Source of the DNA: Lepisosteus oculatus
Taxonomy: Eukaryota > Chordata > Actinopteri > Semionotiformes > Lepisosteidae
NCBI RefSeq assembly: GCF_040954835.1
Contig: NC_090697.1
Location: 26,901,001-26,965,000, forward strand
Length of the DNA: 64,000 bases
Reading direction: 5' to 3'
The stretch's first letter is position 1. Each line of letters opens with the position of its first letter. The translations under genes and the position numbers were made by a program. The notes beneath the pieces were generated by a model. That model was given only the letters and a program-made list of their open reading frames with translations. It ran no database searches and had not been told where the DNA came from. Below, in pieces: positions 1 through 64,000 of this stretch.

Positions 1-1164
1 CTTCAACAGATTAAGTGAAAAGTGAAATGATAAACAGATAAAATGTTAAAAAGATAAAAGTAAAGTGAAATGCAAACTCTCCTTCACTATGATGGCCCAG
101 AGACCCATTTATACAGGAGGGTATTTTACTGGAGGGATCTGAGTGAAGTACTGTACCTCAGTCAGGTGTGCCCAAGCCACATTTGATCCCACAACTCTCC
201 TTCTCAAAAGACATGAGGGTTTGTAAAGGGAGATATTCATTGGAGCCCTTACTGTCACATTTCCTGGCACTGACAAGTGCAGTTTTAGTCTGGCAAAGTG
301 AAATGGGCATTCAAAGCAAATGACTGCACATTTTCTGATTCTTGAAGAAAACAGCCAGTTGAAATTCAGAGTGTATAAAATCTCGGACATGCAGGGAAAT
401 TACAATACATTGCTGGGATAATATAAATGAACGTGCCCCCTGCATGACCCCAGTTTCCACAAGAATGCTCTCCAGAAGGTGTCCTTTAGTTAGACTTAGT
501 TACAGTTTTCCGTGCTCCTCACTGGACTGCGCTCAGTGCCTGGAATAACGAGGCAGGATGGAGGCAATCTTATTTCACATCTTATCTTTGTTTCCGGCCC
601 TAACCTGGGGAACCTACTGCTTATTTGACTCCTGGAACTGGTGCAGATTGAATCGTTGAATCGATTGGCCTAACCGGTTTTTATTACTTTGCAAACCACC
701 CAACTCAATTCAAACTTAGAAAATGTAGGACTCATAAACTAGTTAAAAAAGGAGTGTCAAGTCACAGGAATGTTTTAGTTCCTACATAGTCGTTTACTCT
801 TTATATTACCAAGGTAGCTGCTGATGGACCATTTCCAGTTATTCACAGGGACACATTTTGTCGATAGACATGTATGATTTCACCGTCAAGTGTCAAAGCA
901 CAACAGCAGCTACAAATGTGAACAACACAGGTGGGCAGCTTGTTCCATACTCCCACAAACCTTTACGTAATAGGGTGTCTCCTGTTCTTGGTTTTAAAGC
1001 TCACAACATTCTGTATTTGGGACCTAGGACTGTTGCACAGGTGACCTTAATAACATTCTTTTCTTTTCTGGCTGCAGTTAACACATGATAAAACATGTCT
1101 TCTAAATGAAGCAGGAGGAGGAAGAGAAACACAGGGAACAATTTTATTTTCGTCAAATTAATAG
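1..1164. other. No gene or repeat recognised
   Basis: AT-rich vertebrate non-coding DNA. Open frames here are short, lack recognisable domains and have no plausible splice context. I see no repeat family that I can name. Confidence 0.5.
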
Positions 1165-1510
1165 GCAGGGGGGCACAACGAGCAAGGGGTTAGCATTGCT
1201 GCCTGGAGCACCGGAGCCCTGGCTTCAGTTCTTGACCTGGGGTGCTGTCTGTGTGGAGCTTGTATGTTCTCTCCGTGTCCGTGTGGGTTTCCTCCAAGTT
1301 CATCAGTTTTCTCCCACAGTCCAAAGGCATACTGGCAGGTTATCAGGCTTCTGGGAAAATTGGCCCTGGTGCAAGTATATGTACGTCAGTGAGTCTGTGT
1401 GTGTCCTGCGAAGGACTAGTGTCCCAACCAGGTTGTACCCTGCCTTGAGCTCGTTGCTTGCTGGGAGAGACTCTGGCTCCCCCTCCAACCTAAATTGCGG
1501 CGAGTCAGGT
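1165..1510 (+). repeat. tRNA-headed fish SINE (family A), diverged copy
   Basis: The copy runs from a tRNA-like head (GGTTAGCATTGCTGCCTG), through the conserved body (TTGTATGTTCTCTCCGTGTC, TCCCACAGTCCAAAGGCATA), to the tail region CTTGCTGGGAGAGACTCTGG. The same order of blocks occurs at 10970-11330 and 60297-60635. The 194-aa frame across it is an accident of the repeat. Confidence 0.8.
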
Positions 1511-1940
1511 GTTTGCAGTGATAAACATATAATTATTTCCAAAAGGTTATTTCTGCCAGGTCTGTGTCTGATCCGCCAGTGTGTAGATAGAGCGTTTCTC
1601 TATTACACCTCGCTTTTCATCTCCTTCAGAGTTAAACATCACAGGCTCCAGTTTTATTCCACGACTGCAGAATTTCTTGAGTTTTCCTGACTGAACCAGT
1701 TCTGACACAGTGAATAAATCGATTTGCAAATCAAGGCGGAGCCGAAATGACGCTGCAAGTCAGAAGGATATCTGCCTAGCAATCCAGGGACCTGGGGGGG
1801 TTTGTACTGGTTTAGTCTTGTATCGACAGTGGGACTGCAGTCTGGAGACAGGGCATCTTGCAAAACTCCAAGATCACTCTTGTCTTCATTAAACTTACTC
1901 ATTAATTGTATATACATCATTAATACTACAGTATATACAT

Positions 1941-2213
1941 CAGAGGTGACCAGCCCTGATCCTGGAGAGCCACAGCTTTCAAAGTGTTTTGATCACTTTA
2001 ATAAGTTAGTTAATTCAATCAAGTGATTTTTGAGAGTTAGAGGCTCCTAGCATTTTCATTCCCAGTTAACTCCAAACTACTTATAACGAACCCCCTCTTC
2101 AGCACTCAAACTAAAATTGTTCAAAGTATTTAGAATCTGATGAGGTAAGAATGTAGACCAGACCCAGACTTGCTGGAGTTTGGCACTCCACAGACCAGAG
2201 TTGGTCACCCCTG
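1941..2213. mobile_element. Non-autonomous hAT-like MITE
   Basis: A 273-bp element bounded by imperfect terminal inverted repeats of about 30 bp. The left end begins CAGAGGTGACCAGCCCTGAT and the right end, read on the other strand, begins CAGGGGTGACCAACTCTGGT. There is no coding capacity. Only a 4-bp direct flank (ACAT) is visible, so the 8-bp hAT target duplication is not clear. Confidence 0.6.
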
Positions 2214-2659
2214 ACATGGGATTACAAATAGGGCTGGGACTGCTCACTTTAGGAATATTTTAATTATTACTGACTTTAACAAAATTACTCTTGCTGCTTT
2301 AGGAGAAGCTGGGGTTATGGACTAATGGTTGCTCTCAATTGAAAACAAGCAACATGATCTTTCAGTAACTGTAAAAAATCACAGAATAGTGAAACATAAA
2401 TATGAGTTTTTAGCAGTGTACATGAGAAAAAAACAAAATTTACCTGTATTTCTTATCTCACAGCCATATACTGTACATTTCACAAAAGCACTCCATAAAA
2501 TACAGCAATTAATTTTGTTCAATTCACAAGCATCTTTTTAATTTTATTAAATAAAAGTTATTTTTTAAATTGCAGTTTTCCACTGATACTACTAAAAAGG
2601 TTTTGAGAAAACACTAACATGACGATGGGTTTGTAAAACGATTTTGCCTTAAGTAATTT
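2214..2659. other. No gene recognised
   Basis: AT-rich spacer between a MITE and a CR1-like tail. The 70-aa frame here is low-complexity in composition and has no domain that I recognise. Confidence 0.4.
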
Positions 2660-2865
2660 GCGTTGATTCTTTGTGAAGCAGACTTCTTCAGAATCAACAG
2701 AGAAACAGAAAGCTTTACACAAAGAGTTGTAGGAGTATGGAACAAACACCCCAACAATGTTGTTGAAGCCTATACCTTGGTTTCATCCAAGAAACAGAAC
2801 GATGAGTTATTTTGATAAATGAAATACTAACTACCAAACAGACTAAATGAACCAGATCACCTCCT
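2660..2865 (+). mobile_element. CR1-like LINE 3' end, 5'-truncated
   Basis: A degraded version of the C-terminal endpiece of CR1-type ORF2: a block ending in a 'VVGVWN'-type core (AGTTGTAGGAGTATGGAACA), then GTTGTTGAAGCCTATACC, then the 'K..LDE' segment. At least ten copies of this tail occur in the window in both orientations. Confidence 0.65.
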
Positions 2866-3479
2866 CTAATTTTTAAACTGTTGTGTTCTTAATGTTCCAA
2901 TGATCCCTATCAAGGTGATGGCAAAAGCACTTACTGCCCAGATACAGCAGGACACTGGGTTCTCATGACCCATTATTAAATCATTCATGTTGAGCCATAA
3001 GCACTTTTTGTCTCCTTGCTCAGCTCATATCACAGCGAGGCTGCAGCATTGCAATGGTAGGAAGATGCACCATACTGAAACCTGACACGTACAAGGGGAA
3101 TTTCACCGAGTGCAAGAGTAATGTGTGAGGTGACCATTAAACAGGTCAGGAGAACACCATGTACTGTACGTGCAGGCTTCCATTAAAAACCCATAGGCAG
3201 CACCCTACACTTTGCATGGTAGTGTGGGGATGTATTCAGGTTTTGCAAACTAAAAGGTGTTGAGTTTTTAGGAATTAAAAAGAAGAAATGTTACAGATCC
3301 TTTTTAATCTTCTGTTTCTCCCCATATTATTTGCATAGTCAAATTGTCTTGATTCATCATCGCATGACAAACATTCCTTCCATGCACTGTAGGTTACGGA
3401 AGTGAAAAAAAAGTATGAATATCCAAAAGCCTAAGAGGTATAAAGATGTTTAACCCAGGGGACTGTTTCACACTTGCTA
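2866..3479. other. No gene recognised
   Basis: Spacer between two CR1-like tails. I see neither coding signal nor a named repeat. Confidence 0.4.
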
Positions 3480-3760
3480 CAGCTCACACCCGTGGAACAA
3501 GGACACAGGGTCACAATTAGAAATTAAAGGAGAGCTCTTTCAGGACAAAGAAGAGAAAACACAGTCTTTCCTTTCCTTTCTCCAATGAGTGGTATGGGAC
3601 TACAACAGGATTTCCAGCAGTGTGGTTGATGGCCTGGTCTCCGTTAAGAAATGGCTGGACAAAACTCTAGATTCACTCATTTGTGAACTACCAAATAAGC
3701 CAGGCTGGCCAAATGCCCCCCTCTCGTCCTCAGACCTTTCTAATGGTTTGATGTGAAGTG
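3480..3760 (+). mobile_element. CR1-like LINE 3' end, degraded
   Basis: This has the same block order as the other CR1-like tails here: a filler segment, AGTGGTATGGGACTACAACA, a 'K.WLDKTL' segment, then a variant of the AAATGGCC...CTCTCGT 3' terminus (AAATGCCCCCCTCTCGTCC). It is heavily mutated and not coding. Confidence 0.55.
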
Positions 3761-6700
3761 TTTCAGTACAGCCCCCACGGGCACTCTGTTTCCATCTCCT
3801 TCACCTGTAGTAATCTGCCAGTCTTTTGTGGTCAAAAGCAGGTGATAAACCGATCCGTGTAATATTGTGATGGTTTGCTTCCTTTATTTCTGAGCGAAAG
3901 GCTTGATTGTTGTGGTTTGCGGTAAAATAGGAAGATGCAAGCACAGCATTCTTCTCCCTACAGTTTTGTACTTCCTTAGTGAATTGTTCTACAGAATGCG
4001 GATATAGTTTTGCTGTTGTCCCTTTTCGCATACAGGTTATTTTTATGCCGTGATTAACAGCTTACTGTTTTGAAAACAAACATGTCTTTTTTTGGTTTGT
4101 TTTCATGTTTCTCAATTTTCCCACGCTGTCCTTGATTGTGCCTCATGCTCTTAACTCCCTGGGCAATCAGATCTGTTGTTTCCGTATTTTGGGGTATCGT
4201 GTTGAAATTAGTTTACTCCACCCACACTATCCTTAGCTATCTCCTTGTTTATCAGACAATCCGCTTTTTGTTTTACTAGCGTTATTGGAGCTCTCAGACT
4301 TCTTAACAATGGTTTTGCTTCCCTGTTCCGTGTTTTTACACCTCAATGAAGCAAAGCAGCCTTTAAAGATTTTTCTGAAAACAATGCTTAATTTTCTGGG
4401 CATTTTTGTTCATCTGCTGAACAGGTTTAGTTCCAGGATGGGGCACCTTCTATGTGAAGCTTGCACATTTTCCCTGTTTGCGTGTTTAAGTGCTGTATTT
4501 TTGTCTGTGTGTTTTTTCCCATCTTCAAAAGGCCTGCCCACTAGATTCGTTGCTATCTTTAAATTGTACTTGTGTGTTTCCTGTCCAGGGTGCTGTGGTG
4601 TCTTGTGCCCTGTATTGTGTCTGTAGTGTTAAGTGAGTTTGCAGAGAAGACAGTCTATAAAACTGCATTTCTCATCTGGAAGTTACTGAAAAATTATATC
4701 AAATACTTCCCAGATATATTGGTATATATATAGATATATATTCTGCAAGAGCAGATAAAAACCTATAAAGTAAGTGTACCTATAGCTACACAAGCTCATT
4801 CTAGTAATTGGAATAAAATGTCTGTCTTGCCTCTTGACTTCGGTCTGGTCTGAACAGCGCTTCTATTTCATTCTTCACGATATATATTTAATGTCTATGT
4901 ATAATAACTACACTTCCCTCCTGTAACTTTAATCCAATTACAGTTCTGTATTTCAAAATGAAATTGAAAAGCAGACATGGTGTAATACAAACTTACATAA
5001 ACCAGATCTGGGTTTGCCAGATTTATATTCTCACTTTTATGGTATTGTTACCCCATACAAATATTTATACTGGATATAATGAATCATCTTTTTTGAATAA
5101 GCAGATCACTCAAAGGTTATCTAATGATGTTTATAACCTATAACCCAAAACAGAATTTATCTGGGATTTAATTTTTCAATTTAAAGACAGACACTCACAA
5201 GATATGATGAAAACAATTCCAGGAACTCATCTGTACTAAATCCAAAACTAGCAGCATGTGATGCTTTTCCAATTGCACAAGAAAAGCGCATTGCATATTT
5301 GACTTTACTCAGTTTGTGTGAATAACCTAATTCCACCCAGTGTCTTGTGTTGTCTCTTTCAACAAGTACAGAACAATTACGTGTTAATTGAATCTCATAA
5401 GTCAAGTCATCTGGGTGGAGAAGGCTGTCAGAAGACAATAGAATGAGAGATAAAAAAAGTAATTACACCCCCAAAAAATCACAGCTATGATTCTGTTTGT
5501 TTTATTCAGGAAACTGGCTGCAATGCTGACGCAGGTAATTAAATATCACTGTCTCTGTTAAAATGACTTTCTATTTCAACACTACATGACTTTTTTACTC
5601 TATTTTACTCTATGTTACTTTAGTTTTATGTCTAGATATAGCTTTAACTTTATACCCGGTATCACAAAGTGGCCTACAGCTTTAAAATAGTGCTCTGTAT
5701 TCATAAACCTATTTAGCTTCAACCAATAGTTGATTCACAAATGGATTAAACAAGATTATTGTATACAAATCTAGAGACTAATCTTCGAGTACCTCATAAA
5801 TCCCTCTTTTCTAACTGATTAATTTGAATTAGTTGCAAACTTAATTGGATTTGTTGCAGTATAATATTAATCTAGAATTAAAAGAAGTGAACTTGCATGT
5901 CAAATGTTAACTAAGCTACATTTTTTTATTTAGAAGATCATTTACTGTATCACTTTTTTGTTTCTGTGAAAAAAAATCAATGTGAATTCCTCAAGCTTCT
6001 GTTATCTTTAGACACCATACTAAAGAATACAGATATGGATGGAGTATGCAATATAACAGAGGTGGGTTATTATTATATGATAATAGTGCTAATGATAATA
6101 TGGTATTGTTTTCATCTTGAACTATACTTGAAATCAGGAGAGGCCATGTCTGATTTTGTACCTGGAGGGTCAGTAACTCTGTAGATTTTCAAGAAATCTT
6201 TGAACACCAGCACCTGAATAAATCATTAAATCGGTCCCATTTAACTACTAATGAGCTGATTTAAGCTGTTAACAGATATTTCTGAATGAAATACCTGCAG
6301 ACACACAGGCTCTCCAGTACTGCTCACCTTGTCCTACAGTGCATCCACAGCCTCATAACTAGACTTTACACCTTAAAGTGTTCCAGGTCTCTGGGAAGCT
6401 CCTATCTATCTATATGCAGTACATGTGGTACCAGATTGAACTGGAATAAGCAGGATCCTTTCTAAATCACATTTTTATTGGGGGTTCTGACATGGAAAAT
6501 TAACATTCCAGGAACATTATAACCCTCGGGCACTTGACGACAGGTAGGCTGCAGAAGACAGAAAACATATTTACACTCCCAAAAACAGTGTGTAATTCAC
6601 ATACATTCACATACAGTATACTGTATCCCAGAGGTGAAATTTCGACATAATTGTTGCACTTCACTGCGTAATCCAGAATGTATTTATTTCTAAAAATAAT

Positions 6701-8645
6701 ATATATATACTTACATTTTAAGTAAGTTCTGTGAAATTGTTAAGATAGACATGTTGAAGCCTCATCTCACATACCAATACACCTGAGATCGAGTTGCCAC
6801 AGGTAGTTTTAAGATGTATTTTTTTAATGTCAGTCCAATGTTTGCTCGAGCACAAGAGCTGCTTGTTGTTATAAATGGTAACTTGTCAAAGCAAAGCTCC
6901 CTTCACAGGAAAGACTGACACTGTGCCAGGGTCATTGTTATTTTATTGATTTAACGACATTCTTCCTTACCTGTACCTATACTGTAGATCCTTGTAAGTC
7001 TGTTTAAGAGACATTTTTAATATTGTGAGTCACCCTAAAGAAAGGTTAGTCTAAAAAAAGTAATAAAAAGCAACAGCTCCCAGATGTGATTCATGGAAAG
7101 GGGTGTAGACATATCTTCCTGCCTAGACAGAAGATTGCTTTCTATCCACATTTTGTGACAAATCTTACAAGCTTTTGCTGCCCTGGAGTGTGGAGTGTGC
7201 CTTAGTGTTCAACTAAACCATCTCTGTACATGAAAAAAATGCAATTCTTGATTCCTAAAGATCTTTTACTTTATTTAGAAACAGCAAAAGTGTTATTTAG
7301 TATTCATTCAGGTCCAGCCTGATTCTCATCTTACTTGGAAGACAAGACAAAAGACCTCTTCTGGAGACAATGGGGAACAAATACGCTGTTCTATAGAAGA
7401 ATAGACACTTTGCAGGTTGCCAGTCTTCTTGACTGTGCACACCTGTTGAGTATAACCTTACAGCATTGTTTCCCTAGAAATAAATGCTTGGTGCTATAAA
7501 AGAGAGCTTCACCTAATTTCTAAGACTGGGCTCTCACGACAGAGGGCTGGCCCTTTCTGTTCAGCCTAGAAAATTCCGGAACGTGTGGAACTGGGCGGGG
7601 CGGTTTGCACTGACTTGCTCCAAGATTGAGTTAAGGTACAGTGTGTAGGTACTGTGCTCCAAAAGGAAAGACTGCAAGCTTTTGGGCAACTTCAAGCTGA
7701 GCAGCATTGTGGAAGACTGCTTGATGGCTCTGAGCCTATAACTGGAAAGTTGTACCCTTGGACTCAGATTGCTCCAGTGAATAAATGGGTATAAATGTCA
7801 GACACTTTGGATAAAAGGCTCACTCCAAGTAAATTAGAGTACTGATAATAATTAAGCCAAGGCGACTTTTGTCTCTTGTTCTATCTGGGGCTTTAGTATG
7901 GCAGAGGCAGAAATTAATGGGGATGGCCAAGCAAGTAGCCATGGTTCTCCAGTAAAAAAACAATCAACAGAAATAGGGAACTATAAATTATACTGAAGAA
8001 ATGGCTCCAAGGTGTGCAGTAATGTATGTTATATGCTGAATTTACTGTTTTACACATACATACACTGGTAAAATTAGAATTACATATGAATGGTTTGCTG
8101 AGGGGCATAGAATTAGCATACGTACTATACAAGCAACTTAGGCAGTCATACAGCACCTTGCTAGAGTATTGACCCTCTTTCAATGAAGTCCTCTTCTGTT
8201 GAATTACCAGGGATGTCTACACATTTTCTTTAAATTGAATATTACTGTACAGTATATTCTGACCTTGATTGCTCAAACCAGATACTTTTATGGGTGAAAA
8301 TAATATGTTATAAGATGCGTGTGAAATCAGTCGAAAGTAGCTGGCCAAAGTTTAATGACATTCTGCCTGAAGCGCAGAACAAATCGATCCCAAGAGTGAT
8401 TCAGTGAAAGGCCGGAAAGCATCCCAAAGGGTTTCATCAAAGAAGAAAATCTGAAACAAGAGGAAGCACAAGAAAGCACCAGAAGCAGCAAAAATGAACA
8501 TGATCCAGTTATAAAAGGAGTGTAACTGCAAACCCAGCCGAGGAGGAATATTAGAAAGGCCAAGAGAGAGACGGAAAGGAGCATTGCAATGGAAGCAAAA
8601 GTAAATCATAAAGGGTTTTGTCAGGTATGACAACATCAGTAAAGG
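3761..8645. other. Long AT-rich stretch, no gene recognised
   Basis: About 4.9 kb without an exon, RNA gene or repeat family that I can name. It includes small homopolymer and TA-rich tracts (for example near 4720 and 6700). Frames up to 113 aa occur but none resembles a known protein. Confidence 0.4.
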
Positions 8646-9240
8646 GTGAGGTGAAATGTCTCCAGGTTAATAACTTGACACATCTGGAGAATGAAAGGGA
8701 AATGGCTGATGTATTAAATTAATATTTCACTCAGGTGTTTACTGAGGATGTAATCAACAACCTGCCTCAAAGAGCGTAAGGACAAAGTTCCGTATTAAAT
8801 TGTATCATCATAGGAAAAGCATGTGTTATACTGTAGGTCCCAGAAGTACTTTAGATAAACTATTCCCCAGGTCCTGGTGGTATTGTGTATAAGGAAACAA
8901 GTCATACTCATGAACATGTATCATACCCATTCACCTAAATCGCTAATGCGGTACTCACCCATAAAACTGAAAAAGTAAATACATAGCAATAAGTCTTCTA
9001 TCACATGTAATATGATAAAAACAGTATTTAGAACTAGAGGATCACCTACAGGGAAATCGTAGTGGACCATTAAAGGGGATTTAGAAAAGGTAGTTCTTGC
9101 ATAACTGACATGTAAGAGCTCTTTGAGCAATAGAAAAGGACACATACCTGTACAGAGCTTGTAATAGAGTATTCAGTATCCAGATTTCTAAAAGCCCTTT
9201 GATTTAGTTCCTCATAAAAAGTGAATTCTCAGAATACCAC
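8646..9240 (+). mobile_element. CR1-like LINE, reverse-transcriptase region, degraded
   Basis: Conceptual translation with frameshifts gives pieces typical of CR1 ORF2: an 'NxYFxQVFTED' segment near 8730, the segment shared with the CR1 fragment at 63.7 kb (GAGGATCACCTACAGGGAAA near 9038), and a 'DFxKAxDxVPHKK' segment near 9180-9225. It is broken by many stops. Confidence 0.6.
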
Positions 9241-10129
9241 CATTAAGAAAGGGTTAACAGATCAAAAGTGAATTGACATTGGATGGATGGGTGATCAATC
9301 ATTAGTCTCAAAATAATCAATACCTGGTCCATAAAGATATCAGTGTCCAAGTGGAAGGAAGATGGGATCTGAAACTCTTTAGTGTGATGGTTGTGTTGCT
9401 GGTTCAGAAACCATCCTTCTTATTCAAGATATATTCTGGACTTCTGTGTTCTTAATGGTACTGCTTGCTTTTTCACCTCATTAACCTACCCTTCTATCTC
9501 CATGCATTGAGTTCCAACTTCTGAACTGTTACTTGTTTTCAAAGGAGTACAGTCCAATAAACATGTGAAAGGGAAAATATATTGAGTTATAAAGTGAAAT
9601 GAGCACCTTTTGTAAAATTATAACCAAACACAACAACAAAATGACTCTAAATACTTAGTGGTGAAGGCATTTTGACAGATAATTGCTTTGTTACTGCTCC
9701 TTGAGACAAAGAAAATCTGGGATAATATGGGTTTTCTTTATTTTATTTAATAAGATCCTAAAAATAGCACAGTCAGTATTCCATTCTGTTTTTGCTAGTT
9801 TTCAAAACATGCTTATTATCTTTTATGACTTTAATTTTCCAGTGTGTTCTGGCTTTTGCTTAGCTCATAACTATTTCTTTTCCGGAGATATGGTAGCACA
9901 AATTGATTTGTTTTTTTAAGTTGCTTGCTGTCTTTTCAACAAGGGCAATTTTCTGAAGAGCCCTGACCTGCACTTTAACTCAGAGGACTTTATTTCAGGA
10001 TTCTCACTTTACTTTCACAAGGACACAGGGATTCCTGAGCTTTCTGGGTGAAAGTTTAATTTTTATGGCAGCTCCTGTTTTTTGTGTCATTATCTGGAGA
10101 CTTTTCCTAATTACCAAATGTTATTCAAC
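9241..10129. other. No gene recognised
   Basis: AT-rich spacer. The 78-aa frame at 9683-9919 has a hydrophobic composition but no family signature. Confidence 0.4.
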
Positions 10130-10300
10130 CTAAGTCACTTGAGCAATTGGCTGAAATATCTTGATCAAGGCTACAACAGCAATGTCTCGCTGGGGATTTG
10201 AGCCCACAAACCTCCATCCAGAAGTCCAGAACCCTAACTGAGACTCCACACCGCTGCCCAGCCTGTATTTTACCACAGCAATGTCTACCTCAGTCCTATA
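10130..10300 (-). repeat. tRNA-derived SINE fragment (family B-like)
   Basis: On the minus strand it reads as a tRNA-like head with a B-box-like GGGCTCAAATCCCC, followed by the 'CCTTGATCAAGATATTTCAGC' type body that resembles the family B heads at 40.2 and 46.6 kb. It is short and diverged. Confidence 0.5.
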
Positions 10301-10969
10301 ATAGATGCATATGTGAAGCAAAGGCATTACCTTACTTTGGAGCTCTCTGTGCTGTACCAATATGCAAAAACTCACTGGAGCCTAATTAGAAGTGCTAACA
10401 TTTAGAATATTGTCTACTGTGGCTTTTGAACTACTGAATTATATCAGCTAAGATGTCTTTGTGAACCCTAATCACTGTTTTTCTCTGGCACTCTAAAATA
10501 CCATCAGATTACACCACTGAAAACAGTTTCAGTTAATACAGTGATGAACCGTCTGGAGATTTTTAAGGTGCCACTGTGTAGTAATGCCGCATTTATTAAA
10601 AAAAACATAGTTTAAGATAATAGCTTTCAGTAAGTAGTAGTAGTAGCTATTTTCTTGTATTTTGCGTAATCCTTAAAATATATTGACAGACAAAGTGTAC
10701 AATTTTATTATTTACTGTAATTGAATATCATATAAAGAAGAAAGGGGATTTTCAATTTCCCAGCAAGCTAAAAAGGGAGAAGATTGGAGACACACAAAAG
10801 AAAAAATGTAACTTGGCAAATTAGTTTTTGGAAAACACCCTCTTGACTTCAGTTGGTGGGGAATTTTTAATCATTCCATCACAAAGATGTGCTTTTTCTT
10901 TTTTTCCCTACAGGAGAACAAAAGAGAATTTTAGCACGCTGCAGTTATGAGAGTTGTAGAGAACATCAT
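10301..10969. other. No gene recognised
   Basis: AT-rich spacer with small TAG/GTA repeats near 10640. Nothing coding is visible. Confidence 0.4.
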
Positions 10970-11330
10970 TGCAGTACGGTGGCACAGTAGATAACACTGT
11001 TGTCTTGCAGTGCTGGGGTACTGGGTTCAGTTCCTGGGATTCTGTCTGTGTGGAGTTCTTCTGTTCTCATTGTCTTCGTGTGGGTTTCCTGAGGGAACTC
11101 TGTTTCCTCCCACAGTACAAACACAAACTGGTAGGTTAATTGGCTACTGGGAAAAATTGGCCCTGGTAGGGGTGTGTGCATGTCTGTTCTTGTGTCTGTG
11201 GATGGGTTGGCGTGTGTTCTGCCTTTTGCCTGATTCTTGCCAGGTCAGGTTCCAGGTCCCCTGCAAGCCTGTATTGGATACAGTGGTAAGAACATGGATG
11301 AATTATTTGAGCAATCCTGTAAATACAGAG
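10970..11330 (+). repeat. tRNA-headed fish SINE (family A)
   Basis: The head is CGGTGGCACAGTAGATAACA. The body has CCTCCCACAGTACAAACACA and GGTAGGTTAATTGGCTACTG, and the tail has AAATTGGCCCTGGTAGGGGT. It is collinear with 1165-1510 and 60297-60635. The 139-aa frame across it is not a gene. Confidence 0.8.
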
Positions 11331-12099
11331 CAATTGTATATAGATACATTACTAATAATCTTGTTATGTTCAGATTTCAGGTGTAACCTGTTCTGTGCAC
11401 TGAGCTCTGTCACATTACTTCTTGGCTAATCATTGACACCCTGCATTCAAAAGAGATCAGCATTTTAATCAGTGTTTACACTACAGCAACACCTCCTGTT
11501 GTGAAGTGAAACACTCTTTGGATAAGATATATTCTAAACTTTTTGAGACCAGGTTGCATTTCAGTTGTAGCAACAAAGCCATCTAAAGTTGAGGAGATGG
11601 TTCAACAGTAAGAATTACAACAGCTGACAGATCAGATGTGGACTAGAAGCAGATATTACATTTAAATTAATGAGGGAGTTCCAGTCTTGGTCCTCATTAA
11701 CCCCTTGTTTTCCTATTTTCAACACTGTTGAGCTTTGCATTAATTGATTGAAACATTTTTTGGACTAATAATGTGACTACGTTCAAAACTGTATATTGAT
11801 TTCCAATATTAACTTGCAACTGTCTATCTATTCAAGAGTGTAAAGTTAAAAGGATCTACAGTACCTCAGTAAAATATGAGCTGGGCTAAATTTTCAGTTT
11901 ACCCTTAGGGAGCTTGTGAAGATACTGGAGTGTTATAAAACTTAATTTCCCTAAAAGGTTGACCTCCAGCCCAGGAGGAATTCAGCATTATTAAGGTTCC
12001 AAGTTTGCAACATTGCTTTCTGTAACAGGTGCTGTCCCAACTAAACACTAATCCTCCCCTCTCCACTCCTCCTTCTCCTCAGCAGCCGTTTCAGGATGA
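11331..12099. other. No gene recognised
   Basis: Spacer. Nothing coding or repetitive is recognised. Confidence 0.4.
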
Positions 12100-12240
12100 T
12101 TCCGACAAGCATCAGTCTCTGTTTGGTACCGATGTGACACCCATGGCGCTGGCCACATTGGGATTCAAACACATGAGCTTCAGAACCCGACTTCCCAGAC
12201 AGTGGAGAATTCGTCTGCGCCAAAAAGCTGGGCCTCATGC
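12100..12240 (-). repeat. tRNA-related sequence, probable SINE head or tRNA pseudogene
   Basis: Minus-strand 12221-12145 is a 77-nt stretch closed by GGCGC/GCGCC ends, with a B-box-like TTTGAATCCC near its 3' side. The internal arms do not fold cleanly, so I do not call a functional tRNA. Confidence 0.35.
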
Positions 12241-14339
12241 CTTTACAGAACTTAGTGAAGTCACCGTCTGTGACAAGTTTAGCCGCACCATTACACAGGC
12301 AGGGTAAGGATGCTTAAATTTATAAGGCTTTTTATTTTATTTGTTGAAAAAATAAATGTCTTCTCATAGTAAAATTTTTGCCAGTAATTCTGATGCAAAC
12401 ATGGTAAATGTGTGTGATGTTGCAGTAAGAACTCACAATTATTTTAACCAAATGGCCTCTTTTAATTTATAACTTTCTTATGTTATCTTGTTGCTTTTTT
12501 TGAAAATCCCCAACTCAGATAAGTGTCTGTGTTGATATATATCTGATATATTTTGTTGATGTGGTGAGAGATTTCTTTCATGAACAGTAATCAAAGATAA
12601 AGCATAATAAGACAGAGTGTGCAACAGGCAATATCTTAGGGAAAGAATGGACAGCTGAGAAGGAATTTAAACAAAAGTGTTGTGATTAACATGCTCAGGG
12701 GGACAAAGTGACAAAATGCTAATGTGGCCAAATATGATGGCCCTGTAGAAGTTCCACAGCCTTCAGATATTCCAGTTGTATTTACCTTCCTTAGCCAGAT
12801 CTGTGTCACTGCAGGGTTAAACCTAAAGAAGAAAGAACAGGTAGACGCAGTTATTTTACTTTTGCAAGATTTTATAGCAACTCCCACAGGTTACAACATG
12901 CCATGGAGATCTCATCTGATAATGGCTGTCAGCAGATTATCAGATGGTGTGTCAACATGCCTTAGAGTCTTCAAACTAGAGGTTGTCCACACTCATATTA
13001 TACAGCTATGTTGCAGTATTTACCTGAAAGACAACATCCTCTGGAGGCTACTAATTTGTGTTGGCACAATGGGAGTGCAATATTCACAGAGCCCCCCTCT
13101 CCCTACCCCTCAGGGTTTGCTAATGGGAAAACAACCTGGGGAATGTGGTACGCCTGGTCTGATTGAGTAATAAGCACTCAGAGGGGGTACAACTCCACAT
13201 GAGGGATTGGAGCTGACAGGATAGGCTCTAAATGGAATTAGTTGCTCCTCTGAGCTAATTAAGAGGCTTATCTGAACAGCTACGAGGTGTAGGCTGTGTC
13301 TAGACTCCAGGTGAAGATGATTGAGAGCTGTACTGTGGGGAGGTTTCATTAGCAACAGATCGATGTAAAGGTAGTGTATATGTCTGTAAGGAGTTAGTGA
13401 TACTTGGGAGAACTACAGTTTAGTTCTGTAGTGTGGAGTGACACAGGTGGCTGATGGGTATACTGTTTTGCCAGGCTCAATGAGGTTGACATGCATTGTG
13501 GAGTAACAGGATTGGCTAGTTCTACCACAGCTGATGGGGAGCATTAGGACCCGAAGAAGCCGAGTACTGCTTGACAATGTGGCAGGGTGCTTTCCTCTCT
13601 AAGGCAATAGAGAGAGGAGTCTAGATGATGCAAGACTTAACACCTTAGCATTAACAGGTGGGTTGTCTCAGTGATGTCAGAGAAATTTGCCAACAAGCGT
13701 CTGCTTATGGTGAAGGTTTTGATTAAAGATTTGTGTCCCTGGCCAAACAGGATAAGCCAGAAGGTTGGTAGTTGCTAATGATGATTTGGTGCTTGGTAAA
13801 GACAGAGGTGGTTTTAGTGAAGTGAAGACTGAGAACTGAGCTTTGGGGAATTAAGCTGAATTCAATATACCAGTATCCTGTGTAAAGTGGTTAATGATCA
13901 GTGAAGACTGAAAACTGGGCATTCGGTTTTAAACTGAGTTTAATGTTCCAGTGTCTATTTCAGTTAAAGCGATTTATTTTAGTGAATACTGCTGGTAATA
14001 AATGGGCAACATGAAGTGTATGGAGTTTAGTTAATCAATAGGTACTGGAGAAGAGATTTTAGAGTTCCTCTCTACTGTTTTCATATCAGTTCAGTTGTAT
14101 GTGGTTTAAGATTAAGTGTTGGTTGTGTCAGTAGAAATGAGTGAAAAAGCAACTGGGAAGGAAAATGATTGTGTGGTCTGTTGTGAGAGAATCCCAGAGG
14201 CTTTCTGAAAGAATAGGACAGACCACTTAAAAATGCAAAAAAGTCACATTCTGGTAGCTTTGGACTTATTGTGCTGGTGTTGTAGCATTATGAAAATGAC
14301 TACAACATTTGGATAACCAGGCAGTAATGTAAACAATTG
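12241..14339. other. No gene recognised
   Basis: Spacer with long accidental frames (for example 148 aa at 12724-13170) that show no domain. I see no splice-supported coding. Confidence 0.4.
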
Positions 14340-14730
14340 CCTGGGGTTATCACCTCGTAGCCCTGTCTTGTCTGTTCTTGGAAGCTAAGTGTGGCTGGTC
14401 CTGGTCTGTACCGGGATGGGAGACTTCCTAGGAAAACCAGTTTGCTGCTGCATGTGGTGTTGGTGAACCAGTAGGGGACATGTTTACCTCTTACCTCTTA
14501 TCCATTGCCCCTGTATGGAGACCAGAGACAATGTGTGGTAGGAGCTCTTTTAGGCCTCTAAAAGAGGCTCTTCAGGCTGGCTCATGTTCCCAGTGACCGT
14601 GACTGGGGTTCCCCAAGTGGCAGGGGCACACATCAAGAGTACCCATTTCACTGAGCTCCATCAATCTTAGGGTGGGACTAATCAGTCAGGGATCCCTTGG
14701 GGCGGGCTCTGGCCTTTTATATGTTGTGCA
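14340..14730 (+). repeat. 5S rRNA-derived SINE head with downstream body
   Basis: The 5S-like part retains the internal-promoter region in order: GGAAGCTAAGTGTGGCTGG, then CCGGGATGGGAGACTTCCTA, then GGAAAACCAG (around 14378-14443). The body after it differs from the copies at 29.1 and 35.2 kb, so the 3' limit is uncertain. Confidence 0.65.
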
Positions 14731-17700
14731 CTTTCAGATACTTCAGGATTAAATTTGTGATAATTAAATACTTTTAAAACTGTGTAATGAATAGATTGAC
14801 AGCTGTGTAAAGTAGATGGTGTAAAGTATAAATATGTTAACAGTATTTTATTTTAAAGTATCTTTAAAGTAATTTTCCTGTTGCTGCATTTTTCAAGGTT
14901 TTCATCCTAGCTGAGCACTCAGGTCTTTCATTGAATACTATATCCTCTGCTTATTTTCTTTCTTTACAGATATCTTAATCTCCCAGACTGCAAGTACAAG
15001 TGATGAATTCCACTAAAGGTTTATCTAGTTAAATGAGAGCTCAATTGGAACGAAATGCTGGAGAAACATGGAACTTGCAGAGCACCTTCTGTGCTGGCAA
15101 GAAAGTACCTGTGCATGACTTCTTTCATTGCAGATACAGCTTCCTGTCATCAGGTGATCTCCGACATATAACAGAGAAGGAAGTTCTAATCCCATCTCTA
15201 ATCCCATCTGTCAGCACAGTTGGTTTTGTCCATCAAGACAAGCCAAGACATGAGGGGCTAGATTTTCAACTCTCTTACAAATGTGTTATGTTGTCTTTGT
15301 TGTGAGGAAAGCAACCCAACCTCAGATACTACTTTGGAGCTACTCTACCTCATCAAGTTTTGAAATCTGACATTTTTACATCTTTCAGAAAATGGCTGGA
15401 TGAGTTTAGCCATTAGTTTGAGAATGCATTAGCTACTGAAAAATCAAACAGGCTAGAGAGGACAGAAGCCTCTTAATTGTATCACTTTTATGCTCTTTCT
15501 TTTGTATTAACTGGTTCTTTATAGCTTTTTTTCTTATGACAAACTTTCAGCTTCCAGCTCCTCCTCTCCCAAAGTGTGTGTAGATCTTCTCACTTTACTA
15601 TACTTGCATGACTGCTCAACATCTGCAGCTGGCATTGAAAATATTGTTCGGATGCAAAAAGCTTTAAAGATCAACCCTTTGCCACCTGCTTCAGGGGTTT
15701 TCAGCTTGAACATGTTGATGTTGTTGTTGTTGATGTTGTTTTCATACCATCTCCTTTCCCACAGCAAGTGAATCCCTGAAGTGTCATTTTTGGCCCCAAG
15801 AGCTACCAGTGTGCATGTTGCACATTCAGAGTTAATTCTGGAATGTCCAATGGTACCAAACCACAGTCATCCCACACAGAAACAAACATCACAAAGTCAG
15901 GGGTCCTTTGAGGAATATTGGAAGCTGAAAACCACAAGCACTTTAAGTTGTTTTGGAAAACTCACAGTATTATGTGGCTGAGCTTATCCCACTTTCCTTA
16001 GGACCACTAAAAAATAATGCTAAGAAATTATTTGTAAAATCACACGGGAAAAAGACTGATCTGGTTTCTGATTAGGTTTTTTGATGCAGCTTGAACTGTT
16101 TTCTTTTTAGGTGTAGAATTTGTGCCAAAGTGTGATGCTCTTGACAAGACAGACCATACAAACATCAAACCAAAGAGCTGGCTAAGAGTCCAGGAGAATG
16201 TACTGCAAAAATGAGTCAACCTCCAGACACTGAAGGTGATCGCAGATACAGTATGTATTGCTTCTCCTGCATCATTTGTCGCTGTATTTCAATACATTTT
16301 TATTCACAGATAAATAAACTTCTTGAAAACTGTATTATGACCTTGTTTACAATGTCTGAAGAAACCTGCTAGCAGCAGGACCACTCATCACAGGTCACAA
16401 TGTGGATGGCCAGGAATTACAACACCTCCCCAGGACTGTTTCATTAGAATGAGGCACTTTCTCGATTGGTTCTAAACTCCTTTATGAACCATTGAGACAT
16501 CCTCAGCTATTTCACGGGACTCTTGTCTGTAGCATTCCTTATGTTCTTATCTATACCTGAACTACTGAGAAATAATTGGGGTTTTTTACTATGCAAGGAG
16601 GAATAATATTCGTACCAGCTCTCTGTCAAACAGCTTTCCCCAGTCTTTCACAAAAGGCTGCACAAATGCTATGATGTGGTACACAGATAAAAAGGTCAGT
16701 CCTAAAAAGTGGAAAATTCCCTGAGTTTAACCATCTGTAAACTGCTGGGATTTTATGTTATTTCAATTGCAGAAGTAAATGGCTTTGGGACAATAAGGTT
16801 AAAAACATAATGTCACACCACCTCTGGTTGATTATTCTTTACTTAAGAAAGGTAATCCTCACTACATGCCTTAAAGATTAGGATTGCTTTAACTGTGGTC
16901 CCGAAATGAGGAAAAACAAGGCAAGACCCCCTATGTGTACAGTTAATCTGCCTACCTAAAGGAATAAAACCAGCCTGTTACTGCAGATCTCTGGTCTACT
17001 ACAAGTGTGTGACTAGAGTCTGGATGAGCATATAATATGGTTTCCCAGGACACCCCTGGATCTTCTGCTTTATACAGATGGCACTGTCTTAGTATAAAGG
17101 CAAGGAGGTTATTTGAACCCGGTTACAGAGTCAGGTGGCTGTCTTCAAGTACCACTGCCAATACAGACTCCTATTCCCCTCCACTGAACCTCCCCTGAGG
17201 ATACTGCCAAGCCACAGGACAGATCTTCAATGATTCGATTTTCTTCCTGTGTTCACATTCACCAGCACCATGGTCAGTGAATGGCAGATGGTTTTTCATC
17301 AGGACTGGGAAAAGGCATGTCGTTTTTTTTAGTTCTCAAACAGGGTCTCCAGATAAGAACAATACCTTATCAGGGTTACAACCTGAACAAGAAAGGTCCC
17401 AGGGGCATGACAAATCTGAAATGAGCTGCTTCAGTGCAGTGCAGAAATATCCCTGCACGTCAAAGGGGCTTAAGGAGGCAAAGAGCAATTTTTTGTGTAG
17501 TACATTTCCTGCTTGGTGCACTTATAGGCATGAAACACATAACCACATAAGTAAGTCACAGCAAGAAGTGACATATAATTATTTATTGTTATTTCTAATT
17601 GTTTTACAATAAAAAATGCCTTGTTTATTTGTTTAATTATTTTAAAAATACATGAGTTAATGGCAGTGAAATGCACTGTCATGCAGCTTTGGCAACCATT

Positions 17701-20700
17701 AATTCTTTGAATTCCTCTCTGGTTTCTAATTTTTCACAATTTTCTGCTTGGCTTCAGTCAGAATCCTCTTTGACACACCTCAACGGAGAACAGAAAACAA
17801 GCACAGGAGGTGCGTTATCCAGAAAAGCCGAAAAGACCTGCTTTCAGTGGCTTTGATGTAACTTTCGAGGCTCAGAATTTTCCCAGCTGCTTCACTTGTT
17901 CATTCCCGTTCATAAACAAGCAAGTCGAATCCGCGCTGGCTGTGATGTGAGCTAATTAGCTGGACTGTTTCTGTCCCTGTGCGCTGAGGCTCACCATGAA
18001 ACCTCTTCAGTCTTTATAATCCCTGGGAGGAAAGACAATTGTTGAGCAAATTCTTCCTTTCCATCCGGAATAACTCAGTGGAGCCAGTTCCATTTCAATG
18101 ATCCGCATTTAGATCTTGAATCTTTTTTTCTTTCCTTCCCTCTAAAATCCTTGCTTATCTTACATCACCTCTGTAGAGTGGGCTGAGACAATTTCAGAAT
18201 GCAATCACCTGACATACTGAAGTGTAATGCATGGATCTTAAAGGAACTGTGGGTGTCAAGTTCTTTTTCTTAAGTTGCTTCTATCAGAAAAAAAAACAAG
18301 CAAAACATTGGCAGGATGTACAAAAAGCCACTGACAAGAAGAAACTGTAATAAAAACAAACGCAAGATTCTCCATTTCATTTGTTTTGGAAACTTTACTC
18401 GAGTGAGTGAGCCCAAGCCCTTTGAGCACATGTCTTAAACATCAAAACATGAATTGTGAGTCATTTATTTTTGAAGTGCATTTACACATTGGAGATGTGT
18501 TGTTATGTGGATATACTGTAACTGCACACTCTGTGGTGACTCATAATGGCTTTTCCTGTGGTTTAGCTAACTTGTTTGCTGTTGACTTTCTTCCTGCACT
18601 CTGTAGGTGACATAAATTTATGTTCCTGTTCCCCAAAACTTTGGATCAACTTCCCAAAAGGAATCTGGATGTTACATTGGAAGCTTCAAAGTCTAGCCTA
18701 AAAATTAAGAGAAGACTTTTTGGTGACTGCTTTATTTTCTGCACTGTAATATTATAATGTACTCATTTTTTAACGATCTGTTGATTAGACTCAATTCAAA
18801 TGCACCTGCTCTTCACTCAGAAAGACCCCTTTAATACAGCTGTTTTTTTTCATTCCCCCAAATTTCCTGGAGAAATGCTCTGCTGCATGATGAGCAATAC
18901 TGGGTGCGATGTGCTTTCCAACGATGAAGCCTATTCTGGTCTTTAGAATTGAACGAGTGAGGTTTAATAAGCCTATCATTTCAGAAAGAGAAACAACAAG
19001 AGACAGCCAAGTTCACTGAAACTTTTTAAAGCTCTTACGGCCACCTAGAAAAACAATCTGACATTTTTTCTTAAACTTTTTTTAAGCAACGTTTCACATC
19101 TCCTGCCATTTAGATCATGTACTCAGGCTTGAATCATTCAACACATAATGTGTCTGTCTTAACCTCTGCTCCTCAAAGTGGTGCAAGCTGATCAGTACAT
19201 ACACTCTGCAATAATTAATGGTTGTATGGAACAATCAACTAATAAATACGTCTATCATAATTAATGAGACCATAGCTGGTCATACAGTACAAGAGTACCC
19301 AGTGTGTCTTTATAAATAATTGAAAACCGCTCATGTCACAAGGGCCATAAAAACCCTTAAACATATTTAAATATTCTATTCGGGAATAAAAACACATCTT
19401 CCATCTATATTAATAAATTGATTGGCAAGAGTATGAAGTGACAGTGTTCCTGGATCTATTTTTGATTCCCTGCTCTGGCACAGTGATATATACAGTCACA
19501 TTTTAGTGCCACATTTAATGTTATGTTTTTTTTTCAATCTGTTAAATTTAGCAAAAAAACAGCAACTGTGGATTAATATTTGCAGAAATATTAAGTTTGT
19601 CCGCTGCAGAGGTTGTGTTAAGTTTTCACTTAGAAAATCAACAAAACGTAATTTGGTCAGCGGTGCCCAAACTTTTGCATAAAACTGTACACTGTGTGGT
19701 ACCTGTAATGATCACAAAGAAGACATTACGGGAAGTCAGACAGGAACAGGTGAATCCCATTCCAGGAATAAGACAGCTTGCGGCATCTTTGATATTTTTT
19801 CCTCTTTAAGACTAAACATACTGTACCAGTAGTGATTCTACAGTAGCTGTCAACAGGTTACTGATAAGAAAAGCCTCTGGGTCTCAGGTTTCGTTTCATG
19901 TTTTTCGGCTTCGAGCTTATCCAACTCAGCAATGCTTGCAACCTTCAAACAGAAAGAGAGATTGACACGGATCTCTTGTGGGGTGGAAATTTCTGAGGAA
20001 TTTGAAGAAATACTTGTTTTTTTTTTTACCTGATGACTGTAACTATACTCCCTTTACACACAAAGGACCATAGACTTGTATGTATTTTCAACTTACACCA
20101 ACTACCTGATTTTTAAGCAGACCTTGAGAAGAATAAGAAATCTTGGTAAAGTGAAGTAAAGTTGAGGTTTCGCTTCATGAGAAGCTGTGCAAATTTCCTC
20201 TTCCGCTGAGATTCATTTTGGGGGTTTATCAAAGACAATTGACATGCTCCACTTCCAGAGTTAGAGAGCAAGGGATTTTTGCCAGTGTCTACTGCTGTTA
20301 TCTTGGTCAATAGGTGCCATTGTTGGAAAGTGTCAGTAGTGCATGATATTATCAGAGTTGGCCAACTTGGTGAGAATATTGAACAAGATAGGATAAGGGT
20401 GGCACACAGGGAGGGCATTCTGGGTTTGTCTGCTGGAGAAGTGCACCTAGCCCCACGATATTAAACATTTTTGCCTTGTGACAGTGAAGTGTAAGGGCTT
20501 ATCGAGATTCCCCTGCCGAAAAAACTCAAGAGTTTTGCAATTCGTGATTTATTTTATATTTCGTTTTTATGGCTTAATCATTGATGATCTGTTTGCTCAG
20601 CCAGGCAAAGCCAGTTTTGGAAAAATGCCGATGAAGGGTTATTAAATGGTTAGCCCAATTCTTACCAAGAGGAGACTGTGTGTTGAAGTGGAACAGAAGA

Positions 20701-23284
20701 GCTCTAGATGAAGGTGATCTGTCCCCTGAAAGATTTTTGCTCAATCCAATATCTCTCTCAACAGCTGTGTTTTGCACTGGGATTCTGTTTTCAAGCTCAG
20801 GTTCCCACTCAGTCATGTGCTTCTTGTCTCTCCAATCAACAGGTCCTTTTGTTTTGAAGCTCATCATTCACCGTCATAATAGGAACAGCCCGCTTTGATC
20901 TTCTCACATGGGTAGCGCATTTCACAACATCTCACTTTGTGGGCGTATCTTCTCTGTGAGGGTTCAAGGCTAAAGGGCAGAGAACTCCAAAAATGAATGA
21001 TGATGCAAATCAGAGCCTGAAAAATAGCAAATGAGTCGTCTTTCCCCACGTAGTCCATTGTTTGCATTTCAGTGCTCCCTGCCAGCTGTGTTATCCTAGC
21101 AGTCAGCTGTTATTGCCACACTGAAAAGCTGCCCAGAGCAGGGGTGTGCTTCAGCCTTGAACAGTGGTCTCCAATGCTGAGTCAGGACAGCCCATTCTAC
21201 CGACTGAAGATTAGACCAAACCCTATAAAAGCAACATTAGCTTCAATTAAAATTCTGGCTTGACTACAAGCTGGGCTTTGCTTATACACACATTTGGACT
21301 GCCATAGACGTAGAAGTAGGCTGACAAGTTTGTGATGTGAAGCATCGCCATTACATAAGCTCGGAGCCTGAAGCCTCTTGGAATGTGTATTATCCCAGGC
21401 TGGAAAGAGTAATGAGTCCTGTCATTCGCACGAATACAAGCTGATGTGCTCTCAGTTTCCTATTGAGCTGTCAGAAACCATCACATTTAACTTTAAAATA
21501 AAAATGTTTATCTATTCTGTTACGGTTCGAATTTCTGACTTGGAAAAAGATCTACTGTGCCACGTGTTGCATGAACTGTAAATCTCTATTTGCAGGCCAA
21601 AGGATTGTCCAAGGCACCACCAGACATCCTGCTTAATCCTGTTTTTAATAGTCTCTCCTTCACATATTGTGCTTTCCAGGCGATTGCTGCTTTATACATA
21701 TATGTAATAATTTCATGAACTGCAGAGTCAAGTGATCTGTATTTGGAAACATTAAAGAAAAACTACAATAATAAAGTACTTTCTCGCATTTTTTTAACTC
21801 CTTTTATTCCAGAGGAGACCAAAGAGCTCTTACACATAGGAGGAAGACCCACATGAGTGTTGCACAGCAGAGCATGGGAGAAGATAGAAACCCTAGAATT
21901 CAGGAGAATCTTTAAATAGGCAGGATTGTGCAGAGTGCAATTAACCAGGACACCAAGGCTAGCTGACTCTTCTACTCCTATTTACAGTGCCATGGGACCT
22001 TTAATGACCTAGTAGTAAATTACTTCACTTTCCCCTTGTTAAATTACTTCACAATTCACTTGTTTCTACATACGGAACTTTAGATCAATGAACCAAATCA
22101 CCTCCCTTTGGTTTGATTTTAAAATTGTTTTTAAAGATTACTAGTTGGGCCTAGACAGATGTCTTGGGTGAGGGTATTGAACTGATGTGTATTACTATGG
22201 TCAATAGTGTTATTTCATTATCTCTGCATAGGCTGTGGGAAGTGAGGCTGTATGGACTCATTGTACTTGAACAAAGGGATCGGAGCTGTTCTCAGCACCA
22301 AGCAAAACAAAACAAAATACCTTCTTTACAAGAAGCAGTCTTGGAGCTGGAATGGAGCAGATGAAGTTTAGCAGGGCTGTCAGCATTCCAGCCTGGGTGA
22401 CTAACTCTGCCTGCCTGCTGGGAGTAACACAACTTAATCAGTCCCCTGGGCACAGCCAGAGATCCCCGGGCTACGATTGGTCAGGCCTCCAGCACACAGT
22501 CCAATGAGAAAAGACCAGAACCACCCACAGGCAAACAAACCCCCCTGGTATGAGTAGTCTATTTGTCAGACTTCTAGGTTACATTCTGCACACTAGAAAA
22601 CACTGTGACACATTGCTACCTTCCTAGGGCAACGTTAGGGCAGCGACTCACTCAGGAGCTCAAGCCAACTTGAAAAAAGGAGAGTGCGCATCACAGATTA
22701 CTGCTTATAATCCTTGCGCCCTGTCATATTGATGGCTGCTCTGTATTGCTCCTGCTCACAGACATTAATCAACAGCATTCCTTTGAAGGAATTGTTTACA
22801 TTTTTTGGAGCACATTGTGCCCTCAGGAGTTAATCACTTAAGTTACTTGGTGACAGTTGGCCCTTTGTGAATTTCTTCAGTTTATCATGCAGAAAGGCAA
22901 CGTTTACTGAGCATCGCGTTAGCACTGTGCCTTTGAAAATGCTTTAATTTTCCAGTGTGTGAGCTGCAGTAGACACGTCCTGAATTTAAATATCTCAAAC
23001 CACAGTGAACTTGAGAAAGAAGGCATATTTGTCATAGGAGATAGAGCAGGTGCAGTAAAGCAAAATTCAGGTGCATCTTTATTGCTCAGAAAAGTCCAGT
23101 CTAGTTAAAAGTCTCATTTTTCCCCACGGGCAGATTGGGTTTGCTCAGAAATAATGTCGTGCTAGACCATGTACAAAAGTTTACTTTGTGCGTGTATCTG
23201 TGCTGACATGTCATGGACCTGTCAGAAATTATTATTAAAGGTAAGAGTGAGGTACGCAAAGCAACATGCAGTGTAACATAAAGA
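14731..23284. other. Longest apparently gene-free stretch
   Basis: About 8.5 kb with no recognised exon, RNA gene or named repeat. Composition is AT-rich and even. One notable site is a perfect 12-bp palindrome with a TAATTA core at 17950-17961, in a GC-richer stretch (about 17860-18120) that could be a conserved non-coding element. Frames up to about 110 aa lack recognisable similarity. Confidence 0.4.
17950..17961. promoter_or_regulatory. Perfect palindrome with homeodomain-type core
   Basis: AGCTAATTAGCT is its own reverse complement and contains TAATTA, the usual homeodomain dimer core. A single short site is weak evidence of regulation. Confidence 0.2.
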
Positions 23285-23720
23285 CCGTAAAAGCAGTAAC
23301 AAATAGGAGGAGGCCAATGGGCCCATTGAGCTTGATTGCTACTAATCTAATTGATCCATGGATCTCATTCAGCTGGTTCTTGAAAGTCATAGTAAGTGAA
23401 CTGCTGTACATTATCAGGGTATTGGCTTCAACAGCATGGCTGGGCAACTTGTCCCAAACCCCCACAACCTTTTGTGTAAAAAAGTACTTTCTGTAGTCTT
23501 TTTTAAATGCACCTCCACGTAATTTCCACTTGTGATCTCTGGGCCTTGTTTCACTGGCTTGGTTTTGTCAGTAATTTAAGAATGGTGTGATAGTGTGCCT
23601 GTATCAGCTCCATGCAAAGTGTTCTTTGTTCAAGATTAAAAAGGCCCAGTTCCTTCGGACTGTCTGAATAGGACTTTCATTGGAGCCCCGTAATGTGTCT
23701 GAACGTTCTTCACAACAGCA
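23285..23720 (-). mobile_element. CR1-like LINE 3' end, one of the longest tails here
   Basis: It reads on the minus strand from the 'ELGLFNLEQR' type segment (near 23640), through '[20 protein letters not shown]' (near 23490-23425), to the terminal block GGCCCATTGGCCTCCTCCTA (near 23320). It is 5'-truncated and frameshifted, and shares its ending with the copies at 41.0, 44.5, 49.5 and 61.5 kb. Confidence 0.75.
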
Positions 23721-24799
23721 ATATCTTTTCTATAAAAATACTAACATGATGAAATAACAAGGGTTCAGATTACTGTTATCAGTAGCATGACTGAATATCC
23801 AACAGTTTTAAATGACTGCTTCTTCCTTAAGGTTCAACAAGGTTGAAGTGGCTGATAAAATCTTTGTATGAGAATAAAAAAGACTGTTGATACAGGGTCT
23901 TTCCATACTTGTTTGTTAAAGAAACAGCAGAAATAGTTTTACAGTTTAGAAAAAAAAAGTAAACATTTATGAATATGAAGAAAATCCACCACCCAAGGGA
24001 TTTATGAAAATCTCTAAACAACTAGCTTGTTTTACCAAAACAAAAGTTTAAAAACAAACAAATGTAGAACAGTGTTAACCCTTCCATGCACTCGCTGGAA
24101 AACTGGACATGAAGTAAAATCTGGAAGTCTAATTGACCAAAGGCTTCTGCCAACAGTGAACCACAATGATTGCTCACTCATTATTTTTGCCAGTTTCGTT
24201 TATTGTTTACAAAACATTGACATTTATTCATCCATAGAAAAAAGAAAATCATTGACAAATAATAATTTGCAACACCCAGACTAAACTGTGATTTTGAAAA
24301 GCAATGAGTTTGGATATATACAGTAAAGTACATTTTTATCAATCATGAAAACACACCAAAAATACCAAAATAAATTTACCCATTCATTGACATTTGTGTT
24401 CCTTATTTGACATTTGGTCATAGAATATGCAGCTGCAACTTTGTAGAGTTAGTTACAATTTAATTGATTAAGCCATCAAGAAGCATTTAAAGTTTTCCAT
24501 CTTACAATTTCCATCTAGATCTACACCATTTTTAATAGTGAAGCCAGTAGTGAAGAAAGAATAGTGAAGAACATTTCAAAGTATTTTATTTCTAACCTCT
24601 TCCAATTTGGAATCAATAGCTGTGTCAGTCCTGCAACCTCTGGGGAAATAAGAACGCTATACGCTCTCCTCCAACACACTTGTCATTGAGCATTCATCAT
24701 TTTCATCAGGTACTGTGAGATTTACAGTACCTGGGGCATTCATAATGAATGAAGTAAAAATTAACCAGAGCTTGCAAGCGTAAACGTTTTGGAAATATA
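23721..24799. other. No gene recognised
   Basis: AT-rich spacer between CR1-like tails. Nothing coding is visible. Confidence 0.4.
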
Positions 24800-25075
24800 T
24801 TAAAAACCGAGAACACTTCCTTACCCAAAGGGTGGTGGGAGAATGAAACAAGCTATGTTGGAGAAGGAGGAATTGGTTATACAGAGCAATAGGTTCCACA
24901 GAGCATTTCCTCTCATCTTCAGAGATGTCCAGGCAAATAGCAGGCTTGGTAATTAATTGATCAGAGGATCCCATCCAACTGTTTCTCGAAAGAAGACAGC
25001 TTCAGCAACATGGCTGGGTATGTTGTTCCAGATGTCTACAACCCTTTTAATAAAGAGATTCCTCTTGTCCTGACA
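24800..25075. mobile_element. Two CR1-like tail fragments in opposite orientation
   Basis: A plus-strand piece (ACCCAAAGGGTGGTGGGAGA near 24823) is followed directly by a minus-strand piece (GATCCCATCCAACTGTTTCT and AACATGGCTGGGTATGTTGT, 24967-25060). The frame at 24657-24974 crosses both and is not a gene. Confidence 0.6.
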
Positions 25076-25300
25076 GGAGGATCTCATCTAGCTATATCTT
25101 GCAATGAACCAGGATATTGCCTTAAACAACAGGTCTCCTACAGCCCTTTGAGGATTGTAAATGCAGGAATTTAGTCCCACCATAGCATTCAGGTTAAGCT
25201 TTAATGTTCAGCTTCATTGCCTCTTTAGGTCAACAACAGAGAAGATTGTGATGGACCTGATTCGAGTAATGACAGATTGAATTAATATCTCTCGTCTGTT

Positions 25301-25383
25301 GACACCCTAAGAAGACTCCAGTCAAAATGTTGTTTTCTTTCTTCTCTTTTCATGGAATAAACCTATTACTTGTTCCTTTTATG
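25301..25383 (+). mobile_element. Penelope-type repeat unit, diverged copy
   Basis: It matches the order of the 52.4 kb foldback unit: ACACC, a CTAAGAAGACTCC block, TCAAAATGTTG, then ATGGAATAAACCTATTACTT ending at TGTTCC. The hammerhead-like core is mutated (CTGAAGA to CTAAGA; GAAAC to AAAAT). Confidence 0.6.
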
Positions 25384-25542
25384 AAATCATTACCTACCTT
25401 TTATCAATGACACAGATGCAGAATGAGCTGGGTTACTAAAATAACAGTACTGTACTGAAATTAAAGAAAAACTACTGTATTGCAGGCAGTTTCCCGTTTC
25501 TCAAATTCAAATTGACTTCTTTTAATGACAATAGGGTATACC

Positions 25543-25554
25543 GCCATCTAGTGG
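25543..25554 (-). promoter_or_regulatory. CTCF-core-like site
   Basis: Minus-strand CCACTAGATGGC fits the degenerate CTCF core CCASYAGRKGGC at every position. This is a motif match only. It may be carried by the MITE-like sequence to its right. Confidence 0.25.
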
Positions 25555-25679
25555 TCATGTTAATCACTTTTTACCGGTCACATTTTACATTCACCCATGT
25601 TTGTTAACTGTGCGAAATGATCAGTTCTGCTCCTAGATGACCGCTGTGTCTTCAGGTCCTTTAGGTCTCTTTATCAGCA

Positions 25680-25820
25680 CCTGCAGATCTAGGAGGTGTT
25701 GTTAAACTGGTCCAGTAAAGCCGGTAACCAGCTGGTTTAGCTTGTGAGGAGCTGAGAAAGAATGAAAACCTGCAGATACACTGGCAGCTGTAACTCCAGG
25801 GCCAGGAATGGATACCCCTG
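25680..25820. mobile_element. hAT-like MITE, one half
   Basis: The right end reads inward on the minus strand as CAGGGGTATCCATTCCTGGC. The interior AACCTGCAG block also occurs in the element at 47100-47341. The matching left terminus is not visible. Confidence 0.5.
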
Positions 25821-26599
25821 GTCTGACTAATGTCATTTCTCGGCTTAAGACAGGTACATAATGTCTTTTAATTTGCTGGTTCCAAAGTTAATAACACTTA
25901 AAAAAGGTAAGATCACAGCCACCCATAGTGTACACAAAGATGGGACTTAAAACAGGTATTTTCTAAACTCTTTTCTGACTGAAAATGTAATATCAGAGAG
26001 TTAAACAGTTAGGTAACATGGTGTCTATCATCTGCTAGCTACTTTTAAATAATTGTTGAAATTTAATAAAGCTCTCAGATCTCTATTCAGGTGAACTTGG
26101 GGAGCAAAATGGCTAGTTAATCACTTGTGTAGTCCCAATATAAATGTAATTTTCTTAAATCACAGAAATCATAAATTCGTGTACATGTAACTGAATACTA
26201 CACAAACCACAAACCTACCAGTGACTGAATAGAAAGAGCAATTTTATTAGTGAAGTGCTGCCTCAGTTCGCACTAACTGTTGAATGAATGGTCAGTTAAT
26301 ATTAGGATTTCAAGCCTTTGCATGAAGCCAGATTAATGCAATACCTGCATGTCTATCTTGGAGCTACTGAACTGAACTGGGCTTCTTTTGAATGACAAGT
26401 GGTTGGGAGATAACACCCACATCAGATTTCAGACATCTAAGCCATCTTTTTTTGTCCTAAGATAATAATTCATAATGAATTCTTACTGAATAGCATAGGT
26501 ATAGCACCTGAATACTGTATCTCTGACTCTCAAAACCAAAGAGCTTTACTGATTAATTACAGTGCTGCCAAATCATAACAATTTGTTGAAGAATTACAA
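25821..26599. other. No gene recognised
   Basis: Spacer. Nothing coding or repetitive is recognised. Confidence 0.4.
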
Positions 26600-28130
26600 C
26601 AGCTCACTTCCTCAAGTTGTGACAGCAGATGACATACTAGTCTGCCAGCTCTGTTGGAGTAGGATTGAGTGTTGTTGTGATTCTGGTAGCCATGGGAAAT
26701 CTGGTATTAGATGTATTGTTATAGGGAAGAATATTCCTGTAATCTGGAATAGTGCAGCACACAGTGCTTCTCCCTACTGGCAGTGGGAGCACAGCATGGC
26801 TGTGGTCAATGAGGTAGTCCTCTCTGGACAGTCAGGTCTGCTTTTGATCAGGCTGTGGTCACTGAGTCACTACTTCATCAGAGTCTGTTTCCCCTTGCTG
26901 TCCACTGTGTGTTGTCTATTCAGTCAGTTTTTTAGAGTTTTAGAGTTAGCAGTATTCCAACATGTGCTGTGCTTGTGTGCCAGTGGGTGAGGTAGTGTTG
27001 TTTGGCTTGTGCTTGTGCTGTGATTTGGTGGACTCTGATGTGTGGCATTGAAACAGTGCTGTCTTGAGGCTGGCTGGTGTCGGTGTAGCTCAGTACAGGG
27101 GGCTCTACTGTGGGAACAGTAGAACCTTGTGGGGTTTTTTTTACACCACACTTCACTACCAATGGGCAATGGATTGGGTTAGATTACATATTTAAATATT
27201 TGGAGTAAGATTCTTGTGGGGGGTTGATATTGCAGACTCCCTTCTTATGGCATAGAATGCCCTGCATATCTTATGCTTTAGTGCCCTCACTGCCAGGTCA
27301 AAACTCCCAGATGAACTGATTATCAGACCAAGGTACTGTATGTGTAGCTGGTTATGCGTTCCAATGTGTAATTTAGTGTAATGTGGTACTTTCCCTGAGA
27401 TCTATTTTTTCTGGAAACCCATGACTCTGGTGTTGTTCAGAGTGACTGTTAGTGCACAATATGTTAGTTCTGTGGGCAAAAGCAGGAGCAGGTTGTCAGT
27501 GTAGGGAAGGAACTTGATCTGTTGTCTTGTTTTATGAGACCAAGCCCTGCAGACTGTTCCAACATCTCTACTACCTCATTAATATAGATATTAAACAATA
27601 CAGGGCTCAGACTTCAACACTCGTCTAACTCCGTTAACTTGAGTGAAGAAATCTGTTCTTTTATTTCCAGTTTTCACTGCACACTTTCTCCCCAAGTACA
27701 TTGATATAATTATGTCACAGACTTTACCTCCTATGCCATGTTGAAGAAGTTTGCAAAACAGTCCTTCGTGCCAATTTAAATCAAACAATTCTTCAAAGGC
27801 AATAAAATAGTCAAATATTTTTCCTTCACTTTTTGTTGGACATTTTAATTAATAAGTGAGTATATATATAGTGATCAGATGTGTGGCTGATCAGTAAAAA
27901 ATCATTAGTCCTTGATTCCTGACCTTAGAGAAACACCTGGTTCTAAGGATGAGATTAATGTTTGAGCAGAGTTTACTTTAACTCCCAGCTGTCAGCTGTA
28001 TCTCAGCATTTCATTGTTGACTCCATCTTGATCCCTAGGCTTTTGTGGTCTGAGGGCCTGGAGTTTGCCTATTAGCTCCTACTCTGTGATTGAGGAGTCT
28101 AAGTGGCTTTAGTTGTCTTTAATAGTCAAA
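26600..28130 (-). mobile_element. Degenerate non-LTR retrotransposon ORF2 (reverse transcriptase)
   Basis: Minus-strand pieces appear in the right order. An 'LDSSITE.EL..KLQALRPQK' segment (near 28110-28030) precedes a 'WHEGLFCKLLQHGIGGKVCD' segment (27770-27710, RT fingers/palm). These are followed by 'FLPYTDNLLLLLPTE' in the place of the YADD catalytic box (near 27500), 'YLGLIISSSGSFDLAVRALK' (near 27340-27280) and 'GSEVW' (near 27150). The catalytic aspartate pair appears as TD-N rather than A-D-D, and stops and frameshifts interrupt the frame. It is dead. The clade is not assigned. Confidence 0.7.
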
Positions 28131-29137
28131 TCCAGGTTTTACATACATGTTGTTTTAGACTAACGCTTCTGCATTAGCAGGTTTTAATTAATTAAGAGTA
28201 TTCATCTTCTCCAAGAAGCAGTTTTGCTTTAATGACTCTTAGATTTCTGTGAGTTGCCAGAACTGCATTTTCTTTCTTTTTAAGGGTCCCTCTGTTTCCT
28301 GGCGAATTCCAGTAACAATTACTGACAGCCACAAATCCCCAGTGAACAGCTGGTGGACTGTCCATACTTTTAAAACATTCCCCTACCAAATGCAAATCCC
28401 AAACAATGCACATGAGTTGTTTCTGCATTCTGTGCCTTTGCTGTCTCTGCTACAACTAGGCTTCTAAACATTTGCAGTTGCCCTCAATATAAGTTTTATT
28501 TCTGGAGCAGAAAGAGAACATTTTACTATCACCTTATCAGAAGTATTTCAAAGGAGAGAGAGAAAAGAATGTGGAGATGAAGATGGTGTGCTCTTTTCCA
28601 AGATGGAGGATGTCCCTGTGCTCCTACAGATGGTTTCTATAGGTAGTTTCTCTCAGTCTTTCACAGCTTCCCCGGCTTCTTTTGACACCTCACCGGCCCT
28701 GTCGTATGTGAGAAAGGACATGTTGGAAAGGTACTGTAGTACTGGAACTGCTTCTGTATTAAAGCACATGTACTTGAACATTATGCTCTGCATGTCTCGC
28801 AGCAGCACACATTGTTCAGCAGATAGTGAAAGGACACCATAAAATATGTTTAGGTTCTGCTTTGCCACCATGCACTACACACGTAAGAAACATGCACAAG
28901 GTATTACAAAATACACTATCCATCAAACACAAATGTTATACAGCACATTGCCCTATGTGCAGGTGTGTGTATATGATCAAAACTGTAGTCTTGTAGTCCT
29001 GCTACAAAACTGACTGCAGTACCTTACAGCAAAAGTGCTTTTAGTTATGGAACCTTAAAGCAAACATTACCTAGTGAAGTTGGTGATGAAAAGGTTTAAG
29101 AGATCAATGAGTTAAATGTTGCCAGTAGAATTATTAT
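28131..29137. other. No gene recognised
   Basis: The first 300 bp may be the 5' continuation of the degraded LINE. The rest shows no named feature. Frames of 72-84 aa at 28588-28871 on both strands have no recognisable domain. Confidence 0.4.
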
Positions 29138-29618
29138 CTTGCAGCCTGATATCATCAGAGGTTAAGCAAAGCTGTATCTGGAGACTGCAGGGATGTGTGT
29201 CCCTCTGAGGAAAACCAGGTAGCTGCTGTAAATGCTGGACCAGCAGGGCAACCTGGGACACTGTGCTGTACGAGGCATTGACTTTTGGATGAGATTGTAA
29301 TTGATCTCCTACAGTAAGTACTTGGTTATTAAAGATCCCATGTAACTCTTTGAAAAAGTAGGTGTGTTAACCCCGGTCTCCTGCTAAACTCTACTATAGG
29401 TCTGGCCCTCCTAAAGTCCCCTATCAACTCAGCTGGTGCAGTTTTTCACCACTCCCCAGATCTGCTGTGCAGTGGGGCTTCAGGTGCAGAATGGCAGCTG
29501 TATGTCGGCCAGGTAGAGCTGCACTACAGTGGGGTGATGAACTAAGTCCTTTCCCATACTTAAAGAACTTTGAGATCGGTTGGAATGTAAAGTGCTATAC
29601 AACTGCAAGAAATTTGAT
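29138..29618 (+). repeat. Near-complete 5S rRNA-derived SINE
   Basis: A 5S-like head (CATCAGAGGTTAAGCAAAGC and a diverged promoter block to CTGAGGAAAACCAGGTAGCT, 29150-29225) is followed by the body (TTGGATGAGATTGTAATTG, TTATTAAAGATCCCATGTA). The 3' tail is AAAGAACTTTGAGATCGG then AAAGTGCTATACAACTGCAA. The body and tail types match the minus-strand SINEs at 54.8 and 58.6 kb, which lack the 5S head. Confidence 0.8.
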
Positions 29619-30342
29619 TTTTTCTGTAACTATCTTTGTGAAATGTTCTTGAAACCAAAACGTGAATGAGAATCTCCCTAGCCTGTGAACATCCCATGAA
29701 ATCCATGCAACAGAAAGCCTGCACACAGTGCGATGTGATGAGGGAGGTGGGAGTGGGGAGATATCAGGGCTGCTCCCACATACATACAAATGAGGGTGAA
29801 CAGCTGTAGCTCGTCTGCGCTTCTGTACTCTACTTCCCTGGAAGATTCTGGCTCCCTGCTGTGAGTTTTGCCTTTGCAATCAAACTCCTGTATCCCCAAA
29901 GAGAATGTGCATATCACACAGCTCTTTTATCCAAGCTACTGTAACATACACATCAGATGTGAGATTCAAAGGCAATGGTTTCACATTCAAAGTGAAAGAT
30001 GCTGTTTACAGGTTCCAGACATTCCTCAGACTTTCTGGCGCAAACCTCTGGTGGAATGTATTTATTTTTAATCTGCTTGCTTAACTTCTGGATTTCACAA
30101 TATTCAGATGACTGGAGCGCATGTACAAACTCTAAGCGCATGGAATAGAATATCAACATCTTGTTCTCAATGACCTGCACTGGGACAAGTCATTCTGAAA
30201 TGGCCGTGTTCCCTCCAGCTATTACTATTTAAAATTCTACTCAGCAGATGCAACCCCACTCTCGTAATATCCTGCACCCTCCCTCCTGTGACCTCCCACA
30301 CTGTGTGGACTGCTTTAGGGGTACAGCACAGAAACGAAAGGC
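29619..30342. other. KCNK17 3' flank / probable 3' UTR
   Basis: On the minus strand this region lies just past the KCNK17 stop. It contains the AATAAA listed separately. I see no other gene. Confidence 0.5.
30061..30066 (-). promoter_or_regulatory. Candidate KCNK17 poly(A) signal
   Basis: A minus-strand AATAAA about 280 nt past the KCNK17 stop is the nearest canonical hexamer downstream. It would give a short 3' UTR. Confidence 0.45.
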
Positions 30343-39290
<8,948 letters not shown>

Positions 39291-39560
39291 GTTAGTGGCA
39301 GCCAAAGGGGACGAGGCTCATGTGGTGCAAGAGCTTGAGGACAGCGAGTTTTCTGGTGACCCACGGCAGTCAAATCTGCCCGACCACGTGAAGGAATTAT
39401 TTTTTCAAACGCTTCACTTTCATGCAAATATAGGAAAAGCAACACCGAGAGCAGGGAAGAACATCCTCAAAACCTTTGTGTCAGCCCTTTATTTATTCGC
39501 ACAAAGAGATTTCTCTCTCTTCCACAGTCTTCGGGGTAAGAATAGTGGGTTAGTGGCTCA
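39291..39560 (-). promoter_or_regulatory. Candidate KCNK17 promoter/5' UTR
   Basis: Directly upstream of the first coding exon. It holds an E-box CACGTG at 39385-39390 (about 95 bp from the ATG) and a perfect octamer ATGCAAAT (plus strand) at 39422-39429, next to a TATA-like stretch. The transcription start is not determinable from sequence alone. Confidence 0.3.
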
Positions 39561-39689
39561 GTGAAAGTCCATGTGCATTAAAACTGAAGAAGTCTGAAGA
39601 AGAATTCTGGAGGTCTTACACCACCAGGGGATCTAGTGAAGGATGACAATGAAGAGCCATTTCCATGCGCTTTCAGTGTACTCTAAGCT

Positions 39690-39785
39690 ATTTGCACAAT
39701 AGTGTAATATAGTGTAATAGTGTAATATAGTAATATAGTGTAATACACTATTTGCACAATAGTGTAAGCACAATAGTGTACTTAA
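39690..39785. repeat. Short local tandem duplications of a TAGTGTAATA-type unit
   Basis: AGTGTAATA and the longer TTTGCACAATAGTGTAA recur several times within about 95 bp, consistent with slippage or local duplication. Confidence 0.55.
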
Positions 39786-39804
39786 TTCCACAGAGGCATT
39801 AGCA

Positions 39805-39900
39805 CACTACAGCTTGATCTCGTCAGATCTTAGAAGCTAGATGATTATATGCAAAGTCCTTTGGGCTGCAAATTGCAATATACTGTAAATCCGAGGAATA
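39805..39900 (+). repeat. 5S-derived SINE fragment
   Basis: CTTGATCTCGTCAGATCTTA then GAAGCTAG matches the start of the 5S internal-promoter region. The rest jumps to a tail-like GCAAAGTCCTTTGGGCTGCA. Most of the element is deleted. Confidence 0.5.
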
Positions 39901-40124
39901 AAATGATGGTTACATTTATATCACTATAAATTAGAGGGCTGCTGAAACCTTGTTACCTTGAGCAATGTACAGTACTTTATTCAAATTGCTCCACTAAGTC
40001 CAATTTTTTTTAAAAAGGGTCTCCAGATCATCTTTGTAAATATGAATATATACCCAATTGAATTATCTGGTAAGATAAAGGAATAATATATTACAATAGT
40101 GTTATAAAAGCTCATACTTCAGCA

Positions 40125-40600
40125 TACAAATCATATTTAATTTTTGAAGCCAGGGTATGAGCTTCAACAACATGGCTGGGTTGCTTATCCTATACTCTTC
40201 AGGGCAGTGTGGTGGCTCTGTGGCTAAAGATCTGCGCCTGTGGCTGGAAGGTTGCCGGTTTGTATCCTGCAGCTGGCATAGGAATCCTACTCCACTGGGC
40301 CCGTGAGCAAGGCCCTTAACCCCAACTGCTCCAGGGGCGCTGTATAAATGGCTGACCCTGCGCTCTGACCCCAAGCTCTGATTACTGTCTGTGTGTCTCA
40401 TGGAGAGCAAGCTGGGGTATGTGAAAAGACAAATTCCTGATACAAGATGTTGTATATGGCCAATAAAGTGATCTTATCTCTTATCTAAAGAAGTGCCTTC
40501 TGTTGTCTGTTTTAAGTACACTTCCATGTAATTTTCGCTTGTGCCCTCTGGTTTGTGTTTTAATGCTCATTCTGAAGAAGATGTGACAGTCTTATCTTGA
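40125..40600 (-). mobile_element. CR1-like tail split by a SINE insertion
   Basis: The left part (40125-40199, CTTCAACAACATGGCTGGGT) and right part (40490-40600, AAGAAGTGCCTTCTGTTGTC, GTAATTTTCGCTTGTGCCCT) are consecutive pieces of one minus-strand CR1-like tail. They are separated by the plus-strand SINE at 40200-40488. Confidence 0.7.
40200..40488 (+). repeat. tRNA-headed SINE (family B), nested in CR1
   Basis: Head GTGGTGGCTCTGTGGCTAAA, B-box region GGTTGCCGGTTTGTATCCTG, body GAGCAAGGCCCTTAACCCCA, tail GGCCAATAAAGTGATCTTAT. An inverted copy lies at 56505-56797. Confidence 0.8.
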
Positions 40601-40712
40601 GATTGAAATTGATGCTTAATGCCCAGTAAACATGCAACAGTGATCAGTCGATCACCACTCCTGCCCAAAACCAAACCATGTGAGCTGCTGAACATCCACT
40701 CCGCTTCTAATC

Positions 40713-40948
40713 TAATTCAGGGTGGCAGGGGAGCCAGAGCCTATCCTGGCAAGCCATGGGCAAACTGGCATGTCCTCCACGGTGTTTCCAGCCTCGTCTT
40801 AGTGTGAGTGTGTGTGAGTGTGTGTGTGTGTGCCCTGTGAAGAGGTGGTGTCCCATCTATCCTGCCTTACACCCTTGCTTGCTGGGATAGGCTCCAGCTC
40901 CCTCGCGACCCTGAATTGGACAAAGCAGTTCGAAAATGGATGGGTTGA
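40713..40948. repeat. Two family A SINE tails facing in opposite directions
   Basis: The minus-strand piece 40713-40770 (CCAGAGCCTATCCTGGCAAG) is the complement of the tail in the plus-strand piece 40798-40948 (CTTGCTGGGATAGGCTCCAG, then AAAATGGATGGG). Together they form an imperfect inverted repeat. A (TG)n-rich tract sits at 40802-40832. Confidence 0.65.
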
Positions 40949-41039
40949 TGTTTTTTCAAGGAGATCCATCCTGAGCAGCACAAGTGTCTACGGGGAGTGT
41001 CCTACGCTGATAGGCGGAATGAACTGAACCTTTTTCTAG

Positions 41040-41370
41040 TCTTTAACAGAGGAGAGGGACCTGACAGAAGTATTGAAAATGATCAAAGACCCTGACAGTG
41101 TCGACTCAGCAGTCTTCTTCAGAATGAATGGTAAAACATGAACCAGAGGGCACAAGTGCATTTAAAACCTAGAACAGGAGACAATTCTTTAAGGAAGGGC
41201 TTGTGGGGAAGTGGACCAAATTACTCAACTCATTTGTTGAAGGCGACAACTGGGCTTCTTTCAGGGAATGGCTGGGTGAGATTCTTAGATCAATTGACTA
41301 CTAAGCACCAGAAGAGCTAGACAGACTAAATGGCCCTTCTCTTGTTTGTAAGCTTTCTTATGTTCTTTCA
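41040..41370 (+). mobile_element. CR1-like LINE 3' end
   Basis: Blocks in order: TTCTTCAGAATGAATGG, a filler segment, GGGAATGGCTGGGTGAGATT, and the 3' terminus AAATGGCCCTTCTCTTGTTT ending in CTTATGTTCTTTC. It lies between KCNK16 and KCNK17. Confidence 0.7.
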
Positions 41371-41650
41371 TCAAACTCAGAGTGAGTTTGGTTCATCTTG
41401 GTTGAGAGGTTGAGGCAGGCCAGGTAAATACAGTCCTGAAGAAAATGGAAACGGCTTTTTGGAAAGCAAGTGGGAAAGAGAACCAGCCATGACTCTGCTG
41501 CGCTGGAGTCTGGCTCATCTCTGAGGGGGGTCATGGCAGCACGGGGGGATGCAATAGCAGTTTGCAGCCCAGATGTGCTCATTCCCGGGCTGATGAGAAA
41601 ATGACCAAGTCAATACATACAGCATCCAGGTCAGTACACAAGAACATGAC

Positions 41651-41654
41651 CTAT

Positions 41655-41701
<47 letters not shown>
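41651..41701. repeat. (TTTA)n microsatellite
   Basis: About twelve TTTA units. Read on the minus strand it supplies serial AATAAA hexamers about 1.2 kb past the KCNK16 stop, so it could double as a poly(A) region. Confidence 0.85.
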
Positions 41702-41702
<1 letters not shown>

Positions 41703-41835
41703 TAGTTCAGGTGAGTAGCTGCATCAGCATGCGTAGGCTGAAAAGGAACAAGTAATAGGTTTATTCCATGCTGAAAAAAAGAAGATTAGAGAACACAACG
41801 TTTTGGCCATGGAGCCTTCTTCAGGTGTGTTATTT
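41703..41835 (-). mobile_element. Penelope-type repeat unit, single copy
   Basis: On the minus strand it reads ACACCTGAAGAAGGCTCC, ... AACGTTGTGTTCTCT, TTTTTTTCAGCATGGAATAA, CTATTACTTGTTCC and a tail containing CCTACGCATGCTGATGCAGC. It is the same unit as each arm of the foldback at 52.4 kb. The core G preceding AAAC is mutated to A. Confidence 0.65.
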
Positions 41836-42874
41836 AATTATTGGCTATGATAGGGACCTCATTGTTCCTGAAGGTTTTGTTCCTGACAGCACCCAGGAAT
41901 ATACACACAACATTGTTTAAAAAGGCTGTGATTTAAGAGAACAAAAAAGCAACACATATTTTGCCTTGACATTACTCAATTAAATTCCGCAGTCTGTTCT
42001 TTGAGCGATTTTCTTTGAGCACTAGTTTATGGCGCAGTTCAAATGTTTTCTTTTTGTTTTCTGTGGACTTATTATTGGAATATGTTAACTCAGCTAAGCA
42101 GCTCTGTGTCAGTTACTAAACTGCCTTAAGGTTTGTTAAAGTACATTAAGAAATGACTTTGTGAAAACAGCAGTAAATTTGCTCATAACTAGGTCATTAA
42201 GAAATGATCAGCTTCAAAAGGAAATGACGAAAACCACCTGAGCCTGAAACAAACCAAACTTTCATGTACTCATGAGGCTGTACTGTGTAAAAGAATTAGA
42301 AAACTTTAGCACTGTCTGCGGGGCAGTCCCAGCGCTGTGTGGCTGTGTGTGCTGGGGTCAATAACGGCTGAATTTGCACAAGGCTGTCTCCTGCTCCTCT
42401 GCTGAAGACTTGCTCACAGCAGATGAAACCCTGGCACAGCAGCTCAGCTGTCAGAGTGCTTGGCAGTGCTCGGTATACAGGTGTGGCTCTGTCATAACGA
42501 ACCCTGTGTATGAAAAAAGACATAACAAACTTGTAAATGGAACCTTGACAGTTCTAAACGTATCGTGTGTTGTATGCACATCGTACTTTACAGAGGTACA
42601 ACATTTCTGGATATATGAGCTTCCTCAAGAAGCTGAGAAGAGACCCGCAAGGCCATCGCATCAGAGAGCCCAGTGGCAGCCATTTTCTCCTCCACTTCAT
42701 GACAGCAGGGGTGTCATGGCTCACCCACGGATCAGCACCATGAGTCCTGTGGTGGGGACCTTCCATTGCTCCGGGTATAGCCGCTGGGGCTCCAGTCTAC
42801 TCCCCCCCATCGACCCGTTCTGGAGCTCACGTAGGCGCACAGCCCCCACAGGGTCCTGCCTGCTGGGCCGCCCC
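41836..42874. other. KCNK16-KCNK17 spacer / probable KCNK16 3' UTR
   Basis: No further coding exon is recognised. The 215-aa plus-strand frame that overlaps the region is antisense to KCNK16 exon 5 and is not supported. Confidence 0.5.
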
Positions 42875-43098
42875 TCACACTGTCTGCTGGGCGGGTCTCT
42901 GCTCCTGGACCTCTCCCTGCTTGCTGGGGCCCCCTGCCTGGCGCTGCAGCCGGCGGGGGCTGTGCCTGAGCTGGAACAGGTGCTCCATCACGCTGGCCCC
43001 CAGGTTGAAGAGCAGGGCTAGCCAGGCCAGGCCGAAGATGATCCACACGCCAGCCAGGCTGCGGTAGATGGAGATGTAGTGCTTGTCTGGATCCGTCC
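42875..43098 (-). CDS. kcnk16: KCNK16 coding exon 5 (TM4, tail, stop)
   Basis: 224 nt from acceptor TGATCTTCAG to TGA. It encodes [20 protein letters not shown] then [20 protein letters not shown] and a short basic/Gln-rich tail. Other frames across this GC-rich exon are longer but are shadows. Confidence 0.93.
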
Positions 43099-46000
43099 CT
43101 GAAGATCAAAGCCAATTTGGAATCAAGAGTGACAATTAAACCTTTTTTAAAAAAAAACATATGATCTCCTCTTTATCACCCTATAAGCACGTGAACCTTT
43201 CAGCCTGAGCAAGGTGCCGCCTTAGCTCTTTGTCAGTATGGGCCCGGGCCCTTGCTCAACTGCTGACAATTTCATGTGTGGGCACACAAAGTTTCCACTT
43301 TTTTAATTATTTAGCAAATAGTTTTACTTCACAGATTTGAAGATGTGGGCCATCCCACATCTTCAAATCATTCTCATTTGGTTTCTCATAGATTTTGTAG
43401 AGAGCTCCTCAGCTGTCTGGTTCATTAAAGATGCATGTGACTTAGCAGTAGACATGTGGTCACACATGAACCAGAGGGTACAAGTGGAAAGTGCTTGGAG
43501 CTGTATTTAAATCTGAAAACAGGAGACACTTCTTTACACAGAAGGTAGTGGGAGTGTGGAACAAGCTGCCAACCATGCTGTTGAAGTCTATATCCTGGTT
43601 TCTTTCAAGTGTCAGCTGGATGAGATATTTCGGTCAGTAATAATATCAGTGCTCACCTTCCATCTTCAAGCCTTGACTCTTGACTTCTGCACCCTGATCT
43701 TGTGTCACCCCACTCCCATCCCTTCCTGTCCATGAACTCGATTGTGACTTGTACTGTCACAATTGCCAGCTGGCAAGGAGGCTGGAGTGTTTGTTCATCC
43801 TTTAGTCTTTATGACTTTCGTCTTAGTGTTTAATGCTGACAAATGGGAAGGACCCCTCTGCTCATCTAGCCCATAAAGAAAGGCACCCCTCCACGATCAG
43901 GTCATACCTACGACATAATCCCCAAAGCCAATGGTGCTGAGAGTGATGAAGGCGTAGTAAAATCCCTCTCCATAACTCCAGCCTTCCACATAGCTGAATA
44001 TGACGGGGGGGAAGACCAGGAACAGCAGGGTACCCATCACCAGGAACGAAGACATGGCCAGGACCTTCACTGTCTGCTGGGGAAGCAGGGACAATCGCAC
44101 AAGCCTGCAATGTGAGTGTCGAGACTACCCGCTCCAGCCTGAAGAAGCCGACAGAGAGAAGCAGAGAAAGGGGAACTCCAGGACAGCGGGTGCGGCGCGT
44201 ACCTCGTGGCGGCCTGCGGTGAGCACGCTCCTCTCCAGGCGGCCCAGGTGAGCGGTCAGGCCCTTGCCCAGCTGATTGAGGAATGCCAGGTTGAGGGGAA
44301 TCCCACACAGGGCGTAGAACACACAGAACACCTGGCCTGACACCGTGCTAGGGGACAGGTTCCCATAACCTGTAACGACAACGTCAGGCGAGCCCAGTCA
44401 GACAGACCTCTCAGAAGACCATGAGACCGGGCACAGACAGGAGGAGCCATTCGACCCATCAAGCCCATTTGGTGGTTAGCAACTAACTGATCTGAGGACC
44501 TCATCCAGCCTTTTCTGTAAGAAGTCAGGGTATTGGCTTCAACTTTGTGGCTGGGCAGCATGTTCCACACTCCCACAACCCTTTGTGTAAAGAAGTGCCT
44601 CTTGCTCTCAGTTTTAACTGCAGTCCAACGTAGTTTCCACCTGTGCCGTCTGGTTGTGTGTCTCAGTACTGTGTGCTGACACCTCCCAGGGCTGGAAAAG
44701 TAAGCCCACCTTCAGAACTCTTATAGCCTCATAGAAAACAAGCATACTGTATGTTTTCCTGTCAATCTCTAAGAGGTTAAATCAAGAGCCCCCTCTTGTA
44801 TCTAATGTAAAAAAAAATCTTTAAAGTAAACATTATTGTACCGAGATGTATATTACCCTTACCTTGGCAACAGGTGTTCCACTGCAAGCATATTACTGTA
44901 TTTATTTTTTTAATCCGCTTGACTAATTCTTTTGAAAAACAAACAGACAGGCGCAGGACTCTGTCACACAACACATGTCCAGATGTATAGCAGGCTCACC
45001 AAAGACTTCAGACTGCAATTCAAAAGATGGATCTGTCTTCTTAGTATAAAATGAGGTAAAACTCACATTACATTATGACATCACTTTCAATAACTGCTTA
45101 TCCACTTCAGGGTCCACAGACACACACTCACACCAGAGCCAATTTTCTCAGAAGCCAATTCACATACCAGCATGACTTTGGACTGTGCAAGAAAACTGAA
45201 GCAACCAGAAAAAAACAAGATGCAAGAATATATCTCAATCAATTTGAGGTCCATTTCAGTTAAGCCTGATAGTAAAATCCCTATTTTTCAGTTACACAAA
45301 AACTTGAGTCTCTTGCCTACAGTATGTTTTCTCATTATTTCTCACTCTGTTGTCACACAGGGGCTCCCTCCTCCCGCCAAGGAAGATTTCCCATCAGGCC
45401 ACAGGGGACAAACCCCCAGGCCCAGCTGATCACTCGGCATCAAGCCCGCCACACGGAGGAGTGTGGAGGAGCGAGCGAGCACAGCAGCCCTGTTCTTTAA
45501 TGGAGACCATGAAGACATCCTGTCTGGTGTATTGGTATGGGGCCTGAAAAATATATCTAACCAAGACAAAAAAAAAAATACCCATGGAACAAGTCGAGAG
45601 TCGAGAGAGTCCAGCAGATTTCAGTGTGAGAAAAAGTGTTCTGCGTTACTGTGCTTCAGAACATGCAGTTCGGAATAACATGGATATGCGGAATAACAGG
45701 CTAATCTGCTTCCTGAATGCCCAGCGCAGCAAAGGCAGGGGCTGCTGGGACTGCAGACTTGCCTATGGTGGTGATGACTGTCCCAGCAAAGAAGAAGGAG
45801 CTGCTGAAGTCCCAGTTGCTGGGGTTGGTGGAATTCCCTGATGGATTCACTCCCTTCTCCCAGGCATCCAGAATGACCTGGTCAGGACAGAGCAGACACA
45901 GGCAGGGGAATTAGCACCGGGTGGTACTTCTCCAGCTTCTGCTGAAATTCGAAATGTCCTCAACAAAGCTTTCTCCAACGTGTTGCCAATTGGTTTATGA

Positions 46001-48133
46001 TTAAAATCTAAAAACGGCCAAAGTTTGAAAAGGATATATATCATAATGGTTTGTAAGCCATCAGCTGATCTCCCGGTAAAATTTAGGAATGACTGCAGAA
46101 AAACAGATGACATTGTTAATTCTTTTCCTCCAAAGAACTAACTTTATGATATTTTTCCATTGCTGTACTGAAGATGGCATTGTGGGATACACACAGAAGC
46201 CACTGTTCACATGTACAAGCAAACTTAATTTCAAGATTGATTTCTGCCTTTGGGGGCAACTGATTTAATGTCAGAAAAGAGGACTTTCAACTCCAGTCTG
46301 AGGAATCGCCTGCAGAGAGAAACCGAAAGATCTAGATTGTCTTAATATCAGTTTTACTGACACATTCTAAGTTCTACATACTATTTCTTATTGCAAACAA
46401 CCTCAAGGGACATACTGTAGCAAGGGAAAGGAGTTAGTGTATCTCCCTACAACTGCTGTATAGAAGTTTCTTCAAACCTGATCTGCAAGAGAGCCAAAAA
46501 ATGAATCAACTGTTTCTAAAGGTTGGTAACAGCAGAAAATTATGAATTAAGCAGGGAATAATTTTTGTCTATGGGGCAGAGGAGCACAGTGGCTAAATGT
46601 CTGGCCTCAGGACTGACAGGTTGTGGGTTTGTGTCCCCGCTGCAGACACTGCTGTTGTATCTTGAGTGCAGTATTTTACCCCAGTAGCTCCAGTCCACCC
46701 AGCTACAGTACATACACAAGGACCAGCACTGCTGGTTGTAGGCTCTGTGACAGACTGGTGTCTTATCCAGGGTGGAAGTCATGTGGTCTTTGACCACTTC
46801 ATACCCTGAAACCGGTTGAGCTCTGGCCTGATCATCTATTTTATATGGTTTGAATGAACTTACCTACCTTTCCATTTTAGGAGAACTGGTCCTTGAGGAT
46901 TGCAGGGTACTCAGATTCTGGTCCCTCATCATCTTTGAATGATTTAATTAACAAATCACCTACTTGTTTGTTGCATTGAAATTGTTCAATTCTTTAAAAT
47001 GTATGATTTAATGATAACCTCCAGTATAAAACGTGCTGGATTGGGGGCTCTCAAGGCTCAGGGCTGCAGACTCCTGCTATACAGCAACATTATTTAAATC
47101 AGGGGTGTGCAGTCCTGGTTCTGCAGGCCTCCTCCCAAGCATGGGTTTCATTCCAACTCAACACTAGCTGTACTGTACTGTAACAACTCTCAGCTCAGAT
47201 CGCTTCTGATGACGTTGCTCTGAAGAGCCCTAGAAAACCTGCAGACGTAAATGGATTATACCAGAATGAGATGGGCACCTGTCTTCTTGGCACAAAGAAA
47301 TTCAACACAGTGGCCCTGCAGGACCAGGATTGGACATCCTGGTCCTGACTTACGTGGAAAGCTCTAATTGTTCGTCTTGTTGCTACACTCTTTAACGATC
47401 GTGCGGATGAAGTGCAGTAAAGTGAAAATCAATGATGTTCTAATGAGACTATACATTACTACAGCAAACAAATCTGTAACTGCCATGGAAAAATATTGCA
47501 TTGATTTTATTTATCTTGGTTAACCAACTTAATAAATCCAAGGGTTTTGTAGTGCCACACATTTAATTGTGTTTTTCTGCTTTTAATTAGATTAATTCTG
47601 AACCACTTACCATTTATGTGAACACAGTCTTATCGGTGGGTTTTCGGGCTGTTTTTCCCTAGATATGGTCTACACCCACAGTTGTAATCAGTTTCTCTTA
47701 ATCATTTTTTTCTTTTCTTTGAAGGGAGAAAGTCAGGAAAATAGGAAACAAAAAATGAATTTGAGTGTGGAATTGCAGTCATATGGAAGATTAATCCCAG
47801 GCAAATTGGTTTATTATCAGCAAGCTTGGATACTTGTCAGACCAGCAGATTGTGTTTTTTTCCACACATTTTGCTAATACAAATTCTTCCCACATAACTC
47901 CCCCCCTCACAGAGCAGACCTACCTGCACAAACCGCTCCAGAGCTGGTCCGTCCAGACAGCTGTAGTTCTTGAGGAACGTCAGCTTCTCCAGTTGGAAGT
48001 GGTTCCGGTTCTGGCTTTCCGCCGCCCTCTCCAGGATCTGGAAGATTGTGGCACCGACCAGCAGGTAGAGGAAGTAGCCCAGAACCAGCAGGGCGGTCCA
48101 GCTGACCCGCATGTTGGCGTGGAAGCGAGCCAT
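42875..48133 (-). CDS. kcnk16: KCNK16-like (TALK-1) two-pore-domain potassium channel, 5 exons
   Basis: A complete K2P background-channel gene of 294 aa (human isoforms are about 294-322). Exons run 48133-47924, 45877-45763, 44369-44203, 44076-43908 and 43098-42875. TM1 is around residues 10-31, the cap contains the Asn56 sequon and Cys59, and a second sequon is at Asn85. Pore loop 1 has TTIGYG (106-111), TM2 includes [15 protein letters not shown], pore loop 2 has TIGFG (212-216), Arg233 sits at the pH-sensor position, TM4 has GLAWLALL, and the tail is Gln-rich. [20 protein letters not shown] and [10 protein letters not shown] identify KCNK16 specifically, and it is next to KIF6 as in mammals. 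In mammals TALK-1 is a pancreatic-islet channel activated by alkaline extracellular pH. Intron 2 uses a GC donor. No coding break is seen. Confidence 0.95.
43460..43640 (+). mobile_element. CR1-like tail, KCNK16 intron 4
   Basis: ACACTTCTTTACACAGAAGG, then GGGAGTGTGGAACAAGCTGC, then GGTTTCTTTCAAGTGTCAGC. It lies antisense to the gene and is truncated at both ends. Confidence 0.7.
43908..44076 (-). CDS. kcnk16: KCNK16 coding exon 4 (TM3, pore loop 2)
   Basis: 169 nt from acceptor CTTCCCCAG to GTAG|GTATGA. It encodes TM3 ([20 protein letters not shown]) and [20 protein letters not shown] then FGDYVV. Confidence 0.94.
44203..44369 (-). CDS. kcnk16: KCNK16 coding exon 3 (filter end and TM2)
   Basis: 167 nt from acceptor CGTTACAG to GAG|GTACGC. 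It encodes [20 protein letters not shown] and [18 protein letters not shown]. The following intron is only 126 nt. Confidence 0.94.
44430..44690 (-). mobile_element. CR1-like tail, KCNK16 intron 2
   Basis: Sense to the gene: it includes the complement of GGCTTCAACTTTGTGGCTGG and GTTCCACACTCCCACAACCC, and translates to a '[16 protein letters not shown]' segment. A frame here appears to run on into KCNK16 exon 3, but the exon acceptor at 44369 separates them. Confidence 0.7.
45080..45185 (-). repeat. Family A SINE fragment, KCNK16 intron 2
   Basis: The minus strand gives CACAGTCCAAAGTCATGCTG, GAATTGGCTTCTGAGAAAAT, then GACCCTGAAGTGGATAAGCA, that is, the centre and end of the family A SINE with a deletion. 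Confidence 0.65.
45763..45877 (-). CDS. kcnk16: KCNK16 coding exon 2 (pore loop 1), GC donor
   Basis: 115 nt from acceptor CTGACCAG to ATAG|GCAAGT. It encodes [20 protein letters not shown] and [12 protein letters not shown]. The donor is GC rather than GT, in an otherwise ideal consensus. Confidence 0.94.
46570..46800 (+). repeat. Family B-like SINE, KCNK16 intron 1
   Basis: The head GAGCACAGTGGCTAAATGTC and the B-box region GGTTGTGGGTTTGTGTCCCC are followed by a body with CTTGAGTGCAGTATTTTACC, partly shared with the copy at 40.2 kb. Confidence 0.6.
47100..47341. mobile_element. hAT-like MITE, KCNK16 intron 1
   Basis: A 242-bp element. The left end is CAGGGGTGTGCAGTCCTGGT and the right end on the other strand is CAGGATGTCCAATCCTGGTC, each followed by CTGCAGG. 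The terminal repeats extend about 30 bp. The flanks do not show a clean 8-bp duplication. Confidence 0.65.
47924..48133 (-). CDS. kcnk16: KCNK16 coding exon 1 (start, TM1, cap)
   Basis: 70 codons from an ATG in ATTATGG, ending GTGCAG|GTAGGT in phase 0. It encodes [20 protein letters not shown] and the cap with KNYSCLD. Confidence 0.94.
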
Positions 48134-48300
48134 AATCCCCCAGCGCAGGGTTACGTCAGACCCAGAGAGGGGGCTGCAGGAGTCAGAGGGATGGTGGCGC
48201 TGAAGCCGCTCCAGGAGAATATTCAGACAGCAGAGCTGTCAGAGGGGCTCTAGATTGCAAAGTTAGTCATAAGAAAGGCGTGGCATGGAACCGCAGGCGC
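48134..48300 (-). promoter_or_regulatory. Candidate KCNK16 promoter/5' UTR with CRE-like site
   Basis: Minus-strand TGACGTAA at 48158-48151, about 18 nt before the ATG, is a CREB/ATF-type variant. An AP-1-like TGACTAA lies near 48262. No clear TATA box is seen. The transcription start could equally lie in an upstream non-coding exon. Confidence 0.25.
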
Positions 48301-49489
48301 AGAAGAGAAATAATTATGTCTTTGTGCAGTTTCCCATTCCTGCAGCGCACTGCTCGCGACGACTTAGGACAAGGAATCTTCTCTTAAAAACTGCATAAAT
48401 ACTTGCGTTGTTTCCCTCTGTCTTTGGGTAAAGGCAGAACCAAAGTCCCTCAAGTGCTATGATGAATGCCTTTTTGCTGCACACTTCAAGTAGAGCTCAA
48501 GCAAGGAAGCACCCTTTCAGAAAACACAATGCCCTTTCCATCAAGCTGTTGCACAGGCATCAGATGGGTTTCCAATGTGACTGAGGAGCTGCAGGCTCTT
48601 TCTGTCCGGGACACCGGGCTGTTTCTAGACGGTAAGCGACTCTATCAATCACCACCCCCTTCACACTTCACTGATGAGGAAGCTGCCTCATGTCAGCAGA
48701 ACACTAGTTAATATTTGACCTGTCACATCCTGAGTGTCCATGCATGAATCTTTGAGATGAGCATCCTATTTCACCACACCGCTTAGCAACTCTCATTTAA
48801 CTCCTGCATTCATTTGTGTGCTCATCTGATACTGTATGTCTGCAGCCTGGTAAGAAACTACAAGGACATATAATTCTGTAAACTTTTGGTTAGCAAGGAG
48901 TTTGTTGTTAAAGACACAACGTTTTGTGAAAGACAACAGTTGTGACAGTTGTTTTTTGTTGTTAATGATTTAGTCACATGGGAGTATTTGTACTGTACAG
49001 TACGTCTCCAATTTTTTACAGTTTTTCTTTCTATAAAACAATAAAATCCTTTTAGGATTAAAGATACTGCAGTTAAGAAAGGAGTGTTGAGGATAGCTAA
49101 GCAGATAGAATAAGGCATTTTTCAACTTTTTTTCCAGAAGTTACTTGCAGCCCAGACTTAATGCAGTTGTGAAAATGTAGATATGCCCACGATGCACTTT
49201 GAAATGTAAATCACTGCATGGGGATTTTCTAGAGGTGGAGATTTAAAGAGAGATCTGAACTGGTGACTTTTCCCTTGCATGGCCATATGGATGACTTACA
49301 GGAGCAGATGAGTCCTGCTTCACTGTACTGTATGTGTGGCAGAAGGCAAGAGAGACAAGGGATGAATAAAGACAACAGATAAAGAGCTCTCTGAGGAATA
49401 GGTTCGTGTCCAGCACATTTTTAGTCTTCACCAGAGAAGACTGTGAGGAGTCTTGATCCAGGATTTCAAAATCCTCAAAGGCATTAACA
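48301..49489. other. No gene recognised
   Basis: Spacer upstream of KCNK16. Nothing coding or repetitive is recognised. Confidence 0.4.
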
Positions 49490-49755
49490 GAGTCAACCCA
49501 GTGGGACTTCTTCAGAATCAATTGTGAAACTAGAGGACACAAGAGGGAACTACGTGAAAGTGAAATTAAAAAATGAGAACAAGAGGCACTTCACACAAAA
49601 GGTGGTGGGAGTGTGGAACAAGCTACAGTACGCGGCCATGTTCTTGAAGCCGATAACCTACCTTCTTTCACAAGACAACTGGATAAGAAACTTAGATCAA
49701 TACGCTACTACCAAATGGACTAGATGCGCCAACTGTTCTTTATTTAAATGAACAT
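49490..49755 (+). mobile_element. CR1-like LINE 3' end with open frame
   Basis: The frame includes [20 protein letters not shown]-type sequence ([17 protein letters not shown]), the usual ORF2 endpiece, then the 'DNWIRNLDQYATTKW' segment. It is one of the less decayed tails. Confidence 0.75.
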
Positions 49756-51529
49756 ATGAGAAAACTGTTAAAAATGTCTCTTCTTTTGGTTGATAGGTGA
49801 AGATTTATTTTGCATGTATCAACACCATCCACTTATATTATCATAGGTCTGCATTCCTCCATCAGCAGCTATAGTCCACATATTCTGTGCTTTGCCAGAG
49901 ATATCCTTAGTAGGATCAATGCAGCTCTCAGGTTCACAGGGGAGAATAAAGTCAACAAATCTAACATGTTATTTGCTTGAAAGGAGAGACATCAGTGTTG
50001 CAGAAATATAAATTTGGCGATTTCGTCAGCAGCTTTTGAGCCCAGAACAACTAACCTAATCCTGAGTTCAACTCTACCTGTTATCCCTGCACTGGTCCCG
50101 ATTGTCCTTTCATTCACTCTGAGTGAACACATGAGAAAGCTTCAATCCCCATGGCTTCTCATGACTCCTCAATGCATTTGCAGTAAAAAAAAAATATTTT
50201 TCACCTCAATCTTGAAAAGCTCTGAACTCTACAGGGTGATTGTAACGGCACTCCCCACCAGATTAGGGAGAGGGAAGCGAACTCCTGTATAATGGCACTC
50301 ATGAGGAAATCTATGCCATGCTTTTTCTTTTTCCCCTCAAATTCCTCCACATCCTCCTTTGTCTTTCAGAGTTTTGCCCCCGGTGCTGAAATGTTCTGGC
50401 ACATGGCACAGCCTGCGCCGAAGGACAGCAGTAAGGGGGCGTGTCTGGGACACCCCCTTCCTACGGACTCTACTCAGATTCTTCTCTGAATGCAAATCTC
50501 ATTCGGAGGGATTGCATCAGCCGCACGGCTAAATTTCATTAAACAAATCAGTCCGGGGAAATGCAAACTGGAATTTTGCCTGGAACGAACATCAGTCCTA
50601 AAGCAAAAATACAGGTTAGATCTAAAATATTATATTGCATATTTCCCCTCTATTTGTTGTTGCCTTGCAAACTGTATCCACACTCTATCTGGGCACTAAC
50701 TAGCACTGCTGCATCTTCCTCCACCTGCTTCCACAAATACAGAAGAAACCAGAGGGCTTTTAAAACTCTTGCTCTCACGTTCTCAGCAATCTGCTGCCTC
50801 GTGGATGAATAACCACAGTGCCCCAACAGAGTAACGAGCAATAATCAATGAGAATCACTGTACTGATTCACTTTGAGTCCTGTGAACCACGTAAGCTGAC
50901 TGATAAACAGCACTTGAGACTCTTCAGACCAAACATGAGCTAGTGATATTTCCCCAATTACAAATGAACATGAATCACATATTACAATTTGACCTGGAAT
51001 TCTCATAAAATATAACCAAAAATAAAAACATACATTCATAGGAGAAAAACCTCCAAACTCCTTCGTAAAACTAGCACGTGTTAATTACATAGCAGCTGTA
51101 GCTCAGTCAGCCAATGTAAAACTGCATTCACAGAATCTCCCAAATAGTTACTGCAGAGGTAAAGCGTTATCATGGGGAAGTGGCTTTCTGCTTGACCCGA
51201 GAGGGAGCAGCCTCTCTGATGTTTTCAGAGAAGCCACAGGGGACAGGCAAGCTGAAATATTTACTAGCATGACCAGGCAAAAGTGTTCTGAAAACAAAGA
51301 CTGACTTCATGGCTGTTATTAGTTTGTATCAGGCGGCAATCACAGGGCACTTGTGTGGTTAGTTTAACTGTCACACACAATGGAAGTGTCTAGAACTGAC
51401 ATAGAGGTGGCAACGGATATCGCCAGTGAAATGAACAAAACTACAGATACAGATAAAATTATTAAATCTGTGTAGTGTTCTGTTCAGAGTGTCTCTTGTC
51501 AAATGACAACTTTTTTAGAAGCCACAGAC
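49756..51529. other. No gene recognised
   Basis: Spacer. A tRNA-like A-box (GTAGCTCAGTCAGCC) occurs near 51097, but no folded tRNA follows. Confidence 0.4.
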
Positions 51530-51880
51530 TCACCTGATAGTAGGGCACTTTGCAAATGTATTCACCCCATCCAACGATATCTCGGTTTGTTGAATTACAA
51601 GTTGGTGTAATTTATACTAATTTTGTATCCAAACTTGAATGCTCAGACTGAATCGATTTACTGGTGAAAGATGTTTAATGTCACCAACAACTGCAGAGAA
51701 AAATCAAAAGCTAAAGCATGTTGATTGCAGAAATGTTCAACCCCTTTGCTAATGCAAACCTGAATTCCATAGATTAGTCAAATTATTATGATTTATTAGA
51801 TAACGAAACAAGCGAACTAATGTAAAGGGACAGATTACTTAATACTTTGGAGTGACAGTCCTAGCTGAAGATCAACACTG
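51530..51880. mobile_element. Possible DNA-transposon-derived repeat
   Basis: GTATTCACCCCATCC near the left and TTCAACCCCTTTGC further in resemble the ends of abundant fish DNA elements. I cannot pair terminal repeats, so this is tentative. Confidence 0.25.
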
Positions 51881-52440
51881 TCGCACTCCAGGAATGAACC
51901 AGGGAGCTGCTACAAGGGTGAAGGTGGGGTGGAGGGAGGAGTTCTGCAAAAGATGAGCACTGAACTCAGCTAGTATTTATACGCAGAAGAGTGGAAATGT
52001 GAACTTAGACTTTGACCTCCTCCTGAACATTTGTTAAATAAAACCATTTAATTCAAGCGTACAAAATTATTTGGAGACATAATTTTCTCAATTGAGAAGG
52101 AGGAAGTGAATACAAGAAAAAGCAAAAAGAAGGTGTTTAAAATAATCAGTGTGAAAATAGCACAGTCAATCTCTGTTCTAATCTGCATGAAGAAATTTAA
52201 ATGTGGAAAGCCCCAATCTGAAATTAGCAAACAGAGGCATTTTCCAAGTTCTGTCAACTTGTTGACAATTTTAACACATGACCAGAAAAATGTAAGGATG
52301 GGTAACAATGCAAACAAAACACATTGTTTTTTTATTGAAATAAACTAATTGCACTTGAATTATTAAGAAAACTTTGTATTTTTCACAATTCTGTTTTCAA
52401 AATAAAGCTATTTAGAGGCACATCAAACATAATACAAAAT

Positions 52441-52660
52441 AAGGAACAAGTAATAGGTTAATTCCATGCTGAAAAAAAGAAGAAAGAGAACACAACGTTT
52501 CGGCCCTGGAGCCTTCTTCAGGTGTGGAACCACACCTGAAGAAAGCTCCACGGCCGAAACGTTGTGTTCTCTTTCTTCTTTTTTTCAGCATGGAATAAAC
52601 CTACTACTTGTTCCTTTGCAGCCTACGCATGCTGACGCAGCTACCCATCTGAAATACTAC
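52441..52660. mobile_element. Penelope-type units in head-to-head inverted pair (foldback)
   Basis: Positions 52441-52527 (minus-strand unit) and 52530-52616 (plus-strand unit) are near-perfect inverted repeats around a 2-nt centre (AGGTGTGG-AA-CCACACCT). The right unit continues to about 52656 with CAGCCTACGCATGCTGACGC. Each unit holds ACAC-CTGAAGA ... GAAAC-GTT-GTGT, the layout of a hammerhead ribozyme with a minimal stem III (52490-52525 minus; 52532-52567 plus). The GGC/GCC stem II is intact in the left unit and has one mismatch in the right. Tails of this type are known from Penelope-like retroelements. Family assignment is inference. Confidence 0.75.
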
Positions 52661-53039
52661 AAAATAATACAATTCTCTTATTTTATGCCATCAGCTCAGG
52701 CAGCATCAGAAAGTAGGAACTCACTCCTGTCCTCATGAATTCTGCAGACATTTGCCTCTTAGCAGAAAAATGAAGCAACTGAGTTCCAAATTTCTCTGCA
52801 CTGTTTAGCAATTCCAGTGGCAGCCTACTGGCCAAGAACGCTGTTTTGACATCAGTCTTTCTCCCATCTTCTGCTCTCTTCCATTGGTTGAGGACTCTTA
52901 ACACAAAGGCCAAGCACGGTCCTCAACAGCTGACCTGTAGGCGTGACTGTCATTTTAGCATTAGACTGTTCTTAATGCTTTCCAAGATCTGCTACTTCCA
53001 AATGAGCATCGAGACACAACCCAGAAGACAAGTTGAAAC

Positions 53040-53190
53040 TAACTGACACTTCATTTGAATCTTAGAACAGGAGGCACCTCTTTATGCAAAGGGTTGTGGG
53101 AGTCTGGAACAAGGCTACCCAACTACCTGGTTGAAGCTCACCCTTCGGCTTCCATCAAAAAATAGCCAGATGAGATCCTCAGAATGGCGT
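53040..53190 (+). mobile_element. CR1-like tail
   Basis: GGCACCTCTTTATGCAAAGG, GTTGTGGGAGTCTGGAACAA, then the 'K.SQMRSSE' segment. Truncated. Confidence 0.65.
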
Positions 53191-54499
53191 CTTTGCATTT
53201 GTAGCTTTTAGTACGTTCTCAAATGGTAATTAAGAAGTATGCCCAAGGCCAGAAACCTCAACATCGAGGACAGGGGAACAGAGGGGCGATGCCAAAATAT
53301 GCAGTAATGGCAAAGATGTCTTTCTTTCTCAGGTACAAGGTGTAAACCCTGGTAAAAGTGTAGCACTGTCGTGTTCTCCAAAGCTGTTCAGGAATGGTGT
53401 AGTTCTTCTGCCTTTGGCATGACTCTGGCACCTCACACCCAACTCATGCAGCTGCAGTGTCCTGTCAGAGATGCACAATGCTCCGGGGAGGGACTAGGCC
53501 TGAGGGAGAGCTTGTGGGAAGCACTTCCACTGCGAGTATCATAGCTTTCATTGATGAGATGATCCTGAAATACACATCAAGAGGAGGGTTACTGCAAAAA
53601 CCAAATCAATAGCAGACTACATGAGACAAAAAAAAAAACATGGCTTCTCTATGGTAGTATCAGTGCTTGAATTGGGCCAGTACAGTCTGTTATGTAGTAC
53701 CTATACATCTGACTTTTGGATTTAATATTACCTCCCAGTACTTTTTAATAGTTCACAAAGTAAAATAAATTCTCTAATACTGTAATTCCACTGTTCACCA
53801 TTTTAATCATGTTAGACTAAAAACACATCATGTTATATGTGTAATACTGAATACTCTAATACGAGTATGCCTTTTAATCCTGTATGTTAATACTTTGAGA
53901 TGAGATAATACAGTAAAAAGACATTCAACAAACATGTTTCTTTCCCATGTAATTATTTTGACATTCCTCAGACACGTTTTGAGCCTTTTTAAGAGTGAAT
54001 ATAGGAATTAGTTTTCCGCACTCATAAAGATAATATACAATCAAGTGAGGCAAATGTCTATTTTCAGAGCCTGTTACCAAAGACAGAGCATCTCAGTTGT
54101 GTTGCTTTATTTGACGCTAAAGTTTCCATCAAATATTTTATGAACATTATATTTATTCAGACAGGTTGAAAGGGCTATCGGCACTTCTTTTTTCATGCTT
54201 TTCTATAGTTTAGATTAGTCATTAATCAATTCAGTCAATTGGTAAATACAATTTTAACTAGGAATAATTAATTGCATTGATATACAGTAGTAAAAGATAT
54301 CTAACAGGACCTTATAATATAAAAGAAGATGTACCACAGAATATCTGGCAGCATCGCTGAACAAAGATTTGTTTTTTTTACCTACTGTATAATGCAAGCT
54401 GTGCTGATTATTACTTGCAAAACTGTAGTGTGGTATCATGGTCTGTGGCTGGTATAGCACTAAGCACACAACCAGGCTCTGGTGATTAGTGGTATTTCC
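53191..54499. other. No gene recognised
   Basis: AT-rich spacer. The 148-aa minus-strand frame that begins at 54700 is antisense to a Tc1 remnant and is not a gene. Confidence 0.4.
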
Positions 54500-54760
54500 A
54501 AATGCTGAGGTTTTGCATGTAGGTAATATCATGGTTTGGGCATACATGCCTGCCTCTGGAACTTGCTCACTTATCTTTACTGACGATGTAACTGATGATG
54601 GCAGCAGCAGAATACATTTTACAGTGTACAGACACATCATGTGCCCACATCCCAAAAAAAAGGAGGCAATTTTTGGACATCTTTTGCCTTCAGGTAACAA
54701 TTTACCCTGCAGTAAGACAATGACAAAACATACTGCACACTTAAATAATCATACTCTGGA
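54500..54760 (+). mobile_element. Tc1/mariner transposase central remnant
   Basis: The plus-strand frame gives GNIMVWAYMPASGTCSLIFT then DDVTDDGSSRIHFTVYRHIM and MTKHTAHL, matching the DDE region of fish Tc1 transposases (the usual GSVMVWGC.SA.G and NDPKHTA blocks). The catalytic aspartate before PKHTA is replaced. It is broken on both sides. Confidence 0.65.
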
Positions 54761-54775
54761 CAATACACACGAAGC

Positions 54776-55130
54776 TCTTTACAGGTAATGGGGACTCCCC
54801 TCCACCACCACCAATGTGCAGCCCCACCTGGATGATGCAACAACAGCGATAGTGCGTCTGTACGCTCACCACACAGCAGCTCTCAGTGGGGAGGAGAACA
54901 GAGTCATCATGCAAATTCATTATTAGGAGGCCATGATTGGTAAAGGCCAGGGGGAAATTTGGCCAGGACACCAGGGTAATACCCTAACCCTTACTCTTGT
55001 GGAGAAATGCCCTGAGATTTTTAATGAGCACAGAGTCAGGACCTTAGTTTTACATCTCACCCGAAGGACAGAGCCTGGTTTTTACAGCTTAGGGTCACCA
55101 TCACCATACAGGTGCATTAGAACCCTACTG
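54776..55130 (-). repeat. Headless SINE body, copy 1
   Basis: It matches 58618-59005 block for block: AATGGGGACTCCCCTCCACC, ACCTGGATGATGC, ATTAGGAGGCCATGATTGG, AAATTTGGCCAGGACACC, AGTCAGGACCTTAG, TCTCACCCGAAGGACAGAGC. The minus orientation is set by the tail of the second copy. It lacks that tail. Confidence 0.75.
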
Positions 55131-56504
55131 GACCCACTAGCAGCTCTCCCAGCAGCAACTTTAGCTTTCCCAGAAAGTCTCAGATCTCGTCGTTGAATTG
55201 CTCGGGAAGCTCGTGTCTGTCCTCGGATCTTGCTTCAAATCTTTTGCAGTGAACCAAAGATTTTTCCAGGCTGCTCCAACAATTCTTCTTCAAAGTTTTG
55301 CATAAATCTTTGTGTTTCTTCAAACCTGGGGGTGGCTGCAGTAGTTCCTGATCTGTGTTGGCCAATAACAGCACCACACTGAGGCTTTTCGGGCCTATTC
55401 TCAGTTTTCCACTGGCTCCTGTATTAAATTGTGTCAGTGCCATTTTGAGATTTTTTGCTGTACTTTTAGTTGAACCATTTTCAATGTTTTTTTTTATTAC
55501 AAATTTCAGCCATTATGCTTTTTTCATAATTTTTTTTATGATGCTGTTATTTATTTTAAAATTATTGTCAGCCATTGCTTTTTAATTATATTTCATAACT
55601 GTGGTCAATTTGCAACAAACGTGGAACATGTTGTTTACAAAAATATGTTTGTGGAAATATACACCTATTTTATTTAAGGATTCTAATTTAGTTTTTATTA
55701 TAAGGTTGAATCTGTTTTTTTATTTTTCAACAAAACAATTAGAAAAAGGATATATAAGACTTTCTTTGTGTTTTTTTCTCATTAATACTTTTGCCTGACC
55801 TTATGACACACGCTAAGCTTTTGCTAGACATATATGGAACAGTGTAGGAGATTATCAATAAATAAGTCAGGCTTCTTTTTTAATTATAATCCATTTGTGA
55901 ATACTTTGTATTGTTGGTCTACCTATTGCAAAGATTAGATTTCCACATCAGAAAAACACATCCCAGCAGGTGTCAACTTTCTAATGGAAAAGGAATCCCA
56001 GTGGAAACTGGAGCACATAACCTCTAGGTGAGGTGTGTGACACTTTGCAAAGCAGTTGAGTCACTATGAGATATGCAAACAGATTTTGCGTGCTAGGTTA
56101 CACATCTCAGTGCTTAATGTAGCAAAGATCTGAACCATTAGAGGCCTCTGAGGCTCCCATCAACTGACCCACTCCTAGATTTAAATAGCCATTTAAGTAT
56201 TTATGTGCCCATCCATCCATTCATCAGCTGTATTAATTTGTACACAGTATTGCAACACACTTTGTGCACACAGAAAGTTCACTGAGCATCCTCTTTTGTA
56301 ATGACTCTTGTTGCTATCTTCGCTTTATCTCCTTTCACTTAACGCGTTCAATACTTTTTTAAGATAAACCTTCTCAGAGTCTCTCATCCATGACCATTCT
56401 GATAGCTTCTATTCATTGTGGTCGATTGAGAATATACTATATATAGTGACAAAAAAGCTGTGAAATTAGTTATTTCTATTGTAACGTTCTGCTGTCCTGA
56501 AACA
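55131..56504. other. No gene recognised; one unassigned frame
   Basis: AT-rich with long T runs. An 87-aa minus-strand frame (55443-55180) is basic and Leu-rich, abuts the SINE, and resembles nothing I can name. I do not call it a gene. Confidence 0.35.
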
Positions 56505-56797
56505 AAAGATAAGATAAGATCACTTTATTGGCCATATACAATTTCTGGCATTAGGAATTTGTCTTTTCGCATACCCCAGCTTGCTCTCCATGAGACACAC
56601 AGGCACACAGAGACAGGGAGAGAAGCTTGGGGTCAGAGGGCAGGGTCAGCCATTTACACGGCGCCCCTGGAGCAGCTAGGGTTAAGGGCCTTGCTCAGGG
56701 GCCCAACGGAGTAGGATTCCTCTGCCGGCCGCAGGATACAAACCGGCAACCTTCCAGCCAGAGGCCCCTATCCTGAGAGCCACCGCTCCGCCCCGGG
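56505..56797 (-). repeat. tRNA-headed SINE (family B)
   Basis: Inverse of the copy at 40200-40488: AAGATCACTTTATTGGCCAT (tail complement), CCCCAGCTTGCTCTCCATGA, GGGTTAAGGGCCTTGCTCAG, and the head complement AGAGCCACCGCTCCGCCCC. Nearly full length. Confidence 0.8.
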
Positions 56798-58565
56798 TCC
56801 TACAGATCCAAATCGCAGCAGTGGCTGACTAAATTCCATGTCGGTTCGCTGTCCAAATGGGATTGAATGATGGACATGACCTCCCCAGCTACTTTCCGCA
56901 ACAGGAGCTGCTGGAAAGCCTGATAAATCTTCAGCCCTCAATGAGATATGAAACAAAGAGCATTACCAGGAGACAGGAGCCTAGTCTATTGCACAAGGGT
57001 GATCAACTTCCGTGGCTGGGTGCTGTGCTGAGGTCAAATGGGAATGACATCCCAACAATGTCCAGTGGCAAGGAGGAATGTGTAGATCAAAGAGGATCCC
57101 AGAGGAGAAAGCTGCTCCACGGAGCTCAAGGATGAAGAGCATTAAGGTCAAGAATGGGTAATTCGCACCTCAACAGGGTTACATTTTCTTTTTGCTTTTC
57201 CACCACAAGTCACCGACTGATTAAACAAAACAACAGCAAATAGAAAAATGTTCCCCTTCCTCTCAAACCCCAGTTGAACTAAAGGGAAGTGTAGGGAGTT
57301 GAAGCTCATGAAGTGCCTGGCGTGTTTGTTAGGAATGACTAATTGCTCTCCTTCAGGGTAGTCTGACACACAAAGTGTTTAAACAGAGAGGATCCCGAAC
57401 AGCAGAGGAGATAATTCACTGCTCCCTGGTGTTAGTAATAAGGCCATCTGTCTCTCTCCCCCTGTCGCACACACTGACACAGCAGCATGTATTGGGAGAC
57501 ACTGCACACACACAGAGGCATTGCTCAGTAAACCCTAAAGCCATTAGTCGGGCTGTGATAAGAGCAATTGCTTAATATATATGTTCTCAAACACCATGTG
57601 ACAGAAAATGGTTCCTTGTCAAAACGGGAACCTTCGATTCCTGCGCCGTTGATTTACACGGTTCAGATTTCCAATCCAATTTGCCTGTGTGGCTCAGCTG
57701 AGCGACTTCTAAACTCAGGGTGTACAGTGATTCTCTCAGTCCAATAATGTCACCTGTCCATCTCACTTCACATCACAGAGACCAGTGGGCAGAAGACTAT
57801 TATTACAATACTTCAGGAGCACACTGAAACAGAGTATATTTGATTTTTGTTTTCCTGCGACACTGGTGTTAAAAGCATACTGTGCCCTCCAAAATGAAAG
57901 CAGAGTTAAAACTAGTATATTTTTGCTTTATATTCAGGCAATTTGTATCTGTGATCATAACATAATATGAAAGAGAAGTATAATATACATACGTTTTTGG
58001 TAAGCTCTATTCATACATTTGATCATATTACATATTAGAACAAAAACATGCTTTGTGTTTGACCCAGTGATTTAATGTGACGATAAGTACATTTTAGAGT
58101 GTAAAAGTCAGTTATGTGGCTGATTATCCCTTTGACCCAATAACTGCATGATATCTGTGAGCCATTGTATGAATGGGGTGAAAAGTAAAAGATATTATAT
58201 TGCACTTATTCATAATCACAAATACAAATTTCTTGCCTGTAAAGCAAATAAAATGGGTTTTGACTTTGCTATCCCAATTCTTAGAAGGGCCCTATGCAGT
58301 ACAAATACCTGACTCTGTAGGCCCTACATTGTAAATGTGCTCGCATGCATCTCACTTGGACAGCTCCAAACTGCTGGAGTGTTACAGCAGCTGCATCAGG
58401 TGGTTGATGTGTCTGGATAACATCAGGAGGACATTTTGTAAAGTAAAAACCCTATCAATCTGTATGTGCTTCTACTTCTTCTACTGTATATCTGATGCCA
58501 GGAAGCCCAACATACAAAAAAGATAACCCTGAAATTCTGATGCTGTTCACTGAATGAAAAGTAAG
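56798..58565. other. No gene recognised
   Basis: Mixed composition. The part 56830-57150 is GC-richer than its surroundings and could hold conserved non-coding sequence, but no motif decides it. Confidence 0.4.
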
Positions 58566-59005
58566 ATGTAATAATAATAATTATTATTATTATAATAATT
58601 GCTTACACTTATATAGCGCTTTTCTGGACTCTTCACTCAAAGCGCTTTACAGGTAATGGGGACTCCCCTCCACCACCACCAATGTGCAGCATCCACCTGG
58701 ATGATGCGACGGCAGCCATAGTGCGCCAGAACGCTCACTACACACCAGCTATCAGTAGGGAGGAGAGCAGAGTAATGAAGCCAATAGATCAGAGATGGGG
58801 ATTATTAGGAGGCCATGAGTGGTAAGGGCCAATGGGAAATTTGGCCAGGACACTGAGGTTACACCACTACTCTTTTCGAGAAATGCCCAGGGATTTTTAA
58901 TGACCAAAGAGTCAGGAGCTCAGCTTTACGTCTCACCCGAAGGACAGTACCTGTCTACAGTATAGCGTCCCCGTCACTAAACTGGGGCATTAGGACCCAC
59001 ATGCA
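58566..59005 (-). repeat. Headless SINE with (AAT)n tail, copy 2
   Basis: The 3' end on the minus strand reads GCTTTGAGTGAAGAGTCCAG, AAAAGCGCTATATAAGTGTA, then a short (TAA)n/(TTA)n array at 58568-58600. The body is shared with 54776-55130, and in part with the 5S-headed SINE at 29.1 kb (GATGAGA..., ATTAAA(A/G)ATCCC). The 5S head is absent. Confidence 0.8.
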
Positions 59006-60296
59006 AGTTGTGAATTGCAGAATGATATGGCTGCTGGATTAGAGGTTACAAATTGCGATAAACTACAGTATTTATGACTGGTTATTGCAACTGTCCCTCA
59101 TAGTTCTACTACTTTAATCTCAGTGTATTCCACCTTATGTTTTGGCAAAATCACCAAGCTTGTGTCATAGTGAGCTCCCTTCTGCGGTCTACATCAATAG
59201 TCTTTAAGAGGAAAGATATGTGTTCTACTTCAAAATAGCTGGCATTAATAATCACATAGTGATGCAATTTATATTATTTTCATAACCACTGCACAACAGT
59301 AATGAATCTTTAGTTTTTCAAAAATGGTCAGTCAATCACATCGTCTAAAGAAAGAGTTTAAAGCGAATGGACGCTGTCTGAAAATTGCACCTTGGAAATA
59401 AAAAGGCACCTCACATTTCTGTCTTACTGGTGAAGAGGAGCTCCTCTCATGTGCTCAGATTAGTACTCATAGCAGGGAACTGAGTTCCCCCCATGTGTGT
59501 CACAAAATCTCCTCTGCCTGACAAAAACTAAAGACCCTAAATACTGCTAAATTTGCTTCCCCCCCCAGTGCTTGGATAACTCATAGAATACATCTCCAAG
59601 TCATCTTACTGCTATTGATCAATAAGTTTCTTCAAGAAGTATGTCAGTGGTTCTGATCTTTTCATTAGACAGTCTCTCAGCCATGTGGAAATTTTTAGTC
59701 AACCTGTCTTATCAAGAATATGAGTACTACTGGCAACTGGGAGAAGGGCCTATTACCAAAAGCAGGGGCTATATACAGTATATCAAAAGACTTTCTCTGC
59801 TTCAGATCATTATGTTTCTATGTTACAGAAAAGCACTGCAACTGCTGGCTAAAATATGCACTCTTTGTCTGAGCACGGAGGAGGTATAATTGCAGCTCTG
59901 ATGAAATTTGTAACTATAGAGTTACAAGACAAAAGCCAAGTCGAACGCTTCATGTGCCAAAGAAAGCAAGGATTCTTTACTGGTCAAGCATAAAACACAA
60001 AACTGCTGAAAAGTTTATAATCTGTCATTCAACGTGCTGAGTCCATTAAGAGGCAGAAGCAAATGTCAGTAGTTAAGTTAAAGACATGATGACATATAGA
60101 TACAACAGAAGGCCAACTGGTTTGGCATTGACTCTTTACTTCCGTTCTTCACTAGAGGGCAGGATTTAGAGCTTCTAAAATTTGAGTGTCCAGGAGAAAT
60201 GAGCTTCAGTATTCAGGGCCAAACAAGCTAGGTGAGCTGAATGGCTACACCTGGCTCGTAACTCTTCTCACAAATCTCTGTTCTTGAAGTCTATAA
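59006..60296. other. No gene recognised
   Basis: Spacer left of KIF6. Nothing coding or repetitive is recognised. Confidence 0.4.
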
Positions 60297-60635
60297 AAGG
60301 GCAGCACGATGGCTCTGTGGTTAGCATTGCTGCCCCGCAGTGCTGGGGCCCTGGGTTCAATTCTGGACCTGGGGTGCCATCTGTGGGGAGTTTGTATATT
60401 CTCCCTGAGTTTGTGTGGGTTTCAACTGGGTGCTTCAGTTTCCTCTCACAGACATACTGGTAGGTTAATTGGCTAAGTGTTTGTGTTTGGGCCTGTGTGT
60501 GCCCTATGATGGGCTGGTGTCCTGTCCAGGGTGTATCCTGCCTACTGTCTGATGCTTGCTGGGATAGGTTGTGGCTCCCCCATGACCATAAATTGGATAA
60601 AGTAAATAGAAAATGGATGAATGGGTGGAAGTATA
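60297..60635 (+). repeat. tRNA-headed fish SINE (family A), best copy
   Basis: Head GGCAGCACGATGGCTCTGTG with B-box-like GGGTTCAATTCTGG, body TTGTATATTCTCCCTGAGTT, GGTAGGTTAATTGGCTAAGT, GGTGTCCTGTCCAGGGTGTA, and 3' end AAATTGGATAAAG ... AAAATGGATGAATGG. Apparently full length. It lies just past the KIF6 poly(A) signal. Confidence 0.85.
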
Positions 60636-60784
60636 TAAAGTACTTCAACTAACAGAAAAAATCTGATGGAAATGTTTCTCTTTCACCAACTAGTAATTTT
60701 ATAAGTGCCTCTCCCTTTTTAAATATTGCAATAGAAGGATATTTGTTCCCTCCCAGAGCTGTCACCAGTATCTAAGCATTCCAG

Positions 60785-60790
60785 TTTATT
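60785..60790 (-). promoter_or_regulatory. Probable KIF6 poly(A) signal
   Basis: A minus-strand AATAAA begins 4 nt after the KIF6 stop codon. Its position supports reading the exon through to that stop. Confidence 0.5.
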
Positions 60791-60794
60791 TGAG

Positions 60795-60975
60795 CTATTT
60801 TTTAACTCGAGTGTTCAGTGTCCATGTCGCTCTCTGAGGACCCAGTGGGGTGTCTGTCTCAGGCCTACCTGTCCTCTGCAGAAGGTTTTGCCTGGCCCTC
60901 ACAAAGGCCAGGATGTCAGCGTCGGTCTGCTGGTCTCCCGTCAGCGGGATGGAGGAGTCTGTGTACCCCGGGGTC
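60795..60975 (-). CDS. kif6: KIF6 C-terminal coding exon (partial gene)
   Basis: Terminal exon of the kinesin-9-family motor KIF6. The other exons lie past the right edge. The acceptor is TTGATTTGCAG|GACCCCGG. The encoded segment SSIPLTGDQQTDADILAFVR then ARQNLLQR matches the end of human KIF6 (SSIPLTGD.QTD.DI.AF..ARQ..LQ, from memory). Here the frame runs 23 codons past that point to TAG. An internal GACAG|GTAGGC (60869/60868) could act as a donor to a further exon, but an AATAAA 4 nt after the TAG argues for termination here. KIF6 lies immediately upstream of KCNK16 on the same strand, as in mammals. KIF6 acts in motile cilia; nothing in this short exon carries motor function. Confidence 0.85.
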
Positions 60976-61029
60976 CTGCAAATCAAGACAGCTAAACCCA
61001 CCGGGTACTAGATCCGGGCACGTCATCTG

Positions 61030-61690
61030 CCAGGTGTTTGACTACATTCACAACCGGGCAAACAGCTGACACGTGATGATTAATGTAGACAAGTGCAAGG
61101 TGCTGTATGCAGAACTATACATACAAAATGCATAAAGAACATCTATTAGACATTGTGGGGTAGTAACAGACATTAAGCTGGGATATATAGTTAAAATCAC
61201 AGGATTCAAATCAAGGGATGTTATGTTAAAATTGAATAATGCACTAGTAAGTCCTCATTTAGAATATTGTGCAGCATTTTGTTAACCACTTTCCAAAAAA
61301 GTACTGTAACTGCTCTGGAGTCAGTCCAGAGAATAGCAACCCGATACATTCAGAAGGAGTTTAAGGTAACATTCTACACAACCAGCTGATTCTCTTCAGT
61401 CTGAACAGAGATGACTACTAGTATTCAACATCCTCAAAGGCATTTAAAGACCCCTTCAGGATTAGCAGGAAAACACAAACAGAGGACATAAATTGAAGCT
61501 TCACATTTATAATTGAGAATGAGGAGGTAATTCCTTATACAAAGAGTTGTGAAGTATGGAACAAGTAAACCAGCTATAGTGCTGAAGTTACTACCCCAGC
61601 TTCTTTCGCAAAATGGCTGGGTGAGATCCTTGGATCAATTAACAGATGGGCCAATTGGCTCCTCTCGTTTGTGACTGTTCTTGTGAAAGA
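61030..61690 (+). mobile_element. CR1-like LINE, ORF2 3' half, in KIF6 last intron
   Basis: Pieces in order: a 'MINVDKCKVLY' segment (near 61080), a 'SPHLEYCAAFC' segment (61250-61285), 'RVVKYGT'-type endpiece (AAAGAGTTGTGAAGTATGGA) and the 3' terminus GGCCAATTGGCTCCTCTCGT. Many frameshifts. This is the longest CR1 copy in the window. Confidence 0.75.
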
Positions 61691-61984
61691 AACTCCAATT
61701 CTCCATTTTACAAAGGGCATAATCATATGTTCTATATACAGTACACAAAATCTGAATATCAAATAAAAATTATTGCATGCTAAACAATATTTTATGCAAA
61801 AAATAACTCAGAGAATAGTAAAAAAATCCTAGCATAGTGCATTTAAAAAGAAAATTTGTATTTACACTGAGAAAATCTCTTGGTGCACCTGTGCAATGCG
61901 ACTTGACAGAACTTTTATTGTTTACCAAAATTATTCAAGCCTGAATAAAATATAACCTCTGACATACAGCACTCACATTCAAAA
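61691..61984. other. KIF6 intron, no feature recognised
   Basis: AT-rich sequence between the CR1 copy and the minisatellite. Confidence 0.4.
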
Positions 61985-62830
61985 TATACACACTGTATTC
62001 TCCTTCTCTGATTACACATCCTGCACTGCGCGCGGCACACACAGCATCCTCCTATACTGATTACACAATCTTCACTGCACACTGCATTCTCCTTCTGATT
62101 ACACATCCTGCACTGCACACTGCATTCTCCTTCTGATTACACATCCTGCACTGCACGCCGCATTCTCCTTCTGATTGCACATCCTGCACTGCACGCTGCA
62201 TTCTCCTTCTGATTGCACATCCTGCACTGCACGCTGCACACACTATATTCTCCTTCTCTAATTACACATCCTGCACTCCTAACACTGCATCCTCCTTCCC
62301 TGATTACACATCCTGCACTGCACTCTGCACACACTGCATCCTCCTTCTCTAATTACACAATCCTTCACTGCACACACTGCATTTACCTTCTGATTACACA
62401 TCCTGCACTGCAGACTGCACACACTGCATTCTCCTTCTGATTACACATCCTGCACTGCACACTGCATTCTCCTTCTGATTACACATCCTGCACTGCACAC
62501 TGCATTCTCCTTCTGATTACACATCCTGCACTGCACGCTGCATTCTCCTTCTGATTACACATCCTGCACTGCACGCTGCATTCTCCTGATTACACATCCT
62601 GCACTGCACACTGCATTCTCCTTCTGATTACACATCCTGCACTGCACACTGCATTCTCCTTCTGATTACACATCCTGCACTGCACACTGCATTCTCCTTC
62701 TGATTACACATCCTGCACTGCACACTGCATTCTCCTTCTGATTACACATCCTGCACTGCACTCTGAACACACTGCATCCTTCTTCTCTGATTACACACCC
62801 TGGACTGCTCACAATGCACACACATTACCT
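61985..62830. repeat. 38-bp minisatellite, about 22 units, KIF6 last intron
   Basis: The unit contains CTGATTACACATCCTGCACT then GCACACTGCATTCTCCTT. Successive starts at 62437, 62475, 62513 and 62551 are exactly 38 bp apart. A 35-bp unit follows (62586), and longer units with an extra ACACACTG occur in the left third. The left part is more diverged. Because 38 is not a multiple of 3, Cys-rich minus-strand frames appear in several phases; they are artefacts. Confidence 0.9.
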
Positions 62831-63339
62831 TAGTTCTGATGACAATGAAGATGATTGACTAACTAAAGCGCTTCTGTCTGCTGAACCCCTGGATGTAGAA
62901 GATAAACTTGGGTTAAAGTTCCTGGAATTGAAAAATAAACAAGATCATTTTGTTAAATAGCAAACAAAGGGAATAGTGATATTATTATTACTTATGGATT
63001 TCTCTTTTTTTGCCATTTGGTTATTCCTAGTGTAATATCTCAGAGGGTAGGTAAGTTCTAGAATGTGCTGTATCTGGGGATGATTTAGCAGTGGAATAGT
63101 TATTTCTCTGTTTGAAAGCATAACTGTATAAACCTCTTTGCTTTACCTGAAAGGATGTGGTCAGTTTCTACTTTCATGACCGATACATTTTTTGGGGGAT
63201 TAACTACAGTACATCCACTACTTATATGCAAGCTATTTGCAAAGTACACCGGGTAGTTTTCTCTAAATTCTTTAAATTCACTTTCCTATACAGTATGTGA
63301 CCACCCACATACAGAGGTATTCACTCACGAAGGAGTCCA
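62831..63339. other. KIF6 intron, no feature recognised
   Basis: AT-rich sequence. No exon of the KIF6 coiled-coil region is recognised here. Confidence 0.4.
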
Positions 63340-63880
63340 GAACAGGTCTCAGGAGCAGGACAAAGGACAAAGGTCTGTGTTAAACTGTATTGGCATAGAA
63401 GAGGGAGCAATATTTGGGTACTAGAGCCACCCAAGATTAAATGAAATCTCAGGACTGATGGTATCTTTCCAACTATACTCAAGGAAACAAAAAATGTTAT
63501 TCAGAAGACACTGACAGAACTCTTCCAACAGTCTCTGAGGACAGGGATAGTATGCAGGGACTGGAGAAGTGCTGATGTAGTGCACATCCATAAGAAGGCA
63601 GGAAATACTGATATCCAAGTCATTATAGACCAACAAATCTGACTTCTATTTTATGTAAGGTTATGGAACAAGTATTAGATATAAATTAGAGAATCACCTA
63701 CAGTATAGGGAAGTCAGATACTAGGGAATAGTCAACATGGATTCAGAAATGAGCTGTTTGAGCAAGCTACAGCATTATAAGAATACAATATCAGCATTAG
63801 ATATTGTAAATTTAGACTTTTGTGGAACATTTAGGCTTCTGATTTTTACTGGAAGCTGGTTAATGGACTGAAAATTGATT
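63340..63880 (+). mobile_element. CR1-like LINE, reverse-transcriptase N-terminal part
   Basis: The plus strand gives 'LTELFQQSLRTGIVCRDWRS' then 'ADVVHIHKKAGNTD', the RT0/RT1 region of CR1-type enzymes (.F..SL.TG.VP.DWK.A.V.PI.KKG). Downstream it shares AATCACCTACAG with the copy at 9.0 kb. Frameshifted and not active. Confidence 0.75.
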
Positions 63881-64000
63881 CAAGGAATCCACTTTTTTAT
63901 ACTAAAGCCATATTAGTGGAGCTTCGGACTTGTGCTTTCAATCACTCTCCTACTAAAGGTGGGTTTTTCTCCTAGTTTTAGGACTTGCCAGTACTTTGCT

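Follow-up and report, generated by a model that had tools for sequence, protein, structure and literature searches.

Head-to-head foldbacks in the Lepisosteus oculatus genome as probable two-sided insertions of a GIY-YIG Penelope-like element

A short foldback in a 64,000-nucleotide stretch of Lepisosteus oculatus DNA (the window; source genome of 1.2 Gb in 813 contigs) is best explained as the insertion of a 5'-truncated GIY-YIG Penelope-like element (PLE) in which both cut strands primed reverse transcription and the two cDNAs were then end-joined, a reading to which we assign a probability of roughly 70%. The foldback is one of many in this genome, which combine a PLE affiliation with tails, target duplications, diverse junctions and element-like filler. 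What this genome adds to earlier work on PLEs is a near-obligate asymmetry of the tail over many insertions.

The features of the locus are collected in Table 1. The inverted pair (52441-52527 and 52530-52616) consists of arms of 87 nt that are 95% complementary and separated by 2 nt, with the mirror of the left arm extending 2 nt into the target duplication (to 52441). The insertion proper, 52443-52657, measures 215 nt and is bounded at either end by the 10-nt duplication TACAAAATAA, and its right arm exceeds the left by 41 nt, corresponding to the tail. Among ungapped hairpins with a spacer under 30, the foldback scored 71, the best value in the window; the remainder of the window reached 16, and the best hairpins of 20 first-order Markov simulations of 64 kb each scored 9-13. 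These values rule out a chance hairpin and confirm the initial annotation in its description of a near-perfect foldback of ~87 nt around a 2-nt centre. A microRNA precursor was also considered and rejected, as every one of the 13 Rfam hits in the foldback fell under the gathering score of its family.

Table 1. Coordinates of the foldback, its hammerhead-like motifs and the other copies of the unit in the window
Feature	Position	Strand	Remarks
Target site duplication, left copy TACAAAATAA	52433..52442	.	10 nt
Left arm, untailed unit	52443..52527	-	ends at inner 3' site (...CTTGTTCC)
Left-arm hammerhead-like motif	52490..52525	-	stem I ACAC/GTGT, CTGAAGA, extra A, GGC/GCC, GAAAC, GTT; predicted cut between 52494 and 52493
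Junction nucleotides AA separating both heads	52528..52529	.	
Right arm, tailed unit	52530..52657	+	
Right-arm hammerhead-like motif	52532..52567	+	stem II weakened, G to A (AGC/GCC); predicted cut between 52563 and 52564
Tail, right arm only	52617..52657	+	41 nt
Target site duplication, right copy TACAAAATAA	52658..52667	.	10 nt
Second copy, single tailed unit	41704..41829	-	flanks TTATTTAAT (41695-41703, 41830-41838)
Third copy, single untailed unit	25302..25379	+	~81% identical to consensus, core changed

The unit that makes up each arm is abundant in the genome, where its 42-nt core was found at 6,994 places with up to 2 mismatches (control, 0). Head-to-head matches numbered 746, 393 and 60 in three disjoint gap classes, 1,199 altogether, with none in the reversed-pattern control of any class; these are pattern counts from exact 12-nt anchors and gaps to 92 nt, for which the first ~50 of each list were inspected, and their distribution over the gap classes indicates that the majority of arms traverse the whole hammerhead-like motif. 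A junction pattern returned 864 matches (control, 0). Of 100 unit places listed from the 6,994, at least 43 sit in head-to-head pairs, none in a tail-to-tail pair and 10 within one tandem segment, and none has a same-strand neighbour within 400 bp. No pairing was observed for the other 57, so that some insertions are probably one-sided. The analyses below rest on 90 pairs that we read, comprising a selected set of 40 (the window locus and 39 foldbacks found by their similarity to it) and a set of 50 taken in genomic order from contig C1, for which 10-nt arms had to match exactly and the gap could not exceed 30, with no further criteria (the C1 set).

A perfect target duplication of 11-17 nt flanks 73 of the 90 pairs. 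Such duplications were present in 36/40 loci of the selected set, and 37/50 loci of the C1 set have a duplication of at least 11 nt, a length that re-paired flanks reached in 2 of 1,958 cases only. In the remaining 17 foldbacks, among them the window locus with its 10 nt, no duplication reaches 11 nt. All 73 target duplications differ from one another. The profile of these 73 sites is AT-rich with roughly dyad-symmetric edges, as would be expected of a symmetric cutter.

The junctions between the heads were likewise diverse. When the two strands were equated, 32 distinct junctions were counted among the 40 loci of the selected set and 44 among the 50 of the C1 set (46/50 with strands kept separate). 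The junction was unique to its locus in 29/40 and 42/50 cases, respectively, and was common to another locus of the same set in 11/40 and 8/50. The 11 junction-sharing loci of the selected set are joins without an inserted base and lie in 11 different target sequences; one junction that does carry filler is common to two loci (L083 and L094), again in different target sequences. Taken together, the distinct duplications and diverse junctions indicate that the insertions are independent and that head-to-head joins were made repeatedly. Where filler of at least 6 nt was present (38 cases), its longest match to the unit covered on average 65% of its length, compared with 49% for shuffled filler, in a test that used 86 of the 90 loci (four were dropped because their junction was not recognised) and left out upstream element sequence; some of the remaining filler resembles that upstream sequence. 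Overlaps of 1-6 nt were found in 25 of the 50 junctions listed from the 0-30 gap class, a count inflated by the self-complementary AACGTT. Overlaps and filler of this kind are the expected outcome of end joining with templated filler; the joining enzyme might be Pol theta.

Of the unit places on C1 not assigned to pairs, the first 20 were read. Twelve of these copies continue upstream with a common sequence, 10 of them across most of 230 nt, and two (L127 and L131) carry a partial second inverted arm. A fixed 5' template end at stem I of the hammerhead-like motif was dropped as a candidate in view of the 12 continuing copies. Two longer copies (L135 and L136), for which ~6 kb of upstream sequence was taken, have 594 nt in common at 99% identity, ending in the unit and its tail. 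Just upstream of the unit in both copies, tblastn detected matches to the C-terminal GIY-YIG part of a 795-aa frame from an element found in arrays elsewhere in the genome (E 4e-5 and 5e-7, respectively), and positions 5798-6115 of L136 matched the Pfam GIY-YIG model with 22.8 bits, barely above the cut-off of 22.6. The window locus itself is truncated and without the domain. The presence of a GIY-YIG domain upstream of the unit in the longer copies identifies the unit as the pseudo-LTR (pLTR) end of a GIY-YIG PLE. Further, the foldbacks present the PLE features of inverted pLTR copies, a tail on one of them and a target duplication, so that the link to PLEs proposed in the initial annotation was borne out by the domain in the two longer copies, the tail, the duplication and the inverted layout. 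The endonuclease parts of the unit's element and of the array element are only 28% identical, and the two elements therefore represent different families. No reverse transcriptase (RT) was seen in the unit-bearing copies that we read, none of which extends to an RT region.

The array element occurs head to tail with a period of ~4.5 kb. It contains the motif YLDD, which we take to be of RT type; no RT match was obtained for the element in Pfam or among PDB sequences. Arrays were noted at G000 C28:15.03-15.09 Mb, on C74, C283 and C18, and at C4:28.43 Mb (L110-L113), some of them near contig ends, with frames of 795-809 aa preceded by an overlapping second frame of ~580-605 aa; within the four stretches that were read, identity between copies is 99.8-100%. 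A separate tandem segment of 6.44 kb on C1 (L114, G000 C1:6,500,597-6,566,340) holds one unit per repeat, and we set it aside as a candidate parent element after the single stretch read yielded no PLE frame. No relatives were found in non-eukaryote collections, which were searched with one pattern in genome contigs, two in viral contigs and one distant BLAST against phages.

Of the 50 loci of the C1 set, 49 have a single arm extending to the outer 3' site, none has two such arms and one has none. The partner arm in these 49 stops at the inner site 39 times and short of it 10 times; counted over the set, untailed arms stop at 77-97 in 40 cases (at 85-91 in 31) and before 75 in 11. Similarly, 39/40 loci of the selected set have exactly one tail, although the query used to collect that set was itself one-tailed. 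The sole pair among the 90 with both arms tailed is L013 (G000 C2:41427858-41428580), which has no clear target duplication. In published work, two adjacent RT start sites were mapped on the RNA of one PLE, and the stretch separating them was taken to be the tail (PMC11167929); a tail on one of the inverted pLTRs was noted in a study of rotifer Penelope (PMC3846280). Because the start site did not differ between the two strands when an anole PLE was assayed in vitro (PMC11167929), that study alone does not predict the one-tail rule, which is a property that an active enzyme could be examined for.

The insertion pathway that we propose would begin with the element's endonuclease cutting AT-rich DNA with a stagger of ~14 nt. 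Each freed 3' end would then prime reverse transcription of element RNA; initiation at the outer start site by one end would leave the 41-nt tail, and initiation at the inner site by the other would give the untailed arm. Both cDNAs would extend 5'-ward, usually past the hammerhead-like motif, before stopping; their ends would be joined head to head, with short overlaps or with filler copied from the element, and gap filling would duplicate the target. We infer the order of these events, the repair pathway and the priming of both cDNAs by target DNA. The in vitro work on the anole PLE offers a precedent, in that both strands were cut and extended there and two internal start sites defined the tail (PMC11167929). 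Arms of the same locus had 35 non-consensus letters in common, against 11.7 ± 3.1 when arms were re-paired (maximum 23 in 1,000 permutations), and differed at 116 positions against 182 ± 8; in the selected set there were 3 arm-shared variants against 0.5 ± 0.67 (maximum 3 in 2,000 permutations). Such variants would fit one common RNA source for both arms, and would also fit gene conversion or an arm templated by its partner.

The arm-shared variants would also be produced by self-priming (snap-back), in which the end of a cDNA or antisense RNA loops back on itself and serves as primer for a second copy, giving a head-to-head repeat, as was proposed from palindromes at inverted junctions in the rotifer Penelope study (PMC3846280). 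A snapped-back copy should, however, traverse the tail and run into target DNA, whereas most second arms stop at the inner start and a single tailed arm is the rule in 49/50 loci of the C1 set; the junctions, moreover, are varied, and many contain filler or overlap. We consider self-priming unlikely on these grounds, and the 90 pairs read favour two-sided priming followed by end joining.

A different explanation was offered in the initial annotation, namely that the locus is a head-to-head pair of dimer-type ribozymes, perhaps silenced by its own hairpin or processed as double-stranded RNA. The hammerhead core reads CUGANGA ... GAAA ... UH, and stem II of the textbook ribozyme begins directly after core A9, from which the unit departs by an extra A. 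We searched with a minimal descriptor (stem I of at least 4 bp, CTGANGA, 0-1 extra nt, stem II of at least 3 bp, GAAA, U, H), which matched one place on the two strands of the 64 kb, namely the left-arm motif on the minus strand, and none in 60 simulated windows. The right arm does not match because AGC in place of GGC puts an A-C mismatch into stem II; of the GGC/GCC helix described for each arm, therefore, the left-arm copy stands and the right-arm copy does not. Across the family, all 12 core letters are kept in 73/80 arms of one set and in 78/96 spanning arms of another, and the extra A between core and stem II was present in 80/80 arms.

The array element carries a motif of the same kind, CGC-CTGAAGA-A-GACC-CAGGCA-GGTC-GAAAC-GTC-GCG, ~100 nt upstream of its first long frame. 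It was present in 8 of 16 stretches scanned, using a looser descriptor (stem I of 3 bp or more, as many as 2 extra nt) and without a chance control. The array element and the unit are identical in the core, the extra A and the two-pair palindrome ACGU that forms stem III, and their other stems differ in a compensating way, CGC/GCG and GACC/GGTC in the former against CAC/GTG and GGC/GCC in the latter, that is, two double changes between two families. This recurrence of the annotated layout, extra A included, with compensated stems is the strongest support for the motif as a real structure. A covariance-model search, which the initial annotation had named as a test that could refute it, went against that annotation: Rfam hammerhead models had no match at gathering score in the window, and with E relaxed to 10 they matched neither the foldback nor three loci with consensus-like arms (L063, L083 and L093). 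The motif accordingly falls outside the hammerheads that Rfam recognises. Its appearance is that of a minimal hammerhead of the PLE type, but we do not file it as a proven one; cleavage after GUU is a prediction. Of the arms listed from the 0-30 gap class, 17/100 end at the predicted cut (offset 0), a figure confounded by the anchor and by the ACAC/GTGT overlap, and we make no claim for a ribozyme-cleaved template.

In favour of silenced ribozyme pairs, the predicted transcript is a long hairpin (-145 kcal/mol), and a stem III of two palindromic pairs would need a partner motif, so that the motif may be expected to act as a dimer. Because the arms are inverted, however, a transcript of either strand contains one sense motif and one antisense copy, which lends no support to the suggestion that the hairpin hides two cores. 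Nor is there support for a locked-off locus: many members of the family have the head-to-head layout, which recurs genome-wide with varied junctions and is best read as an insertion footprint. We therefore regard a silenced or dsRNA-processed ribozyme pair as improbable. The motif belongs to the pseudo-LTR of the element, and the foldback can be explained without it. Finally, an inherited foldback element (a MITE-like DNA transposon copied whole) would account for inverted arms between target duplications, a high copy number and the junctions that some loci share, including the filler-bearing one, but is very improbable given that most junctions are locus-unique, that the 73 duplications all differ and vary in length from 11 to 17 nt, that the two arms end at different places and that longer copies bear a retroelement endonuclease domain.

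Several parts of this picture are already published: head-to-head PLE pLTRs, tails, target duplications, PLE hammerheads and two-strand priming in vitro. In Adineta vaga Pen2a and other Penelope elements (PMC3846280), head-to-head is the commonest inverted layout, as it is here. One inverted pLTR of the elements described there carries a 3'-terminal tail of 31 bp, and target duplications are 8-10 bp, whereas here the tail is 41 nt and duplications are mostly 13-16 nt; the same study stresses palindromes at the junction, whereas junctions here are diverse, and the present insertions differ further in that the whole insertion is ~215 nt, without coding sequence and present in large numbers. PAc, a Poseidon-type PLE of Anolis carolinensis, agrees with the present element in its two internal RT starts, AT-rich targets and a hammerhead at the start of the repeat (PMC11167929); that work concerns one element in vitro, with joined head-to-head products absent from its main text, while the evidence here is genomic. 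The minimal type I PLE hammerhead (PMC6155905, PMC7229834) is open at stem I with conserved core letters and practically no helix III, like the motif here, which differs by its unpaired A between core and stem II and by the lack of an Rfam match at E up to 10. Animal retrozymes (PMC7229834) are short non-coding repeats with type I hammerheads in PLE-holding animals and are alike in these respects; the head-to-tail repeats typical of retrozymes were seen at none of the 100 listed unit places of the 6,994, where same-strand neighbours within 400 bp numbered 0. In the open-licence literature we found no description of short PLE foldbacks of the head-to-head kind that were this numerous and had their junctions recorded insertion by insertion. 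New here are the scale and the per-insertion evidence, in that ~1,000 short pairs can each be read for the start and the end of either cDNA, for the join between them and for the target duplication. We tentatively extend this, at somewhat less than even odds, to PLEs in general, which may integrate through a paired asymmetric complex with obligate outer and inner starts, priming from both DNA ends and host end joining. If so, the many short foldbacks would be a ready-made record of integration, with the repair step legible at each junction.

Additional features were noted in the window. A host exon at 43897-44124 (minus strand) matches Pfam Ion_trans_2, and frames near it resemble, with no Pfam match, what we take to be a two-pore potassium channel. 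The third copy of the unit is old and has no clear target duplication. The second copy has a 9-nt duplication and a change of core G12 to A; it adjoins the end of a TTTA microsatellite (41656-41703), the source of its target duplication. The start of the unit, CACACCTGAAG, and the end of the consensus tail, CACCTGAA, form an 8-nt repeat at both termini (window 52530-52657 and consensus), which might bear on the choice of template. Directly after the hammerhead-like motif, at 52567-52588 on the plus strand and in its mirror, a pyrimidine tract followed by CAG (TTCTCTTTCTTCTTTTTTTCAG) resembles a 3' splice site.
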